Shown here one piece after another: positions 1-59,152 of a stretch of DNA of 59,152 nt (positions are counted from its first letter, which is position 1; every line of letters starts with the position of its first letter). Position numbers and translations under genes: made by a program. The notes beneath the pieces are model-generated. The model was given only the letters and a program-made list of their open reading frames with translations. It ran no database searches and had not been told where the DNA came from. The stretch lies in the NCBI GenBank assembly GCA_016938135.1, contig JAFGVD010000008.1, forward strand, positions 1 to 59,152, read 5' to 3'. The DNA is from Coriobacteriia bacterium. GTDB lineage: Bacteria; Actinomycetota; Coriobacteriia; Anaerosomatales; Anaerosomataceae.

Positions 1-89
1 ACCAGCGCATCCAGCAGGCGCGCAGGAGCGCGCCAGTCGCTTCGCGAAGTACAGTAAGGGCGCGCTGCTGATGCGCTCATACGTTAGAT
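1..89 (+). other. attC: attC site 1 (left edge cut off)
   Basis: The window begins inside the R'' box (only its final AC is present). The L'' arm AGCGCATCCAGCAG pairs with the L' arm CTGCTGATGCGCT at 66-78, with one extra C in L''. This is followed by the R' box GTTAGAT at 83-89, which fits GTTRRRY. The middle holds further self-complementary stretches (GGCGCGC/GCGCGCC). Arms and R' are nearly identical to attC site 2. It belongs to the cassette that lies to the left of the window. Confidence 0.82.
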
Positions 90-107
90 GCATCACAGGG
101 GGATCAA

Positions 108-1139
108 TTGAACGAGATACGCACGACTGCAGCGGGCGTCGAATATGCGGAGGTCCGTACACTCCAGACGAAGCAGCGCGTAGAGACTCAGGCACATCTC
201 TACCGTGTTCCGCACAATGACCCCGATGTCGTCGATCTTGCTCTTCGTATTGGTCGCTACAACCGAATCACGCAGAAGCCTGATGTGCCTGAGCCGAAGA
301 GCGCGCTCACCCTCGACAACGTTGAACTTGAAGCTCTGGTTGACTATCTGAGCGAGTGCTATGGCCCCATTCGTGATCGCGCCCAGCGCTACATCCCGCT
401 TGGTGAGGAGCTTGGCCAGGCAGAGATCGACGACTTGCGCCGCCTCTTCAATGATTCGGACAAGTCAGTGCTAGTGGAGTTGCTGACCACGCAGCAGGTA
501 ATCCCAGCCGGGCTTCTGGATGTAGTTGAGATGTGCCATCGCCGTGATGCTGTGTCTCGTTTTGAGGCGATGCTCGACGAGGATCTTCCGGAGGCGGATT
601 GGCAGGCCTGGTTTACGGCGAATCCCTGGGTTCTTGGAACTGAGTTTGTAGAGATTCTGGACGAGCGCGCCATAGACACTGCCAACATAACGGACTACCT
701 GATGCGCGCACATGACGGATTCGTCGACGTTGTGGAGATCAAGCGCCCAGACGGTGGCCTCCGGTTCTGGGCGCCGCGCAAGGACCACGAGAACCTCTAT
801 CCGCATACCGACTTGGTCAAAGCGTTGACTCAGACCATGAACTACCTGACGGAACTTGAACTTGAGGCGAACAGTCAGAAGTTCATCGAGCGGGTGGGTG
901 CCAGAGTGCTCAAGCCGCGAGGGATTTTGGTGTTTGGCCGTTCGCTCGCATGGGGCGATGATGAGCTGCGTGCCCGCCGTGTGCTCAACTCGTCATTTCA
1001 CAACATGACCATTCTCACCTATGACGATGTTCTGGAGCGCGCTAAGCGGATGCTACACGACACAGTCCTGGACGATTCAGAAACGCTGGCGTCGGGGCAA
1101 GCCATTGACGACTGCGACGACTGGGATTCGCCCTTCTGA
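108..1139 (+). CDS. sduA: Shedu-type anti-phage protein (DUF4263 nuclease)
   Basis: 343 aa. The C-terminal half (about 150-320) matches the Shedu/DUF4263 pattern: a helical lead-in with NPWVL near residue 172, then a PD-(D/E)XK-like core with D207 and E210-I-K212 in FVDVVEIKRP, followed by a QxxNYL helix. Shedu proteins are single-gene defence nucleases. The N-terminal 140 residues are a family-variable region with no domain I recognise; in the family this part is thought to sense or regulate. The start is TTG with a GGGGG element 8 bases upstream, only 19 bases after the cassette's left boundary, so transcription probably reads through from upstream or uses a promoter inside the attC. The stop lies 2 bases before the next attC R'' box, the usual compact cassette layout. 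Confidence 0.82.
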   Translation: MNEIRTTAAGVEYAEVRTLQTKQRVETQAHLYRVPHNDPDVVDLALRIGRYNRITQKPDVPEPKSALTLDNVELEALVDYLSECYGPIRDRAQRYIPLGEELGQAEIDDLRRLFNDSDKSVLVELLTTQQVIPAGLLDVVEMCHRRDAVSRFEAMLDEDLPEADWQAWFTANPWVLGTEFVEILDERAIDTANITDYLMRAHDGFVDVVEIKRPDGGLRFWAPRKDHENLYPHTDLVKALTQTMNYLTELELEANSQKFIERVGARVLKPRGILVFGRSLAWGDDELRARRVLNSSFHNMTILTYDDVLERAKRMLHDTVLDDSETLASGQAIDDCDDWDSPF

Positions 1140-1141
1140 GC

Positions 1142-1227
1142 ATCTAACCAGCGCATCCAGCAGAGGCGGCAAGCGATAGACTGAACGGCAGGGATGGGCG
1201 CGCTGCTGATGCGCTCATACGTTAGCC
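1142..1227 (+). other. attC: attC site 2
   Basis: 86 bp. R'' is ATCTAAC (1142-1148, fits RYYYAAC). L'' AGCGCATCCAGCAG pairs with L' CTGCTGATGCGCT, leaving one extrahelical base. R' is GTTAGCC (1221-1227). R' departs from GTTRRRY at one base, but its complement GGCTAAC is present in the next attC, so pairing in the circular form is kept. It ends the Shedu cassette. Confidence 0.88.
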
Positions 1228-1307
1228 CCATTCCGCAACGCTATGGGTGCTCGCGCCGGTGTTGCGACGCGCAATCAACTCTATGACCCAACGTCAGTCC
1301 CCTCGAA

Positions 1308-1313
1308 TACAAT
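1308..1313 (+). promoter_or_regulatory. possible -10 element of the RM cassette
   Basis: TACAAT lies 6 bases before the ATG of the first RM gene. If it is used, the transcript would be leaderless or nearly so. I see no convincing -35 box. The 98 bases between the cassette boundary and the ATG have no other recognisable element and no Shine-Dalgarno sequence before the ATG, which supports a leaderless start. Confidence 0.35.
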
Positions 1314-1319
1314 GGACAT

Positions 1320-1976
1320 ATGAACATCATCAAGTCGAAGCAGCGCGTCGCGGACCACGGGGAGGTATTCACTCCCACGTGGTTGGTTGATGCGATGCTT
1401 GATCTCGTCAAAGGAGAGACTGAGCGAATCGATTCGCGCTTCTTGGAGCCGGCGTGCGGGAGCGGCAACTTCCTTGTCCCTGTCCTGCAACGCAAAGTTG
1501 CGGCGGTGGAGATGAAGTTCGGGAGGTCTGAGTACGAAAGGCGTCACTACGCCCTTCTAGCTCTAATGTGCTGCTACGGGATCGAACTGCTGGAGGATAA
1601 CATCACCGAGTGTCGCGCGAATATGCTCGAGGTCTTGTCCGGCTACCTGAGGCTCGAGGAGTCAGACGATCTCTATCGGGCCGCCTTCTACGTGCTGTCA
1701 CAGAACCTCGTCCACGGTGATGCTTTGACGATGCGCACCAGTGATGACAAGGCGATCACGTTCGCTGAGTGGGGCTACTTGGGAAAAGGCAAGTTCCAGC
1801 GGCGCGACTTCCGGCTCGACGCTCTGACTCAGTCGGCGGCTTTCAGCGAAGAAGGCACGCTCTTCGCGGATCTCGAGAGGCATGAGATCTTCGTTCCGAT
1901 CAAGACCTATCCGCAGATGACGGTGGCTGAGCTCGTCGGCATAGCTGCTGCCAGTGACTCTGGGGAGATGGCATGA
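1320..1976 (+). CDS. N6-adenine DNA methylase, short SAM-binding subunit
   Basis: 218 aa. It has the N6-methylase 'VFTP' motif X (residues 15-18) and a textbook SAM-binding motif I, FLEPACGSGNFL (41-52). It then has GIELLEDNITECRANML, typical of Eco57I/HsdM-type folds. It ends without the catalytic NPPY motif IV. It overlaps the next gene by 4 bases (ATGA), and that gene does carry NPPY. The pair therefore looks like a methyltransferase divided over two chains, or a duplicated N-terminal domain. First gene of the three-gene RM operon inside one integron cassette. I infer that it supplies SAM binding to a heterodimer; it could instead be a structural subunit. Confidence 0.72.
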   Translation: MNIIKSKQRVADHGEVFTPTWLVDAMLDLVKGETERIDSRFLEPACGSGNFLVPVLQRKVAAVEMKFGRSEYERRHYALLALMCCYGIELLEDNITECRANMLEVLSGYLRLEESDDLYRAAFYVLSQNLVHGDALTMRTSDDKAITFAEWGYLGKGKFQRRDFRLDALTQSAAFSEEGTLFADLERHEIFVPIKTYPQMTVAELVGIAAASDSGEMA

Positions 1977-3595
1977 ACGGCCAGGTGCAGCTCTCGCTTC
2001 GTGGACGCAATCCCGATGTGCTTACGTGCATCGCGAACCTGTCGAACGACGAAGTCTTCACGCCACCCGAGTTCGCCAACCAGATGCTGGACGCCGTTGC
2101 GGCCGCATGGGCGGAGGATAACGGTGGCGCCAACCTGTGGGCGGATGCCTCAGCGAGGTTCCTCGACCCATTCACCAAGTCTGGCGTCTTCCTCCGCGAG
2201 ATTACCAGCCGCCTGACGAAGGGGCTGGCGGACGAGATTCCGGACCTTCAAGAGCGAGTCGATCACATCCTGACTAAGCAGGTGTTCGGCATCGGCATCA
2301 CGCAGCTCACCAGCCTGCTCGCGCGCCGCAGTGTGTACTGCTCGAAGCATGCTCAAGGTGAGCACTCGATTGTCGGGTCGTTTGAGAACAATCAAGGCAA
2401 CATCTGGTTTGAGCGAACCGAGCACACGTGGGCGGAAGGCAGGTGCACGTACTGCGGAGCCAGCAAGAAGACATTGGGCAGGGGTGGGGATCTCGAAACC
2501 CACGCCTATGCGCTCATCCACGCCGAAGACGTGAAGGTTCGTGTGGCCGAGCTCTTTGGAGGAGACATGCAGTTCGATGTGATCATCGGCAACCCGCCGT
2601 ACCAGTTGGATGATGGCGGTTACGGCACGAGCGCCGCGCCCATCTACCAGCTGTTCGTGAAGCAGGCGAAGGCGCTGGAGCCGCGCTACCTCTCCATGGT
2701 CGTGCCCGCCCGGTGGTTCGCCGGCGGCAAGGGACTCGACGAGTTCCGAGAGTCCATGCTCGCGGACGATCGCCTGCGCTCGATCGACGACTACCTCAGC
2801 GCGGCTGACGTCTTCCCCGGGGTGGGGCTCAAGGGAGGCGTATGCTACTTCCTCTGGGACCGAGATAATTCCGGCCCCTGCACGGTCTCCACGCACTTCA
2901 AGGACTGGCCGGTGTCGACAACCACGCGCCCGTTGCTCGAAGAGGGTGCGGATGTCTTCATTCGGTTCAATGAGGGCTTGTCGATTCTGAGGAAGGTCAT
3001 CGCCGTCGAGAGCGGCCAATCCAATCCCATGCTGTTGCCTGAGGACAAGCGCTTCGACCAACTTGTAAGTTCACTTAGGCCCTTCGGACTCCGTACATAC
3101 TTCCAGGGCAAAGCGACCGGGGATCCAGGTGACGTCCTTGTATACCAGAACGGCGGCAAGGGTCACATCGCTCGAGCAGCGCTTACCACTGGGACCCAGC
3201 TGATCGACCACTGGAAGGTCTACGTCGGTCGTGCTGCTCCGGGAACGGGCAACAGGGACACGTATCCGCACAGAATACTCAGCACGCCGTTTGTCGGTGA
3301 GCCGGGTACGATCTCAACGGAGACCTATCTCTGCATCGGTCCATTCTCTTCTCGAGCAGAGGCCGAGAGCGTCATGTCTTACCTCACCTGCCGCCTCACG
3401 CGCCTCTTAGTCCTTCTGCACAAGCCATCCCAGGACACGACACGCAAGGTCTATACCTTCGTGCCGACCCAGGAGTGGACGAAGGTGTGGACGGACGAAG
3501 ACCTCTACGAGAAGTACGGCATCTCGGAGAGTGAGATTGCGTTCATCGAGAAGCTGGTGCGGCCTATGGAGTTTCAGGGGAGTCTTGAGGAATGA
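1973..3595 (+). CDS. Eco57I-like DNA methylase subunit with NPPY motif
   Basis: 540 aa. The N-terminus repeats the 'DEVFTP' motif X, but motif I is altered: FLDPFTKSGVFL (63-74) replaces the usual DPxCGSG pattern. A probable zinc knuckle follows, with C123-x2-H126 and C158-x2-C161. Catalytic motif IV is intact as GNPPY (N207-Y210), followed by PIYQLFVKQAKAL and SMVVPARWFAGGKG, as in Eco57I-type methylases. The C-terminal 300 residues probably hold target recognition. It overlaps both neighbours by 4 bases (ATGA), indicating translational coupling. The degenerate SAM motif suggests it works together with the preceding short subunit. Confidence 0.75.
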   Translation: MNGQVQLSLRGRNPDVLTCIANLSNDEVFTPPEFANQMLDAVAAAWAEDNGGANLWADASARFLDPFTKSGVFLREITSRLTKGLADEIPDLQERVDHILTKQVFGIGITQLTSLLARRSVYCSKHAQGEHSIVGSFENNQGNIWFERTEHTWAEGRCTYCGASKKTLGRGGDLETHAYALIHAEDVKVRVAELFGGDMQFDVIIGNPPYQLDDGGYGTSAAPIYQLFVKQAKALEPRYLSMVVPARWFAGGKGLDEFRESMLADDRLRSIDDYLSAADVFPGVGLKGGVCYFLWDRDNSGPCTVSTHFKDWPVSTTTRPLLEEGADVFIRFNEGLSILRKVIAVESGQSNPMLLPEDKRFDQLVSSLRPFGLRTYFQGKATGDPGDVLVYQNGGKGHIARAALTTGTQLIDHWKVYVGRAAPGTGNRDTYPHRILSTPFVGEPGTISTETYLCIGPFSSRAEAESVMSYLTCRLTRLLVLLHKPSQDTTRKVYTFVPTQEWTKVWTDEDLYEKYGISESEIAFIEKLVRPMEFQGSLEE

Positions 3596-6150
3596 GCCGG
3601 GCCATCGAGGACATCCTCGCGCCCAAGCCCAACGCGCGGCCGCGCATCTATGCGTACTCGATCGATGATGAAGCGCACAGGGGTCTTCTGAAGGTCGGGC
3701 AGACCACGCGCGACGCGAAGCAACGCGTCGCTGACCAGTTGAAGACCGCCGCCATCAAGAACTACCGAATCGAGCTGGACGAATCCGCTGCACGCGACGA
3801 CGGGACTGTGTTCACCGATCACGAGGTGCGCGCAGCGCTTGTTCGGAAGGGATTCGAGAACGTCGAGTTGGAGTGGGTGCGATGCTCTGTTGCTGACGTG
3901 CGAACCGCGCTCGCTGAGCTGCGCACCGGCCAGCAGTTCGCCGGCACACATCACCAAACGTTCGCGATGCGGCGCGAGCAAGCTGCGGCTGTTGAGAAGA
4001 CGCACGCGTACTTCCACTCAATCTGGGCGGAGGACATGCATGCGGTGCCGCGTTTCTTGTGGAATGCGAAGATGCGCTTCGGTAAGACATTCACCGCGTA
4101 CCAGCTGGCTAAGAAGCTCGGCGCCAGGCGAGTACTGGTGGTGACTTTCAAGCCGGCAGTCGAAGACGCATGGCAGGCGGACCTTGAGAGTCACACGGAC
4201 TTCGACGGATGGCGGTACATGTCCCGTCATTCTGATCTAGACCCCAGCAAGATCGATCGCAGGACGCCCCTCGTGTACTTCGGCTCCTTCCAGGACCTTC
4301 TCGGCCGCGACGAGGCGGGCAACATCAAGCCCAAGAACGAATGGCTGCACAAGGTGGAGTGGGATCTCGTCGTCTTCGATGAGTACCACTTCGGTGCCTG
4401 GCGCGAGACCGCGAAGGAGTTGTTCGAGGGCGAGGATGATGCGGTCGCCAAGAGGGAGACCAAGCTCGAGTACACCCCGAGTCTTGAGGAGATGAACGAA
4501 GACCTCAGCGTCCTCTCTGAGAAGGAGACCGAGTTCCTTCCAATCACCACGAAGGCCTATCTCTACCTCTCCGGCACGCCGTTCAAGGCGCTGGCCACGG
4601 GCGAGTTCATCGAGGAGCAGATTTTCAACTGGACGTACACGGACGAACAGCGCGTGAAGGAGGAGTTCGCCTCGAAGCATCCCGGCGAATTGAACCCCTA
4701 CGGTGCGCTGCCGCAGATGCGTCTGCTCACGTATCAGATGCCCGACGAGCTGCTGGCGATCGCAAGCGCAGGCGAGTTCGATGAGTTCGACCTCAATGCG
4801 TTCTTTGCGGCCACCGGAGTTGGCAGGGACGCCCGATTCGAGCACAAAAGCGACGTGCAGAAGTGGCTCGACATCATCCGAGGTTCGTACGCGCCTCAGA
4901 TCGTCGACGCGCTGAAGACTGCGTCTCGGCCACCTTGGCCCTACTCGGACGTCCGCCTATTGCCCTACCTGCAGCACTCGTTCTGGTTCATGCCGAACGT
5001 CGCTGCCTGTCATGCGATGGCGAACTTGCTGGCTGAGAAGCACAACACGTTCTGGCATGACTACAAGGTGGTGGTCTCGGCGGGCGCTTCGGCTGGTATC
5101 GGCCTCGACGCCTTGCCGCCTGTGCGCTCAGCAATCGGTGGTGGATTCGATACGAAGACGATCACGCTATCGTGCGGTAAGCTCACGACTGGCGTGACGG
5201 TGCCGCAGTGGTCCTCCATCCTGATGCTCCGGAATCTCACGTCACCCGAGACGTACTTCCAAGCCGCGTTCCGTGTGCAATCGCCGTGGTCGATCAAGAA
5301 CCCTAACGGCGATGACCCGAACGAAGAGGAGATCCTCAAGCCCATCTGCTTCGTGTTCGACTTCGCCCCTACCCGGGCGCTGCGGCAGCTGAGTGAGTAT
5401 GGGCTCGGGCTCTCCCCGAGCGAGACGAATCCGGAGAATGCTGTCAAGGATCTCGTTTCGTTCCTGCCCGTGCTGGCCTACGACGGTGCCAACATGGTGC
5501 CCATCGATGCGGGGAGTATTCTCGACATCGCGATGGCAGGCACATCGGGCACACTTCTGGCGCGCAAGTGGGAGTCCGCTCTACTCGTGAACGTCGACAA
5601 CGACACCCTTCGACGCATCTTGGACAACCCGGAGGCGATGGCTGCGGTCGAGCGCATCGAGGGCTGGCGCGCCCTCGGCGACAATATCATCGAGACGATT
5701 ATCAACAAGAGCGACAAGGTCAAGGATCTCAAGGGAAAGGCCAAGGACGGCAAGTTGACCGCGAAGCAGAAGCGGGAACTCACTGCGGAAGAGAAGGAGT
5801 ACAAGTCCAAGCGCAAGCTGGTCCAGGAGAAGCTGATCAAGTTCGCCACGCGCATCCCCGCGTTCATGTACCTGACCGACTTCCGCGAGAACACGCTCCA
5901 AGACGTCATCACCAAGCTCGAACCGGACCTGTTCCTCGCTGTTACCGGTCTCACGGTGAAGGACTTCCACCTGCTCGTTCGCCTGAAGGTGTTCAACACG
6001 GAGCGCATGAATCAGGCTGTGTTCGCCTTCCGCCGCTACGAGGATGCATCTTTGCGCTATGCAGGCATCGACAGTCATCCGGGACTGACGCACTACGGAC
6101 TGTATGACACCGTGGTGGCCAGGGAAGAAGCGACTGACGCGTATCAGTAG
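3592..6150 (+). CDS. restriction protein: GIY-YIG-like nuclease fused to SF2 helicase
   Basis: 852 aa. The N-terminal 110 residues resemble the GIY-YIG/T5orf172 nuclease fold: IYAY at 19-22, KVGQT at 34-38, QRV just after, and a possible catalytic glutamate E78 in DHEVR. The rest is a superfamily 2 translocase: Walker A NAKMRFGKT (GKT at 164-166), DEYH box at 263-266, SGTPF at 327-331, and a helicase C domain with TTGVTVPQW and FRVQSPWS. A Lys-rich helical stretch lies near 705-745. The order MTase-MTase-nuclease/helicase implies an ATP-dependent restriction system akin to type III/ISP logic but with a GIY-YIG cleavage domain. The stop is 28 bases before the closing attC. Confidence 0.72.
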   Translation: MSRAIEDILAPKPNARPRIYAYSIDDEAHRGLLKVGQTTRDAKQRVADQLKTAAIKNYRIELDESAARDDGTVFTDHEVRAALVRKGFENVELEWVRCSVADVRTALAELRTGQQFAGTHHQTFAMRREQAAAVEKTHAYFHSIWAEDMHAVPRFLWNAKMRFGKTFTAYQLAKKLGARRVLVVTFKPAVEDAWQADLESHTDFDGWRYMSRHSDLDPSKIDRRTPLVYFGSFQDLLGRDEAGNIKPKNEWLHKVEWDLVVFDEYHFGAWRETAKELFEGEDDAVAKRETKLEYTPSLEEMNEDLSVLSEKETEFLPITTKAYLYLSGTPFKALATGEFIEEQIFNWTYTDEQRVKEEFASKHPGELNPYGALPQMRLLTYQMPDELLAIASAGEFDEFDLNAFFAATGVGRDARFEHKSDVQKWLDIIRGSYAPQIVDALKTASRPPWPYSDVRLLPYLQHSFWFMPNVAACHAMANLLAEKHNTFWHDYKVVVSAGASAGIGLDALPPVRSAIGGGFDTKTITLSCGKLTTGVTVPQWSSILMLRNLTSPETYFQAAFRVQSPWSIKNPNGDDPNEEEILKPICFVFDFAPTRALRQLSEYGLGLSPSETNPENAVKDLVSFLPVLAYDGANMVPIDAGSILDIAMAGTSGTLLARKWESALLVNVDNDTLRRILDNPEAMAAVERIEGWRALGDNIIETIINKSDKVKDLKGKAKDGKLTAKQKRELTAEEKEYKSKRKLVQEKLIKFATRIPAFMYLTDFRENTLQDVITKLEPDLFLAVTGLTVKDFHLLVRLKVFNTERMNQAVFAFRRYEDASLRYAGIDSHPGLTHYGLYDTVVAREEATDAYQ

Positions 6151-6178
6151 GACGTTGCTTGAGGGGTGGCCGCGAAGG

Positions 6179-6241
6179 GGCTAACCCTGAGATCGAGCGT
6201 ACAACGCATTGCGTTGCCGCTCATCTCAAGAGACGTTAGAC
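6179..6241 (+). other. attC: attC site 3 (closes RM cassette)
   Basis: 63 bp. R'' is GGCTAAC (6179-6185). L'' TGAGATCGAGCG pairs with L' CGCTCATCTCA, leaving one extrahelical C. The centre CAACGCATTGCGTTG is itself a hairpin. R' is GTTAGAC (6235-6241, fits GTTRRRY). Its arms are unrelated to sites 1 and 2, so this cassette had a different origin from the Shedu cassette. The last 90 bases before the tetR stop show nothing recognisable. Confidence 0.85.
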
Positions 6242-6332
6242 ACAACGAGCGGGTGGCCGCAGTTGAGGACACTTTGCCAGGACCAGACGCTGACGCCGCA
6301 GCGAGTCGAAATGCGCAGACATACGCGCGCAA

Positions 6333-6992
6333 TCAGGTAGTTGGTGACTCGGGTCTTACCCGCGCAACCACGAGTCCTTCGACCAGCGCCTGTAGGCCGG
6401 CCTCGAAGTCCACGTCCCAGCCGCCTGTTCCGGCAGCGGAGAGGGCGGCCATAAGGTTGGGGAAGTCCTCGGGATCTATGTCGCCGAAGTCGTCGTCGTG
6501 GTGCTCGGACTGTGTCAGGTGATTGGCGTACATGGTGGTGGTGCCAACTACAAACTGGCCTATCACATTGACCGCTCGTATCGCTTCATCCGGCGATAAC
6601 CCCGCACCCAGCAAGACGCTGAGCATGGCTTCCACCGGCTTTAGTTGAGTGGATGTGCGCATGGACCGGCCCATCGCAATGACCGTTGCATGTGGATGCG
6701 CAAGAAGCGCCATGCGAAACGCGCGAGCCATGCGGATGATGCGCTCGTGCGGCGGCAAGCCGGGGTCGTCCACGCTGTAATCCACATCGCCCATGACTGC
6801 GTCCAGTATCAAGTCATAGAGCGCGGATTTGTCCTTCACGTGGTAGTAGAGCGACATCGGCCCCATGCCAAGCTCCGCCGCCAGCTTGCGCATAGACAGC
6901 GCGTCCAGGCCTTCGCGGTCAACCAGGGTGATCGCGGCAGCGACTATCTGCTCGCGAGTGAGTGTTGGTGTGTTGGCCTTGCGTGCTGACAT
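6333..6992 (-). CDS. TetR-family regulator
   Basis: 219 aa. The N-terminal TetR helix-turn-helix is clear: LTREQIVAAAITLVDREGLDALSMRKLAAELGMGPMSLYYHVKDKSALYDLI (about 11-62). The C-terminal part resembles the TetR_C_1 ligand domain (HPHATVIAMGRS, VIGQFVVGTTTMYANH). It is transcribed toward the integron end. A short palindrome at 7054-7064 upstream of its start may be its operator. The ligand is unknown. The divergent SGNH hydrolase is the only obvious nearby target. No attC was found on its far side, so I treat it as chromosomal. Confidence 0.85.
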   Translation of the reverse strand: MSARKANTPTLTREQIVAAAITLVDREGLDALSMRKLAAELGMGPMSLYYHVKDKSALYDLILDAVMGDVDYSVDDPGLPPHERIIRMARAFRMALLAHPHATVIAMGRSMRTSTQLKPVEAMLSVLLGAGLSPDEAIRAVNVIGQFVVGTTTMYANHLTQSEHHDDDFGDIDPEDFPNLMAALSAAGTGGWDVDFEAGLQALVEGLVVARVRPESPTT

Positions 6993-7053
6993 CCTGCAGC
7001 TTCCTTTATGCCTACGCCATAAGCGGCGCGGTCTTCTCGGCGATCGGGTGTTC

Positions 7054-7064
7054 GTACAGTGTAC
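7054..7064. promoter_or_regulatory. possible TetR operator
   Basis: GTACA-G-TGTAC is an inverted repeat 62 bases before the tetR start, in the 245-base gap shared with the divergent esterase gene. Position and size suit a TetR-family operator, but the site is short and this is inference. Confidence 0.3.
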
Positions 7065-7237
7065 TACTTGTCAGGGAGGCGGTGGAGGGCGCCAGCACGT
7101 CGGTGACTCCGGCAAGCGCTAGACTGGGCTGAGTAGATGAATGTAGTGGGGAAGGGGTTGGAGGCCGGGTGAAGCAGGGCGAGGTCGTATTTGAGACAGA
7201 AGGAGTCGCCCGCCCCGCGGGGACTGTTGCGGAAGCC

Positions 7238-7840
7238 ATGAAGATCGCGTGTGTGGGCGATAGCATCACGCGGGGGACGTTCGTATGGCGCCGCAAGACG
7301 CGATCGTATCCTGCGCAGCTGCAAGAGATGCTCGGCCGGGGATATCGCGTGCGAAACTTCGGGGTGAACGGCCACGCAGTCCAACAGAGCGCCGACCGTC
7401 CGTACTCGAACAGCGAAGCGTACTCGCTCAGCGGCCTGCTTGAACCCGACGTGGTGTTCCTCATGCTTGGCACCAACGATTCACGCGGCGACAATTGGAA
7501 AGGCGCCGGTCCTTTTGCCAACGACTATCGCAAGTTGGTCGAGCACTACATCGCGCTTGCGTCCGCCCCGCGTGTCTGGCTGCTCACGCCTCCGTTTCTG
7601 TTCCGGTTGGGGCGAGCCAAGAAAGTCCGCTACGGCATGGATGACGCGGCGGTCAGCGAGATGCGCGGAGTGATCGAAGGCATCGCACACGAGTTCAAGT
7701 GCGGCTTCATAGACATCAACCAGATCACCTCGCTCCACCCTGAGGCGTTCAGGTTTGATGGGGTTCACCCAAGCGCGGCAGGAGCAACGCTGATCGCGCA
7801 GGCTGTGTACGCGGCGCTCTCAGATGGGCAGGTTGCGTAG
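7238..7840 (+). CDS. SGNH/GDSL-family esterase
   Basis: 200 aa from the chosen ATG, which directly opens the family's first block: MKIACVGDSITRG, with the nucleophile Ser in GDS (residues 7-9). An in-frame GTG at 7169 would add 23 residues unlike the family. Block III is LMLGTNDSRGD (Asn near 79), and the catalytic Asp-His pair is in FDGVHPSAAG near the C-terminus. These enzymes hydrolyse acyl or acetyl esters on sugars or lipids. No signal peptide is seen, so it is probably cytoplasmic. The substrate is not predictable. It is divergent from tetR and upstream of azlC. Confidence 0.82.
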   Translation: MKIACVGDSITRGTFVWRRKTRSYPAQLQEMLGRGYRVRNFGVNGHAVQQSADRPYSNSEAYSLSGLLEPDVVFLMLGTNDSRGDNWKGAGPFANDYRKLVEHYIALASAPRVWLLTPPFLFRLGRAKKVRYGMDDAAVSEMRGVIEGIAHEFKCGFIDINQITSLHPEAFRFDGVHPSAAGATLIAQAVYAALSDGQVA

Positions 7841-7894
7841 CGCGTCTCTGCCATTGCGTGTGCGCGTTTTGCCGACCTGTGACATCATTCGTGG

Positions 7895-8620
7895 ATGCAC
7901 AAGCCCACAGAAGATGATCGTCACCAGTTCCGGTTGGGCGTCGTCAAGACGCTCCCGATGGCGCTTGGCGTCTTGCCGTTTGGGCTCGCTTACGGCGTGA
8001 TCGCCATCCAGGCGGGCCTGACCATCGCCGAGACCATGTTGATGTCGCTCATCGTGTTCGCCGGCGCTTCGCAGTTCATGGCGGTGGTGATAATCGCCTC
8101 GGGCGCCGGCATCCCGCTTGTGGTGGCGTCCACGTTCCTCGTGAACCTCCGCCACCTCGTGATGGGGCTCTCGCTCTCGCCGTACCTTTCGAAGGTCACC
8201 TCGCGCTGGCAGCGCTTCGTTGCATTCTCCATGACCGACGAGTCCTACATCACCACCGTCACGCACTACCGCGAGACGCCCGAGGAACAGGGAAGCCCGT
8301 ACTTTATGCTTGCCTCAGGCGGCTCGATCTACGTCGTGTGGGCGGCCGCATCACTGGTGGGCGCACTGGCAGGTCACCTGATTTCCGACCCGCTCAAGTG
8401 GGGCATCGACTTCGCTATGCCGGCAGCGTTTCTCACCATGTTGCTGCCGCAGGTGGTCTCTCGGCGGGTGGCCGCGGTGGTAGCGGTGGCGGCGGTCGTG
8501 GGGACGGCCTCTTACGTGCTGATCCCCGGCAAGTGGTACATCATCCTCGCGGTCGTGACGGGCACGTTCACCGGCGTCATCTTAGAGACTCTCGCTCAGA
8601 AAAGGGCGGCGTCATGCTAA
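7895..8620 (+). CDS. azlC: AzlC family branched-chain amino acid permease
   Basis: 241 aa, normal for the family. The N-terminus VKTLPMALGVLPFGLAYGV is followed by FAGASQFMAV and VNLRHLVMGLSLSPYL, the hallmark AzlC segments, with about five to seven hydrophobic spans. AzlC forms the large subunit of a two-component exporter of branched-chain amino acids or analogues with AzlD. The azlD start codon overlaps its stop (ATGCTAA), so the two are translationally coupled. Confidence 0.9.
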   Translation: MHKPTEDDRHQFRLGVVKTLPMALGVLPFGLAYGVIAIQAGLTIAETMLMSLIVFAGASQFMAVVIIASGAGIPLVVASTFLVNLRHLVMGLSLSPYLSKVTSRWQRFVAFSMTDESYITTVTHYRETPEEQGSPYFMLASGGSIYVVWAAASLVGALAGHLISDPLKWGIDFAMPAAFLTMLLPQVVSRRVAAVVAVAAVVGTASYVLIPGKWYIILAVVTGTFTGVILETLAQKRAASC

Positions 8621-8943
8621 GGCCCTACTTCGTCGCCATGATCGTGCTGATGGCTGTGGCCACCTACACCACGCGTGTGGGGCTTATCGGCGTGGCAAAA
8701 CAGGTCGAGATACATCCGCTGCTTCGCAGGGCGCTGGATTACGTGCCGGTCTCCATTCTTGCAGCGCTCGTGTTCCCCGCAGTTCTCGCGCCGTCCGGGC
8801 AGATGGAATCGTCGGTCACTAATGTGTACGTGTGGGGCTCGGTCATCACCGTTGCGGTGCTGCTGTTGACCAAGCGCCAGTGGCTGGCCATCGTGCTAGG
8901 TGTGGCGAGTCTGATGCTGATGCGGGTGTTCGTCGGCGGATAG
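8614..8943 (+). CDS. azlD: AzlD family small transporter subunit
   Basis: 109 aa with three to four membrane spans. The pattern TYTTRVGLIGVAKQVEIHPLLRRALDYVPVSILAALVFP matches AzlD. It overlaps azlC by 7 bases. A longer reading in the same frame, starting inside azlC, has no support; the ATG at 8614 opens the family N-terminus. It ends 11 bases before the TTG of the next gene, so the three form one unit. Confidence 0.9.
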   Translation: MLRPYFVAMIVLMAVATYTTRVGLIGVAKQVEIHPLLRRALDYVPVSILAALVFPAVLAPSGQMESSVTNVYVWGSVITVAVLLLTKRQWLAIVLGVASLMLMRVFVGG

Positions 8944-8954
8944 GGGAGACGCTC

Positions 8955-10208
8955 TTGCTGACCACTACGCTGCGCGCAACGTTAGCCCGAAATCTCAGGC
9001 CGTTCGTGTTCGAGTCGACCGGCCACTCTACCGTGCTCGATCTGGACGTCCCGCATCTGGGTGCCTACGTTCACATCCCGTTCTGCCGCACGCTGTGCCC
9101 GTTTTGCCCGTACATGAAAGTGGAGTACGGCGCCGGCTCGGCCATGCCCGCCTATATCGACGCGGTTGAAGCCGAGATCGCCACCGTCCTTGGCGGCCAC
9201 TCCGCCCCGCTGAGCAGCCTCTACTTCGGCGGCGGCAGCCCCGCGCTTGCAGGCGAAGGCATCGGGCGCATCATCTCGGCCATCAAATCTTACACGCCAG
9301 TGACCGGCGAGGTGGGCATCGAACTTCACCCCAGCAACGTCTCCCCAGATGCTGCCGCCATGTTTCTGGACGCCGGCGTGACCATGGTCAGCCTGGGCGT
9401 GCAGTCGTTCCAGCCGGATTCGCTTGCCGCGCTGGGCCGCCCCACGGATCCGGAGCTCAGCACGCAGGCGCTGGCGACACTGGGCAACGCGGGTTTCTCG
9501 GCAGTGGACGTCGATCTCATCTTCGGGATCCCCGGGCAGACGGACGCCAGCCTCCGCGAGGATTTTGCGCGCGCGGTTCAGCTGGGCGCAACGCAGGTCT
9601 CAACCTACCCGTTCATCGACTTCTCCTACGCCACCAACCGCGTGTCGCCCGTGCCGGAGCGCCGCAAGCGTGCGCTCATGTCCGTGCTCGTGCAGACCGC
9701 CGAGGAAAACGGGTTCGAGCGGGGGAGCGTGTGGACGTTTCGCAGACGCGGGACGCCGGCGTACTCCTCTATCACCCGGGACAACTTCGTGGGTTTTGGC
9801 GCCTCGGCCACCACGCTTCTGCGCGACGAGTTCAAGGTCAACACCTTCAATCCGGACGATTACGTTGCCGCAGTGCGTAGCGGCGGGCTGCCTACCGCCT
9901 ACACGCTGCGTTTCAGCCCGCGCGCGCGGCGCGCCTACTGGCTGTTCTGGGCGTGCTACAACATGGATATCGACCGCGAGCGGTTCAAAGCGCTGTTCGG
10001 GCGCACGTTGGAGCGGGAGTTCGGGGGCTGGCTGGCCGCCGCGGGTCTTCTCGGCATAGCGAAACGTACGGAAGACGGCTATGTACTCACCCCCCGTGGG
10101 GCATATCTCTACCATAGGGTCGAGCAACTCTACACTCACCAGTACATCGACAAGACCTGGCGTGCAGCGATGTCGGCCACACCTCCCGCGCGTATCGTGC
10201 TCCGGTAG
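8955..10208 (+). CDS. HemW/HemN-like radical SAM protein
   Basis: 417 aa from TTG, with AGGGGAG just upstream. The radical SAM cluster motif is HIPFCRTLCPFCPYMK (CxxxCxxC), then YFGGGSPAL, ELHPSNV, SLGVQSF and DLIFGIPGQT, all shared with the coproporphyrinogen III oxidase-like family. The residue after the third Cys pair is P rather than the usual F/Y, and the C-terminal half has only a loose HemN_C domain. Such proteins may be haem chaperones (HemW) or radical methyl/oxidase enzymes, and the exact role is open. It follows azlD by 11 bases, an odd partnership with an amino acid exporter. Confidence 0.78.
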   Translation: MLTTTLRATLARNLRPFVFESTGHSTVLDLDVPHLGAYVHIPFCRTLCPFCPYMKVEYGAGSAMPAYIDAVEAEIATVLGGHSAPLSSLYFGGGSPALAGEGIGRIISAIKSYTPVTGEVGIELHPSNVSPDAAAMFLDAGVTMVSLGVQSFQPDSLAALGRPTDPELSTQALATLGNAGFSAVDVDLIFGIPGQTDASLREDFARAVQLGATQVSTYPFIDFSYATNRVSPVPERRKRALMSVLVQTAEENGFERGSVWTFRRRGTPAYSSITRDNFVGFGASATTLLRDEFKVNTFNPDDYVAAVRSGGLPTAYTLRFSPRARRAYWLFWACYNMDIDRERFKALFGRTLEREFGGWLAAAGLLGIAKRTEDGYVLTPRGAYLYHRVEQLYTHQYIDKTWRAAMSATPPARIVLR

Positions 10209-10249
10209 GGGCGGGGAAGCGTACTGAGATGTGTTGATGAGGAGACCAG

Positions 10250-11710
10250 ATGAACAGAATTCCCCGTTGTATGAGCACGCAGCATCCGGATAACGCGACC
10301 ACGCCGTTCTTCTCCACGTCGCCCGTGCTGGCCGGCGAGGATGAGATCAAGGAGGCGTTTTACGCCTACTCGCATCTGGGATGCGACGAGCAGATGTGGG
10401 ATGCCGAGGGCAAAGAGATCGACACCTACGTGGTCAAGAAGCTGCTCTCGTTCTACCCCGAGTACTTCCACCAGCAGGTGCTTGGCGAGGACCTGCGCCT
10501 CACATTGCGTGTGCCCAATCCCACGGTTGAGACCACGGAAGCCAAGGTGCTGCTAGAGACGCTGGAGAGCATCCCGCGCTCCTACGACGCCGCGCGGCTG
10601 TTCTACAACAGAGACGTTGCACCCATCTTCGAGGTCATCCTGCCCATGACCACCTCCTCGCGCTGCATCGACCGCATCTACTGCTACTACGCCGACCACA
10701 TCATCGGGCGTCAGAACGCGCGCTTCGGCACCGACGACATCACCATCGCCGAGTGGATCGGCGAGTTCCGCCCCGAGCGCATCCAGGTCATCCCGCTGTT
10801 CGAGGACGTGCCGGCGATGCTGAGCGCCGCCGACATCGTGGAGGAGTACCTCCATGGCAAAGACATCGCCGACCAACGCGTATTCCTCGCCCGCTCCGAC
10901 ACGGCCATGAACTACGGCCTTATAGCTGCCGCGCTGGCAAACAAGATCGCGCTGGCGCGCCTGGACGAGCTGTCCGCTCGCTCCGGCGTGCAGATCCACC
11001 CCATGCTGGGCATGGGCTCCGTGCCGTTCAGGGGCGGGCTGTCTCCGGTCACGGCTGAGCGAGTGGGCCAGGAGTATCCCAGCGTCGTCACGTTCAGTGT
11101 CCAGTCGGCGTTCAAGTACGACTATCCCGCGCCGGAGGTCAAAGCCGCGTGCGAACACCTGAAGGCTCGCACGATAGGCGCCGCCACTCCGGTAGACGTC
11201 GAGTACGCCCTGCAGGTCATGGAGCGCTACAGCGAGGCCTACCGCAGCCGCATCGTGGAGCTGGCGCCGCAGATCAACCGGATGGCCAAGTACGTGCCGC
11301 CGCGCCGCGCGCGCAAGCTGCACATCGGCCTGTTCGGCTATTCGCGTGAGCTGGGCGACGTGACGCTGCCTCGCGCCATATCGTTCACCTGCTCGCTCTA
11401 CTCGCTGGGCTTGCCGCCAGAGCTTATCGGCTTTGAGACGCTGACGCCCCGAGACCTTGCCTTCATCCACGAGACCTATCCGTCGTTCGAGTCCAAGATC
11501 AGCGAGGCGCTGGCCTACACGGACTTCGACAGCCCGCTCATGACCCAGGAGCTCCGGGACGCGCTCGACCGCGCCGGGTTCAGCTACACGCCTGACACCG
11601 CGCATCTGGAGATCGTGCGCAAGATCCGCAGCGCACTTGCCGAGGAACAGACGGGGCAGCTGAGCGATCTCGTGTCGCGCGCGGCGGTCTTGAGGCGCTT
11701 TCTGGGGTAG
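10250..11710 (+). CDS. ppcA: phosphoenolpyruvate carboxylase, archaeal type
   Basis: 486 aa, the size of archaeal-type PEPC rather than the roughly 900-aa bacterial enzyme. The N-terminus RCMSTQHPDNATTPFF and the segments EVILPMTTSSRCIDRIYCYY, RIQVIPLFEDVPAML, FLARSDTAMNYG and GMGSVPFRGGLSP are characteristic. It carboxylates PEP to oxaloacetate for anaplerosis. It has its own small gap from the upstream radical SAM gene. It converges with the yyaL-like gene with 9 bases between stops; a short hairpin (GGGTAG at 11705-11710, CTACCC at 11720-11725) spans both stops. Known bacterial examples are few and mostly in anaerobes or lactic acid bacteria. Confidence 0.92.
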   Translation: MNRIPRCMSTQHPDNATTPFFSTSPVLAGEDEIKEAFYAYSHLGCDEQMWDAEGKEIDTYVVKKLLSFYPEYFHQQVLGEDLRLTLRVPNPTVETTEAKVLLETLESIPRSYDAARLFYNRDVAPIFEVILPMTTSSRCIDRIYCYYADHIIGRQNARFGTDDITIAEWIGEFRPERIQVIPLFEDVPAMLSAADIVEEYLHGKDIADQRVFLARSDTAMNYGLIAAALANKIALARLDELSARSGVQIHPMLGMGSVPFRGGLSPVTAERVGQEYPSVVTFSVQSAFKYDYPAPEVKAACEHLKARTIGAATPVDVEYALQVMERYSEAYRSRIVELAPQINRMAKYVPPRRARKLHIGLFGYSRELGDVTLPRAISFTCSLYSLGLPPELIGFETLTPRDLAFIHETYPSFESKISEALAYTDFDSPLMTQELRDALDRAGFSYTPDTAHLEIVRKIRSALAEEQTGQLSDLVSRAAVLRRFLG

Positions 11711-11719
11711 GGCGGAGCG

Positions 11720-13780
11720 CTACCCGATACCTTGCAGCAGCACCTCAAGTCGGTCTGCGCTGGTGGTGGGGTCTATGCAGCTGGACTGCTGGCACAGGTA
11801 GGCGGTGGTGTGCCCGCCCACGGTCGTGCGCCCCTTCAGAAGGGGCACGCCGTCGGCTCCCGCCGCGCCGGAAGAACACGCAACGACCAGGTTGGGCCGG
11901 TACCGGCGCCGCACCACGTCCAGCATCGCTCCGGGGCATGTCCCCACAAGAGCCAGCTCCATAGGCGGAGCCAGCATGAAGTCCAGCACGCCAAGCCAGT
12001 TGCTAAAGCCCAGCGGCGCGCGCTCCATCAAAGAGCCCACCTCTTGCACCGCGTCGTGCGCAAGACGCGCGTAGGACGCGTCTGCGAAGTACTCCGCCAG
12101 CCTCGCAAGCACATAGGCGGCCATCGCCGAGCCCGAGGGCGTCGCCCCGTCGGAGATATCGCGCGGCCGCAAGATGAGCGCTTCGTGGTCGTGCCCGGTG
12201 TCGAAGAACCCGCCGCTTGGATCGACCAAGCCGTGCACGATCGTCTCGGCCAGTTCATGCGCCGAGTGGAGCCATCGGGTATCAAAGGTGGTCTGGTAGA
12301 GCTCGATCAGCCCGTCGGCGACGCATGCGTAGTCCTCCAAGAAGGCGTCGATCTTGGCTGTGCCGGCGCTCCACGTCCGCCATAGTCGCCCGGGGTCGTC
12401 ATACATCTGCGAGAGCAGGAACTCCGCGTTGGCGGTAGCTGCTGCTCCATAGTCGGTCCGACCCAGTACGCGCGCGGCCTCGGCGAACGCGCCCAGCGCC
12501 AGCCCGTTCCATGCCGCGATGACCTTATCGTCCGTATGCGGCCGGGGGCGCTTGCCCCGGGCTTCGAGCAGCGCGACCCGGATGTCGCACAGGCGTCGGT
12601 CTATCGAGTCTTCGGACTCATCGAATGTGGCGGCAAGCGCTTCTCGGCTGAGCGTGGCGTGCAAGATGGTGCTTCCCTCGAAGTTCCCGTCCGTGGTGAC
12701 GCCGTATGCTGCCGAGAACAGCGCACCGTCCGCTTCGGGGTCTTGCGCACCGGCATCTGCAAGCGCGGCGAGGATCTGCTCGGGCGTCCATACGTAGTAG
12801 CTGCCCTCTACGCCGCCGGTGTCGGCGTCTTGAGCCGCGTAGAAGCCGCCTTCCGGGTCGGTCATCTCGCGCAGGAGGTAGTCGAGCGTGTCCTCGCAGA
12901 CGCGCTTGTGATCTTCGTTGCCGGTCAGCTGCCACGCATGCAGATACACCCTCGCCAGCTGGGCGTTGTCGTAAAGCATCTTCTCGAAGTGGGGTACCAG
13001 CCAGATGGCGTCTGTGGCATAGCGGTGGAACCCGCCGCCCACCTGGTCGTGGATCCCGCCCGCTGCCATCGCCTCCAGTGTGCGGTCGATCATGGTCAGC
13101 GACTCCTGCTCGCCGGTGGCCTGGTAGCGGCGCATCACGAACTCGATCACGGACGGTTGCGGGAACTTGGGTGCCTCGCCCCAACCGCCGTGAGCCGGGT
13201 CGAAGCCGCGGATGAGACCGCGTTCGGCCGAGATGAGCGTGCGTTCATCTGCTGGGGATGTGGGACGCTGACGTTGTTCATCGGCGTTGCGCAGCGTCGC
13301 TGTCAGGCGCTGGGCCGCTTCCTGCACCGTGCCATGCTGCCCGGTCCATAGCTCCGCGATCTGCTCCAGCACGTCCCGGAAAGACGGCATCCCAAAGCGG
13401 CTGGTCGCAGGCCAGTACGTGCCTCCAAAGAACGGTTCGCCGGCAGGGGTCATGAAGACGCTCATCGGCCAGCCGCCGCGCCCGGCGATGGACTGCACGG
13501 CCTCCATGTAGATGGAATCCACGTCGGGGCGCTCTTCGCGGTCCACCTTCACGGCCACGAAGTGCGTGTTCAGAAACGCAGCGGTCTCTTCGTCCTCGAA
13601 GCTCTCGTGCGCCATGACGTGGCACCAATGACATGCCGAGTAACCCACGCTGAGGAATATGGGGCGGTTTCTGCTGCGCGCCAGCGCGAACGCCTCGTCT
13701 CCCCACGGGTACCAGTCAACGGGGTTCTCGGCGTGTTGCAGCAGGTATGGGCTGCTTTCCTCTGCAAGTCTGTTTGTCAC
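11720..13780 (-). CDS. YyaL/DUF255 thioredoxin-domain protein
   Basis: 686 aa, full length. The N-terminal thioredoxin-like DUF255 domain carries C50-H-W-C53 in [18 protein letters not shown], followed by [15 protein letters not shown]. The remaining 500 residues form the (alpha/alpha)6-barrel, N-acylglucosamine epimerase-like region ([35 protein letters not shown]). The family spans bacteria to human SPATA20 with no settled function; a thiol-disulfide or carbohydrate-linked role is suggested. Start GTG with GAGGTG five bases upstream. Confidence 0.88.
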
Positions 13781-13831
13781 TGCATCACCTCGTTCAGCTG
13801 ACGGAGGTGTTTATGCCCAAGGTGGCTAGAG

Positions 13832-14749
13832 CTAGCGCTGTGCCGTCTCGAGGTCATCGCGCTGCGGGTTCTGTGCGGTCCGTGAGTCCGGGTCGAACAT
13901 GTTCGTCATGGCCCAGGAACTCACGCTGTAGTACGTCGTGATCATCGTTCGGCCGGTCGCACTTCGCGCGAGCACCCGATCCCGAAGGGCGCGCGCCAGT
14001 GCAAGGGCGTTGTCGCCTCCCGGTGCCTCGCCGAACAGGAACTCCATGAGGCAGTCATCACCGGTGTAGGTGCTGCTTGAGGAGTCTGTGTTCCATACAG
14101 TGGCCGTCTTGTCGTGGGCTTTGGTACGGTCGGCCACCTTTGCCTCACCGCCGTTGGAAACGTACTTGTCGGCCGCCGCCGCATCCTTGTCTAGAGTCTT
14201 GCCCTGCCATCCGTCCACCACGTAGGCGTCATCGCCCCAGGTGGAGGGGTCGTTGGGGTCTGCGCCGTCCTTCAGGCCCCACACCACGAAGTTGTGACCG
14301 CTTGAGCCGGCCGTGGACGCGAATATCCGCACGTTGCCGTCTACACCTGCCTGCTTGAGCAGGTAGTAGGACAATGACGCGCACTCCTCGCACTGGCCGT
14401 ACTGGCTGTCCCACGCGTACCGGGCAGCGACATCGTTGTCGAAGCTGTTCTCCTTTGCACGGAACTTGTCGAAGTTCTCCTCGTCTTTGCTGAAGTAGCT
14501 GCCAAACGGCATGTAGTTCGGCCACTTGGTCACGCGTTCCCACGAGTTCACGTTGTAGACGCGGGAGTCCACGATCTTGGTCACCTCGGCGGCTATTTCC
14601 TGACGGGGCATGCCTTGAGTGTTGAGCTGCTTCACATAGGCGACCGCTTCGTCCAATGTCTTAAGCTTGGGTGCCGCCAGCGCCGGTGTCGCCGAGATGA
14701 ACACCAGGACGGCGGACAGTCCAAGGAGCGTGAGTGTGCGTGAGCGCAT
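13832..14749 (-). CDS. secreted transglutaminase-like cysteine peptidase
   Basis: 305 aa. A signal peptide (1-25, ending ALA-AP) implies export. The core looks like a transglutaminase/papain-type triad: QCEECASLSYYLLKQAG with C120/C123, H152 in SSGHNFVVWG, and D179 in AYVVDGWQG. The helical N-terminal part (30-100) is unassigned. It could crosslink or hydrolyse amide bonds at the cell surface. It lies downstream of a zinc-ribbon membrane protein on the same strand, separated by 15 bases, so the two are probably cotranscribed. Confidence 0.7.
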   Translation of the reverse strand: MRSRTLTLLGLSAVLVFISATPALAAPKLKTLDEAVAYVKQLNTQGMPRQEIAAEVTKIVDSRVYNVNSWERVTKWPNYMPFGSYFSKDEENFDKFRAKENSFDNDVAARYAWDSQYGQCEECASLSYYLLKQAGVDGNVRIFASTAGSSGHNFVVWGLKDGADPNDPSTWGDDAYVVDGWQGKTLDKDAAAADKYVSNGGEAKVADRTKAHDKTATVWNTDSSSSTYTGDDCLMEFLFGEAPGGDNALALARALRDRVLARSATGRTMITTYYSVSSWAMTNMFDPDSRTAQNPQRDDLETAQR

Positions 14750-14764
14750 GGCTGAGGCCTCCTG

Positions 14765-14992
14765 TCAGATGAGTGTGCCGCCGTGGTCAAGGATCGCGAG
14801 GGCATTGGTGATGACAACGATCGCAGTGCAGGCGAGCAGCAGCATGAGAATCCCCAGTGTGATCCACAACGCCGTATGCTTCTTGCGCGGCGCAGGCAAA
14901 GGGGTGCCGCACTGCACACAGAACCGCGAATCGGGTGCCTGGCGCATCGCTCCGCAGGTGGGACATGGTGGCAAAACAACCGGATGTCGCAT
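14765..14992 (-). CDS. small zinc-ribbon membrane protein
   Basis: 75 aa. The zinc ribbon has C10-x2-C13 and C25-x2-C28 (CPTCGAMRQAP..CVQCG), followed by a short basic linker and one transmembrane helix near 42-63. The topology resembles other zinc_ribbon_2 plus TM proteins of unknown role. Downstream gene: the transglutaminase-like protein. Confidence 0.72.
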   Translation of the reverse strand: MRHPVVLPPCPTCGAMRQAPDSRFCVQCGTPLPAPRKKHTALWITLGILMLLLACTAIVVITNALAILDHGGTLI

Positions 14993-15079
14993 AGTGCAAG
15001 CCTCCCCCGGGGCCGGTTACTTACTCTTGAGTGTACCCCGAAGGCTTTTTGCAGCCGGAAGGCAGGGCTTGCGAGCTCA

Positions 15080-15967
15080 CTACCCGCGCTTCCATGCCTC
15101 CAGCGACTCAACCGCTGCCTGGACTGAGAGCGCGGGCTCCGGTGCATCCGCATCGCGCTCGCGCAGCCGTGCGAACAGCTCGGCCAGTATGGGCGGTTTG
15201 ATGTTGCCCTGCGCGATCACGTCGGCGTTGCTGAACACCTCGGCGGGCGTTCCGCGCAACACGATGGAGCCGCCTGGCGCCAGCACGTAGGCGAAGTCGG
15301 CGAAGTCCGGCACGGTGTCGATATCGTGGGTGGAGAGCACCACGGTCATATTCTTCTCGGTGGACAGTCTCGCTAGCAGGTCGATCAGGTTGGCGCGCGA
15401 TTTTAGGTCCAGGCCCTCGAAGGGCTCATCAAGCACCAGCAGCTCCGGCTCCATCACCAGCGCGCCGGCAAGCGCGACCTTGCGCTTCTCGCCGCCGGAG
15501 AGGCTATGCGGGACGCGGTTGGCCAGCTCGCGGATGTCCAGCAGGTCCAGTGCGGCAAGAGTGCGCTGCTCCACCTCGGCGTCAGGCAATCCGTACTGCT
15601 GCGGTGAGAACGCCACGTCGTCAAAGACCGTGGGCGCGATGATCTGTTCGTCGACGTTCTGCAGCACAACGCCAATGCGGCGGCGGATGGACTTCCAGTC
15701 GTCTGCGGGGGAGGAGCCCAGTACACGCACCTCGCCTTCCTGCGGACGCAGCAGTCCTAAGACGTGGTAGAGCAGCGTCGTCTTGCCTGCGCCGTTGGGA
15801 CCTAAGACAGCCACGCGCTTGCCGCGGTGCACGAGGAAGTCCATACCGCACAGATGCACGCTCGTGCCGTCCTCGTAGGTGTGGCGAACACAGCTGATGC
15901 GTACGACTTCCTCGCAGCCCGGGTCGTCCGGATGCGCGTGCTCGTGGACGTGGACGTGTTCGGTCAT
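15080..15967 (-). CDS. cbiO: energy-coupling-factor ATPase for Co/Ni uptake
   Basis: 295 aa ABC ATPase. Walker A is GPNGAGKTT (56-64), the Q-loop region is VLQNVDEQIIAPTVFDDVAFSPQQYGLP (typical of CbiO/EcfA), the signature is HSLSGGEKRKVALAGAL, and Walker B is LLVLDEPFEGLD. The first 18 residues are His-rich (HVHVHEHAHPDDPGC), which may bind metal. That is unusual for an ATPase and matches the His-rich loop in the cognate CbiM. It overlaps cbiQ by 4 bases and is the last gene of the fur-cbiMQO operon. Confidence 0.9.
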   Translation of the reverse strand: MTEHVHVHEHAHPDDPGCEEVVRISCVRHTYEDGTSVHLCGMDFLVHRGKRVAVLGPNGAGKTTLLYHVLGLLRPQEGEVRVLGSSPADDWKSIRRRIGVVLQNVDEQIIAPTVFDDVAFSPQQYGLPDAEVEQRTLAALDLLDIRELANRVPHSLSGGEKRKVALAGALVMEPELLVLDEPFEGLDLKSRANLIDLLARLSTEKNMTVVLSTHDIDTVPDFADFAYVLAPGGSIVLRGTPAEVFSNADVIAQGNIKPPILAELFARLRERDADAPEPALSVQAAVESLEAWKRG

Positions 15968-16764
15968 GACTTCCTCCAGCGTGTGATCGCAGTGACTAGG
16001 AGCGTGAGGATCGTGAGCGTTGCGAAGATCCAGGTGTATGCGCCCAGCGCGTCGGGCATGGTGCGCACGATGATGGTGATAGCCAGAAGCCCCGCCGCAC
16101 CCACAACGACCGCGCGGTCCATGGCGCGGTCTGCCGAGGGGATCGCGCGTACCCGCAGCCTGCCTTCGTAGCCGCGCAGCCGCAGCACGTCGTACTCCCG
16201 CTGCGAGAGGTCGAGCGAGTACAGCAGCAACCCTCCCAGCGAGCGCGTGGTGGCGCGGAACGCGCGTACCGGCTGACCCGCCGCCAGGCCCGAGCGCAGC
16301 TTCACGGCGGTGGTGAGGTTGGTGAGCTTCTCGGCAAGCAAGAACAGTGAGCGATACGTCATGAGCAGCGCGTCGCCCACGATGCCCGGCACGAAGCGCT
16401 GCACGATAGCGAAGACCTGCGGGTACGGCGTGGCGAACATCAAGATCACGCCGCCCAGCGCCGCCGTGACCGCCTTGCCGATGATGAGCACCGCCGAGAG
16501 GACGCTGGGCGCAGAGGCGAACGCGAACACCGCCGCAAAGACCGCCGGGTACAGTGCCAAAGGCAGCATCCGTCGCAGCGGCAGTCTCATGCCCACGGCC
16601 AGCGATACAAGCAGCGCCAGCGCCGAGAAGAGCACGAATACGTCACTGGTCACCACAACGGTGGTCAGCACGAGGGTGAACGCCGCGACCTTTGCGGCCG
16701 CAGACGCCTTGTGGAGGCGTGATGTCCCCAGGACAGCTGCGCTGTCTACGGCGGTGATGTCCAT
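15964..16764 (-). CDS. cbiQ: cobalt/nickel transport permease CbiQ
   Basis: 266 aa integral membrane T-component. The coupling-helix signature appears in TRSLGGLLLYSLDLSQREYDVLRLRGYEGRLR near 195-225, with several hydrophobic spans around it. It couples CbiO ATPase activity to the CbiM substrate-capture subunit. It overlaps both neighbours (1 base with cbiM, 4 with cbiO), so the stoichiometry is set by coupled translation. Confidence 0.9.
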   Translation of the reverse strand: MDITAVDSAAVLGTSRLHKASAAAKVAAFTLVLTTVVVTSDVFVLFSALALLVSLAVGMRLPLRRMLPLALYPAVFAAVFAFASAPSVLSAVLIIGKAVTAALGGVILMFATPYPQVFAIVQRFVPGIVGDALLMTYRSLFLLAEKLTNLTTAVKLRSGLAAGQPVRAFRATTRSLGGLLLYSLDLSQREYDVLRLRGYEGRLRVRAIPSADRAMDRAVVVGAAGLLAITIIVRTMPDALGAYTWIFATLTILTLLVTAITRWRKS

Positions 16765-17615
16765 CAGTGCCCCCCGTGTTCGTCGCCGTAGTGCGGGCTC
16801 TCGGTCTGAGCCATCCCGCCCTCGAACACGAGCGACGGCCGCACACGGGCCACGTAGCCCAGCACGCCGGCGGTTATGAGCGCTTCCAGCAGCCAGCCGA
16901 TGGGTCCCAGCGTGTAGACGACGCTCGCAAAACGCGTCACAGAGAGCGAGCTGTCGGCCTCAGCTTCGTGATCGGCCTCAGCTTCGTGATCGTGTTCGTC
17001 GGTCTCCTCGGCATGCTCATGTCCACCAGCGAACAGCCCTATGTTCACCACACCGCCATCAAGCGGGTTGCCAAAGCGCAGTGTCGCCGGATTCAAAGCG
17101 CCTGTATCGCGGATGGCGGCCGGACCGGCGCCGGCAAGCGCTACCAGGCCCACCAGCATGGTGGTGGTGACGATCAGGGTGAGCACCGTGGTGATAGCGG
17201 CGGCCCAGCGGACGCGAGGCCGCCCCAGCACACGAACCAGCGTGCGGAAGAGCATCCATCCCAGGATCATCTCGGTAGCGGTCTGTATGGTGTTGAGCCC
17301 GATGACCGTGACGCCGCCGTGTCCCAGCAGCGCCAGGATGACCTGGACAACGAACGCCGAGATGATCGACATCCATGGCCCCAGGATGGCGCCCGCGACC
17401 ACGGTGAGGTTCACGTGGTAGGCGATAGGCACGATCTCGGTGGACATCGCCACAAGCACCAGCGCCGAGACGACCCCCAGCAACGGCACTTTGCGACGCA
17501 CCGCTTCGCGCTCCGAGACGCGCGAGGCGATGGTCAGCGCGATCAGCGCTACCACCCACCCGGTGCCCCAGAGCCAGATCGGCAGTACGCCGTCGGGAAT
17601 GTGTATATGCGACAT
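16764..17615 (-). CDS. cbiM: cobalt/nickel substrate-capture protein CbiM (CbiN-like C-terminus)
   Basis: 283 aa. The N-terminus MSHIHIPDGVLP carries the amino-terminal His motif that ligates the metal in CbiM/NikM. A periplasmic or external His/Glu loop, GGHEHAEETDEHDHEAEADHEAEADS, lies near 200-225. The C-terminal hydrophobic segment (SVVYTLGPIGWLLEALITAGVLGYV) resembles a fused CbiN/PDGLE part, since no separate cbiN is present. Whether Co or Ni is carried cannot be told from sequence. It starts directly after the fur stop codon (no gap), under the same Fur-type box. Confidence 0.9.
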   Translation of the reverse strand: MSHIHIPDGVLPIWLWGTGWVVALIALTIASRVSEREAVRRKVPLLGVVSALVLVAMSTEIVPIAYHVNLTVVAGAILGPWMSIISAFVVQVILALLGHGGVTVIGLNTIQTATEMILGWMLFRTLVRVLGRPRVRWAAAITTVLTLIVTTTMLVGLVALAGAGPAAIRDTGALNPATLRFGNPLDGGVVNIGLFAGGHEHAEETDEHDHEAEADHEAEADSSLSVTRFASVVYTLGPIGWLLEALITAGVLGYVARVRPSLVFEGGMAQTESPHYGDEHGGH

Positions 17616-18062
17616 CTAGCGAGCGCTCCTTTCCCGGCATGCGGCGCACAGTCCGTAGAGTGTGAGGTCGTGACGCGTCACCGTGAATCCTGCTTCCGTT
17701 GCCGAGACAAGCGCGTCGCCCTTCGGCAAGGGGCAGTCGATCCCGGCCACCTTGCCGCAGCCGGTGCAGATGACGTGGTGGTGATGCCCGTCATCGGTGC
17801 ACCACACGTACAGCGTCCGGCCATCGCGCTCACCCACCACGGTCAGAGTCCCACAGTCCGTCATGGAGGCGACCGCGCGGTAGACGGTGGCTACTCCCAG
17901 GCCCGCAACGTCTTCGCAGGCGGAGTGATGCAGCTCGTCCACCGAGAAAGCTCCTGCCATGTTGGCGGCGGCGCGAGCGATACCCAGCCGTTGCGTGCTC
18001 ACCCTGCCGCTGCCGCAGGCTTTGCGCAGAGCCGCGTCGTTCGTTTCCTGGTGTTGCGTCAT
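17616..18062 (-). CDS. Fur-family metalloregulator
   Basis: 148 aa. Winged-helix DNA-binding half with VATVYRAVASMTDCGTLTVV. The metal-binding half has DDGHHHHVICTGCGK and a terminal LCAACRER, so it carries the CxxC...CxxC structural zinc site. First gene of an operon with CbiMQO. A perfect 7-1-7 box lies 15 bases before its start, so it probably controls itself and metal uptake. The operon context suggests sensing of Ni, Co or Zn rather than iron, but the box is of the classic Fur/Zur type. The subtype (Fur, Zur, Nur) stays open. Confidence 0.88.
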   Translation of the reverse strand: MTQHQETNDAALRKACGSGRVSTQRLGIARAAANMAGAFSVDELHHSACEDVAGLGVATVYRAVASMTDCGTLTVVGERDGRTLYVWCTDDGHHHHVICTGCGKVAGIDCPLPKGDALVSATEAGFTVTRHDLTLYGLCAACRERSAR

Positions 18063-18077
18063 CCGGGCACACCTAAC

Positions 18078-18092
18078 TGATAATGATTATCA
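18078..18092. promoter_or_regulatory. Fur-type 7-1-7 operator
   Basis: TGATAATGATTATCA is a perfect inverted repeat of TGATAAT around one central base, the known Fur/Zur/PerR-type 7-1-7 operator. It lies just upstream of the fur-cbiMQO operon and 111 bases before the divergent lysR start, so it could touch both. Confidence 0.85.
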
Positions 18093-18108
18093 CGTAGAAG
18101 GAGTCTAC

Positions 18109-18125
18109 CACGCTAGCACAGCGTG
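18109..18125. promoter_or_regulatory. inverted repeat upstream of lysR
   Basis: CACGCT-agcac-AGCGTG is a 6-bp inverted repeat in the lysR/fur intergenic region. LysR regulators usually bind an interrupted dyad close to their own promoter, so this is a candidate autoregulatory site. Confidence 0.35.
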
Positions 18126-18203
18126 TAAACAGTCCGGGTCGCGGCTTGATGGGGTAGCATGGACAGTGTCAGGGTCCAATCAGCGCCGGGGGTCGACTTG
18201 GTC

Positions 18204-19097
18204 ATGAATATCGCTCAGCTCAAGACGTTCGTGACGGTGGTGGAGCACGCCTCATTCTCCGAGGCCGCGCGAGCCATGGGCCTGTCACAGCCTGCCGTTA
18301 CCATGCAGGTGCAGGCACTTGAGGCAGATCTGGGCGCGACCCTGCTCGATCGCCGTTATCGCAAGGTCGACATCACCGAGGCCGGCCGGGCCTTGCTCCC
18401 GCATGCGCGCAAGGTGCTTGCCGAGCTTGAGAGCGCACGCGGCGCGTTGGAGCAGTTGAGCGAGACCGTCTCCGGCAGGCTCGTGTTCGCCGCGTCCACC
18501 ACGCCTGGCCAGTACGTGCTGCCGCGCCTTCTGGGCGGATTCCTCAAAGAGTATCCCGAGGTGGGCGTGACGCTGCGGGTCTTCGACACCGCCGAGGTGA
18601 TCGAGAAGGTGGAGTCGGGGGAGGCGCAGCTTGGCATGACCGGCGCCGAGGTCCACGGTGCGCGTGTGGAGTACCGTCGTCTGGGACATGACAATCTCGT
18701 CATGATCTGTGCTCCGGATCATCCGTTGCTTCAGAAGGAGAACGTGCGCTTCGCTGACCTGGTGGACGAGCCGTTCATCGTCCGGGAGTCCGGTAGCGGC
18801 ACCCGCATGGTCTTTGAAGACGCCATGCGTCGTGGCGGCGTGGACCCCGCCGAGCTTCGCGTGATCATGGAGCTTGGCACCAACGAGGCCATCGTGAGCG
18901 CTGTCGAAGGCGGCATGGGCATCGGCGTGGTAAGTACCTGGGTTGCCGAGAAGGCCCTGCAGCTTGAGACCGTCGCCCGCGTGCCTGAGGGCTCGTTTCC
19001 GCTTGAGCGGCCGCTGTTCCTTGTGATGCCACGCAACACGGCCACCCGGGCGGCCGACGCCCTGATCGACTACCTGGGCGACGCGCTCGAGTCCTAG
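18204..19097 (+). CDS. LysR-family transcriptional regulator
   Basis: 297 aa. The N-terminal LysR HTH is canonical (MNIAQLKTFVTVVEHASFSEAARAMGLSQPAVTMQVQALEADLGATLLDR). The substrate-binding domain (90-295) has GSGTRMVFEDAM and ISAVEGGMGIG-like segments found in CysB/CysL-like and selenate/sulfur-type regulators. The ATG at 18204 opens the family N-terminus; an upstream in-frame ATG at 18159 would add an unrelated 15-residue tail. It converges with the lactate/glycolate dehydrogenase gene. The effector is unknown. Confidence 0.88.
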   Translation: MNIAQLKTFVTVVEHASFSEAARAMGLSQPAVTMQVQALEADLGATLLDRRYRKVDITEAGRALLPHARKVLAELESARGALEQLSETVSGRLVFAASTTPGQYVLPRLLGGFLKEYPEVGVTLRVFDTAEVIEKVESGEAQLGMTGAEVHGARVEYRRLGHDNLVMICAPDHPLLQKENVRFADLVDEPFIVRESGSGTRMVFEDAMRRGGVDPAELRVIMELGTNEAIVSAVEGGMGIGVVSTWVAEKALQLETVARVPEGSFPLERPLFLVMPRNTATRAADALIDYLGDALES

Positions 19098-19114
19098 GCC
19101 CGCCGCAGAATGCA

Positions 19115-19146
19115 GCAGGGCCCTCCGGTTTCCCGAAAGGCCCTGC
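19115..19146. terminator. bidirectional hairpin between convergent genes
   Basis: GCAGGGCC (19115-19122) pairs with GGCCCTGC (19139-19146). It lies 18 bases after the lysR stop and 20 bases before the end of the convergent dehydrogenase gene. The T-tract is poor on both sides, so efficiency is uncertain. Confidence 0.5.
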
Positions 19147-19165
19147 CGCTACGGGGGAGGGATGT

Positions 19166-21850
19166 CTACTTGCAGCCGCCGCACATGTCGCACTTGCGCG
19201 GAACCGTAGCCGAGGACCCCAGCATCTCCACAGCGCCTACCATGGCGCCTGCGATCGCTTCGGTCGGGTCGTAGACCTCGTAGCCCAAAGCCTCAGCGGC
19301 GAGGTCGGTCAGGTCCTTTTGCTTCACGTTGGTGCCCATGGCGTTGGCCGTCGCATTGAACTGCGACGCGCAGCCGGCGCAGTTGGTGATGAGGTACTCG
19401 GCGCCGGTCGCCTCGGCTTCTCCCACTCGCGTCATCGCGGAATGCGCGACCGTGGGCAGGTGGTAGAACGCGCCCACCAGCCCGCAGCACTGCGCGTCTT
19501 CCCGGCTGTGCTCCATCTCCCTGAGCTCTACCGAAGGCATAGCCTTGAGGACGTTGCGGGGCTCCTCGTACTTGCCGAACCAGCGGCCAAGGTGACACGA
19601 GTCGTGGTAGGTGACCGACGTGGGCTCGCCCTCAGGGAAGCTCAGCTTGCCCTGTTTCACCAGCTCGCTCAGGTACACCACCACGTGCTTGAACTCGATG
19701 TCGCACGGGATGCCCAGCTGATCGGCGACGGCCTTGTAGTTCTCGGTGAAGGTGGCAAAGCATCCCGGGCACGATGTCACGAGCGTCTTAACGCCGCGCT
19801 TGTTCATGAGCTCCAGGTTGTCTTTCACACGCTGCACGAAGTCCTTCTCGTAACCGCCCAGCGCGTGGTACAGGCCGCAGCAGGTCTGCTCGTCGCCCAA
19901 AAACACCGGCTCCACGCCTGCCGCGTTCATCAGGTGTACCGCGTTTTGCGGGGCGTTCTTGGTCACCACGCTGCTCCAGCAGCCCGGCCAGTAGCCCACG
20001 CCACCATCTTCCGAGAAGCGCATGTCGTTCGTGCGCCATTCCGTGCCTTCGCCGGGAGCGCCCCAGAAGTTGCCGGTGGTGAGGACGTTGGTGCGCACGT
20101 CCGCCAGCCCGGTGTTCTCAAACTCCTTGGCATCCAGCAGGTACGGTTTCACGCCCATGAACTCGTGCGCCATGTGCAGCGAGACCTCGCACACCATGTC
20201 GCAGCGCTTGCACGTCGTGCACAGGTTGATCTTGGTGGCCATCGCCTGGTCGAACTTCAGGTTGCCCTTGGCGTACTCCTTGAGCATGTACCACTTGCCG
20301 CGAGGGGAGTTGTCTTCCCACGGATCAGGAGCGAACACTGTGCACACGCTACGGCAGAATCCGCAGCTCACGCAGGCGAACGCGCCGTCTTCCATGTGGT
20401 TGGGGAGATCCGATATCTTCTTCGGCTTCTTGCCCTGGAGCATCCGGCCCATTGCCCCGCCTATACCCGCCACGCCCTTCGCCGAGGAGACAGCGCGCGC
20501 GATGAGCTTCACAGGGGAGTCGGGATCGTATTTCGGCGAAAGCACCTTGCCGGGGTTCAGGATCTTGGTCGGGTCGGTTTGCTTCTTGAAGGCAACGACA
20601 CGGTTCAGGAGCGGCTTGCCGAAGATCGCCTCGGATTCAGGCGTCAGGTACATACCGCTTGCGAAGACGCGACCACCCAGCTTCTTGGCGGTCTCGTTGA
20701 CGACGAGGGAGTTGGCGAACAGCATCATGAAGCTCATGTGACGTTCATCCGCCAGCATGAATCCGATGACGGCGACCTGGTCGGTGTTCACGAGCGTGCC
20801 CTCGAAGAGAAACTCATCGCCAAACTTGTTGGTGATCTGTCTGGAGAACTCCGCGAACTTGGTGGTTGGGATCATCACATCGGTGGCGATGATGGAAGGT
20901 CCGAACTTCTTCCCTCGCATGGGGTAGAAACGCTCGCCCCACTCGTGCGTGGCGGCCTCAGTACCAAGATCGCGCCCACCCAGCTCTACCGCGGTCTTGG
21001 CCAGGGCCTCGCCGGTGGCAGCGGATTCGACGTATGTCACGAATGCGAGCCATTCCTCGGGCAGGCTCTCACCCGTGGCGCGGTTCTTGAGCGCTACGAA
21101 GTTGGGCGGCTGGATGTTGATGTGCCACAGGTCCATAGACGCAGTGTCGGTGACCAGCTGCTGGGCGGCCTGAGCAGACGGCAAAGCGAACAGCGCGTTG
21201 GACAAAGGACGTGCCGGCACGATCCCGATAGTCACGGAGGTGATCACACCGGTGATGCCCTCCATGCCGTAGACCAGCTCGATGTCGTTGCCTTCGAAGA
21301 TGCGAGTGGTGCCGTCAGCAAGGACCGCCCGAACCGAGATGAGGTTCTCCAGCAGGTCGCCGGTCCCACGGCTACCGATGCCTGCGCCACCCTGTGCTAC
21401 CCAGCCACCAACGGTCGCGGAGAGTGCGCTGGTGGGATAGAGGGGCAGGTCGAGGTCTTCGGCCAACAGCGCCTTTTGTAGGTCGCTCCAAACGACGCCC
21501 GGCTCTACCGTGGCGGTGCTGCGGTCCGGCGAGATGTCCAGGATCTTGTTCATGCGCACGAAGTCGATAACGATGCCGGCGTTCGCAGGCACCGCGCCAC
21601 CGAATCCTGCGGTAGCGCCACCGCGGGGGACGATGGGGGTCTTGGAGGCGGCTGCTTCCTTGACGAGCATGATCACCTCGGACTCGTTCTCCGGCTGCAC
21701 TACGAGGTCGGGGACGTTTTTGATGAAGTTTCCGATGGTGTCAGGCAGGGCGCCCATGTCGTGTCCGTAGACGAAGCGTCGCAGCGCGTCATCGCTCGCC
21801 CGTTCGCCCAGAGCAGCTTTGATCTTCTCGTGCACGTCGAACCTCCTCAT
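19166..21850 (-). CDS. FAD-linked oxidase fused to Fe-S/CCG protein (lactate/glycolate dehydrogenase type)
   Basis: 894 aa. Residues 30-210 form a PCMH-type FAD domain (VPRGGATAGFGGAVPANAGIVIDFVRMNKI, GGWVAQGGAGIGSRGTGDLLENLISVRAVLADG), followed by the FAD-oxidase C-terminal domain. Two 4Fe-4S motifs follow, CVSCGFCRSVC near 491 and CTTCKRCDMVC near 543. Then come two CCG repeats (TCCGLYHALGG near 655, CCGLVGAFYHL near 785), as in GlcF/HdrD. It probably oxidises a 2-hydroxyacid and passes electrons to quinone or another carrier. The tail adds an extra RKCDMCGGCK cysteine cluster. A TetR gene precedes it on the same strand, with two operator-like repeats directly before its start. Confidence 0.85.
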   Translation of the reverse strand: MRRFDVHEKIKAALGERASDDALRRFVYGHDMGALPDTIGNFIKNVPDLVVQPENESEVIMLVKEAAASKTPIVPRGGATAGFGGAVPANAGIVIDFVRMNKILDISPDRSTATVEPGVVWSDLQKALLAEDLDLPLYPTSALSATVGGWVAQGGAGIGSRGTGDLLENLISVRAVLADGTTRIFEGNDIELVYGMEGITGVITSVTIGIVPARPLSNALFALPSAQAAQQLVTDTASMDLWHINIQPPNFVALKNRATGESLPEEWLAFVTYVESAATGEALAKTAVELGGRDLGTEAATHEWGERFYPMRGKKFGPSIIATDVMIPTTKFAEFSRQITNKFGDEFLFEGTLVNTDQVAVIGFMLADERHMSFMMLFANSLVVNETAKKLGGRVFASGMYLTPESEAIFGKPLLNRVVAFKKQTDPTKILNPGKVLSPKYDPDSPVKLIARAVSSAKGVAGIGGAMGRMLQGKKPKKISDLPNHMEDGAFACVSCGFCRSVCTVFAPDPWEDNSPRGKWYMLKEYAKGNLKFDQAMATKINLCTTCKRCDMVCEVSLHMAHEFMGVKPYLLDAKEFENTGLADVRTNVLTTGNFWGAPGEGTEWRTNDMRFSEDGGVGYWPGCWSSVVTKNAPQNAVHLMNAAGVEPVFLGDEQTCCGLYHALGGYEKDFVQRVKDNLELMNKRGVKTLVTSCPGCFATFTENYKAVADQLGIPCDIEFKHVVVYLSELVKQGKLSFPEGEPTSVTYHDSCHLGRWFGKYEEPRNVLKAMPSVELREMEHSREDAQCCGLVGAFYHLPTVAHSAMTRVGEAEATGAEYLITNCAGCASQFNATANAMGTNVKQKDLTDLAAEALGYEVYDPTEAIAGAMVGAVEMLGSSATVPRKCDMCGGCK

Positions 21851-21863
21851 AGTGGCCTATCAA

Positions 21864-21903
21864 GAACGAATGGTCGTTCTGGTCAGAAAGAATAGTCGTT
21901 CTG
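21864..21903. promoter_or_regulatory. tandem TetR-type operators
   Basis: Two palindromes lie head to tail: AGAACGA-atgg-TCGTTCT (21864-21881) and AGAAAGA-atag-TCGTTCT (21886-21903). Their spacing is 22 bp, two helical turns. They lie 14-53 bases before the dehydrogenase start codon and downstream of the TetR gene, so that regulator is the likely ligand. Confidence 0.7.
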
Positions 21904-21956
21904 TTGTCGGAACGCAAGACTACTTAAGGGAAGTTCCGATGAACGGTGGCCGGTCT

Positions 21957-22544
21957 TCAGATTCGGATAGCCCGCCAGATGAGCTCGGCCACGGGGTCTA
22001 CCAGGGCTATCAATGAGCCCGGGACTATGTGGTCTGCTCGCATATCGACGATGCGCATGATCGTGCCCGAGATAAGCCCGCACAGTACGCGCTCGTCGGC
22101 GTCGATGATCTCGCCGTTCGCTTTGCCGATCCGGATGATCTCGCTGGTGACCTCAAGTCCCTCCCGGGAGCAGACGGTGAGGTTGTCATCTACCACGGCC
22201 CGCGGGCGGGCATGCAGCAGATACGAGACGAAGTAGGGGCGCTCCTCGGTCAGACGGAACATCAGCTCAGTGTAGGCGCGGATGCTTGTCTCGGCGTTCG
22301 AGCCGTTCAAGACCTCCGCCCCAACGAATCCCATGAACTCGGCGATGACCTGCTGGTGCAGTTGCCTTGCCAGGTCCTCTTTGCCCTCGAAGTGGTGGTA
22401 GACCGCGCCGATGCTCGTGCCTGACGCCTTGACGATGTCGGGGATGGTGGTGGGGTGGTAGCCCTTGTCCACGAATAGTCGCATCGCTGCATCAAGAATA
22501 CGGTCTCGGACGTTTATGGCTGGTGAGGCTGTCAGATCGGTCAT
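21957..22544 (-). CDS. TetR/AcrR-family regulator
   Basis: 195 aa. The HTH segment is RDRILDAAMRLFVDKGYHPTTIPDIVKASGTSIGAVYHHFEGKEDLARQL (about 13-62). The C-terminal ligand domain has FRLTEERPYFVSYLLHARP, seen in FadR/QacR-like TetR proteins that sense acyl-CoAs or small hydrophobics. It lies upstream of the FAD/Fe-S dehydrogenase on the same strand; tandem palindromes in the gap suggest it represses that gene. Ligand unknown. Confidence 0.88.
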   Translation of the reverse strand: MTDLTASPAINVRDRILDAAMRLFVDKGYHPTTIPDIVKASGTSIGAVYHHFEGKEDLARQLHQQVIAEFMGFVGAEVLNGSNAETSIRAYTELMFRLTEERPYFVSYLLHARPRAVVDDNLTVCSREGLEVTSEIIRIGKANGEIIDADERVLCGLISGTIMRIVDMRADHIVPGSLIALVDPVAELIWRAIRI

Positions 22545-22652
22545 CAGTGCAGAATCTCCATTCTGTGGTTTCTCGCAGTGTAGGGGAGTTTGACGTATTT
22601 CCGCAATTGGCTAGACTTGGCATATACCTGTTGCCCCTGAGCACAGGCCATA

Positions 22653-22756
22653 TGCCTCCGAGTCTGATGCGCCTACAGCGGCAATGCCGCGATGGACATC
22701 AGACCGATAGGGTGGGGAAGGGAAACCGCCTCGCCTCCCGTTACTTGGAAAGGAGC
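22653..22756 (+). ncRNA. probable Moco/Tuco riboswitch (MOCO RNA motif)
   Basis: The leader before tupA has hallmarks of the MOCO RNA motif: an opening GCCTCCGAG, a hairpin TCTGATG (22662-22668) paired with CATCAGA, the conserved block GGGAAACCGCCTC, and CCTCCCGTTACTTGGAAAGGAG at the 3' side (22734-22755). The opening CTCC (22656-22659) can pair with GGAG (22752-22755), which is the tupA ribosome binding site, so ligand binding would hide it and act on translation. Placement before a tungstate transporter and the cofactor operon fits known use of this class. Assigned from memory of the consensus; a covariance-model search would be decisive. Confidence 0.72.
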
Positions 22757-22761
22757 ACCGA

Positions 22762-23640
22762 ATGATCCATCGCTTCAAGGCGTCTGCGTTCTGGCGCATC
22801 GCCGCACTGGCCCTCTCACTCGCACTCGTATTCTCGCTTGCTGCTTGCAGCTCAACCGAGGAGACTACGGATCCCGAGGCCACAGTCACAGAGCCGGTAG
22901 TCGAGGCTACCAAGCTCGTTCTCGCGTCCACCACCTCAACCCAGGATTCGGGTCTGTTCGACGTCCTGATCCCTGCGTTCGAGGAAGCGTACCCGGAGTA
23001 TGCGGTCGACGTTGTCGCCGTAGGCACCGGCGAGGCACTTGCCCTTGGCGAGTCCAAGGACGCTGACGTGCTGCTCGTTCACGCGAAGGCCTCCGAAGAG
23101 GAGTTCGTGGCAAACGGCTTTGGCACCGAGCGTCATGACGTCATGTACAACGATTTCATCATCGTCGGCCCCGAGTCTGATCCTGCGGGGATCGCAGGCA
23201 TGACCGACGCAGCTGCCGCTCTCACCAAGATCAGCGAGGCGGAAGCCACCTTCGTATCACGCGGTGACGACTCGGGAACGCACACCAAAGAGCTGTCCAT
23301 CTGGGCAGCGGCGGACATCGAGCCGGCCGGCGACTGGTATCTCTCGGCGGGCCAGGGCATGGGTGATGTCCTCAAGCTTGCAGATGAGAAGCTTGGTTAC
23401 ACCATGAGCGACCGTGCGACCTACCTGAACCTGATGGACACGATGGATCTTGTCATTCTGGCTGAAGGCGACGCCATCATGTTCAACCAGTACGGTGTCA
23501 TTCCGGTCGTGGATGCGACTAATATGGAAGGCGCTCAGGCTTTCGCGGACTGGATCGTCAGTGCCGAGGGTCAGGCCGTCATCGAGACATACGGTGTGGA
23601 GAAGTTCGGGCAGCCGCTCTTCATCCCCAACGCATCGTAA
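22762..23640 (+). CDS. tupA: tungstate ABC transporter, substrate-binding lipoprotein
   Basis: 292 aa. Lipoprotein signal with lipobox LAAC (C29), then an acidic linker. The mature part begins KLVLASTTSTQDSGLFDVLIPAFEEAYP, the TTSTQDSGL oxyanion-binding motif of TupA/WtpA-like proteins, and has SRGDDSGTHTKEL and TLSDRATYL-like (MSDRATYLNLMD) motifs. The family binds tungstate far more tightly than molybdate. The start sits behind AAAGGAG, which is part of the putative riboswitch. A strong hairpin separates it from tupB, which would favour more binding protein than permease. Confidence 0.9.
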   Translation: MIHRFKASAFWRIAALALSLALVFSLAACSSTEETTDPEATVTEPVVEATKLVLASTTSTQDSGLFDVLIPAFEEAYPEYAVDVVAVGTGEALALGESKDADVLLVHAKASEEEFVANGFGTERHDVMYNDFIIVGPESDPAGIAGMTDAAAALTKISEAEATFVSRGDDSGTHTKELSIWAAADIEPAGDWYLSAGQGMGDVLKLADEKLGYTMSDRATYLNLMDTMDLVILAEGDAIMFNQYGVIPVVDATNMEGAQAFADWIVSAEGQAVIETYGVEKFGQPLFIPNAS

Positions 23641-23689
23641 GTACCTCTTGAAGAAGTCTTCGGCATCACAGGTGCCGTGAAGGCTATGA

Positions 23690-23717
23690 GGGCGTCGCGG
23701 TGCCGGCCGCGACGCCC
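23690..23717 (+). terminator. intra-operon hairpin between tupA and tupB
   Basis: GGGCGTCGCGG and CCGCGACGCCC form a perfect 11-bp stem with loop TGCCGG, followed by CTCTATTTC. It is a partial terminator or mRNA 3'-end stabiliser, of the type often placed after a binding-protein gene. Confidence 0.65.
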
Positions 23718-23738
23718 CTCTATTTCACAGGGAGTCAC

Positions 23739-24443
23739 ATGGAAGTCATATGGAGTGCGGTCGTCGAGGCCGTACAGCTGATCACATCCGGCGCGCCGTA
23801 TTTGTTCGAGATCATCTTTCTCTCGCTGCGGGTCTCAACCGTCGCGGTGGGGATCGCGATGATCATCGGTATCCCGGTGGGCTATCTCATCGGCGTCGGT
23901 CGCTTCTTCGGCCGCCGACTCACACTCGTGATCGTGAACACCGGCATGGGTCTCCCCCCGGTCGTTGCCGGTCTCATCGTGTTCATGTTCCTCTCGCGCA
24001 GCGGGCCTCTCGGCGATTTGCGCCTCTTGTTCTCAACCCCCGCGATGGTCATCGCCCAGGTGTTCATCTCCACACCGCTCGTTGCCGGCGTCACGGCCGC
24101 AGCGATCGCCTCGGTGCCTCTTGAGCTTCGCTTGCAGGCCCGATCGCTTGGCGCTTCATGGTGGCAAGAGGCGCTGCTGACTGTCACTGAGGCGCGACGC
24201 GGTGTCATGGCCGCTGTCGTCGCCGGCTTCGGTGGCATCATCTCCGAGGTGGGCGCCGTGATGATCGTGGGCGGGAACATCGAGGGTTCCACCCGCGTGA
24301 TGACCACCGCCATCGTGCTCGAGGCACGCAAGGGCAACTTCGGAACCGCGCTCGCACTCGGGTTCATCCTCATCGGCATCGCGTTCGTCATCAACGGGCT
24401 GCTCACGACGTTGCAGCAGTCGGGAGCGCGCTATGAGCGATAG
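23739..24443 (+). CDS. tupB: tungstate ABC transporter permease
   Basis: 234 aa from the ATG preceded by GGGAG. It has about five membrane spans and the ABC permease EAA-type loop (ARSLGASWWQEALLTVTEARRGVMAAVVAGFGGIISEVGAVMIVGGN). GNTGMGLPPVVAGL-like sequence (VNTGMGLPPVVAGLIVF) is typical of TupB. It overlaps tupC by 11 bases. Confidence 0.9.
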   Translation: MEVIWSAVVEAVQLITSGAPYLFEIIFLSLRVSTVAVGIAMIIGIPVGYLIGVGRFFGRRLTLVIVNTGMGLPPVVAGLIVFMFLSRSGPLGDLRLLFSTPAMVIAQVFISTPLVAGVTAAAIASVPLELRLQARSLGASWWQEALLTVTEARRGVMAAVVAGFGGIISEVGAVMIVGGNIEGSTRVMTTAIVLEARKGNFGTALALGFILIGIAFVINGLLTTLQQSGARYER

Positions 24444-25524
24444 AACGCCGCTCATCCTTGCCGAGGGCATCAGTCAGAAGTACCGCCGCCGGACCGTCCT
24501 CGATGTCGATCGTTTCGACGTGGCTGAGGGCGAGACGCATGCGCTTCTCGGTCCGTCGGGTGCCGGTAAATCCACATTGCTTCGCATCGTGGGGCTGCTG
24601 GAAAAGCCCACCACCGGGCGCGTCACCATCGAGGGTCGGCCGGTCACGCATCGCAGCCGTCCGGCGCGCATGATGATGGCCGCCGTCTTCCAGAAGCCGT
24701 ACCTGTTCAACGGTACCGTCGCCGAGAACGTCGCTTATGGCCTTAAGCTGCGTGGTGTTCCTTCCGCCGAGAGGGACCGGCGCGTCCGCGAGACTGTCTC
24801 CCGCGTTGGCCTCGATGAACTGGCCGACGCCTCTGCGCTCACCCTTTCGGGCGGTGAGGCCCAGCGGGTGGCCCTGGCGCGCGCTCTCGTGCTTGACCCC
24901 CGCATCCTGCTCCTGGACGAGCCGCTGAGCTACCTCGATCCGCTCATCAAACGGCAACTTGTGGCGGAGTTCTCGCGCATCTTGCATGACTCCGGCGTGA
25001 CGACGGTCTATGTCACGCACGACCAAGACGAAGCGATGGTAGTCGCTGACCGCCTCAGCATCATGCACGAAGGCTGCTTCGTTCGCAGCGGCCCTGTCGA
25101 TGAGGTCATGGGCCTGCCCACCAACGAGTGGCTGGCTGATTTCATCGGCATGGAGGCGCCGATCTTCGGACGTGTCGCCGCCATCGATGAGGGCGTTGCC
25201 CGGATAGACTGCGGCGGTGTCTCAGTGTATGCGATCACGTCGCTTCCGGTAGGGAGTGATGTGGTCGTGGGCGTGCGTCCTGAAGATGTGACATTGTTCC
25301 AGTCCAACGGACTGCCGGTGTCCTCGGCACGAAACATTCTGCATTGCACCGTCGAGGCCATCGAGCCGCGTGGAGCGACTGCGCGCATCCGTGTATGCTC
25401 GGGGGCACTCCCGTTTGCGGCGTCCGTGTCTCGAGCTTCGGCCAAAGAGCTTCAGCTCGAGGTGGGCGGCGAGGTCATCGCGATGTTCAAGGCGACCGCG
25501 GTGCGTGTGGGCGCAGCTTCATGA
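24433..25524 (+). CDS. tupC: tungstate ABC transporter ATPase
   Basis: 363 aa. Walker A is GPSGAGKSTLL, the Q-loop is VFQKPYLFNGTVAENVAYGL, the signature is LSGGEAQRVALARAL, Walker B is ILLLDEPLSYLDP, and the switch His is in TVYVTHDQDEA. The C-terminal 110 residues form an OB/TOBE-like regulatory domain (VVVGVRPEDVTLF, AFSV-type repeats), as in molybdate/tungstate importers that are inhibited by substrate. Third gene of the tup unit; 66 bases separate it from the cofactor operon. Confidence 0.9.
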   Translation: MSDRTPLILAEGISQKYRRRTVLDVDRFDVAEGETHALLGPSGAGKSTLLRIVGLLEKPTTGRVTIEGRPVTHRSRPARMMMAAVFQKPYLFNGTVAENVAYGLKLRGVPSAERDRRVRETVSRVGLDELADASALTLSGGEAQRVALARALVLDPRILLLDEPLSYLDPLIKRQLVAEFSRILHDSGVTTVYVTHDQDEAMVVADRLSIMHEGCFVRSGPVDEVMGLPTNEWLADFIGMEAPIFGRVAAIDEGVARIDCGGVSVYAITSLPVGSDVVVGVRPEDVTLFQSNGLPVSSARNILHCTVEAIEPRGATARIRVCSGALPFAASVSRASAKELQLEVGGEVIAMFKATAVRVGAAS

Positions 25525-25528
25525 AGAA

Positions 25529-25542
25529 TACCCAAAGGGGTA
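25529..25542. promoter_or_regulatory. TACCC/GGGGTA inverted repeat before mobA-fdhD
   Basis: TACCC-AAA-GGGGTA lies in the 66-base gap between tupC and the mobA-fdhD fusion. It resembles CsoR/CstR-family half-sites, and a related palindrome occurs at 56216-56231. It could equally be a chance GC-rich repeat. Confidence 0.3.
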
Positions 25543-25590
25543 CTATGGAACCCATGTCTCTTGGAGTCGGGTCCTTTGGCAGGAGGCTGA

Positions 25591-27009
25591 ATGACTAAGG
25601 ATGGAGCAAGCCGCATACCGGTGACTGCGGCAGTGCTCGCCGGTGGGCGTTCGCTGCGTATGGGCATCGACAAGACGTTGCTACCCGTTGAAGGCGAGCC
25701 GCTCATCACCCGGGTGGTCGACAGCGCGAATTCGGTGTGCGCCCATACGGTCGTCGTCACTAACCGACCCGAGGCTCTTGAAGACGTCGATCTCCCCGCA
25801 GGGGTACGAGTGCTTCAAGACGCTGTCGCGTACCAGGGACCGCTGGGCGGACTTGCGACCGCGCTTGAGCACGCCGAGGACGAGTGGGTCCTCGCGCTGG
25901 CGGCAGACATGCCGTGGCTCCGGCCGGAGTTGGTTCGCGCGTTGTGGGAAGCGCGTGACGGTGCTCAGGTAGTGATCCCGGTGGGTCCCAAGGGCTCTGA
26001 ACCGCTGTTGGCGCTCTATCACACAAGCTGTCTGCCTGCAGCTCGCGCTGTGCTCGATTCCGGCCGTCGGCGCCTGGTCGCGATCCTTCCTGCCGTCAAG
26101 GTCGTGGAAGTCCCCGTTGAATCGCTTCGGAACTTCGATCCTGAACTCCGGAGTCTCATTAACGTCAACACTCCCGAGGAGCTTGCGGAAGTCCGTGCCA
26201 CCAAAGGGCCAGAGGGAGAAGAGGTGGCCTCCAGCGTGCGTCTCTCGGTGATCGAGGTGGGCACCCGTAAGGCGCGGGGTATGCCGTCGGAGCGTCCCAT
26301 AACCGTGGTGCTCAATGACGTGGAGATCGCGACCATCCAGAGTACGCCTACCGACCTCGAGGAGATGGCGGTAGGGTTTCTGGTGTCCGAGGGACTTCTC
26401 ACCGATCGCGATTCTCTGGGCGCTATCAATGTCGATCACAAGCGGGGTCACGTCTACGTGACCAGTGATGAGGGCGTCCCGGAGGATTTCCGGTACAGGG
26501 AACGGTATGTGACCGCCGGATGCGGGAAAGGCGTGACGTTTGCATCGGTGGGGCATGCGGCGGGCATCGAGCCGGTCGTCTCGGACATGCGGATCGACTC
26601 CGAGACGCTCTACGACCTGATGGGCCAGATGGCTCGTGCGGCAGCGGCGTATCGGGACACCGGCGGAATGCACTCGTGCGCTCTGGGTCGTGACGGCATC
26701 GTCACTATCTTGCGGGAGGACGTGGGTCGTCACAATGCGCTGGACAAGGTCCTCGGTCGGGCATGGCTCGACCGCAAGGACACCGTCGGAGCGGTGTTGC
26801 TCACTACAGGACGGGTGAGCTATGAGATGGCAGTGAAGGCCGCTAAGGCGCGCGTCCCTGTTGTCGTCTCCCGAACGGCGGTGACCGATCTGGCTGCCGA
26901 GATAGGCGCCCGGGTAGGGATCACCATCGTGGGATACGCACGTGGCGGAAAACTCGTCGTGTACACAAATCCCGAACGTATAGTCAGCGAGGAGGACGAG
27001 GATTCGTGA
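25591..27009 (+). CDS. MobA-FdhD fusion protein
   Basis: 472 aa. Residues 10-200 are a MobA-type nucleotidyltransferase (AAVLAGGRSLRMGIDKTLLPVEG, LALAADMPWLRPELVRALWEA), which attaches GMP or another nucleotide to molybdopterin. Residues 225-472 are FdhD (TPTDLEEMAVGFLVSEGLL, GGMHSCALGRDG, REDVGRHNALDKVLG), the sulfurtransferase that sulfurates the formate dehydrogenase cofactor and binds bis-MGD. The usual FdhD CxxC is reduced to GCGKG with a single Cys near 311. Joining the two steps in one chain would channel cofactor from nucleotide attachment to sulfuration. Good AGGAGG site before the ATG; overlaps moeA by 4 bases. Confidence 0.88.
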   Translation: MTKDGASRIPVTAAVLAGGRSLRMGIDKTLLPVEGEPLITRVVDSANSVCAHTVVVTNRPEALEDVDLPAGVRVLQDAVAYQGPLGGLATALEHAEDEWVLALAADMPWLRPELVRALWEARDGAQVVIPVGPKGSEPLLALYHTSCLPAARAVLDSGRRRLVAILPAVKVVEVPVESLRNFDPELRSLINVNTPEELAEVRATKGPEGEEVASSVRLSVIEVGTRKARGMPSERPITVVLNDVEIATIQSTPTDLEEMAVGFLVSEGLLTDRDSLGAINVDHKRGHVYVTSDEGVPEDFRYRERYVTAGCGKGVTFASVGHAAGIEPVVSDMRIDSETLYDLMGQMARAAAAYRDTGGMHSCALGRDGIVTILREDVGRHNALDKVLGRAWLDRKDTVGAVLLTTGRVSYEMAVKAAKARVPVVVSRTAVTDLAAEIGARVGITIVGYARGGKLVVYTNPERIVSEEDEDS

Positions 27010-28244
27010 TCAGTGTGGAACAAGCGCGTGAAGCGGTATTCGCTCGAATAGAACGGCTTGAAGCGGTCGAGGTGGACATCCTTGAGTCTTTGGGCAGAGT
27101 GCTTGCCGAGGACATCAGCTCAGATATCGACATCTCACCGTTCGACAACTCGGCCATGGACGGCTTTGCGGTCCATGTGGCCGATCTGGAGGGCGCTTCG
27201 GAGGAGTCTCCCGTGGTGCTCAAGGTGATCGAGCACGTTGCGGCCGGTATGTTTCCGCAGCTGCCGCTCGAGCCCGGGCAGGCGACCCGCATCATGACGG
27301 GCGCACCGGTGCCACAGGGCGCTGAGGCGGTCGTGATGATCGAGCGCACCGAGTCGCTGGAGGCCGACGGCGGAGCCGGCGGGACCGTGGCGATCAAGAC
27401 CACGGCTAAACCCGGAGAGAACATCCGCAAGCGTGGCGAGGATGTGCGCACAGGTGACGTGGTCCTCTCGGCAGGAGAAGTCGTGACCGGAGCGGCCGTG
27501 GGACTCATGGCGGCGATGGGGCACGAGAGGGTGAGCGTTTATCGGCGTCCGCGCGTGGCGATAGTCGCCACCGGCGATGAGCTGGTCGCGATCGGCGAGT
27601 ATCCCGGCCCCGGCAAGATACGCAACTCCAACTCGTATTCACTCGCCGCACAGGTCATCGCCGCAGGTGCGGAGCCGCACATTCTGCCTGTTGCACGGGA
27701 CAACGAGCCCGACACGCGGGCCATCCTGACCCGCGCCTCGGAGTTCGACCTGATGATCACCACCGGCGGGGTTTCCATGGGTGATTTCGACGTGGTCAGA
27801 GATGTGCTCACCGACATCGGCAAGCTGGACTTCTGGAAGGTAGCCATGCGTCCCGGGGCGCCGCAGACATACGGGACCATCGATGGTACGCCGTTTTTCG
27901 GACTGCCGGGCAACCCGACGTCCACGATGGTCGGCTTCGAGCTGTTCGTGCGTCCCGCCATCCGCAAGATGATGGGCTTTGAGGCGCTCGACCGTCCCCG
28001 CGTCCAGGCCGTTCTTGCGCATGATGTGAAGAAGAAGTCCGACCGCAGGTACTTCTTGCGTGGTCGGCTCGTCAAGACAGACGACGGCTACAGCGCTTCG
28101 CTTGCCGGCGGTCAGTCTTCGGCGATGCTCACGTCGATGCACCGCGCCAATTGTCTTGTGTCAGTCCCCGAAGGCATGTCCTTTGCCCCGAAGGGTAGTA
28201 TCGTCACCTGTATCCGGCTCGACATCGAGGAAGGCGTGCAATGA
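27006..28244 (+). CDS. moeA: molybdopterin molybdenumtransferase MoeA
   Basis: 412 aa. It inserts Mo or W into adenylylated molybdopterin. Diagnostic segments are PFDNSAMDGFAVHVADL, RIMTGAPVPQGAEAVVMIERTE, RKRGEDVRTGDVVL, VAIVATGDELV..GKIRNSNSYSL, TTGGVSMGDFDVV, RPGAPQTYG and GLPGNPTSTMV. GTG start overlapping the mobA-fdhD stop. In this tungstate-linked operon it may serve W insertion; sequence alone cannot separate the two. Confidence 0.93.
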   Translation: MISVEQAREAVFARIERLEAVEVDILESLGRVLAEDISSDIDISPFDNSAMDGFAVHVADLEGASEESPVVLKVIEHVAAGMFPQLPLEPGQATRIMTGAPVPQGAEAVVMIERTESLEADGGAGGTVAIKTTAKPGENIRKRGEDVRTGDVVLSAGEVVTGAAVGLMAAMGHERVSVYRRPRVAIVATGDELVAIGEYPGPGKIRNSNSYSLAAQVIAAGAEPHILPVARDNEPDTRAILTRASEFDLMITTGGVSMGDFDVVRDVLTDIGKLDFWKVAMRPGAPQTYGTIDGTPFFGLPGNPTSTMVGFELFVRPAIRKMMGFEALDRPRVQAVLAHDVKKKSDRRYFLRGRLVKTDDGYSASLAGGQSSAMLTSMHRANCLVSVPEGMSFAPKGSIVTCIRLDIEEGVQ

Positions 28245-28426
28245 AAGACTACGTAGTGACTCCAGAGCTCAAGACCGCTGTTTCCGAGAAGGCCGTCGAC
28301 GGCAAGATCGCATGCCCTGTCGCCCGCAAGCTCGCAGAAGACCTCGGTGTGTCCTACAAGGCCGTCGGCGAGGCTGCCAACGAGCTCAGCATCAAGATGC
28401 ACAGCTGCGACCTGGGCTGCTTCTAG
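28241..28426 (+). CDS. conserved-looking 61-aa protein in cofactor operon
   Basis: 61 aa. It starts inside the moeA stop (ATGA overlap) and ends just before mobB, so it is a genuine operon member. It has an HTH-like helix pair (CPVARKLAEDLGVSYKAVGEAANEL) and three cysteines, two in a terminal CDLGC pattern. The role is not known to me. It could be a small regulator or metal/cofactor-responsive adaptor for the pathway. Confidence 0.72.
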   Translation: MKDYVVTPELKTAVSEKAVDGKIACPVARKLAEDLGVSYKAVGEAANELSIKMHSCDLGCF

Positions 28427-28436
28427 AGTGTTCCAG

Positions 28437-28955
28437 ATGACCGGCATACCTGTTGTATCCATAGTGGGAAAGAGCGACTCGGGCAAGACGACCGTGGTCG
28501 AGCAGCTCGTCCGGCGGCTCGTCGACCGAGGTCACCGTGTCGCCACGTGCAAGCACCACGTCCATGAGATAGACATCGACGTGCCGGGCAAGGACTCATG
28601 GCGACACGCCAGGGCGGGCGCGCAGGTCACGATGATCTCCGCTCCCACCCAGTTCGCCGTGGTCAGCAAGGTGGAGCGCGAGCGTACGCTCGAGGAGATC
28701 GTGGCGGCCGCCGGTGATGTGGACATCCTCATAACGGAGGGTTTCAAGCGCTCCGGCTCTGTGCGCATAGAGGTGTCCCGGCGAGCGCGATCAGATGAGC
28801 TCGTCTCGGCGCCTGCAGAACTCACCGCCCTCATCACCGACAACAACGACCTACAGCCGGAGGGCGTTTCACGCTTTGAATTGAACGACTACGACGCACT
28901 CACCGATTTTGTCGAGCGAAGCTTCCTCGACGGAGGGAGTCCGCATGGCGACTGA
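28437..28955 (+). CDS. mobB: molybdopterin-guanine dinucleotide biosynthesis adaptor MobB
   Basis: 172 aa. P-loop GKSDSGKTTVVEQLV near residue 10, CKHHVHEIDIDVPGKDSWRHARAGA, and DILITEGFKRSGSVRIEV near 100, all typical of MobB, the GTP-binding partner of MobA. A GTG nine bases upstream is an alternative start. It overlaps moaA by 11 bases. Confidence 0.9.
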   Translation: MTGIPVVSIVGKSDSGKTTVVEQLVRRLVDRGHRVATCKHHVHEIDIDVPGKDSWRHARAGAQVTMISAPTQFAVVSKVERERTLEEIVAAAGDVDILITEGFKRSGSVRIEVSRRARSDELVSAPAELTALITDNNDLQPEGVSRFELNDYDALTDFVERSFLDGGSPHGD

Positions 28956-29967
28956 CAGTTTTGGACGGCGTATCGACTACCTGCGTATCAGCGTCACCGA
29001 CCGCTGCAATTTGCGTTGCGTCTACTGCATGCCTCCCGAAGGAGTGCAGTGGCGCAAACATGACGAGATACTATCCTTTGAAGAGATAGAGCGTTTCGCC
29101 AAGATCGCGGTCGGCGAAGGCATCAGCAAGATACGGCTGACCGGCGGTGAGCCACTGGTTCGCTCCGGCATCGTCGACCACGTCCGCCGTCTTCGCGAGA
29201 TCACTGGTCTTGAGGCGATCGCGCTCACCACGAACGGCACCCTGCTGCGAAAGTACGCTGCCGAGCTCAGGGCTGCGGGTCTTGAGCGAGTGAACGTCTC
29301 GTTGGACACGCTGGATCCCGAGGTCTACTCGCAGGTCACCCGCGGTGGCTCGCTCGAGGCTGTCCTCGACGGCCTCGAGGCGGCCTTTGAAGTGGGCATG
29401 GACCCGGTCAAGCTCAACGTCGTGGTCGTGCGAAGGCTGGAGCAAGACCTTCTCGGCTTCGCACGGATGACGTTGGAGCGTCCCATCCACATCCGCTTCA
29501 TCGAGTACATGCCGGTCGGCGGCGCGCACGAGGCATCGTGTGCGTCCGGTTCCACCGACATCTGGACCGAGGACGACCATGTCCCTGCCGAGGAACTGCT
29601 CGGACGCCTCAGGCTTGAGGTTGCGGAAGCAGGACTGGGAGAGATCGTGCCTGTCGCGAAGGGGAACGCACCCGGCGGATGGGGTCCGGCATCGTACTAT
29701 CGGATCGGTGACGCGCCGGGCACCTTGGGCGTGATCACGCCGCTTTCACACCACTTCTGCGGCGAGTGCAACCGTCTGCGGCTCACCGCTGACGGCGGGC
29801 TGCGCACATGTCTGTTCAGCGATGATGAATTGGACGTCAGGACGGTGCTGCGTCAGGGCACCGATGATGACGTGCGTGCGCTCATCCATACGGCATTGGC
29901 CAACAAGCCGGAGAGCCACCATATGCGTATCGGCACTCTTCGCAGCATGTCGCAGATCGGAGGATGA
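28945..29967 (+). CDS. moaA: GTP 3',8-cyclase MoaA
   Basis: 340 aa from an ATG with GGAGGG upstream. The N-terminal radical SAM cluster is [16 protein letters not shown]. The C-terminal cluster has [20 protein letters not shown], and the terminal Gly-Gly (MSQIGG) needed for catalysis is present. It converts GTP to 3',8-cyclo-H2GTP, the first step of molybdopterin synthesis. GG-tail and cluster ligands are intact, so it should be active. No moaD or moaE is found in the window; these must lie elsewhere. Confidence 0.95.
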
Positions 29968-30458
29968 GCGTGGATAAGACCCCTGAGCTTACACACCTGG
30001 ACGAGACCGGCGCAGCGCGAATGGTCGACGTTGCGGGCAAGCCGGTGACGCACCGGCGGGCGGTGGCGGGCGGATTCATCCGTATGCGACCCCAGACCCT
30101 GGCCATGATCGTTGAAGACCGGGCCCCCAAAGGCGATGTGTTCGCCACTGCGCGAATCGCCGGCATCATGGCGGCCAAGCGCGCGGCTGAGCTCATCCCC
30201 ATGTGTCATCCGCTCGCCCTCACGCACGTTTCCGTTGGACTCGAGCCGGAGGGTGACGGTGTCCGCATCACAGCGGTGGCCGAGAACGACGGTAAGACCG
30301 GCGTCGAGATCGAGGCGCTCACTGCTGCCTCGGTCGCGGCTCTTGCGCTCTATGACATGGTGAAGGCTGTCGATCGCGGCATGGTGATCGAGGAAGTCAA
30401 ACTACTCTCAAAAGAAGGTGGCAATTCCGGCACCTGGACTCGCAAGGAGAACGAATGA
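29964..30458 (+). CDS. moaC: cyclic pyranopterin monophosphate synthase MoaC
   Basis: 164 aa. It rearranges the MoaA product to cPMP. Key segments are [48 protein letters not shown] and [31 protein letters not shown]. It overlaps moaA by 4 bases (ATGA). Confidence 0.95.
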
Positions 30459-30931
30459 ACGACGTCGCGACTCACCTACCGGAACCCGGCAAGGTCGTTT
30501 CCATCAATCTCTCCCAGAAGAAGACCGTTCGCAAAACTCCCGGCACCAATGGCGTGCTTGTGGTAGGCAGCGGGTTTGAAGGGGATGCGCATGCCGGTGA
30601 TTGGCACAGGCAGGTGAGCTTGCTGGCCCAGGAGTCCATCGACAAGATGGTCGCCAAGGGCCTTGATGTGGCCGCGGGCGACTTCGCCGAGAACATCACC
30701 ACCAGCGGTATCGACCTGGTCTCCCTGCCGGTGGGCAGCGTCATCAACATCGGTCCGACGGTTCTTGAGGTCACGCAGATCGGCAAGGTCTGTCATACCA
30801 AGTGCGCCATCTACTATCAGGCAGGCGACTGCGTCATGCCCAAGGAGGGCATCTTCGCTGTCGTCCGCGTTGGTGGTAGCGTGGGTGTAGGTGACAGCAT
30901 CGTCGTTGAACGCCTCGGGGAGGGTTCATGA
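30455..30931 (+). CDS. MOSC-domain protein
   Basis: 158 aa, a stand-alone MOSC domain. It has [46 protein letters not shown] and [27 protein letters not shown], with the conserved Cys in the C-terminal part. MOSC domains bind molybdopterin or carry sulfur for the cofactor. Its operon position, between moaC and mogA with 4-base overlaps, supports a sulfur or Mo/W cofactor transfer role. Confidence 0.88.
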
Positions 30932-31413
30932 CAGTACTACGCATAGGAGTGCTCACAAGCTCGGACACGCGGGCGGCCGGAAAGGCCGAGGACACGTCCG
31001 GCAAAGCCATCATCGCTATCAGCGAGGCGCGGGGCTGGATCGTCTCGGCGTATCACGTGGTTCCTGACGACCAGGAGGCCATCGCCCGGGCGATTATCGA
31101 GATGTGCGACGTCGACGAGGTCGATGTCTTGCTCAGCACCGGAGGCACTGGACTCGGGCCGCGCGACATATGTCCGGAGACCACGCTGGCTCACGCCGAC
31201 CGCGAGGTCCCCGGTATCGCTGAGGCCATCAGGGCCGAGAGCATGCGGGTTACCAGTCGCGCGATGCTCTCACGCGGAGTCGCCGCTCAGCGCGGACGCA
31301 CGCTTATCATCAATCTGCCTGGTAGCGAGAAGGCCGTCCGGGAGTCGCTTGGTTTTGTGATCGACCAGCTGGAGCATGCGGTGGAGATGATCGCCGGTGG
31401 AGGCCATGGCTGA
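30928..31413 (+). CDS. mogA: molybdopterin adenylyltransferase (MogA/MoaB)
   Basis: 161 aa. It adenylylates molybdopterin before metal insertion by MoeA. Family motifs are GVLTSSDTRAAGKAEDTSG, LLSTGGTGLGPRDICPETT and INLPGSEKAVRESLGFVIDQLEHAVEMI. It overlaps the MOSC gene by 4 bases and the aminotransferase start by 17 bases. Confidence 0.92.
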   Translation: MTVLRIGVLTSSDTRAAGKAEDTSGKAIIAISEARGWIVSAYHVVPDDQEAIARAIIEMCDVDEVDVLLSTGGTGLGPRDICPETTLAHADREVPGIAEAIRAESMRVTSRAMLSRGVAAQRGRTLIINLPGSEKAVRESLGFVIDQLEHAVEMIAGGGHG

Positions 31414-32566
31414 GTCCGGTGCCCCGGCAACGGTGTACTTCGACCATGCGGCAACCTCTTGGCCCAAGCCTGACGCGGTCCTGGATGCGATGAGGGCCGC
31501 CATCCTCGACGCCGGCGGGAATCCGGGTCGGGGGGCGCATCGTCTCGCAGTAGCCGCATCCCGGACGATCCTTGAGGCCCGGGGTTCCGTCTCAAAGCTC
31601 CTGTGCGTCCCTGAGCCCCGTGACCTTGTCTTCACGGCCGGTTGTACCGAGGGGTTGAACCTGGCCATCAAAGGCCTGCTGCGGCCCGGTGACCGCGTGG
31701 TGGTCTCCTCCATGGAGCACAACGCTGTGGCGCGCCCGCTCAACATGCTCGCCGCCGCCGGGGTCATCGTGGATGTGGTCCGGGCCGACCAGTATGGTCG
31801 CATCGATGCGGATGTGCTCGAACGCGTGGTGGCGCAGTCCCGGACGCGAGCCGTGATTTGTCAGCATGCGTCCAATGTCACCGGCTCCATACAGCCTGTG
31901 GGTGACCTTGCCGACATCGCGCACGCCGCGGGTGCGCTGCTGATCGTGGACGGCGCGCAGGGTGCGGGCCATATGCGAGTGGATATCGGTGCTCTTGGCG
32001 CTGACGTCTACGCCAGCTCCGGACACAAGGGCCTTCTGGGTCCGCAGGGTGTGGGTGTGCTCTATCTCTCACCTGAGATCGAACCCGAAGAGCTCAAGCA
32101 GGGTGGCAGCGGCGGGAACTCCGAGGATCCCATGCAGCCCAGGTTGCGCCCGGACCGCTACGAGGCCGGCACGAGCAACACGCCCGGCATCGCCGGACTC
32201 GGGGCGGCCGCACGCTATCTCGCCCACAACGGTACTGGGATCATCAGACTCGAGCGTGATCTCACGGCCCGGATGTATGAGGGGCTTCTCGGCATTGATG
32301 GGTTGCGTGTGCTCGGGCCTCCGCCGGGCGAGGAGCGGGCGCCGGTCCTCTCGGTCGTGCATGAGCGCATAGAGTGCGACCGCATAGCGTTTGAACTCGA
32401 TCGCAACTACGGGATCGCGGTGCGCGCGGGGTTGCACTGCGCGCCATGGGCCCATGAAAGCGTGGGCACCCTGGAGTCGGGAGCTCTGCGCTTCGGTATA
32501 GGGTATGGGCTCACCGCTGAGGATGTGGACTTCGCTCTGGCGGCCATGAGGGCGATCTGCGGATGA
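31397..32566 (+). CDS. class V aminotransferase / cysteine desulfurase-like
   Basis: 389 aa PLP enzyme. YFDHAATSWPKPDAVLDAMRAAI starts the fold, HNAVARPLN lies mid-chain, VDGAQGAGHMRVDIGALGADVYASSGHKGLLGPQGVGVL holds the PLP-Lys (SSGHK), and LHCAPWAHESVG carries a cysteine in the position of the desulfurase catalytic Cys. It probably mobilises sulfur (or selenium) from cysteine (or selenocysteine). Its pairing with a DUF3343 gene is known from selenium-metabolism neighbourhoods, so it may feed S/Se to the cofactor or to selenium carriers. Confidence 0.85.
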   Translation: MEAMAESGAPATVYFDHAATSWPKPDAVLDAMRAAILDAGGNPGRGAHRLAVAASRTILEARGSVSKLLCVPEPRDLVFTAGCTEGLNLAIKGLLRPGDRVVVSSMEHNAVARPLNMLAAAGVIVDVVRADQYGRIDADVLERVVAQSRTRAVICQHASNVTGSIQPVGDLADIAHAAGALLIVDGAQGAGHMRVDIGALGADVYASSGHKGLLGPQGVGVLYLSPEIEPEELKQGGSGGNSEDPMQPRLRPDRYEAGTSNTPGIAGLGAAARYLAHNGTGIIRLERDLTARMYEGLLGIDGLRVLGPPPGEERAPVLSVVHERIECDRIAFELDRNYGIAVRAGLHCAPWAHESVGTLESGALRFGIGYGLTAEDVDFALAAMRAICG

Positions 32567-32808
32567 GCTCGCCTCAACGGCGTCCGTACGTGGTGTTCGG
32601 GTTCGCTTCGACGCATGACGCGCTCAGCGGCGAAGCGGCGCTGGTCGCGGCGGGGCTTCAGCTCACCGTGATGCCTACTCCTAAGACGCTTGGCGCGCTG
32701 TGCGGCATCGCGCTGCGACTTGCCGAGGAGGATGTGTCTTTGGCCGAGGAGACCCTTACGCGCGCTGGCGTCGCGTGGTCCGGACAGGTGCGGATTCTCG
32801 ACCGCTAA
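32563..32808 (+). CDS. DUF3343 putative Se/S carrier protein
   Basis: 81 aa. The pattern VVFGFASTHDALSGEAALVAAGLQLTVMPTPKTLGALCGIALRL is DUF3343, whose members carry one conserved Cys (here in ALCGIAL) and accompany class V aminotransferases and YedF-like proteins. It is proposed to be a sulfur or selenium carrier. It overlaps the preceding gene by 4 bases. Last gene of the operon; it runs tail to tail into an L,D-transpeptidase. Confidence 0.8.
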   Translation: MSSPQRRPYVVFGFASTHDALSGEAALVAAGLQLTVMPTPKTLGALCGIALRLAEEDVSLAEETLTRAGVAWSGQVRILDR

Positions 32809-33851
32809 CGGATGTAGACGGGGATCCCCACTTCTACGCGGTCGTAAAGGTCTTCGACGTCCCACATGTGCATACGCATGCACCCGTGAGAGGCGGCACG
32901 GCCGATGGACGCGTCATCTGTCGTTCCGTGGAAGCGGATCCCCGAGGCGCTGATATTGATCGCACGGGTCCCCAGTGGATTGTTGGGCCCCGGGGCTATC
33001 GTTGCCGGCATGTTCTCGGCCCATGCGGAGCCGGGGTTTCCCCATGTGGGCATGTATCGTTTGGCCGTGATCTCCCAGTCGCCTCGAGGAGTGGAGTGGC
33101 CGGGGGCACCGATGGCGATGCTGTAGGACTTCTCCAGCTCGCCGTTGTTGTACAGGTAGACCTTTCGCTCGGCAAGGCTCACGAACATCAGCTTGCCAAG
33201 GTCGGCATCGGTCATCGAGGGCTCGGTCACATCCACAGGCAGGTCGATCTCTTTTGAGCCCGTGCGAAGCGCCAGGGACAGCTCGGCCCTGGCTGCCTGC
33301 TCGTCAAGCACCACACCGCTCTCAGCCGCGATGAACACCACGCCCGTTGTCTCGACGGACGCCGTAGCGTCCACAGCAGGTCTGTTGACCTGCCCTGCGA
33401 CCTCGGTGAGCCAGGCGTCGAGGGCATCCTCATCCAGGCTCAGCGCGAGGGGGACATCGTCGCCTATCTGCTCATCTGTGAGCCTGACCATCACACGGCG
33501 GGGGAGCGATGCCGTTGCTTTTGGCTCGAACGCGCCCGCCAGCATCGTGTCGAGATCGATCTTGACGAGGTTTTCAGCCGGGAGGATGAACGTCTGATCA
33601 CCGTAGCGCACCGTGATCGGCTCACTCAAAGGCGCTACGAGTTCCTCTTCGATGAGTGCGGAGGCGTCTGCACGTGTCATGCCACCCACGTCCACACCCG
33701 CGATTGCGGATCCCGCCGGCATGACGTTGCGAACCTGGTAGTCATCAGCCACGGCCCAGGCGGATCCTGCAGAGAGGCACAGGAGCAGCATCGCCGCGAT
33801 ACCGGCGAAGATGCGGGCCTTCAGTGGTGCCCGGTGCATGGGTACCTCCAT
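32805..33851 (-). CDS. L,D-transpeptidase (YkuD) with PG-binding domains
   Basis: 348 aa. An N-terminal signal or anchor helix is followed by a PG_binding_4/VanW-like region (SAIAGVDVGGMTRADASALIEEELV..). A C-terminal YkuD domain has RFHGTTDDASIGRAASHGCMRMHMWDVEDLYDRV, including the catalytic His/Cys pair in SHGCMRM. It forms 3-3 crosslinks or attaches proteins to peptidoglycan outside the membrane. It is convergent with the DUF3343 gene, overlapping it by 4 bases. Confidence 0.92.
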   Translation of the reverse strand: MEVPMHRAPLKARIFAGIAAMLLLCLSAGSAWAVADDYQVRNVMPAGSAIAGVDVGGMTRADASALIEEELVAPLSEPITVRYGDQTFILPAENLVKIDLDTMLAGAFEPKATASLPRRVMVRLTDEQIGDDVPLALSLDEDALDAWLTEVAGQVNRPAVDATASVETTGVVFIAAESGVVLDEQAARAELSLALRTGSKEIDLPVDVTEPSMTDADLGKLMFVSLAERKVYLYNNGELEKSYSIAIGAPGHSTPRGDWEITAKRYMPTWGNPGSAWAENMPATIAPGPNNPLGTRAINISASGIRFHGTTDDASIGRAASHGCMRMHMWDVEDLYDRVEVGIPVYIR

Positions 33852-33919
33852 AGCTTCTGGGACATGCGCTTCCGTGTATTCTACAATGGCCTGAGGTAAT
33901 GTGAAGCACAGGGGGTTTG

Positions 33920-34762
33920 ATGGAGAGCCGACAGGCGGATATGGTCTATCGGGGCAACCTCACCAGGCTGCTTGAGAAAGTCCGTGTCGAACATGGCCTC
34001 GATCTCTCCCAGTACCGTGAGCGCTACGTCGAGCGTCGGATCGCATCCAGGCTGCACATGCTTGGTCTGCACACCTATCGGCAGTACGCCGAGTACCTTG
34101 ATGCCACGCCCACCGAGTACGTCAAACTCGTCGACACTCTTACCATCAACGTGACCCAGTTCTTCAGGGACATCACGGTCTATGAGCTCTTCCGCAAGCA
34201 GATTCTGCCTGACATCCTCGAATACAAGCTCGCGCGTCATCAGCGGATGATCCGGGTCTGGTCAGCCGGGTGTGCAACCGGGCAAGAGCCGTACTCTTTG
34301 GGGATGTCGTTTCTGACCGCGATGGGCACGCGGTCCCGCGATTTCCTGCTGTCGATCCAGGGTACCGACCTTGACCACAAGGCTCTTGCGATAGCCCGGG
34401 AGGCCGTCTACCCCATCGAGCAGATCGAGCACATCCCCAGGGCCGACCGGAAGTACGTGGAGGTCTTGGGTGACACCTTTCGGATCAAGCCCGAGGTGAC
34501 CAAACTGGTTCGCTTCCAGTACTTGAATCTGTTCGAGGACAAGCCGATACATGTAGTAGATGTAATTTTCTGCCGCAACGTGTTCATCTACTTCACGCGC
34601 GAGGAACAGGAGCGGGTACTGCAGATGTTCTGGTCTGCGCTCTCGCGTGGAGGCTATCTGGTTCTCGGCCGTAGTGAGCGACTCGCCACTTCGATGGTCG
34701 GCCGGTTCGAACTCGTTGATGGCAGAGAACGCATCTACCGCAAGCCCGTCGGGATGCCCTAA
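33920..34762 (+). CDS. cheR: chemotaxis protein methyltransferase CheR
   Basis: 280 aa, with GGGGG five bases before the ATG. The N-terminal helical part (DLSQYRERYVERRIASRLHML) is followed by a SAM domain with IRVWSAGCATGQEPYSLGMSF, IQGTDLDHKALAIAREAVYP and VDVIFCRNVFIYFTREEQERVL. It methylates glutamates on chemoreceptors. It heads a run of eight chemotaxis genes with short gaps. Confidence 0.95.
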   Translation: MESRQADMVYRGNLTRLLEKVRVEHGLDLSQYRERYVERRIASRLHMLGLHTYRQYAEYLDATPTEYVKLVDTLTINVTQFFRDITVYELFRKQILPDILEYKLARHQRMIRVWSAGCATGQEPYSLGMSFLTAMGTRSRDFLLSIQGTDLDHKALAIAREAVYPIEQIEHIPRADRKYVEVLGDTFRIKPEVTKLVRFQYLNLFEDKPIHVVDVIFCRNVFIYFTREEQERVLQMFWSALSRGGYLVLGRSERLATSMVGRFELVDGRERIYRKPVGMP

Positions 34763-34835
34763 CCAGGGGTCTTTGCTATTGTGAACGCAGCAGGAGTCGC
34801 GCAATCGTGGCTCTGCGGAGGAGGGGAATCCAAGC

Positions 34836-36155
34836 ATGGAGAGTAGGGTTCGCAGCAGCCAGATGAAGCGCGGTCTTGCATTCACGTTCACGCTGCTCAC
34901 TTGGGCGACGATCGGGCCTGCGGTTGGTCTTGGTCTGTTCGGGACAGCGGTGTTCGCCCTGTTCTACCTGGAGATGTCTCTTGACCAGCTTCTCTATATC
35001 GCCGTCTTTGGCGCGCTGCTGATGGTGGTCTGTGCTATACCGGGCCAGCTGCTGTGGAGGCGTGCCTTCCGCAGCCGTATCCTGGATCCGCTTCGTGACC
35101 TCGGAAGCGTGATGGTGGAGGCCGGCGAAGGCCATCTGACCGTTCAGGCCACGGTCGTCAACGACGATGAGATCGGCCTTCTGACCGAAGAGTGCAACCA
35201 GCTCATCACGTCTCTGGCTGAGATGGCCGGCAGCGTGCGTCGTTCTTCGGAGTCTGTCACCAACGCTGCCACGCAGCTGTCCGCTTCCTCTCAAGAGATC
35301 AATGCGTCATCCATGGAGATCAGCTCGTCAGTCCAGCAGATCGCACATGGCGCTGAGCTCCAGTCACGCAAGGTCGAGGAGACCTCCTCGGCAATGGAGT
35401 CGATCACGCGCACCGTCAGAGATGTGGCTAAGCGCGCGGAGGAGGCTAGCAAGACGAGCGAAGAAGCCGCCCGCGCGGCGTTGTTCGGCGAGCAGGCCAC
35501 GGATGAGGCTATCACCAAGATCGCGGAGGTCCGGCAGGCCATCGAGACCCTCGCCGAGTCTGTGGAAGTGCTGGGTACGCGTTCCGAGGAGATCGGCAAC
35601 ATCGTCGGCGTCATCACATCCATCGCTGACCAGACCAACCTGCTTTCTCTCAACGCAGCTATCGAGGCGGCGCGTGCCGGCGAGTCCGGCCGGGGCTTCT
35701 CGGTAGTCGCTGAAGAGGTGCGCAAGCTCGCCGAGGGTTCCGGCAAAGCCGCCGAGCAGATCGGCGAGCTGATCAAAGACGTCCAGGCGGAGACCGCGAA
35801 GGCACTCAAATACATGCAGATCGGCACCACCGAGGTCATAACCGGGACCGAGGTCGTAGCCCGCAGCGGTGAGGCGCTCCGTCAGATCACAGAGGCTGTG
35901 AGCCGTACGGCCACGCTTGCCGAGGAGATCGCCTCGGGAATGGCGGATCAGACCCAGCGCACGTCAGACGTCGATCGCGCGATGCATGACATAGCCGCTG
36001 TCGTTGAAGAGAATGCGGCGTCTGCCGAGGAGACGGCAGCAGCAGCCGAGCAGCAGACCGCGTGTATGGAGGAGATATCGTCGTCGGCCCAGGAGCTTGC
36101 TGACATGGCGCGTCGTCTTGAGGAGTCTGTACGTCGATTCGAGATCGACGACTAG
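34836..36155 (+). CDS. methyl-accepting chemotaxis protein without sensor domain
   Basis: 439 aa. Two membrane helices lie near 8-35 and 40-68, with almost no periplasmic loop. A HAMP-like segment ([22 protein letters not shown]) and a long coiled-coil follow. The kinase-contact hairpin is [50 protein letters not shown]. Since no ligand domain is present, it may sense a membrane or cytoplasmic state, or pair with another receptor. It lies inside the che operon directly before cheW. Confidence 0.92.
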
Positions 36156-36164
36156 GGAGTCTTT

Positions 36165-36656
36165 GTGGAAGACAGGGTCGTCGCAGCCGAGAGTCGCCAG
36201 TTCGTTCTGTTCCATCTTGGGACGGAGGAGTACGGGCTGCCTATCGAGCGCGTCCAGAGCATCATCCGCTATGAGCAGCCAACGCCGGTTCCTCACGCGC
36301 CGTCCAGCGTCGAGGGTGTGATCAATCTGCGCGGACAGGTCATCCCCGTCATCGATCTTTCGATGCGGCTGCTTGGTTCGCCTTTCTCAGGTGAAACGAC
36401 GGCCAGAATAGTCGTCGCCGAGGGGCACAGCGGCCTTGTGGGGCTTGTGGTCGACTCGGCAAGCGAGGTCGTCAGCATTCCCCTGGATGAGATTATGCCT
36501 GCTCCCGTGGCCGCACTGAGTCCGGACACCGCCGAGGCCTTTGAGGGCGTAGCCAACCTGGGTGAGCGTCTTGTGATCTTGTTGGATGCCGAGAAAGCAC
36601 TGCCCAAACCCGAGTTCATGACTCCAGCGATCCAGGAGGGCGATATGGATGTCTAG
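36165..36656 (+). CDS. cheW: chemotaxis adaptor CheW
   Basis: 163 aa, one CheW domain: FVLFHLGTEEYGLPIERVQSIIRYEQPTPVPHAPSSVEGVINLRGQVIPVIDLSMRLLG. It links receptors to CheA. GTG start 9 bases after the mcp stop; it overlaps cheY by 8 bases. Confidence 0.95.
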   Translation: MEDRVVAAESRQFVLFHLGTEEYGLPIERVQSIIRYEQPTPVPHAPSSVEGVINLRGQVIPVIDLSMRLLGSPFSGETTARIVVAEGHSGLVGLVVDSASEVVSIPLDEIMPAPVAALSPDTAEAFEGVANLGERLVILLDAEKALPKPEFMTPAIQEGDMDV

Positions 36657-37023
36657 GACCGTCCTGGTCGTTGACGACGCCGCTTTCATGCGCATGATGA
36701 TTCGAGACATTCTCTCTAAAGAGGGCTACGTCATCCACGAGGCTGTCAACGGCCGGGATGCGGTTGAGAAGTACACCGAGGTCCACCCGGACCTGGTCAC
36801 GATGGACATCACCATGCCCGAGATGAGCGGACTGGATGCACTGCGTATCATTCGGGAGAAAGACCCGGTTGCGCGTGTGCTGATGGTGAGTGCGATGGGG
36901 CAGCAGAAGATGATCGTCGAGGCGCTCGAGTCCGGGGCCATGGACTTCCTGGTCAAGCCGTTCCAACCGACGAAGGTACTGGAAACCGTCAAGAAGTGCC
37001 TACAGTCGTCGCCACGACACTGA
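36649..37023 (+). CDS. cheY: chemotaxis response regulator CheY
   Basis: 124 aa single receiver domain. Acidic pocket DDAAF at 9-13, phospho-acceptor D53 in LVTMDITMPEMSG, Ser/Thr switch in VSAMG and Lys in FLVKPF near 103. CheY-P would bind the flagellar motor or, given pilT nearby, a pilus motor. It overlaps cheW by 8 bases. Confidence 0.95.
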   Translation: MSRTVLVVDDAAFMRMMIRDILSKEGYVIHEAVNGRDAVEKYTEVHPDLVTMDITMPEMSGLDALRIIREKDPVARVLMVSAMGQQKMIVEALESGAMDFLVKPFQPTKVLETVKKCLQSSPRH

Positions 37024-37030
37024 TGTGCCG

Positions 37031-38107
37031 ATGCGCTCAACTATCAAAGTACTCATCGTCGATGATTCAGCCCTTATCAGGCAGATGCTGGTCAGGGCGC
37101 TCAGCCTCGACCCGAAGCTAGAGATAGTCGGTACCGCGCGTAACGGTATCGAGGCTATCGAGAAGGCCGCCGAGCTGTCGCCGGATATCATCACTCTTGA
37201 CGTGGAGATGCCCGAGCTCACAGGTATCGAAGCCCTCCCGCATCTGATCAAAACGACTCCCGCCCGCATTGTCATGCTCAGTTCGGTCGATGATCCGGAC
37301 ACGACTTACCAGGCTCTGGCTCGCGGCGCTGTGGATTTCCTCGTCAAACCGAAGGCTGGCGTCGCCACGTCGCTGTCAGAGCTTGCTGAGACGCTCATCA
37401 AGAAGATCAAGATCGCATATCGGGTGAGCCCCGAGCGTCGTTTTGCGCTTAGCGGTACCGCTGCTACCGAGGCGGGCGAATATTGTTCCGGCCTGGGGGC
37501 GGGAGCCGCTCCCGTCGCCACCGATATCAGCCGGGTGGTCGCGATCGCATCATCCACAGGGGGTCCGCCCGCGCTGGAAGCCGTTTTCTCTGGTCTGACG
37601 GCGTCGCTTCCAGCGGCGTACGTGGTGGTACAGCATCTCCCGGCAGGATTCACGGAGTCTCTCGCGAGGCGATTGTCTCGTGTCACAGACATCCGGGTGG
37701 AGGAGGGCCGCTCCGGAGCCCAACTCAAGCCGGGAGTGGCGTATCTTGCCCCACACGGCACGCACATGAAGGTGGTCGGGGCTACACTGCCCAGGCTTCG
37801 GCTGGAGGATAGCCCCTCCATGCATGGCGTACGTCCTGCGGCCGACCCGCTTCTTCTAAGTGTGGGCGAGGTGTTCGGTGCGCGCTCGGTGGGTGTCGTG
37901 CTCACAGGGATGGGCTCGGACGGGGCGGTAGGGCTGAAGCGCATCTTCGACAACGGTGGAGAGACGATAGTGCAAGATGAGCAGAGCAGCACAGTGTGGG
38001 GTATGCCCAAGGCAGCCATAAATGCAGGTGCCGCCGACAGGATCGTCCCGCTGCAACAAGTCGCCATCGAGATACGCAGAGCGCTGCGGGAAGGTGGTGT
38101 GTCGTGA
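37031..38107 (+). CDS. cheB: protein-glutamate methylesterase/deamidase CheB
   Basis: 358 aa. N-terminal receiver (VLIVDDSALIRQML, D11/D12; phospho-Asp in ITLDVEMPELTG), a linker, and a C-terminal methylesterase with the catalytic Ser in AIASSTGGPPALEAV, His in VVQHLPAGFTESLARRL, and Asp in TGMGSDGAVGLKRI. It removes methyl groups set by CheR. A GTG six bases upstream is an alternative start. It overlaps cheA by 4 bases. Confidence 0.95.
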   Translation: MRSTIKVLIVDDSALIRQMLVRALSLDPKLEIVGTARNGIEAIEKAAELSPDIITLDVEMPELTGIEALPHLIKTTPARIVMLSSVDDPDTTYQALARGAVDFLVKPKAGVATSLSELAETLIKKIKIAYRVSPERRFALSGTAATEAGEYCSGLGAGAAPVATDISRVVAIASSTGGPPALEAVFSGLTASLPAAYVVVQHLPAGFTESLARRLSRVTDIRVEEGRSGAQLKPGVAYLAPHGTHMKVVGATLPRLRLEDSPSMHGVRPAADPLLLSVGEVFGARSVGVVLTGMGSDGAVGLKRIFDNGGETIVQDEQSSTVWGMPKAAINAGAADRIVPLQQVAIEIRRALREGGVS

Positions 38108-40059
38108 GCGACGACATGTCCGCGTACAAAGAAGTGTTCCTGTCCGAGAGCGCGGAGTACATCCAATCGATCACGGATGGTTTGCTTGCGCTTGAGTCAG
38201 ATCCGCATGATCTCCAGCCGGTTGAGGTCGTCTTCCGAGGAGCCCACAGTCTCAAGGGTATGGCTGCTGCCATGGGCTACACCGGTACCACTGAGTTGAC
38301 CCACAAGATGGAGAGCCTGATGGACACAGTGCGCCAGAAGGCGCAACCCATCGACTCCTCTTTGATCGACTTGATGTTGCGTGCCGTGGATGGGGTGCGT
38401 GACCTCGTCGCGGATGAATCCTCGGGCACGAGTTCTGTCGACGTCAGCCAGATCGTCGAAGCGCTCGTTGCCCGGACGCAGGTCAAAGGATCGGAGCCCG
38501 GTGCCGCGCCTACGTCGCCGGACGGCCAGGAGCTGGTGGGCGGAAGCGCTATGGCGGGCGGGGGCTCTTTGTTCCTGGTGAAGGTGACCCTCGTCGAGAG
38601 CTGCGTGCTCAAGGCTGTTCGCGCCTACATGGCGATCAAGAGGCTCGGCCATATGGGCACTGTCATCGAGACGCATCCCTCCGCAGCAGAGATCGAAGAC
38701 GAGGAGTTCGACCGCTCGTTTGAGGTCGTCTTGCGTTCCAAAGAAGGCCCCGAAGCGATTACTTCTGCTGTCTCGGCGATCAGCGAGATGGAGGGCGTCG
38801 TCGTCACGCCTATGGAGGAGCCCCCTGCCGAGATGGCTCCCGCCCATGAGCCTCGCTCCTCGGAGAGCCGTCGTTCGATTCCCAAGATCGCGGAGACGCA
38901 GACTGTACGTATCTCGATCGGTCATCTGGACAGCATGGTCAACCTGGTCGGTGAGCTTGTGATCATCAGGTCGCGGCTCGACAAGATAGCTCGAGACGTG
39001 GACTCCTCGGATCTTCGAGAGACTCTGGGCGTCCTTGAGCAGGTGAGCGCGGATCTTCAGCATGAGGTCATGCAGACTCGCATGGTGCCGGTGGGCAATA
39101 TCTTCAACCGCTTCCCGCGCATGGTCCGCGACTTGGCTCATGACTTGGGTAAGGATGTCGCCTTCGAGATGGAGGGACTCGACATCGAGCTGGATCGCAC
39201 GGTCCTGGATGAAATCGGTGACCCTATCGTGCATCTTCTGCGGAACAGTGCCGACCACGGGATAGAGCCGCCGCAGGACCGCAAGGCAGCAGGGAAGCCC
39301 GAGAGAGGGACCGTCCGTCTTGTCGCCCAACGCGAACGGGAGCAGGTCCGGATAGTCGTATCGGACGATGGCCGGGGCATGGATGTCGAGCGGATCTGGC
39401 AAAAGGCCGTGGAACGAGGGATGGTCTCGCCGGAGGAGAGGGACTCCTACACCCAGCAAGACGTTCTCCTGCTCACCTGCTCACCCGGCTTCTCTACCGC
39501 GCAGGCGGCCACGAAGGTCTCCGGGCGCGGTGTGGGGATGGACGTGGTCAAGGGCAAGATCGAGTATCTTGGCGGGACGCTCGTCATCAGGTCGCATCCG
39601 GGAGAAGGCACACAGATGGTGCTCTCTTTGCCGCTTACCTTGGCGATTATTCAGGCGTTGCTGGTTGCCTCATCAGGGCAGGTGTTTGCAATCCCACTGT
39701 CAGCGGTTTCCGAGGTGCTGTCGCCTTCGGAGGTGAGGACGAAGACCGTGGACGGCAGTCCTGTGGTCGTGTTGCGCAACGGCTCGGTCGCTCCGATGCA
39801 CGTGCTTGACGAGATAATCGGTGCCTCGCCGCGTAGCAAGCGGCAGCCATCGCCTGAAGAGCACATCGTGATGATGGAGATGGGGGACGAGGCCAACGCG
39901 CTGGTCGTGGAGCGCCTCGTGGGCAGACAAGAGGTCGTGATCAAGCCGCTATCGCCATTGTTCAAGGGGTTGCGCGGAATCGGTGGTGCCACGGTGTTGG
40001 GGGACGGTCGCGTTGCGCTCATCCTCGATCCCCGGACACTGTTCGACATGGGAGCGTGA
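38104..40059 (+). CDS. cheA: chemotaxis histidine kinase CheA
   Basis: 651 aa, GTG start overlapping the cheB stop. Order: Hpt P1 with phospho-His H48 (FRGAHSLKGMAAAMGY); a P2-like linker domain (FLVKVTLVESCVLKAVRAYMAIKRL); P3 dimerisation (VRISIGHLDSMVNLVGELVIIRSRL); P4 kinase with the N-box LLRNSADHGIEPPQDRKAAGK, G1 VSDDGRGMD and G2 VSGRGVGMDVVKGKIEYLGG; and the P5 CheW-like domain at the C-terminus. All catalytic motifs are present. Confidence 0.96.
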   Translation: MSDDMSAYKEVFLSESAEYIQSITDGLLALESDPHDLQPVEVVFRGAHSLKGMAAAMGYTGTTELTHKMESLMDTVRQKAQPIDSSLIDLMLRAVDGVRDLVADESSGTSSVDVSQIVEALVARTQVKGSEPGAAPTSPDGQELVGGSAMAGGGSLFLVKVTLVESCVLKAVRAYMAIKRLGHMGTVIETHPSAAEIEDEEFDRSFEVVLRSKEGPEAITSAVSAISEMEGVVVTPMEEPPAEMAPAHEPRSSESRRSIPKIAETQTVRISIGHLDSMVNLVGELVIIRSRLDKIARDVDSSDLRETLGVLEQVSADLQHEVMQTRMVPVGNIFNRFPRMVRDLAHDLGKDVAFEMEGLDIELDRTVLDEIGDPIVHLLRNSADHGIEPPQDRKAAGKPERGTVRLVAQREREQVRIVVSDDGRGMDVERIWQKAVERGMVSPEERDSYTQQDVLLLTCSPGFSTAQAATKVSGRGVGMDVVKGKIEYLGGTLVIRSHPGEGTQMVLSLPLTLAIIQALLVASSGQVFAIPLSAVSEVLSPSEVRTKTVDGSPVVVLRNGSVAPMHVLDEIIGASPRSKRQPSPEEHIVMMEMGDEANALVVERLVGRQEVVIKPLSPLFKGLRGIGGATVLGDGRVALILDPRTLFDMGA

Positions 40060-40063
40060 CGTG

Positions 40064-40675
40064 ATGGACCCGAATCAGCTATCAGCCCTGCAGATCGATG
40101 CGCTTCGAGAGGTGGGGAGCATCGGAGCCGGTCATGCGGCGACAGCGCTTTCACAGATGCTCGGCAAGTCGGTGGCCATCGATGTCCCGCGAATCGCGCT
40201 CATCCCGGTCACGGAAGTGCCCGGTGTCCTCGGCGGGCCCGAAAGGCTTGTCGGTGCCATACACAGCAGGCTGCTCGGTGACATAGAGGGCAGCATCGTG
40301 TTCATTGCCGCCCGTGACGACCTGCTCGCACTTGTAGACATGTTGCGCAGCCGGGAGCCCGGCTCTACCAAGTCCCTGCACGGTGATGAAGAGGCCCTGG
40401 CTATCCACGCGGCATCGATCCTGATCGCAGCATACGTCGCGGCGATCGCCCGTATGGCCGATATCAGCCTGCTGCCGTCGCCGTCCTCGTTCGCATTCGA
40501 CATGCTCGGTGCGATCCTTGAGGTCGTGACCGCCGAGATAGGCATGAAGGTTGACTCGGCGCTTCTGATCCTGACGCGCTTCATCGAGGAGGATCGCTCG
40601 ATAGATGCGGGATTGTTCTACCTCCCCGATCCGGACAGCCTGGATGTCCTTCTCGGCCGCCTCGGCATCATCTAG
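40064..40675 (+). CDS. cheC: CheC-family protein with substituted catalytic Asn residues
   Basis: 203 aa. The CheC repeat is clear (IDALREVGSIGAGHAATALSQMLGKSVAIDVPRI), but the catalytic D-x3-E-x2-N-x22-P motif has Ser in place of Asn (EVGS). The second motif reads HAAS instead of ExxN. CheC normally dephosphorylates CheY-P and binds CheD. The loss of both Asn residues suggests a weakened or absent phosphatase and a mainly CheD-binding or adaptor role. Start ATG four bases after the cheA stop; cheD follows. Confidence 0.85.
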   Translation: MDPNQLSALQIDALREVGSIGAGHAATALSQMLGKSVAIDVPRIALIPVTEVPGVLGGPERLVGAIHSRLLGDIEGSIVFIAARDDLLALVDMLRSREPGSTKSLHGDEEALAIHAASILIAAYVAAIARMADISLLPSPSSFAFDMLGAILEVVTAEIGMKVDSALLILTRFIEEDRSIDAGLFYLPDPDSLDVLLGRLGII

Positions 40676-40708
40676 ACGTTGATGAGGACGAGTGAGGAAC
40701 ATGGATGG

Positions 40709-41197
40709 ATGAGCATGGCCGACGAAGACGCGGTGTTCGTTGGCACGGGTGAGTTCGCGGTGGCAACGCACCCCAAGGTGCTGGTGACGCCGGCGCTCGG
40801 CTCGTGCATCGGTGTGACTCTTTACGATCCGTTCCGGCACATGGGCGGACTTGCCCATGTGATGTTGCCCAGCCCGGCAGACACTGTTACGACGGGCTCG
40901 CTCTGCCGCTTCGCATCGCATGCCGTGCCTGCGCTTGCCGAGCGCCTCAGCGAAGGGGGCGCCCGTCATCGGCTGGTGGCCAAGCTCACGGGGGGTGCAT
41001 CCATGTTCAAGGGTGACACCCACTTTGCCGGCATCGGTGACCGGAACGCCGAGGAGGTACGTAGGCAGCTTGCCCTCTTGCGTATCCCGGTTTTGGCCGA
41101 AGATACAGGTGGGAGCCATGCGCGTACGGTGGAGCTGCACCTCGACACGGGACTGGTGCTCGTGCGCAGTTATCTATACGGTATGAAGGAACTTTAG
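40709..41197 (+). CDS. cheD: chemoreceptor glutamine deamidase CheD
   Basis: 162 aa from the ATG with GAGGAA about 10 bases upstream; an in-frame ATG at 40682 would add nine residues but has no ribosome binding site. Catalytic Cys in TPALGSCIGVTLYD and His in GGLAHVMLP are intact, as is the AKLTGGASMF segment. It deamidates receptor glutamines and is controlled by CheC. It is directly downstream of cheC. Confidence 0.92.
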   Translation: MSMADEDAVFVGTGEFAVATHPKVLVTPALGSCIGVTLYDPFRHMGGLAHVMLPSPADTVTTGSLCRFASHAVPALAERLSEGGARHRLVAKLTGGASMFKGDTHFAGIGDRNAEEVRRQLALLRIPVLAEDTGGSHARTVELHLDTGLVLVRSYLYGMKEL

Positions 41198-41219
41198 TAG
41201 GGCTGACGGAAGGCTCACG

Positions 41220-42710
41220 ATGGAAGAGGCCGCGCCGTTGGTTGCGGAGTCTGCGACCCGGTCAGGACAAGTGCATATCGCGATAGCCGGTGGAGGGCTG
41301 CGAGCCACGTCCGTTCTGCGTCTGCTCTCCGACGTCGACAACCTGGTGATCGTCGCCGTCTACGATTCCAATCGATCGGCGCCCGCCATTCGACTGGCCG
41401 ATGACCTGGGTATCTTCACCACAACGGAGGTATCTGAATTCGCCCAGCTCATGAGCCTCGATCTCATTCTCGACATGTCCGAGGACAAATCGGTCAGAGC
41501 CACGCTTGAGTCCATGCGGCCAAGCTCGGTAGAGATCGTCTCGGCAGTGGGTGCTGAGCTTGTGTGGGATCTTTTGATTGCGAAGAAGCGCAGCGAAGAG
41601 CAGGAGAAGATCTTTGTCGAGCTTCAGGTCGCCTACGACAAGATCCGCAGTCACGAGCGTCGTCTCCAGGCGAGCAAGGAGGCGCTGGAAGGGGCGAACG
41701 GGGAGCTTGAGAGCCGGCTTGCCGAGATCTTCTTCACGCACGAGTTCTTCAAGGCCCTGACCAGCTATTCATCGGTCGAAGATGTGGCCAGCCTGATCGT
41801 GGATGGCGCCAACGGCATCCTGGGCGCCGAGATATCGTGCGTCTACCTGTTCAACCAGGAGGACTGGACGCTGCACCTGCGGGCCAGTCAGGGTCGCCCC
41901 GAAGACGTGTTCTGTCCCGTGGTCTCGGTTTCCGAGACGCTTCTGGGCACTGCTTTCAGAGACGGCCCCACCCAGCAGAGCGACGTGCCTCAGGGCTCGG
42001 AGTCCGCGAGGTGGTCCAGGCAGCCTGAAGACATCCGTTCGCAGGCCGCTATCCCGTTGCGTGCAGGCGAGTCGATCATCGGTGTTCTGGTACTGGCGTC
42101 ATCGACGTATCGTGAGTTGACGCAAGCGGAGCGCGATCGTCTGCAGGTCATAGGGAATCAGTCCTCGCTCGCTCTTCAAAACGCCCTTCTACATGAGGAG
42201 CTCGAGCGACTCTCGGTCACTGACAGACTGACGGAGCTCTACAACCATGGCTACATGCAACAGCGACTGGAAGAAGAGCTGGGCCGTGCCGAGCGATTCG
42301 GCCACAGGCTCTCCCTCATCATGCTCGACATAGATGACTTCAAGAGCTTCAACGACACATACGGGCATCCGCGCGGCGACAGGGTGCTGCGCACTGTCAG
42401 CGAGATCATCCGCCAGAATCTGCGTGAGATAGACGTGGCGGCACGGTACGGCGGCGAGGAGTTCGTGGTGGTTCTTCCTGAAACGGACATCCCCGGCGCG
42501 ATAGCGGTGGCCGAGCGTATCAGAAATAGCATGGCACAGCATGGGTTCGCCACCGGTGAAGAGGATGGCACTGTCGCTCAGACGGTCTCTCTCGGTGTGG
42601 CCACGTTCCCCACGCACGCCGCAAACGCGGCCCGCCTCATCGATACCGCGGACAGGGCCATGTACGCCGCTAAGCGACAAGGAAAGAACAGGGTGACTGT
42701 CGCTTCCTGA
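41220..42710 (+). CDS. diguanylate cyclase with Rossmann-like, GAF and GGDEF domains
   Basis: 496 aa. Residues 15-125 look like a nucleotide-binding Rossmann fold (HIAIAGGGLRATSVLRLL..VIVAVYDSNRSAPAIRLADDLGIFTTTEV..). A coiled coil (about 130-170) and a GAF domain (about 185-325) follow. The C-terminal GGDEF domain has an intact GGEEF active site at 411-415 and an inhibitory I-site RxxD (R402-D405) five residues before it. It should make c-di-GMP from two GTP with product inhibition. No membrane span, so it is cytosolic. It follows cheD closely, linking chemotaxis to second-messenger control. Confidence 0.88.
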   Translation: MEEAAPLVAESATRSGQVHIAIAGGGLRATSVLRLLSDVDNLVIVAVYDSNRSAPAIRLADDLGIFTTTEVSEFAQLMSLDLILDMSEDKSVRATLESMRPSSVEIVSAVGAELVWDLLIAKKRSEEQEKIFVELQVAYDKIRSHERRLQASKEALEGANGELESRLAEIFFTHEFFKALTSYSSVEDVASLIVDGANGILGAEISCVYLFNQEDWTLHLRASQGRPEDVFCPVVSVSETLLGTAFRDGPTQQSDVPQGSESARWSRQPEDIRSQAAIPLRAGESIIGVLVLASSTYRELTQAERDRLQVIGNQSSLALQNALLHEELERLSVTDRLTELYNHGYMQQRLEEELGRAERFGHRLSLIMLDIDDFKSFNDTYGHPRGDRVLRTVSEIIRQNLREIDVAARYGGEEFVVVLPETDIPGAIAVAERIRNSMAQHGFATGEEDGTVAQTVSLGVATFPTHAANAARLIDTADRAMYAAKRQGKNRVTVAS

Positions 42711-42711
42711 G

Positions 42712-42748
42712 CGGTGGTAACATGTAGTTACTATCTCACTGCCACCGC
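42712..42748. repeat. inverted repeats after the diguanylate cyclase gene
   Basis: GCGGTGG (42712-42718) is complementary to CCACCGC (42742-42748), and inside lies GTAAC-atgta-GTTAC (42717-42731). This could be a hairpin or an operator before the small winged-helix gene. Confidence 0.35.
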
Positions 42749-42766
42749 GATCCGACGGAGGGCCTC

Positions 42767-43111
42767 GTGAGTCTTGCAAGAGCGTTGTCTCGCTTGCCTG
42801 AAGACAGCGGTACAGAGATGGCCGTGCGGGACGTGCTCATGCTGTTTTCCAAACATCAGCATGAGTGGCTGACCGCCGAAGACGTCCATAGGCGCACCGG
42901 ACATGTTCCCGGGACTGTGGAGCGCATTCTAGAGACCTTCAAGGACACATACGTTCTCAGTTCGCGTCCGGACCAGCCACCCGAATACGCCTTCACCGGT
43001 GACATCGCTGTGGTTGTGGAGATAGACTCTTTCGTCAGGCGTATCAGGGCGCGCAAGGATCACGTTCAAGGTAACGTAGCGAAGTTCCGGAGCCGCCAGA
43101 GTTCGTACTGA
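42767..43111 (+). CDS. small winged-helix-like protein
   Basis: 114 aa. The middle section (FSKHQHEWLTAEDVHRRTGHVPGTVERILETFKDTYVLSSRPDQPPEYAFTG) has the spacing of a winged helix with a hairpin wing. The C-terminus is helical and basic. GTG start with GGAGGG upstream. The family is not recognised. Position after the chemotaxis/c-di-GMP genes suggests regulation, but this is inference. Confidence 0.65.
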   Translation: MSLARALSRLPEDSGTEMAVRDVLMLFSKHQHEWLTAEDVHRRTGHVPGTVERILETFKDTYVLSSRPDQPPEYAFTGDIAVVVEIDSFVRRIRARKDHVQGNVAKFRSRQSSY

Positions 43112-43156
43112 TAGTGCCCATGCACAGTGTGACAAGGCGTACGGAAGGCATTGCCT

Positions 43157-44065
43157 GTGATCGAACCAATCAAGCGAGGCGCACGCGGCCCGGCCGTCGA
43201 GGATATCCAGAAGCGTTTGTTGATGCTTGGATACGACCTCGGTCCCACTGGGATCGACGGCGTCTTTCTGGGGGCCACCTGGGACGCGGTGCACGCATTC
43301 CAAAGCGAGCGCGCCCTTGCCGAAGACGGCGTTGTCGGCAACGAGACCTGGTCGAGTCTGGTGGACGCCACTTTCCGGCTGGGTGACAGGCTCCTCTATC
43401 TCAAGTTCCCGTACTTCCACGGTCAAGATGTGCGCCTGCTTCAGGGCGCCATGAATGCCCTGGGCTTCGCCTGCGGCAATCCGGACGGCATCTTCGGTGC
43501 ATTCACCGAGCGTGCAGTCCGGGAGTTCCAATCCAACATCGCGCAGCCCGGAGATGGCATAGTGGGCGCTGAGACCGTTCGCGCTATAGAGCGCCTGAGG
43601 CACGTCTGGCACGACAAGGACCCATCTGCGCCTGTGGCGCTCAAAGTGGCGCCCGCGCGCGCGGCCGATCTCCTTGCACGCCGGCCGGTGGCGTTGCTGG
43701 GGCTCGATGAGATCGGAAACGATGTGGCCGCTCGAGTGGCCAATCTGGCCATCGCTACCGAGCCCTCGGCTGTTGTGGCGGTTGACGACGATTCGATGTC
43801 TGACGTGGCCATGATCATCCGTCTTGGCAGCGGAATCGCTACCCAGGTCGGCGGAGCATGTCCTCGCTTGGTCGTCGAGAGCGTCGAAGACAGTGCTCTT
43901 GAGCCGCGTTTGCTGACGGCGTTGAGCGCGGTGGAAGGTAGCCGAGAAGTCGTTATCGATTTCGTCCCGGAGTTGCTTGGTGATGACGCCGCGCGACAGC
44001 GAGTTGCGGTCAGAATGCTCGATGCCGTGTGTTCCGCGCTGTCTCGCGAGGGCGAAATGTGGTAG
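43157..44065 (+). CDS. peptidoglycan-binding protein with two PG_binding_1 domains
   Basis: 302 aa from a GTG nine bases after GGAAGG. Two PG_binding_1 repeats: RGARGPAVEDIQKRLLMLGYDLGPTGIDGVFLGATWDAVHAFQSERAL (about 4-60) and GQDVRLLQGAMNALGFACGNPDGIFGAFTERAVREFQSNI (about 85-135). The C-terminal 130 residues (RPVALLGLDEIGNDVAARVANLAIA..) have no known hydrolase motif that I see; it may be a degenerate amidase-like domain, as in CwlM-type proteins. No signal peptide is obvious. Upstream of an NlpC/P60 gene with 42 bases between. Confidence 0.72.
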   Translation: MIEPIKRGARGPAVEDIQKRLLMLGYDLGPTGIDGVFLGATWDAVHAFQSERALAEDGVVGNETWSSLVDATFRLGDRLLYLKFPYFHGQDVRLLQGAMNALGFACGNPDGIFGAFTERAVREFQSNIAQPGDGIVGAETVRAIERLRHVWHDKDPSAPVALKVAPARAADLLARRPVALLGLDEIGNDVAARVANLAIATEPSAVVAVDDDSMSDVAMIIRLGSGIATQVGGACPRLVVESVEDSALEPRLLTALSAVEGSREVVIDFVPELLGDDAARQRVAVRMLDAVCSALSREGEMW

Positions 44066-44107
44066 TATTTCGTGGCTTCGTCCGTGTTCGAACGAAGAGG
44101 TGTTGGT

Positions 44108-45115
44108 TTGAATAATAGATACCGCAGTCTTATAGCGCTGCTTGTGAGCACGGCGTTGGTTCTCGCGCTCCCCGGTATGGCAATGGCTACCCCTACGTCT
44201 GAGAAGCAGGCCGAGGCGGCCAAGGTCAAGGCACAGGTCGAAGAGCTGGATGCCAAGGTCGAGATCGCAAGCGACGATTATCATGAAGCCGACTCCGCCT
44301 ATCAGGCGGTCACCAAGAAGGTCAAGGCAGCCGAGGAAGAACTCGCTGAGCTGACCGCCAATCAAGAGAAACTCCAAAGTCACCTCGACACGCGTGTCGA
44401 GAGCATGTATCGCAGCGGCCCACTCGGACCGCTGGAGCTGCTTTTCGGCGCCACGACTTTTGAGGAGTTCGCCTCCACCTGGGATCTTCTCCAGCTCATG
44501 AATGAGAATGACGCCGGCGCTGTGGCCGAGCTCAAGCAGACACGCGCGGAGATCGCGGCAGTGAAAGTCGAGCTTAAGGCGCAGCAGGCGGAAGCTAAAG
44601 ACCAGCTCGCCATCATGACAGACCGCAAGACCGCGATCGAGGAGCAGCTTGCTGAGCGCAAGCGGGTCCTTGCTGGTCTCGAGTCCGAGGTGGCCGCTCT
44701 CCAGGCGGCAGAGGAGGCGAAGCGTGTAGCCTCTATCCCTAAGGGTGACTATGGTGACCCCACCAATGCCCCGCGTTCCGAGGTCGTCTCCATTGCGAAG
44801 TCCAAGCTCGGTTCCCGCTATGTCTGGGGAGCCGCCGGACCTAATACGTTTGACTGCAGCGGTTTCACCATGTGGGTGTACGCCCGCGTGGGCGTGAGCC
44901 TGCCGCACAGCTCCAGGGCACAGATCGGGTATGGGCAGAGGGTCTCCCGCGCGAACCTGGCCGCCGGCGACCTGGTGTTCTTCGGCACCAGCGTGATTCA
45001 CCACGTCGGCATCTATGTCGGTGGCGGGATGTACATACATGCGCCCCACACCGGAGATGTGGTGAAGATATCCAGTCTTGATCGGAGCGACTACGCCGGA
45101 GCGTGTCGCCCCTAG
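44108..45115 (+). CDS. NlpC/P60 peptidoglycan endopeptidase
   Basis: 335 aa from a TTG with AGAGG seven bases upstream, which puts the signal peptide (1-25, ending AMA) at the N-terminus. A GTG at 44072 would add 12 residues. A long coiled coil (30-215), like those of CwlO/RipA-type proteins, precedes the C-terminal NlpC/P60 domain with catalytic Cys in NTFDCSGFTMWVYARVG, His in HHVGIYVGGGMYIHAP. It cleaves peptide stems in the wall; the coiled coil likely binds a partner such as FtsEX. Divergence from CwlO is not assessed. Confidence 0.9.
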   Translation: MNNRYRSLIALLVSTALVLALPGMAMATPTSEKQAEAAKVKAQVEELDAKVEIASDDYHEADSAYQAVTKKVKAAEEELAELTANQEKLQSHLDTRVESMYRSGPLGPLELLFGATTFEEFASTWDLLQLMNENDAGAVAELKQTRAEIAAVKVELKAQQAEAKDQLAIMTDRKTAIEEQLAERKRVLAGLESEVAALQAAEEAKRVASIPKGDYGDPTNAPRSEVVSIAKSKLGSRYVWGAAGPNTFDCSGFTMWVYARVGVSLPHSSRAQIGYGQRVSRANLAAGDLVFFGTSVIHHVGIYVGGGMYIHAPHTGDVVKISSLDRSDYAGACRP

Positions 45116-45176
45116 ACAACCGGGTTCATTGGTTTCATTCTTGAGCCGGGGGAGTTGTCGAATCATCGGGGGGACT

Positions 45177-46379
45177 ATGGCTGCCGGCCGTCTCTGGGTA
45201 CCGCTGCGCTCGAAAGACTATCGAATGCTCTGGTTAGGGCAACTGGTCTCGGTCGTCGGCGACAAAGTCAATCAGATCGCTATGGGGATCTTGGTCTACG
45301 AGGCCACGGGGTCCATGCTGCAGATGGGTGTGATGCTGGCTATCTCCACACTGCCGGCGGCGCTGTTCGGCCTTCCGGCCGGCGCGTTTGTGGACCGATC
45401 GGATCGCCGCGCGACGATGATCGCGGCAGATCTTCTCAGAGCCGGACTCGTGCTCTCCATTCCCCTGGTCGTCAAACTCGGGATTCCTGCGGTCTATGCG
45501 GTCGCGTTTCTGGTCTCCACCATTTCGCTCTTCTTCGAGCCGGCCAAGCTGTCGCTCATCCCGGAGATCGTCCCCGAGGATGAGCTCATGGCAGCCAACT
45601 CGCTCGACAATGCCACCATGTCGGTTTCCGAGCTGTTTGGTCTTGCGTTCGCCGGCGCGCTCGTCGCAATCCTCGGATACAAGGTCGCCTTCTTCCTTGA
45701 TGCGGCAACGTTCGTCATCTCGGCGGTGTTCGTCTCGTTCATCTCCTTCCGGGAGGTACGCCAGATCGTGGAGCAGGAGCGTATCCGACTGGTCGAGGAC
45801 ATCATGCGGGGGCTCAGACACATAAACGACGTTCCCCTGCTGAAGGACCTGATGGGCGTCTATGCAATCGCCGCGATGGGTGTGGCCGCCTCTGTCACGG
45901 CGGTCTACCTTCTCGCATTGCAGCGATACAATGCCGGCGCTCCCGGTCTTGCCATCCTGGACTCGGCTATCACGATAGGACTGCTACTGGGCAGCTTCAG
46001 CGTCGGGAGGACCACGACGGAGGCATCGGGCCGCAAGTTCTTGCTTGGACTCTGCGCCTTTGGCCTCTTCTTTGGAGCCGTGGCGCTCGCTCCGTCCGTG
46101 GCGATCGCGGTCCCGCTGCTCCTTGTCGGCGGTATCGCCAACATGTGGTTCCAAGTCCCCATGGCCACCATGATCCAGAAGTCATCGAGCGGAGCGCTCC
46201 GTGGTCGTGTCTTCGCTGCCAAGGCGACGGTCTCGCGTCTGTTCACCGTGGTGGGATTCATCGGCGCAGGTCTTCTTGCCGAGCGGATCGGGCTTGGTGT
46301 GGCAATCGCGATCATCGGCGGGATGGTGCTGGTAACCGGTCTTGCGGGATTCAGCAGGCACGCTTTGCGCACTGCCTGA
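45177..46379 (+). CDS. MFS transporter
   Basis: 400 aa from an ATG with GGGGGGA upstream; an in-frame ATG far upstream has no support. About 12 spans. The loop 2-3 motif PAGAFVDRSDRRATMIAADLLRAG and VSELFGLAFAGALVAILGYKVAFFLDAATFVISAVFVS place it in the MFS_3/enterobactin-exporter-like (EntS/TetV) group. Substrate unknown. Confidence 0.85.
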   Translation: MAAGRLWVPLRSKDYRMLWLGQLVSVVGDKVNQIAMGILVYEATGSMLQMGVMLAISTLPAALFGLPAGAFVDRSDRRATMIAADLLRAGLVLSIPLVVKLGIPAVYAVAFLVSTISLFFEPAKLSLIPEIVPEDELMAANSLDNATMSVSELFGLAFAGALVAILGYKVAFFLDAATFVISAVFVSFISFREVRQIVEQERIRLVEDIMRGLRHINDVPLLKDLMGVYAIAAMGVAASVTAVYLLALQRYNAGAPGLAILDSAITIGLLLGSFSVGRTTTEASGRKFLLGLCAFGLFFGAVALAPSVAIAVPLLLVGGIANMWFQVPMATMIQKSSSGALRGRVFAAKATVSRLFTVVGFIGAGLLAERIGLGVAIAIIGGMVLVTGLAGFSRHALRTA

Positions 46380-46460
46380 GTCGTTTGTGGTACACCTCTC
46401 CTGCGTTGGTGGGGTATGCTTGTCAGGTCAAGCCTGCGAGTAATCGGAGTGGTGAAGCGA

Positions 46461-47564
46461 ATGGCTGAGATCGACGGCCTGTTGAAGCTTATGAGTGACC
46501 GGGGAAGCTCTGATCTTCACGTGAAGGTGGGCAGTCCTCCTGCAGTCAGACTGAACGGCCGCCTGGTCGTCTTGCATGAGCTCCCCACGCTTTCCGCCGA
46601 TGCGACCAAGCAGCTCGCCCTGGGGATGATGGACGAGCATCAGCAGGCTTCGTTCGAGAATCACCGTGAGCTCGATTTCGCGTACTCTGTTCCGGGCGTC
46701 GGACGCTTCCGGGTGAACGTCTTCCATCAGCGAGGCAGCGTGGGTATGACCTTGCGTCGGGTCTCCACTGAGCGGTCGTCGATAGCAGATCTTGGCCTTC
46801 CGCCCGTGGCTGAGCGCCTTGCCGATGAACCCCGAGGCCTCGTGCTCGTCACAGGTACCGCCGGCTCAGGAAAGACGACGACGCTTGCGGCGATGATCGA
46901 CCACATCAATCACACGCGAGAAGGTCACATCGTGACCATCGAGGATCCGATCGAGGTCCTTCACCGCGATGACAAGTGCATCATCAACCAGCGTGAGATC
47001 GGTATCGACACCGACAGCTACGCTGACGCGCTACGCCACGTTGTCCGCCAGGATCCTGACGTCGTCCTTATCGGCGAGATGCGTGATCACGAGACCGTCT
47101 CGGCGGCTCTGACGGCGGCAGAGATCGGCAACCTCGTGTTTTCGACCCTGCATACCATCGACGCGACAGAGACCATCAACCGCATCATCGACTTCTTCCC
47201 GCCTTATCAGCAGAAGCAGATCAGACTGATGCTCGCGTCTACGCTCAAGGGCATCATCTCGCTGCGGCTCATCCCATCGATAAACGGTGGCCTGGTCCCG
47301 GCTGTGGAGGTGCTCGTCATGACGGGCACCGTTCGGGAGTACATCCTGGACTCCGAGAAGACCTACATGATCAGGGATGCCATGGAAGACGGCGAGTACT
47401 ACGGCATGCAGACCTTCGATAAGAGCCTGCTCAACCTGTATCAACAGGGGAGGATCACGCTGGAGGATGCGACGTCGATGGCCGCCAATGCCCATGACTT
47501 CAAGATCAAGGTGCGTCAGCTTGGCGTGACCGCCGAGGCCGCTGCACAGACCGGCATCTACTGA
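46461..47564 (+). CDS. pilT: type IV pilus retraction ATPase PilT
   Basis: 367 aa. The N-terminal PAS-like region is LLKLMSDRGSSDLHVKVGSPPAVRLNGRL. The ATPase core has Walker A GTAGSGKTTTLAAMIDHIN, the Asp box ITIEDPIEVLHRD (VTIEDPIEV), Walker B DPDVVLIGEMRDHETV and the His box FSTLHTIDATETINRIIDFFP. The AIRNLIRE tail is not seen as such; the end AHDFKIKVRQLGVTAE differs. It retracts pili for twitching. An in-frame start 45 bases upstream is less likely. Confidence 0.92.
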   Translation: MAEIDGLLKLMSDRGSSDLHVKVGSPPAVRLNGRLVVLHELPTLSADATKQLALGMMDEHQQASFENHRELDFAYSVPGVGRFRVNVFHQRGSVGMTLRRVSTERSSIADLGLPPVAERLADEPRGLVLVTGTAGSGKTTTLAAMIDHINHTREGHIVTIEDPIEVLHRDDKCIINQREIGIDTDSYADALRHVVRQDPDVVLIGEMRDHETVSAALTAAEIGNLVFSTLHTIDATETINRIIDFFPPYQQKQIRLMLASTLKGIISLRLIPSINGGLVPAVEVLVMTGTVREYILDSEKTYMIRDAMEDGEYYGMQTFDKSLLNLYQQGRITLEDATSMAANAHDFKIKVRQLGVTAEAAAQTGIY

Positions 47565-47586
47565 CGGCTCCGGACAGCGCGACGTG

Positions 47587-49035
47587 CTAGAGCCACTTCT
47601 TGAGCAGCGCGTTCACCTCTGTGGGCATCTGCCCCAGTCCGCCCATGAACTGCTTGAGGTAGGAGTTCTCCATGAGCAGCCTCATCGTGATCAGGAAGTA
47701 GTCCCGTTTCGAGGGTGACATCTTCGGGATCGTCGTCAGCTTGCCCATGTAGAACCGGCGATAGCAGTTGATGATGATGTCCATGAGCTGGTCGGTCTCC
47801 ATGGCCTTGGGTTTGACGACCGGTGCGACCAGGTTGTAGTCCTCGTAGTCGTAGGACACGATGTAGGGCGCCAGATCCGGGTAGATGTCTGCATACGGCC
47901 AGGGCGCGATGGTAAGGAAGAAGGCCAGGTCGGGGTTGTAGTGCTGCGCGAGCTTGAAAGTCGCCTCTATTATCTCCGGCGTGTCATCAGGGAGACCCAG
48001 TACGAAACTCGTCTCGGTGATGATGTCGTAGGAGTTGAGTAGATCCAGTGCCTTCTTGCCCATAGCGACCGAGGTGTTTTTCTTGAACATGTCCAGGCTC
48101 GCCTGGTCCGTGCGCTCTACTCCCACGTATACGTGTCGTATGCCCGCCGAAACGTACTTCGGGAGGATGGCCTCATCCCGCAAGATATCGTCGACGCGCG
48201 TCTCCATCAGCAGATGGAGGCCCAGATCGCGTTCGATCAGGAGGTCGAGTATCTGCTCCCAACGCTCGCGATCCAGTGTGGGTGTCTCGTCGGAGAACAT
48301 GATGACGCCCACGCCATAGCGCTCCTTGAGCATCTGCATCTCGTTGACGACATCCAGCGGGCTGCGTGCGCGCCATGTCTTGCACCAGAACGCCTGCTGA
48401 CTGCAGAAGGTGCACGACTGGTCGCAGCCGCGGGATGTCGAGATGACCGCGAGATTGGCGTCGGGCAGCGGGTAGAACCGGTATAGGCTCCAGTCCACCA
48501 GCTCCCACGCGGTTGGAAGGTCGTCAAGGCTGTCGAGGAAGGGTCGCTTGGGTGTGATGACCACCTCGCCATCGCGCTTGAACGCGATACCCGGAATGGT
48601 CGCAAGGTCGCCACCTTGTGACAGGCACGTCATGAGCTCGGGGGCCGTGATCTCACCTTCGCCGCGAAGCACGAAGTCTACGACGTCGCCATTCTCTTTC
48701 AAGACCTCTTCGCCCAGGAAGTGGGCGTGTACCCCGCCGATGCCTGTGATCACACCGGGCAGCGCCTCTTTGGCTAGCCGCAGAAGCTCCACCGCTTTTG
48801 GATACGAGGGCGTGTATGCGGAGGTGAGAACGACCTCGGGCTGCAGTTCGATGAGCCGGGCACGGATCTGCTCGGCAGTGTGATCCATGGTCATGGCGTC
48901 GTAAATGATGGGTTCGAAGCCTGCATCGCGCAGAGCGCCTGCGATGTAGACAAAGGCGACATTGGGCCAGGTTCCAGCCGTCTCCACGACGCCGCTGTGA
49001 TAGTGGGGTGTGACGAGCGCTATACGACGTATCAT
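47587..49035 (-). CDS. B12-binding radical SAM protein
   Basis: 482 aa. The N-terminal cobalamin-binding fold lacks the DxHxxG motif but has the Rossmann pattern (GWHPSG-like PNVAFVYIAGALRDAGFEPIIYDAMTMDHTAEQI..VVLTSAYTPSYPKAV). The radical SAM domain has CDQSCTFCSQQ (CxxxCxxC) near 205-212, preceded by STSRG. The C-terminal region resembles the DUF4070/BchE/HpnP-type group. Such enzymes methylate or cyclise carbon centres in lipids, antibiotics or tetrapyrroles. The substrate is not predictable. Convergent with pilT. Confidence 0.82.
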   Translation of the reverse strand: MIRRIALVTPHYHSGVVETAGTWPNVAFVYIAGALRDAGFEPIIYDAMTMDHTAEQIRARLIELQPEVVLTSAYTPSYPKAVELLRLAKEALPGVITGIGGVHAHFLGEEVLKENGDVVDFVLRGEGEITAPELMTCLSQGGDLATIPGIAFKRDGEVVITPKRPFLDSLDDLPTAWELVDWSLYRFYPLPDANLAVISTSRGCDQSCTFCSQQAFWCKTWRARSPLDVVNEMQMLKERYGVGVIMFSDETPTLDRERWEQILDLLIERDLGLHLLMETRVDDILRDEAILPKYVSAGIRHVYVGVERTDQASLDMFKKNTSVAMGKKALDLLNSYDIITETSFVLGLPDDTPEIIEATFKLAQHYNPDLAFFLTIAPWPYADIYPDLAPYIVSYDYEDYNLVAPVVKPKAMETDQLMDIIINCYRRFYMGKLTTIPKMSPSKRDYFLITMRLLMENSYLKQFMGGLGQMPTEVNALLKKWL

Positions 49036-49180
49036 ATGGTGGGCCTCGATCTCGGAGCTGAAGGTGGGGCGCGTGATTCAACGTGGCATTGCCGCGTTGC
49101 GTGGTTTGATAGATTCTAACATGTCGACCGTATCCGCCGAACCCGGATTGGCGTTGTTATGAATGACCTGAAGCGCGCGG

Positions 49181-49750
49181 GTGACCGTGTTGACTGAGAG
49201 GCACATTGACAGGCTGGTGGCGAAGTCCATCGCCGGCGACGCTCGTGCGTTCGGTAAGCTCTACGATGAGTTCGCCGAGCGTGTCTATGCGTTCGTGCGG
49301 GGACGAGTCGGATCGACAGAGGATGCCGAGGACGTTACGGCGGTCGTGTTCCTGAAAGCGTGGGAGGCGATCGGCGGATATGACGATCGCGGACTCCCGT
49401 TTGGAGCGTGGATCTTCCGTATCGCTCGCAATGCGGTGATCGATTCGTACCGTCGGACTTCGCGCAATTCGGATTGTGCGCCGGTAGGTGATGCTCCTGA
49501 CATGGCGGACGGTTCCATGCCGGTGGACGAGAGCGTGTTCATCCGCGTTCGCGTCGAAGAGACGATCACTGCGATGGAGCTGCTGACAGAGGAGCAGCGT
49601 TCGGTGCTCATGCTGCGCTTTGTATGGGGCTTCGATCTCAAGGACAGCGCTCAGGCGCTCGGCAAGTCCGAAGGAGCAGTCAAGGCGCTTCAACATCGGG
49701 CCGTGCGTTCACTAGCAAGGCTGTTGGCCGAGGAGAACGACGATGGATAG
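49181..49750 (+). CDS. ECF-type RNA polymerase sigma factor
   Basis: 189 aa. Region 2: FGKLYDEFAERVYAFVRGRVGSTEDAEDVTAVVFLKAWEAIGGYDDRGLPFGAWIFRIARNAVIDSYRR. Region 4: LTEEQRSVLMLRFVWGFDLKDSAQALGKSEGAVKALQHRAVRSLARLL. GTG start; no better-placed alternative was found. It overlaps the next gene, a DUF5667 membrane protein that probably acts as its anti-sigma factor or regulated partner, by 8 bases. Confidence 0.92.
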   Translation: MTVLTERHIDRLVAKSIAGDARAFGKLYDEFAERVYAFVRGRVGSTEDAEDVTAVVFLKAWEAIGGYDDRGLPFGAWIFRIARNAVIDSYRRTSRNSDCAPVGDAPDMADGSMPVDESVFIRVRVEETITAMELLTEEQRSVLMLRFVWGFDLKDSAQALGKSEGAVKALQHRAVRSLARLLAEENDDG

Positions 49751-50462
49751 GTTCGACCCAGACATTGATGATCTTGATGCGGCTCGCGATGCAGTGCTTG
49801 GCAGCGTGGTTCGTCTGTCAGCCGACCGCAAGCGTGCGATCCGCAGTCGGGTCATGTCGACCGTGACACGTGACGCGATGTTCGCTCGTGCTCGTGTGGT
49901 CTTCCGCCATGCGGTGGCAGCGGTCACCGTGACTGCTACTTTGCTGGGTGGCGTGAGCTACGCGGCAGCCCGTTCACTTCCGGGCGACCCCTTGTATTCG
50001 ATCAAGCGCGTCTCCGAGGAACTGACCCTGCAGGTTCTTCCTGATGGTCAGTTGCAGAGCCGTTTTCTGTTCACGATCGCGGTGCGGCGCGCCAATGAGA
50101 TCGCGCGTATGAGCACCGGCGGAGCGGACCGTGCACTGATGTTGCGGGCACTCGAACAGTTCCGGGCGACCACTTCGGCCGCCTATAGCGGTTCTGGCAG
50201 CACTGACGAAACGGATGCCGCGGAGGCACGGCTGCAAGAGAGTGTGAACTCCGCCCCGCAGCCCGCAAGGACCCAGCTGCAGAAGGCGGTTGAAGATGCT
50301 GGCAGCGCAGGCAGTGGGCACCCTTCAGTCGAGTCGAGTCCCGAGGGCGAAGGCTCCGGTAGCGAAGCCAGCGGTCAAGAAGACCCCTCGGACGGTTCGG
50401 GATCGGGTTGGGGCGAGCCGTCGGTCGATGCCACAGGACAGGGCGGGACGATTCGTCCCTGA
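49743..50462 (+). CDS. DUF5667 membrane protein, probable sigma-factor partner
   Basis: 239 aa. Basic N-terminal region, one membrane span (VAAVTVTATLLGGVSYAAARS, about 60-80), then the DUF5667 signature SLPGDPLYSIKRVSEELTLQVLPDGQLQSRFLFTIAVRRANEI, and a disordered Ser/Gly/Glu-rich tail. DUF5667 proteins sit beside ECF sigma factors in Actinomycetota and Chloroflexi-type bacteria. It is inferred to hold the sigma factor at the membrane. Confidence 0.78.
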   Translation: MDRFDPDIDDLDAARDAVLGSVVRLSADRKRAIRSRVMSTVTRDAMFARARVVFRHAVAAVTVTATLLGGVSYAAARSLPGDPLYSIKRVSEELTLQVLPDGQLQSRFLFTIAVRRANEIARMSTGGADRALMLRALEQFRATTSAAYSGSGSTDETDAAEARLQESVNSAPQPARTQLQKAVEDAGSAGSGHPSVESSPEGEGSGSEASGQEDPSDGSGSGWGEPSVDATGQGGTIRP

Positions 50463-50538
50463 ACAGCCCGTATCCCTGCAAGCTCCCTCGGCGTTTCTTC
50501 AGGCGGATGAGTGAAGTCTTTGAGCGGGGGTGCTCTGT

Positions 50539-51036
50539 ATGAAGAAGTCGATCGCGCTATTTGCAGCTGTGGCTATGCTCATGGCTGTTGCGTTCCCTGT
50601 TGCCGCGCTTGCGGTGGGCAACGGTGAGCAGGAGCAGTTGCCGGGTGAACGCCAGGCTGGCGAGTGTGACGGCGATCAGACAAGGGATCGTCTTCAGACG
50701 CGTGAATGCATTATCGATCCTGATTGCACGGTCGGGTGTGACGGGGATCAGCCCAGAACCCGTACTCAGTCTCGCGTTCAGACAAAGACCCAGACGCAGC
50801 CTTGCGACCCGGTGAACGCTCAGGTACAGACCAGGGCCGAGATGTCGCAGCAGACTGGTGAGCCGTGCGGCTCTCAGGTGAAGACCAGACTGCGGCTCGA
50901 GTCAGAAGGCCAGGACGGCCCTACAGCTGCGGCGGTGAGCACCAGGGCGCAGGTCGGCGATGGATTCTTCGGCGGGATCGGTGATGGACTGCACCGATTC
51001 GCCATGAGGGTCATGGCCTGGTTGGGTCTGGCGTAG
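50539..51036 (+). CDS. secreted Cys-rich, Gln/Arg/Thr-repeat protein
   Basis: 165 aa from the ATG behind GGGGG. Signal peptide 1-26 (ends ALA). Mature part holds two CDGDQxR units, eight further-spaced cysteines paired like C-x5-C, and a run of QTR/TRT/QTK triplets (RTRTQSRVQTKTQTQ), and ends with an amphipathic hydrophobic tail (GLHRFAMRVMAWLGLA). No known family. As it follows an ECF sigma/DUF5667 pair by 76 bases it is a candidate member of their regulon, perhaps a surface or stress protein. The repeats suggest structural rather than catalytic use. Confidence 0.7.
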   Translation: MKKSIALFAAVAMLMAVAFPVAALAVGNGEQEQLPGERQAGECDGDQTRDRLQTRECIIDPDCTVGCDGDQPRTRTQSRVQTKTQTQPCDPVNAQVQTRAEMSQQTGEPCGSQVKTRLRLESEGQDGPTAAAVSTRAQVGDGFFGGIGDGLHRFAMRVMAWLGLA

Positions 51037-51063
51037 TACAGACGATTCATCAGTTCGATATCC

Positions 51064-51094
51064 GAAGGCGGTCGCCCATGGGGTGGCCGCCTTC
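51064..51094. terminator. convergent hairpin
   Basis: GAAGGCGG (51064-51071) pairs with CCGCCTTC (51087-51094), extended by CGCCC/GGGTG. It overlaps the stop of the convergent vanZ-like gene and lies 27 bases after the secreted-protein stop. No T-tract, so rho-independent action is uncertain. Confidence 0.5.
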
Positions 51095-51491
51095 AGCGTC
51101 TCCCAGCTGAAGAAGTACGCAGCTTAGTCACGAGGAGTATCAGAGCGACCGCGGCCGCCGCTCCCAGAGTATCGACGAGCCAGTCCGCCGAGTCGGCGCA
51201 ACGTCCGGCAACGAACAGCTGGTGCACTTCATCACTGGCACCATAAGCCGATGCCAGTGCAACAGCCCACAGAGCCCGTGCGCGTGCTTGACCGCCCAGG
51301 GCGCTCATCGTGAGGGCGCCGAGCACAAAATAGAGGGCGAAGTGGCCCGGCACACTGTAGTCGCCCGGCGGGAGGTTCGAGCCGGGGATGCTGGACAGAG
51401 TGAATATCGTTGCCGCCCACAGGACTGCGGCGATCCCTGCGCTGATCCGCCTCCGCTTCGTTCTCACATTCCTCCGATCCCCGTTTTTCAC
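51093..51491 (-). CDS. VanZ-like family membrane protein
   Basis: 132 aa with four hydrophobic spans. Core pattern FTLSSIPGSNLPPGDYSVPGHFALYFVLGALT and SAYGASDEVHQLFVAGRCADSADWLVDTLGAAAAV is that of VanZ/phosphotransbutyrylase-like proteins. VanZ confers low teicoplanin resistance in enterococci; the chromosomal homologues have no fixed role. Divergent from the DMT transporter with 82 bases between. Confidence 0.85.
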   Translation of the reverse strand: MKNGDRRNVRTKRRRISAGIAAVLWAATIFTLSSIPGSNLPPGDYSVPGHFALYFVLGALTMSALGGQARARALWAVALASAYGASDEVHQLFVAGRCADSADWLVDTLGAAAAVALILLVTKLRTSSAGRR

Positions 51492-51573
51492 GATTGAGCG
51501 AGTCTATCAGAGGCGTGTGTTGACTCTGGGTGGGTGGAGTGAGAACGTACCGAGCATCGTCTCTGGAGGTGCA

Positions 51574-52485
51574 ATGGACCGGCGTAGCTCGCTCGTCGTC
51601 GTTATTCTCTCGGCTGCCTGCTTCAGCACGTTGTCGATACTCACCAGTTTTGCCTACATGGAGGGTGCAAGACCGCTGCCGATGCTCACATGGCGGTTCG
51701 GTATCGTGGCCGTGCTCATGGCCATTTATCAGGTCATCGTCGACCGCAAGAAGCTCATCTCGGGAGCCAGAGACATGAAGGCCTACGCGCTCATGTCGGT
51801 CACCGGCTATGGCGCCGCGTCGGTCTGTTACTTCTACGCGCTCAAGTTCGCGTCTGCGTCTGTCGTCGCTGTGCTGCTTTACACGTATCCCGCGATGGTC
51901 GCGGTCTTGAGCTGGATCATGTACCGCGAATCGCTGACCGGAAACCGTGTACTGGCCATCGTGTTGACGTTTGCGGGCTGCGCGATGGTCCTGGGCCTGC
52001 TCACCTCGCACATATCGGTGACGCTGCCCGGCATACTCCTGGGCCTTGGCGCTGCTTTGGGTTACTCGGTGTTCAACATGCTGTCACACACCCTTGTGGG
52101 CAAGAGGCCACGCATCGTGGTCATGACCTACACGTTCGGCCTGTCAGCGATCTCGTTGGCGGTGGTCTCACTGCTTGCAGGGGAGTCGCTCTCCGTCGCA
52201 GCATGGAGCAGTCGGATGTGGATGCTTCTGGGGCTGATCGTCTTGATCCCCACGTTTGCGGCGGTGGTTCTCTACCTCCGCGGGATACGGGCGCTTGGTC
52301 CTTCGCAGGCAGCGATCGTCTCCACAATGGAGCCGATCTTCACGATCATCCTGGCCGTGACGCTTCTGGGGGAACGGCTGATCCCTGTGCAGCTGGCGGG
52401 TGTGGGGCTTGTGGTGGCCGGGGTCGTTGCTGCCGAGTGGAAGGCCGCATCGCCCGTGGCACCCGACGAGTTCGCCGCGGTCTAG
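51574..52485 (+). CDS. EamA/DMT-family transporter
   Basis: 303 aa from an ATG with GGAGGT upstream. Ten hydrophobic spans in two EamA repeats (each about 140 aa), e.g. FSTLSILTSFAYMEGARPLPMLTWRFGIVAVLM and VLYLRGIRALGPSQAAIVSTMEPIFTIILAVTLLGERL. Exports a metabolite or drug; substrate not predictable. Convergent with the membrane gene on the minus strand, overlapping by 4 bases. Confidence 0.88.
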   Translation: MDRRSSLVVVILSAACFSTLSILTSFAYMEGARPLPMLTWRFGIVAVLMAIYQVIVDRKKLISGARDMKAYALMSVTGYGAASVCYFYALKFASASVVAVLLYTYPAMVAVLSWIMYRESLTGNRVLAIVLTFAGCAMVLGLLTSHISVTLPGILLGLGAALGYSVFNMLSHTLVGKRPRIVVMTYTFGLSAISLAVVSLLAGESLSVAAWSSRMWMLLGLIVLIPTFAAVVLYLRGIRALGPSQAAIVSTMEPIFTIILAVTLLGERLIPVQLAGVGLVVAGVVAAEWKAASPVAPDEFAAV

Positions 52486-53132
52486 AACGAGACGTTGAGC
52501 GCGATCAGCGCCACAAGCGCGCGTATCGCCCACGACAGGCCGATGACAAGCGCCTGAGCACCGAACGCCTTTGTGACCAGCGACCGCGTGCGATCGACGC
52601 CCATCCCCTCGAGCGAAGCTGCAGTGTAGACCGCCGAGAGGACAAACGCGATCAGCCGCATTCCAGAGGTGACTCCTATGACGTATGGGAACAGCCCGAC
52701 CGCCCATGCGGTGATCACACCGCTGCGGGTCGATCGGTCGCGCCTGGCGAAGTAGACGAGAATGCCAAGCCTGGCCAAGGCCCAGGCCAGCGCAGCAAGC
52801 GCCTGCGACAGGGCGGTTGCGGACGTCTCGCCCCTGATGACAGATACAGCCGCCAGGCCAAGAGCGCCGGCAACGAATGCGCGCACTCCCAGCGCAGCCA
52901 GACGTGCATGCGTCTCACCGTCTGAGTCCAGCGTCGAGGCGGGAGCGCGGAGGTAGCTCAGCATCAGATGCGGCTGCGGCCGATAGTGGATCTTCCCCAG
53001 ATTATGGCGGGCGGTTCGCAGGGTACGGGTGAGCAGCAAACGCCAGGTCAGGAACCACGCGCGCAAGGGGGGCGCCGGTCTGGAGGAGGGGCGGGATTTG
53101 CCGCCGGTCTCTGATGTCTGCCGTGATACCAT
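52482..53132 (-). CDS. Yip1-like multispan membrane protein
   Basis: 216 aa from ATG at 53132 with AAGG upstream; a longer in-frame start at 53192 would add 20 residues. The N-terminus is Pro/Arg-rich, then AWFLTWRLLLTRTLRTARHNLGKIHYRPQPH and five hydrophobic spans (from about residue 85). Similar proteins are annotated Yip1/YIPF-like without firm function. Divergent from the PBP gene with 122 bases between. Confidence 0.62.
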   Translation of the reverse strand: MVSRQTSETGGKSRPSSRPAPPLRAWFLTWRLLLTRTLRTARHNLGKIHYRPQPHLMLSYLRAPASTLDSDGETHARLAALGVRAFVAGALGLAAVSVIRGETSATALSQALAALAWALARLGILVYFARRDRSTRSGVITAWAVGLFPYVIGVTSGMRLIAFVLSAVYTAASLEGMGVDRTRSLVTKAFGAQALVIGLSWAIRALVALIALNVSF

Positions 53133-53254
53133 GTGCCTTGTCGCATTCCCTGTTCCAAGCTTTCCGGCCCACGAACAGCATACTGGATGCACCCGTTACG
53201 CGCGCCGGGGATTGGTGCGCGGGAGCGGTATGGGGGTCTGGAGGAACAACCGTA

Positions 53255-55234
53255 GTGGCATCAAGTCGGATGATGCACATTCTGAAGATTGTCGCCGTCC
53301 TTCTGGCAGGCGCACTCGTCGTCCTCTTGGTGGCGGGGCTGTACCTGTATCGTCTTTCTGAGACCCTGCCCGAGATTGGCGTCGACGGTCCCATCAACAC
53401 CGCTTGCACCTCGGTCGTCTATGCTGCGGACGGCTCCGTACTGGCGACCTGGCACGGCGAACAGGACCGGACGGTGGTGCCCTACGACGCGATACCGCAG
53501 TCGCTCGTGGATGCCGTAGTGGCTATCGAAGACGAGCGCTTCTATCTGCACAACGGCGTGGACCTGCAGGCGATAGGCCGGGCGCTCAAGGTGAATGCCG
53601 AGGACGGTGCCTATTCTCAGGGTGGGAGCACCATCACACAGCAGGTCGTGAAGCTGCTGTTCACTGACGGGGAGCGTACGCTGAGCCGGAAGGTGCGTGA
53701 AGCGCTTCTGGCATTCCAGCTTGAGACCGAAGTGGGCAAACGCGATGTGCTCGAGACCTATCTCAACCTCGTGTACTTCGGAGATGGCGCGTACGGGGTG
53801 GAAAGCGCTTCTCAGCATTACTTCGGCAAGGCGGCGTCCGATCTTACTTTGAGCGAAGCGGCGACTTTGGCCGGAGTGATTCGTTCGCCGGCCGGCTACT
53901 CCCCGCAGTCTCATCCCGAGGAGGCCATCGCACGACGCAATCTAGTGCTGTCCAAGATGGCTGAACTCGGTTATATCACGGATGCCGAGGGGCGCGACGC
54001 TCAGTCCGAGGAACTGATCGTGGCCGAGTCCGCCGAGATACCGGATCTTGCTCCGTATTTCGTCGAGTACGTGAAGCAGGTGTTGATAGACAAGCTTGGC
54101 TCGGAGATGGTGTTCACGGGTGGGCTGCGGGTGTACACCTCTCTCGACCCCGCCATGCAGCGTGAGGCTGAGGCGGAGGCTGCCACCGTGCTGGGCGAAG
54201 AAGACGACCCCTCGGTGGGACTCGTGTGTATCGATCACAGCAATGGGGACATCCTCGCCATGGTGGGTGGCCGAGACTACACGGAGGACAAGTTCAACCT
54301 GGCGACGCAGGCACGGCGTCAGCCGGGCTCGGCGTTCAAGCCGTTCGTGTTGGTCACTGCGTTGGAGGAGGGGGTCCAGCCCGACGATGTCTTCTCGGCC
54401 GCTCCGTACACGGTGGAAGTGACCGATGGCACATGGCGCGTCCAGAACTACGAGAACACCATCACCGAGGGCTCACTGACTCTGTCTGCGGCGACGAGCT
54501 GGTCGGTGAATGCGGTCTATGCCCGTTTGATCATGCAGCTAGGACCCGAGAAGGTCGTGGAGACCGCCAAAGCGATGGGTATCACCAGTTCTGTGGAGGC
54601 AAACCCTGCAATAGCCCTCGGTGGACTGGAAACCGGGGTCTCGCCCCTGGAGATGGCCTCGGCCTACGGGACCATCGCCAATGAGGGCGTGCACGTGACG
54701 CCGTCAGCCATACTTTCTGTGACGGACGATGACGGCGCGGTCGTCTTCGAACCTGAGCGCACCTCAACCCGCGCGATGACCGAGAGCGTGGCCAAGACCG
54801 CTTCGTCGATGCTGCATGACGTGGTCATAAAGGGCACAGGCCAGGCGTCGAAGATCTCTTCGTGGAGCGCCGGGAAGACGGGCACCACCCAGGGATACCG
54901 TGATGCCTGGTTCGTGGGCTACAGTGGTGACCTGGTCACGGCAGTATGGGTCGGCTATCCCGAGGCTCAGATATCGATGACGGACGTGCATGGGATCCGG
55001 GTCACCGGAGGCAGCTTCCCGGCGATGATCTGGCAGCGTTTCATGGAACAGGCGACCAAGTGGCAGCGTTCGACGGAGGTCGCGATTGTTGAAGCTGATG
55101 AGTCGGGGCAAGGCCTGGTCAAGGTGCATGTTTGCGCCGATACGTTCCTTCTGGCCAACCCAGACTGTCCCAATCCCGTCGACATCTACATCGACGCACA
55201 GAACGTACCTACAAAGACATGCGGGGTGCACTAG
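53255..55234 (+). CDS. class A penicillin-binding protein (PBP1A type)
   Basis: 659 aa from a GTG behind GGAGGAAC, giving a short cytoplasmic tail and a TM helix (about 8-32). Transglycosylase domain: AIEDERFYLHNGVDLQAIGRALKVN, GGSTITQQVVKLL. Transpeptidase domain: SxxK in RQPGSAFKPFVLV, SxN in SWSVNAVYARL, and KTGTT in SWSAGKTGTTQGYRDAWFVGY. It polymerises and crosslinks peptidoglycan. A Cys-containing tail (HVCADTFLLANPDCP..CGVH) is present. The next gene starts right after its stop (no gap). Confidence 0.93.
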   Translation: MASSRMMHILKIVAVLLAGALVVLLVAGLYLYRLSETLPEIGVDGPINTACTSVVYAADGSVLATWHGEQDRTVVPYDAIPQSLVDAVVAIEDERFYLHNGVDLQAIGRALKVNAEDGAYSQGGSTITQQVVKLLFTDGERTLSRKVREALLAFQLETEVGKRDVLETYLNLVYFGDGAYGVESASQHYFGKAASDLTLSEAATLAGVIRSPAGYSPQSHPEEAIARRNLVLSKMAELGYITDAEGRDAQSEELIVAESAEIPDLAPYFVEYVKQVLIDKLGSEMVFTGGLRVYTSLDPAMQREAEAEAATVLGEEDDPSVGLVCIDHSNGDILAMVGGRDYTEDKFNLATQARRQPGSAFKPFVLVTALEEGVQPDDVFSAAPYTVEVTDGTWRVQNYENTITEGSLTLSAATSWSVNAVYARLIMQLGPEKVVETAKAMGITSSVEANPAIALGGLETGVSPLEMASAYGTIANEGVHVTPSAILSVTDDDGAVVFEPERTSTRAMTESVAKTASSMLHDVVIKGTGQASKISSWSAGKTGTTQGYRDAWFVGYSGDLVTAVWVGYPEAQISMTDVHGIRVTGGSFPAMIWQRFMEQATKWQRSTEVAIVEADESGQGLVKVHVCADTFLLANPDCPNPVDIYIDAQNVPTKTCGVH

Positions 55235-55534
55235 ATGGCTGTTGATCACTATCGGGTACTGCAAGTTGCGCGAAACGCCGATCCCGTCGTTATCGAGAAG
55301 GCGTATCGTGCGCTGTCTCTGAAGTACCATCCGGATACATCCACTGAAGCCGAGAAGGCCGCCACGCGGCAGATGCAGCGGATCAACGAGGCGTATGCTG
55401 TGTTGCGCGACCCGGAGAAGCGGCGTCGCTACAACCGGACCCTCGCTCCGGAAGGGGATACTCGCACCGGCTGGGATGTGTTCTGGGACGAGGGGCTGCT
55501 CGGCTTGTACCTGAACCGTCCGCAACGGCGCTAG
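55235..55534 (+). CDS. small J-domain protein
   Basis: 99 aa. A complete N-terminal J domain (DHYRVLQVARNADPVVIEKAYRALSLKYHPDTSTEAEKAATRQMQRINEAYAVLRDPEKRRRYN) with HPD at 31-33, so it can stimulate a Hsp70. There is no G/F, zinc or substrate domain; it ends in a short tail with W-rich DVFWDEGLLGLYL. It starts at the first base after the PBP stop, implying cotranslation, and may help wall-enzyme assembly. Confidence 0.88.
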   Translation: MAVDHYRVLQVARNADPVVIEKAYRALSLKYHPDTSTEAEKAATRQMQRINEAYAVLRDPEKRRRYNRTLAPEGDTRTGWDVFWDEGLLGLYLNRPQRR

Positions 55535-55560
55535 ATACGCTTTCAGAGGCTCAGAAACCA

Positions 55561-55590
55561 AAAAAGGCCGGGGAAGCCCCGGCCTTTCTG
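55561..55590. terminator. bidirectional intrinsic terminator
   Basis: GGCCGGGG (55566-55573), loop AAG, CCCCGGCC (55577-55584), with A6 before and TTTCT after. It serves both the J-protein gene and the convergent selenoprotein gene on the minus strand. Confidence 0.88.
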
Positions 55591-55609
55591 CATGGCAAGA
55601 GTCAGACGG

Positions 55610-55951
55610 TCAGCTTGGGTTCAGCAGCCGTGATTGAACCGCGCGAAGGATCGCAGGGTACGATACAGCGCCATCGTATACCGGATCACCGTCAATGAAG
55701 GTGACCGGATAGACGAGGCCGTCATCTTGTATGCGGGTCACTTCCGTGGGGTGCTGGGCTATGACTTCAGGCTTGCTGGTGTCGTGGTACAGGATGCTTG
55801 CCGCATCGCCGAACCGATTGAGCATCTCTGTGCGGACGATGGCTGTGATCTCCTCCGGAGACCAGCTCGGGCCTCATCCACCGCCAAAGCATGCCGTCTC
55901 TGCAGGGAAGTCGAATACCTCGACGGTGACTTTGATTGTTTGTTCCTCCAT
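55610..55951 (-). CDS. probable selenoprotein with in-frame UGA (Sec26)
   Basis: 113 aa if the TGA at 55874-55876 is read as selenocysteine. The frame is open on both sides of the TGA: residues 1-25 end in ETACFGGG, and the frame resumes GPSWSPEEITAIVRTEMLNRFGD through to residue 113. The redox site would be C21-x4-U26. The ATG at 55951 has GAGGAG seven bases upstream. The 19 bases from +10 to +28 after the UGA form an 8-bp stem with a GGA loop (TGGTCTCC-GGA-GGAGATCA), matching the size and apical G of bacterial SECIS elements. Twelve bases upstream on the same strand is a ferredoxin gene. Without recoding, only the stretch from M43 would be translated, with no ribosome site before it. Confidence 0.75.
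55846..55864 (-). ncRNA. candidate SECIS stem-loop
   Basis: Eight base pairs (one G.U) and a three-base GGA loop lie +10 to +28 after the in-frame UGA, so the apical G is at +18/+19, inside the 16-37 range known for bacterial SECIS elements. The stem is in coding sequence, as bacterial SECIS elements are. Confidence 0.62.
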
Positions 55952-55962
55952 TGATACGCTCC

Positions 55963-56157
55963 TCAGCCGAGATGAATGGCGCCGCCTGCACACACCCTCG
56001 TGCAGATCCCGCAGCCAGTACAGCGATCCTCATCGATCGAATACCCATTTGCACCAGGATACCTCCCGCCGGGAACCGGTGTAATAGCCCCCTTTGGACA
56101 TACACGCTTCGCCGGGCACCCCGGTGAGCGATCGCAAGCGCCGTTGTCGATATTCAT
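55963..56157 (-). CDS. small 4Fe-4S ferredoxin
   Basis: 64 aa from ATG. The C-terminal cluster is CTGCGICTRVCAGGAI, a normal 4Fe-4S site. The N-terminal cysteines (ACDRSPGCPAKRVCPKGAI) provide another set with wider spacing, so it may hold one regular and one atypical cluster. A TTG start at 56214 would overlap the -10 box and is unlikely. It is 11 bases upstream of the selenoprotein start, so both are one transcript. The pair suggests a ferredoxin passing electrons to a selenol-based redox protein. Confidence 0.8.
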   Translation of the reverse strand: MNIDNGACDRSPGCPAKRVCPKGAITPVPGGRYPGANGYSIDEDRCTGCGICTRVCAGGAIHLG

Positions 56158-56213
56158 AGTACGCACGTAGTCACCCTTCGGTAGGCAGGACAGGCGTGGG
56201 AGATCCCGAGACA

Positions 56214-56242
56214 ATTATACCCACGGGGGTATCGAATGCAAG
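56214..56242 (-). promoter_or_regulatory. promoter and CsoR/CstR-like operator of ferredoxin-selenoprotein unit
   Basis: On the minus strand TATAAT (56219 to 56214) is a perfect -10. A weak -35 (TTGCAT) lies 16 bases upstream. The palindrome ATACCC-ACGG-GGGTAT (56216-56231) overlaps the -10. This strongly resembles known CsoR/CstR operators (TACCC..GGGGGTAT), which respond to Cu(I) or to persulfides. A regulator gene of this type was not found in the window. Confidence 0.55.
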
Positions 56243-56362
56243 TCGGATGCCAACCTCCGCCAGGGCCTCTCGAATGTGCGAATCGATTCGGGTTACTGTT
56301 AGTATGTGGTCGCATCCGAATCGTGGGTCACAAAGCCGGACGAACAGCACAAGGAGGCCACG

Positions 56363-57523
56363 GTGAGCTTGAAGTCACATCTAGGTGCCACAGGGCGAAA
56401 GCTGCTCTACTACCTGCTTGCAGCAGGCGTTGCGATCGGTGTCATCTTCCCGCTGTTCGCGCGAGTCTTCGTGGAGCCCAAGTCCGATGTCGCATGGTGG
56501 CTCTTTGTGGCGTCTTGTCTCGCCGCTGGTCTGGTCCTCGCGCTCCTCGCGCACTTTGTCTCATTCCGTGTCTCCGAGAGCGTGCTGGCAGCGGTGTTGC
56601 ATAAGACCGCCGGCTCCCTAGGGATCTCGCTCGATGAGGTCAGGGGCATAGATGCGCTCAGCGACGAACTCATGCGCGTGTTCGCCAACGTAACATCGCT
56701 ATTGGATCAGATCAGTGCGGCCAACACTAATATACGGGCGTTGACCTCGCAGGTGCTTGCCGCTACGGAGCAGCAGGCATCCGGTGCCGCGGAGCAGGCT
56801 GCTGCCGTCACCCAGACCTCGGCCACGGTCGAGGAGCTCGCACAGACTTCCAGCCAGATCGCTGACAACTCCTCTGCGGTGGTTCGCGTCGCCGAGCGCA
56901 CATTGGCAAGCGCCGAGGACGGTATGCGTGCCGTGGCTGAGACCGCCGCCGGCATCGAGGAGATACGGCTCTCTACACAGCAGTCTTCCGACCGTATCCT
57001 CACACTTGGCGAACGCAGCCAAGAGATCGGTCGCGTTCTTTCCATCATCGATGAGATCGCCGAGCAGACCAAGATCCTCGCATTGAACGCCGCCATTGAG
57101 GCTGCCCGTGCCGGTGAGGCGGGCAAGGGGTTCTCGGTGGTTGCCGAGGAGATCCGCAAGCTTGCCGATTCTGTGACTGAGTCGACACAGGAGATCGACC
57201 GTGTCGTCCGAGAGATCCAGGCCTCGACATCGGCGCTCGTCATGTCTACCGAGAAGGCGGCGAAGAAGGTCGCCGAGGGCAAGGATCGAGCCCAGTCCAC
57301 TGCTGACTCGCTTGAACGCATCGTCTCGCAGGTCGAGGAGACCACGGATGCAGCGAAGCAGATTTCGATCGCTACGCAGCAGCAGCGTACCGCCTCCGAC
57401 CAGGTCGTGGTCTCGATGAAGGAAGTAGCCATCGTCTCCCAGCAGGCGGCACAGGCGTCACATCAGATCTCATCGGCCATGACGGAGCTCAATACGCTCG
57501 TTGACAGTCTGCGGGTGCGGTGA
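56363..57523 (+). CDS. methyl-accepting chemotaxis protein, no periplasmic sensor
   Basis: 386 aa from a GTG behind AAGGAGG. Two membrane helices (about 13-32 and 45-65) with a short loop, no HAMP that I recognise, and a cytoplasmic coiled coil. Kinase-contact tip: [49 protein letters not shown]. It is truncated compared with classical receptors, like the one in the che operon. It overlaps the ridA-like gene by 1 base. Confidence 0.9.
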
Positions 57524-57987
57524 TGGCTGCCGACGTAGCGCGCACACTTGCTGAAGCGGGTCTGCTGTTGCCCGGAGCGCCCGGTGCGCTAGGCGCGTAT
57601 CTGCCCGCGGTTCGCACGGGTGAACTCGTATTCACAGCCGGGCAGCTACCGATGCTCGGGGGCGGATTGATCGCCACGGGTACCGTCGGGGTGGATGTGG
57701 AGCCAGAGGTGGCTAAGCGCTGCGCTGAACAGTGCGCGCTCAACGCTCTTGCCGCCGCGTCCACCGTGTGTGACCTGAGTGAGGTGCTTGGCGTCGTCAA
57801 GCTCACTGGATTCGTGGCGAGCGCTCAGGGATTCGGCGGACAGCCGAGCGTGATCGACGGCGCGAGCGCGGTGATGGCCATAGCTTTTGGTGATTCAGGG
57901 CGGCACGCACGAGAGGCGGTGGGAGTTGCGGCGCTTCCTCTCAACGCTCCGGTCGAGGTATCGCTCATCCTACGGTTGCGTGGCTGA
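57523..57987 (+). CDS. RidA/YjgF-family protein
   Basis: 154 aa. The segments RTGELVFTAGQLPMLGGGLIATGTVGVDVEPEVAKRCAEQCALNALAAA and FGDSGRHAREAVGVAALPLNAPVEVSLILRLRG match the RidA-type YjgF fold, with the conserved Arg in the HAREAVGVAALP segment. It may deaminate reactive enamines/imines. Start ATG overlaps the mcp stop. It lies upstream of a multihaem cytochrome, with 172 bases between. Confidence 0.85.
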   Translation: MAADVARTLAEAGLLLPGAPGALGAYLPAVRTGELVFTAGQLPMLGGGLIATGTVGVDVEPEVAKRCAEQCALNALAAASTVCDLSEVLGVVKLTGFVASAQGFGGQPSVIDGASAVMAIAFGDSGRHAREAVGVAALPLNAPVEVSLILRLRG

Positions 57988-58159
57988 TTCCCTCGATTGA
58001 TCCCGCGTACGAAAATAGGCGGGAATATTCATTCGACATGCACTCCAGTACCCCTGCTTGTATTGTTTGGTCAGGCTCATTCCGATATCGTGGACGGGAT
58101 GGCGGCATGTTCGCCACGTGACTGTTGGATACGGGTAGCTAGCAAGGGGAGAGATGCGC

Positions 58160-59152
58160 ATGGCCAAGATCTCTTTGGCCGGGTTCAAAGACCCGGTGCG
58201 GCGACCGCGGTATATCATCTGGACGGGTGTGGCCGTCATGGTGCTTGCTGCGTTTGTCGTTGTGGCCTTCGGGGCCACATCCACGTACTGGTTTTGCGCC
58301 GAGGTATGTCACAAGGTGCAGGACGATTCAATCGCGGCATACGACCGCTCTTCGCACAACATGGTGTCTTGCATGTCGTGTCACGAGCCGGTCAACGCGG
58401 ATCCCATCACGTTCACGCTCAAGAAGGCCAAGGCTCTTGGCGAACTCGTACTGACTGTGACAAACAACTACGAGCTGCCACTGAACCCTGAAAGCCATCT
58501 GGCATTGAACAGTGAGGAAATGGGCTCCGATCAGTGCACTCAGTGCCATTCGGAGAACCGCGTGATCACGCCTAGCGACGGCATCATCATTGACCACGCA
58601 GTGCATGCGGACAAGGAAGTCCAGTGCACGGCATGCCACAACCGTATCGCTCACAACGAAAGCGGCGATTGGGAGCCTGTTCTGAGTAACCCCAATGACG
58701 GCCCGATGAGCGTCAAGCATGCGAACTTCATGTCGATGACCGCTTGCTTCCGTTGCCATACGCTCACCTCCGAGAGCCCGTCGGGTGCCGAGTACAAGGC
58801 ACCGGGCAAGTGCTCTGCGTGCCACCCCAAAGACTTCGATCTGAAGCCTGCCAACCACGATGACAAGGGCTTCTATCCCGAGGGCCACGCAGTATTGGCG
58901 ATGACGCCGATCGATCCCTCCACCGGTAAGCCTGACGTTGACGCCGAAGCGGCCGAAGCCGAAGAGGCAGAGGGCGAGGCCCACGAGGGCGAAGAGGCAG
59001 AGGGCGAGGCCCATGCTCTGGAGCTCGCCTCCGTCGAAGCCATCGACTACTGCTCCACGTGCCACGTGGTCGACAAGTTCTGCATGGACTGCCACGGCAT
59101 GGAGATGCCGCACCCGACCGAGTTCAAGACCAAGACGCACCCCGAACTGGTC
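58160..59152 (+). CDS. NapC/NirT-like multihaem cytochrome c (cut off)
   Basis: 331 residues are visible; the frame runs off the window end. An N-terminal membrane anchor (about 18-43) precedes the haem domain, so it is a membrane-tethered quinol-linked cytochrome. Seven CxxCH sites are seen (CMSCH, CTQCH, CTACH, CFRCH, CSACH, CSTCH, CMDCH), plus a first site of form CAEVCH, CX3CH. An Ala/Glu/Gly/His-rich acidic insertion (EAEGEAHEGEE..) with a 30-base tandem repeat lies between the sixth and seventh CxxCH sites' domain halves. ATG at 58160 has better spacing from GGGGA than the in-frame ATG at 58154. It probably passes electrons from menaquinol to an outer reductase. Confidence 0.9.
   Translation, partial: MAKISLAGFKDPVRRPRYIIWTGVAVMVLAAFVVVAFGATSTYWFCAEVCHKVQDDSIAAYDRSSHNMVSCMSCHEPVNADPITFTLKKAKALGELVLTVTNNYELPLNPESHLALNSEEMGSDQCTQCHSENRVITPSDGIIIDHAVHADKEVQCTACHNRIAHNESGDWEPVLSNPNDGPMSVKHANFMSMTACFRCHTLTSESPSGAEYKAPGKCSACHPKDFDLKPANHDDKGFYPEGHAVLAMTPIDPSTGKPDVDAEAAEAEEAEGEAHEGEEAEGEAHALELASVEAIDYCSTCHVVDKFCMDCHGMEMPHPTEFKTKTHPELV
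58961..59020 (+). repeat. 30-base tandem repeat in cytochrome gene
   Basis: Two copies, 58961-58990 and 58991-59020, agree over their first 23 bases. They encode an acidic EEAEGEAH unit, keep the reading frame and are likely a recent in-frame duplication. Confidence 0.85.

Follow-up and report, generated by a model that had tools for sequence, protein, structure and literature searches.

A thioredoxin-fold protein of the DUF1462/ArsD group, encoded next to a ferredoxin gene in Coriobacteriia, is very probably a selenoprotein of a previously unlisted family

The window analyzed here, a stretch of 59,152 nucleotides from a Coriobacteriia bacterium (contig JAFGVD010000008.1), contains a gene that, judging from comparative sequence data, very probably encodes a 113-residue, thioredoxin-fold selenoprotein in which UGA codon 26 specifies selenocysteine (Sec). 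The gene occupies positions 55610–55951 on the minus strand, which the initial annotation had left unstated, and with TGA read as U its reading frame runs from the ATG at 55951 to 55613, followed by its own TGA stop (55612–55610), to give the product MEEQTIKVTVEVFDFPAETACFGGGUGPSWSPEEITAIVRTEMLNRFGDAASILYHDTSKPEVIAQHPTEVTRIQDDGLVYPVTFIDGDPVYDGAVSYPAILRAVQSRLLNPS. The internal UGA codon (55874–55876) is preceded by the codon for Cys21 (55889–55891), the putative partner of Sec26 in a C-x4-U motif. The in-frame TGA in a small gene, and the Shine-Dalgarno sequence and ATG ahead of it, had been pointed out in the initial annotation; the Shine-Dalgarno sequence, GAGGAG, is read from the sequence at 55964–55959, 7 nt ahead of the ATG, and a purine-rich site precedes the start in nearly all orthologues. 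Also as anticipated, ordinary open reading frame calling without recoding returns a truncated 71-aa product with an ATG of its own (55825–55610), selenoprotein genes being often mis-annotated in this way.

When 199 genomes close to the source genome were searched at the protein level, 63 Coriobacteriia genomes, the window counted, proved to contain a homologue; within the order, the gene is present in 61 of 69 genomes. Relatives of the class for which names are available are Coriobacteriia and Anaerosomatales metagenome-assembled genomes and Coriobacteriaceae bacterium EMTCatB1. All 63 orthologues carry TGA at the same codon, without a single instance of Cys, of any other sense codon or of a stop other than TGA, at protein identities as low as approximately 30%. 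In one orthologue (G062), a second TGA is the real stop. Two weak matches in the class search have no internal stop, and the one that was read out (L065) is a true ArsD. Twelve positions are invariant among the 62 aligned sequences, namely D14, C21, G25, U26, G27, P28, W30, E34, E42, Y55, P82 and G94. The pN/pS ratio is 0.37 before the UGA and 0.46 after it, and since both parts are under purifying selection, one protein appears to be made across the UGA. Among the observations that the initial annotation had named as speaking against recoding were homologues with a stop or a sense codon other than Cys at this position, and a lack of conservation in the first 25 codons. Neither was found: close relatives have UGA and the distant ArsD and DUF1462 proteins Cys, and the first 25 codons include the invariant D14 and C21; the GPSWSPEE stretch, which it had called conserved-looking, includes the invariant G27, P28, W30 and E34. 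As a separate observation, the Gly codon immediately 5' of the UGA (55877–55879 in the window) is GGT in 49, GGA in 10, GGC in 4 and GGG in none of the 63 orthologues, and the Gly codon one position earlier is mostly GGC; the GGT bias thus appears to be a context preference 5' of the recoded UGA.

The UGA is followed by a hairpin of the bacterial SECIS (bSECIS) type, UGGUCUCC-GGA-GGAGAUCA (55864–55846, minus strand), which begins 9 nt 3' of the UGA and consists of an 8-bp stem capped by a GGA loop (55856–55854) located 17 nt 3' of the UGA, with the first 2 loop Gs at +18/+19, the position given in the initial annotation. Published limits for bSECIS elements are a loop of 3–9 nt, a stem of 4–16 bp, a G in the first 2 loop positions, a spacing of 16–37 nt and a minimum free energy of −7.5 kcal/mol or lower (PMC13188914), and the window hairpin, with a 3-nt loop, 8 bp, 17 nt and −9.3 kcal/mol when folded alone (z −3.1), falls within all of them. 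Taken as a single sequence, the signal is modestly beyond chance, with an 8-pair stem arising in 3.6% of synonymous resamplings; folding of a 42-nt window gave no significant z-score because rival G+C-rich pairings compete, and an Rfam scan of the region returned sub-threshold chance matches and no SECIS family. The comparative signal is far stronger. Codons +5 to +9 (TCT CCG GAG GAG ATC) correspond exactly to the hairpin and have synonymous entropies between 0 and 0.12 bits across the 63 genomes, whereas codons +1 to +3 and those from +10 on change freely at synonymous sites, six-fold Ser codons and four-fold Gly, Pro and Thr codons among them; mean pS is 0.158 over the hairpin versus 0.621 before and 0.566 after it. 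A set of 54 distinct hairpins drawn from across the phylum has pairing in 98.1% of cells and a stem covariation score of 0.270, compared with at most 0.087 for slid partners. The closing pair occurs as C-G, A-U, U-A, G-C and G-U and the second pair as G-C and U-A, with repeated double changes at both (C-G to A-U, U-A or G-C at the closing pair, G-C to U-A at the second). Outside the class, the hairpin register was set by the core motif UCUC-x-GG-xx-GAGA, which biases the core but not the covarying pairs. Given the synonymous freeze and the covariation, the hairpin is far more than a chance structure. When the source genome was scanned for further copies of the UGA-hairpin motif, the only exact match was the gene itself, and matches with 2 mismatches numbered 55 versus 26 in backwards controls.

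In the source genome, a 4.9-kb stretch (G000:C49:42754-47608) encodes, in this order, selD, selA, selB and tRNA-Sec (selC; anticodon UCA), so that all 4 genes for which the initial annotation advised a search are present in a single cluster; selD itself contains a UGA, at the GUxxK site where it is usually found. Among the 69 genomes of the order, selA and the gene occur together in 50 and are both absent from 4; a further 4 have selA only, and 11 have the gene without detected selA. One of the 4 genomes with neither, G040, is 99% complete and also lacks selB and selD, which speaks for the recoding. Within the group of 11, selB was found in G029 and G036 and UGA-containing selD in G010, G014, G025 and G036, yet in G045 (96% complete) the gene is present and selA, selB and selD all escaped detection. 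These 11 genomes count against the selenoprotein reading, but the sel genes missing from them presumably fall into gaps in draft assemblies. The window further contains, side by side on the plus strand, the class V aminotransferase (cysteine desulfurase-like; 31397–32566; PF00266, 292.7 bits) and DUF3343 genes that the initial annotation had considered fitting for a selenium user, the latter encoding a putative Se/S carrier (Se_S_carrier; 32563–32808; PF11823, 57.5 bits). The 2 genes overlap and are likely to form a selenium or sulfur delivery pair; molybdenum-cofactor-like genes lie upstream.

The predicted structure of the product is a thioredoxin fold (pLDDT 88.7, falling to approximately 58 in the motif loop, residues 21–30, of the AlphaFold model). 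Its best match in the PDB is 1xg8 (VIA Z 9.0, rmsd 3.6, 101 residues), the Staphylococcus aureus protein SA0798/SA0789 of the DUF1462 family (PF07315, YuzD-like), followed by the ArsD structures 3ktb, 3mwh and 3kgk (Z 8.3–8.7); ordinary thioredoxins score close to these (Z near 8), so the fold alone singles out no function. The class profile matches 1xg8 with an E-value of 1.4e-6, placing Cys22 of the latter in the column of U26. Every one of the 62 members matches PF07315 (E ≤0.1); the window protein scores 24.1 bits, against a gathering cut-off of 25 bits, and the relative L063 exceeds that cut-off with 32.4 bits. The window protein shares the thioredoxin-like fold with DUF1462 but has Sec in place of Cys, and its C-x4-U motif is not the Cys arrangement of 1xg8. 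Alignment with 2 ArsD sequences (PF06953, NF033727) using hhalign (95.7%, E 9.6e-9) places U26 on Cys18, C21 on Cys13 and A20 on Cys12 in Escherichia coli ArsD numbering. Shared with ArsD are the fold, the C-x4-C/U spacing, the GPS-xxP loop and the positions of Cys13 and Cys18, but Cys12 is replaced by Ala20, a position that varies in the family, and Cys18 by Sec, and the window protein scores below the ArsD cut-offs (13.4 against 90 bits for NF033727 and 14.6 against 27 bits for PF06953). DUF1462 and ArsD have been grouped earlier in a thioredoxin-like clan (PMC3091736). Collectively, the profile matches and the predicted fold assign the product to the DUF1462/ArsD group, and the invariance of Cys21 and Sec26 together with their alignment to Cys13 and Cys18 of ArsD suggests that these 2 residues form the active pair. 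One ArsD, from G048, came up as a candidate with an internal TGA and was rejected as a selenoprotein, being an ordinary Cys-containing ArsD whose TGA is the C-terminal stop.

Searching with a profile built from the class alignment gave matches in 21 further genomes outside the class but within the same phylum, 20 of which have an in-frame TGA within the match. The UGA regions read SCSGGUGPSWSLEEIT in family f41, SSCGFGUGSYGLSQAEI in f39, ACRGGGUAPPLSLEET in f47 and VCSGGGUGTVSWSRAEI in f91, and the members that were read out have a hairpin of the same kind. Searches of viral contigs produced no relatives. At locus L159 (approximately 4400–4900), arsD-arsA-arsA are followed immediately by a DUF1462-like frame that contains an in-frame TGA (GAGGUGPVCEPADCGPAQTM), with genes for an FmdB-like zinc ribbon protein and a permease downstream; this frame is possibly a selenoprotein within an arsenic operon. 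In f41 (loci L150–L154), the member is found approximately 100–200 nt 3' of a gene whose PP-loop (thiouridylase/ThiI-like) product has a CTCTAKSSC motif conserved in f41, an arrangement that hints at a link to sulfur or selenium transfer.

In the window, the selenoprotein gene is preceded on the same strand by a gene for a 64-aa ferredoxin with 7 cysteines (55963–56157; Pfam Fer4_7, 33.4 bits), at a distance of 11 nt from the start of the selenoprotein. A ferredoxin gene is located directly upstream, ending approximately 10 nt before the selenoprotein start, in 51 of the 63 class loci. The conserved cysteines are arranged as C8-x5-C14-x5-C20-P and C46-x2-C49-x2-C52-x3-C56; by their order, we take them to resemble those of seven-iron ferredoxins, although the C-x5-C-x5-CP spacing differs from that type. 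In seven-iron ferredoxins, one cluster has just 3 Cys ligands, and the pattern sought was a first cluster with 3 Cys and a second with CxxCxxC plus CP. A rho-independent terminator with a 13-bp stem and a T tail (55561–55589, minus strand) closes what, from the gene order, is a two-gene unit that is presumably co-transcribed. The flanking genes for MCP, DnaJ-domain and penicillin-binding proteins are likewise conserved in the class loci, and the ferredoxin linkage inside the order could therefore partly reflect inherited gene order. In family f7 the same flanks are kept and the ferredoxin gene is missing, f17 relatives also lack it, and none was seen beside members outside the class in the loci read; thus, the ferredoxin cannot be a partner that all members of the family require.

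The most likely role of the protein, which we hold with about even confidence, is that of a ferredoxin-linked selenol/thiol reductase. UGA26 is very probably decoded as Sec by the SelD, SelA, SelB and tRNA-Sec of the source genome, directed by the hairpin. Sec26 would then attack or reduce a substrate bond, whether a disulfide, a polysulfide, a peroxide or an oxidized metal(loid) or selenium species, and form a selenenylsulfide with Cys21, which would be re-reduced by electrons from the ferredoxin, by analogy with ferredoxin-driven thioredoxin systems. The C-x4-U spacing is, however, wider than the CxxC typical of redox proteins, which counts against such a mechanism.

The main rival reading, possible but distinctly less favored, is that of an ArsD-like selenoprotein in which Cys21 and Sec26 bind and hand on a soft metal(loid) or a Se/S species. 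ArsD is the closest alignable family of known function, with Cys18 and Cys13 beneath U26 and C21, and As(III) is carried by its Cys12, Cys13 and Cys18 (PMC12607644); moreover, tblastn searches of plasmids returned only ArsD, the distant UGA-bearing L159 frame is situated in an arsD-arsA-arsA operon, and f41 members follow a gene that, by sequence, encodes a sulfurtransferase-like PP-loop protein. On the other hand, the position of Cys12 is Ala20 here and variable in the family, no ars genes were seen beside members of the order, and the source genome has neither an ArsD nor a true ArsA, with only short P-loop matches of 22–26 bits, which counts against plain arsenic chaperoning; ArsD was found in only 3 of 71 genomes searched. 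A further, tentative reading is that the family is a selenoprotein-only branch of the ArsD/DUF1462 group, practically without Cys orthologues, in which the ferredoxin, through an open-site cluster with 3 Cys ligands, either reduces the Cys-x4-Sec site or supplies it with a metal or selenium species. If true, anaerobic actinobacteria would possess a new selenoenzyme system driven by ferredoxin.

Other readings of the UGA fare far worse. Its translation as another amino acid, through reassignment to Trp or Gly or through leaky readthrough, would look the same at the protein level, with a conserved UGA and conserved flanks, but is highly improbable in view of the complete sel cluster, the SECIS-type hairpin and the Cys at that column in ArsD and 1xg8; furthermore, TGA is also the terminal stop of the selenoprotein gene, both here and in many relatives, so UGA serves as a stop in this genome. 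An ordinary stop, with a pseudogene or 2 short frames and a chance hairpin, draws on the modest single-sequence hairpin signal and the separate ATG of the 71-aa frame, but is refuted by the comparative data, namely the TGA, never TAA or TAG, in 63/63 orthologues, purifying selection on both halves, codons frozen exactly at the hairpin and a covarying stem.

As far as could be tested, the Sec variant of the DUF1462/ArsD group has not been listed before and constitutes a new selenoprotein family. None of the NCBIfam models of June 2026 fits any branch, and the 119 selenoprotein families cataloged in 2026 include none that is based on DUF1462 or ArsD and none with C-x4-U or C-x3-U (PMC13188914); the thioredoxin-like bacterial selenoproteins in that catalog likewise combine Sec with Cys and have the bSECIS inside the coding region (PMC13188914, Table 1). 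The families of Haft and Tolstoy (2025), as represented by NCBIfam models and the list in a review, gave no match. In the literature, of which coverage is incomplete, full texts contained nothing on a DUF1462 selenoprotein or CxxxxU, titles and abstracts nothing relevant on ArsD with selenocysteine, and the description of Anaerosomatales does not mention selenoproteins. The suggestion in the initial annotation that the selenoprotein may be undescribed is therefore supported; it missed the relationship to ArsD/DUF1462 and the ferredoxin operon. Nearly all known selenoproteins have Cys-containing homologues (PMC13188914). Within the order, Sec is retained and never replaced by Cys, and it thus seems indispensable to the job of the protein. 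With members in 61 of 69 genomes, the family is almost ubiquitous in one order, and it extends to other classes of the phylum; it also helps to explain why these small-genome anaerobes retain the costly Sec machinery. Since Sec is placed where ArsD carries arsenic, usually beside a ferredoxin, the contribution of Sec to metal(loid) or low-potential redox chemistry can be tested directly in this family.

Two loci of f39, L160 and L161 (G354:C19 and G244:C25), encode second DUF1462 members in which the TGA is located earlier in the chain (VVYTTVPSGURSC and VVYSTLPSGUSSSG...), that of L161 scoring 30.3 bits against PF07315, above the cut-off; these are possibly another, UxxC-type, selenoprotein of the DUF1462 domain family. 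In several of the f39 loci L142–L149, an uncharacterized, coiled-coil-looking protein of approximately 100 aa ends approximately 30 nt upstream of the member.
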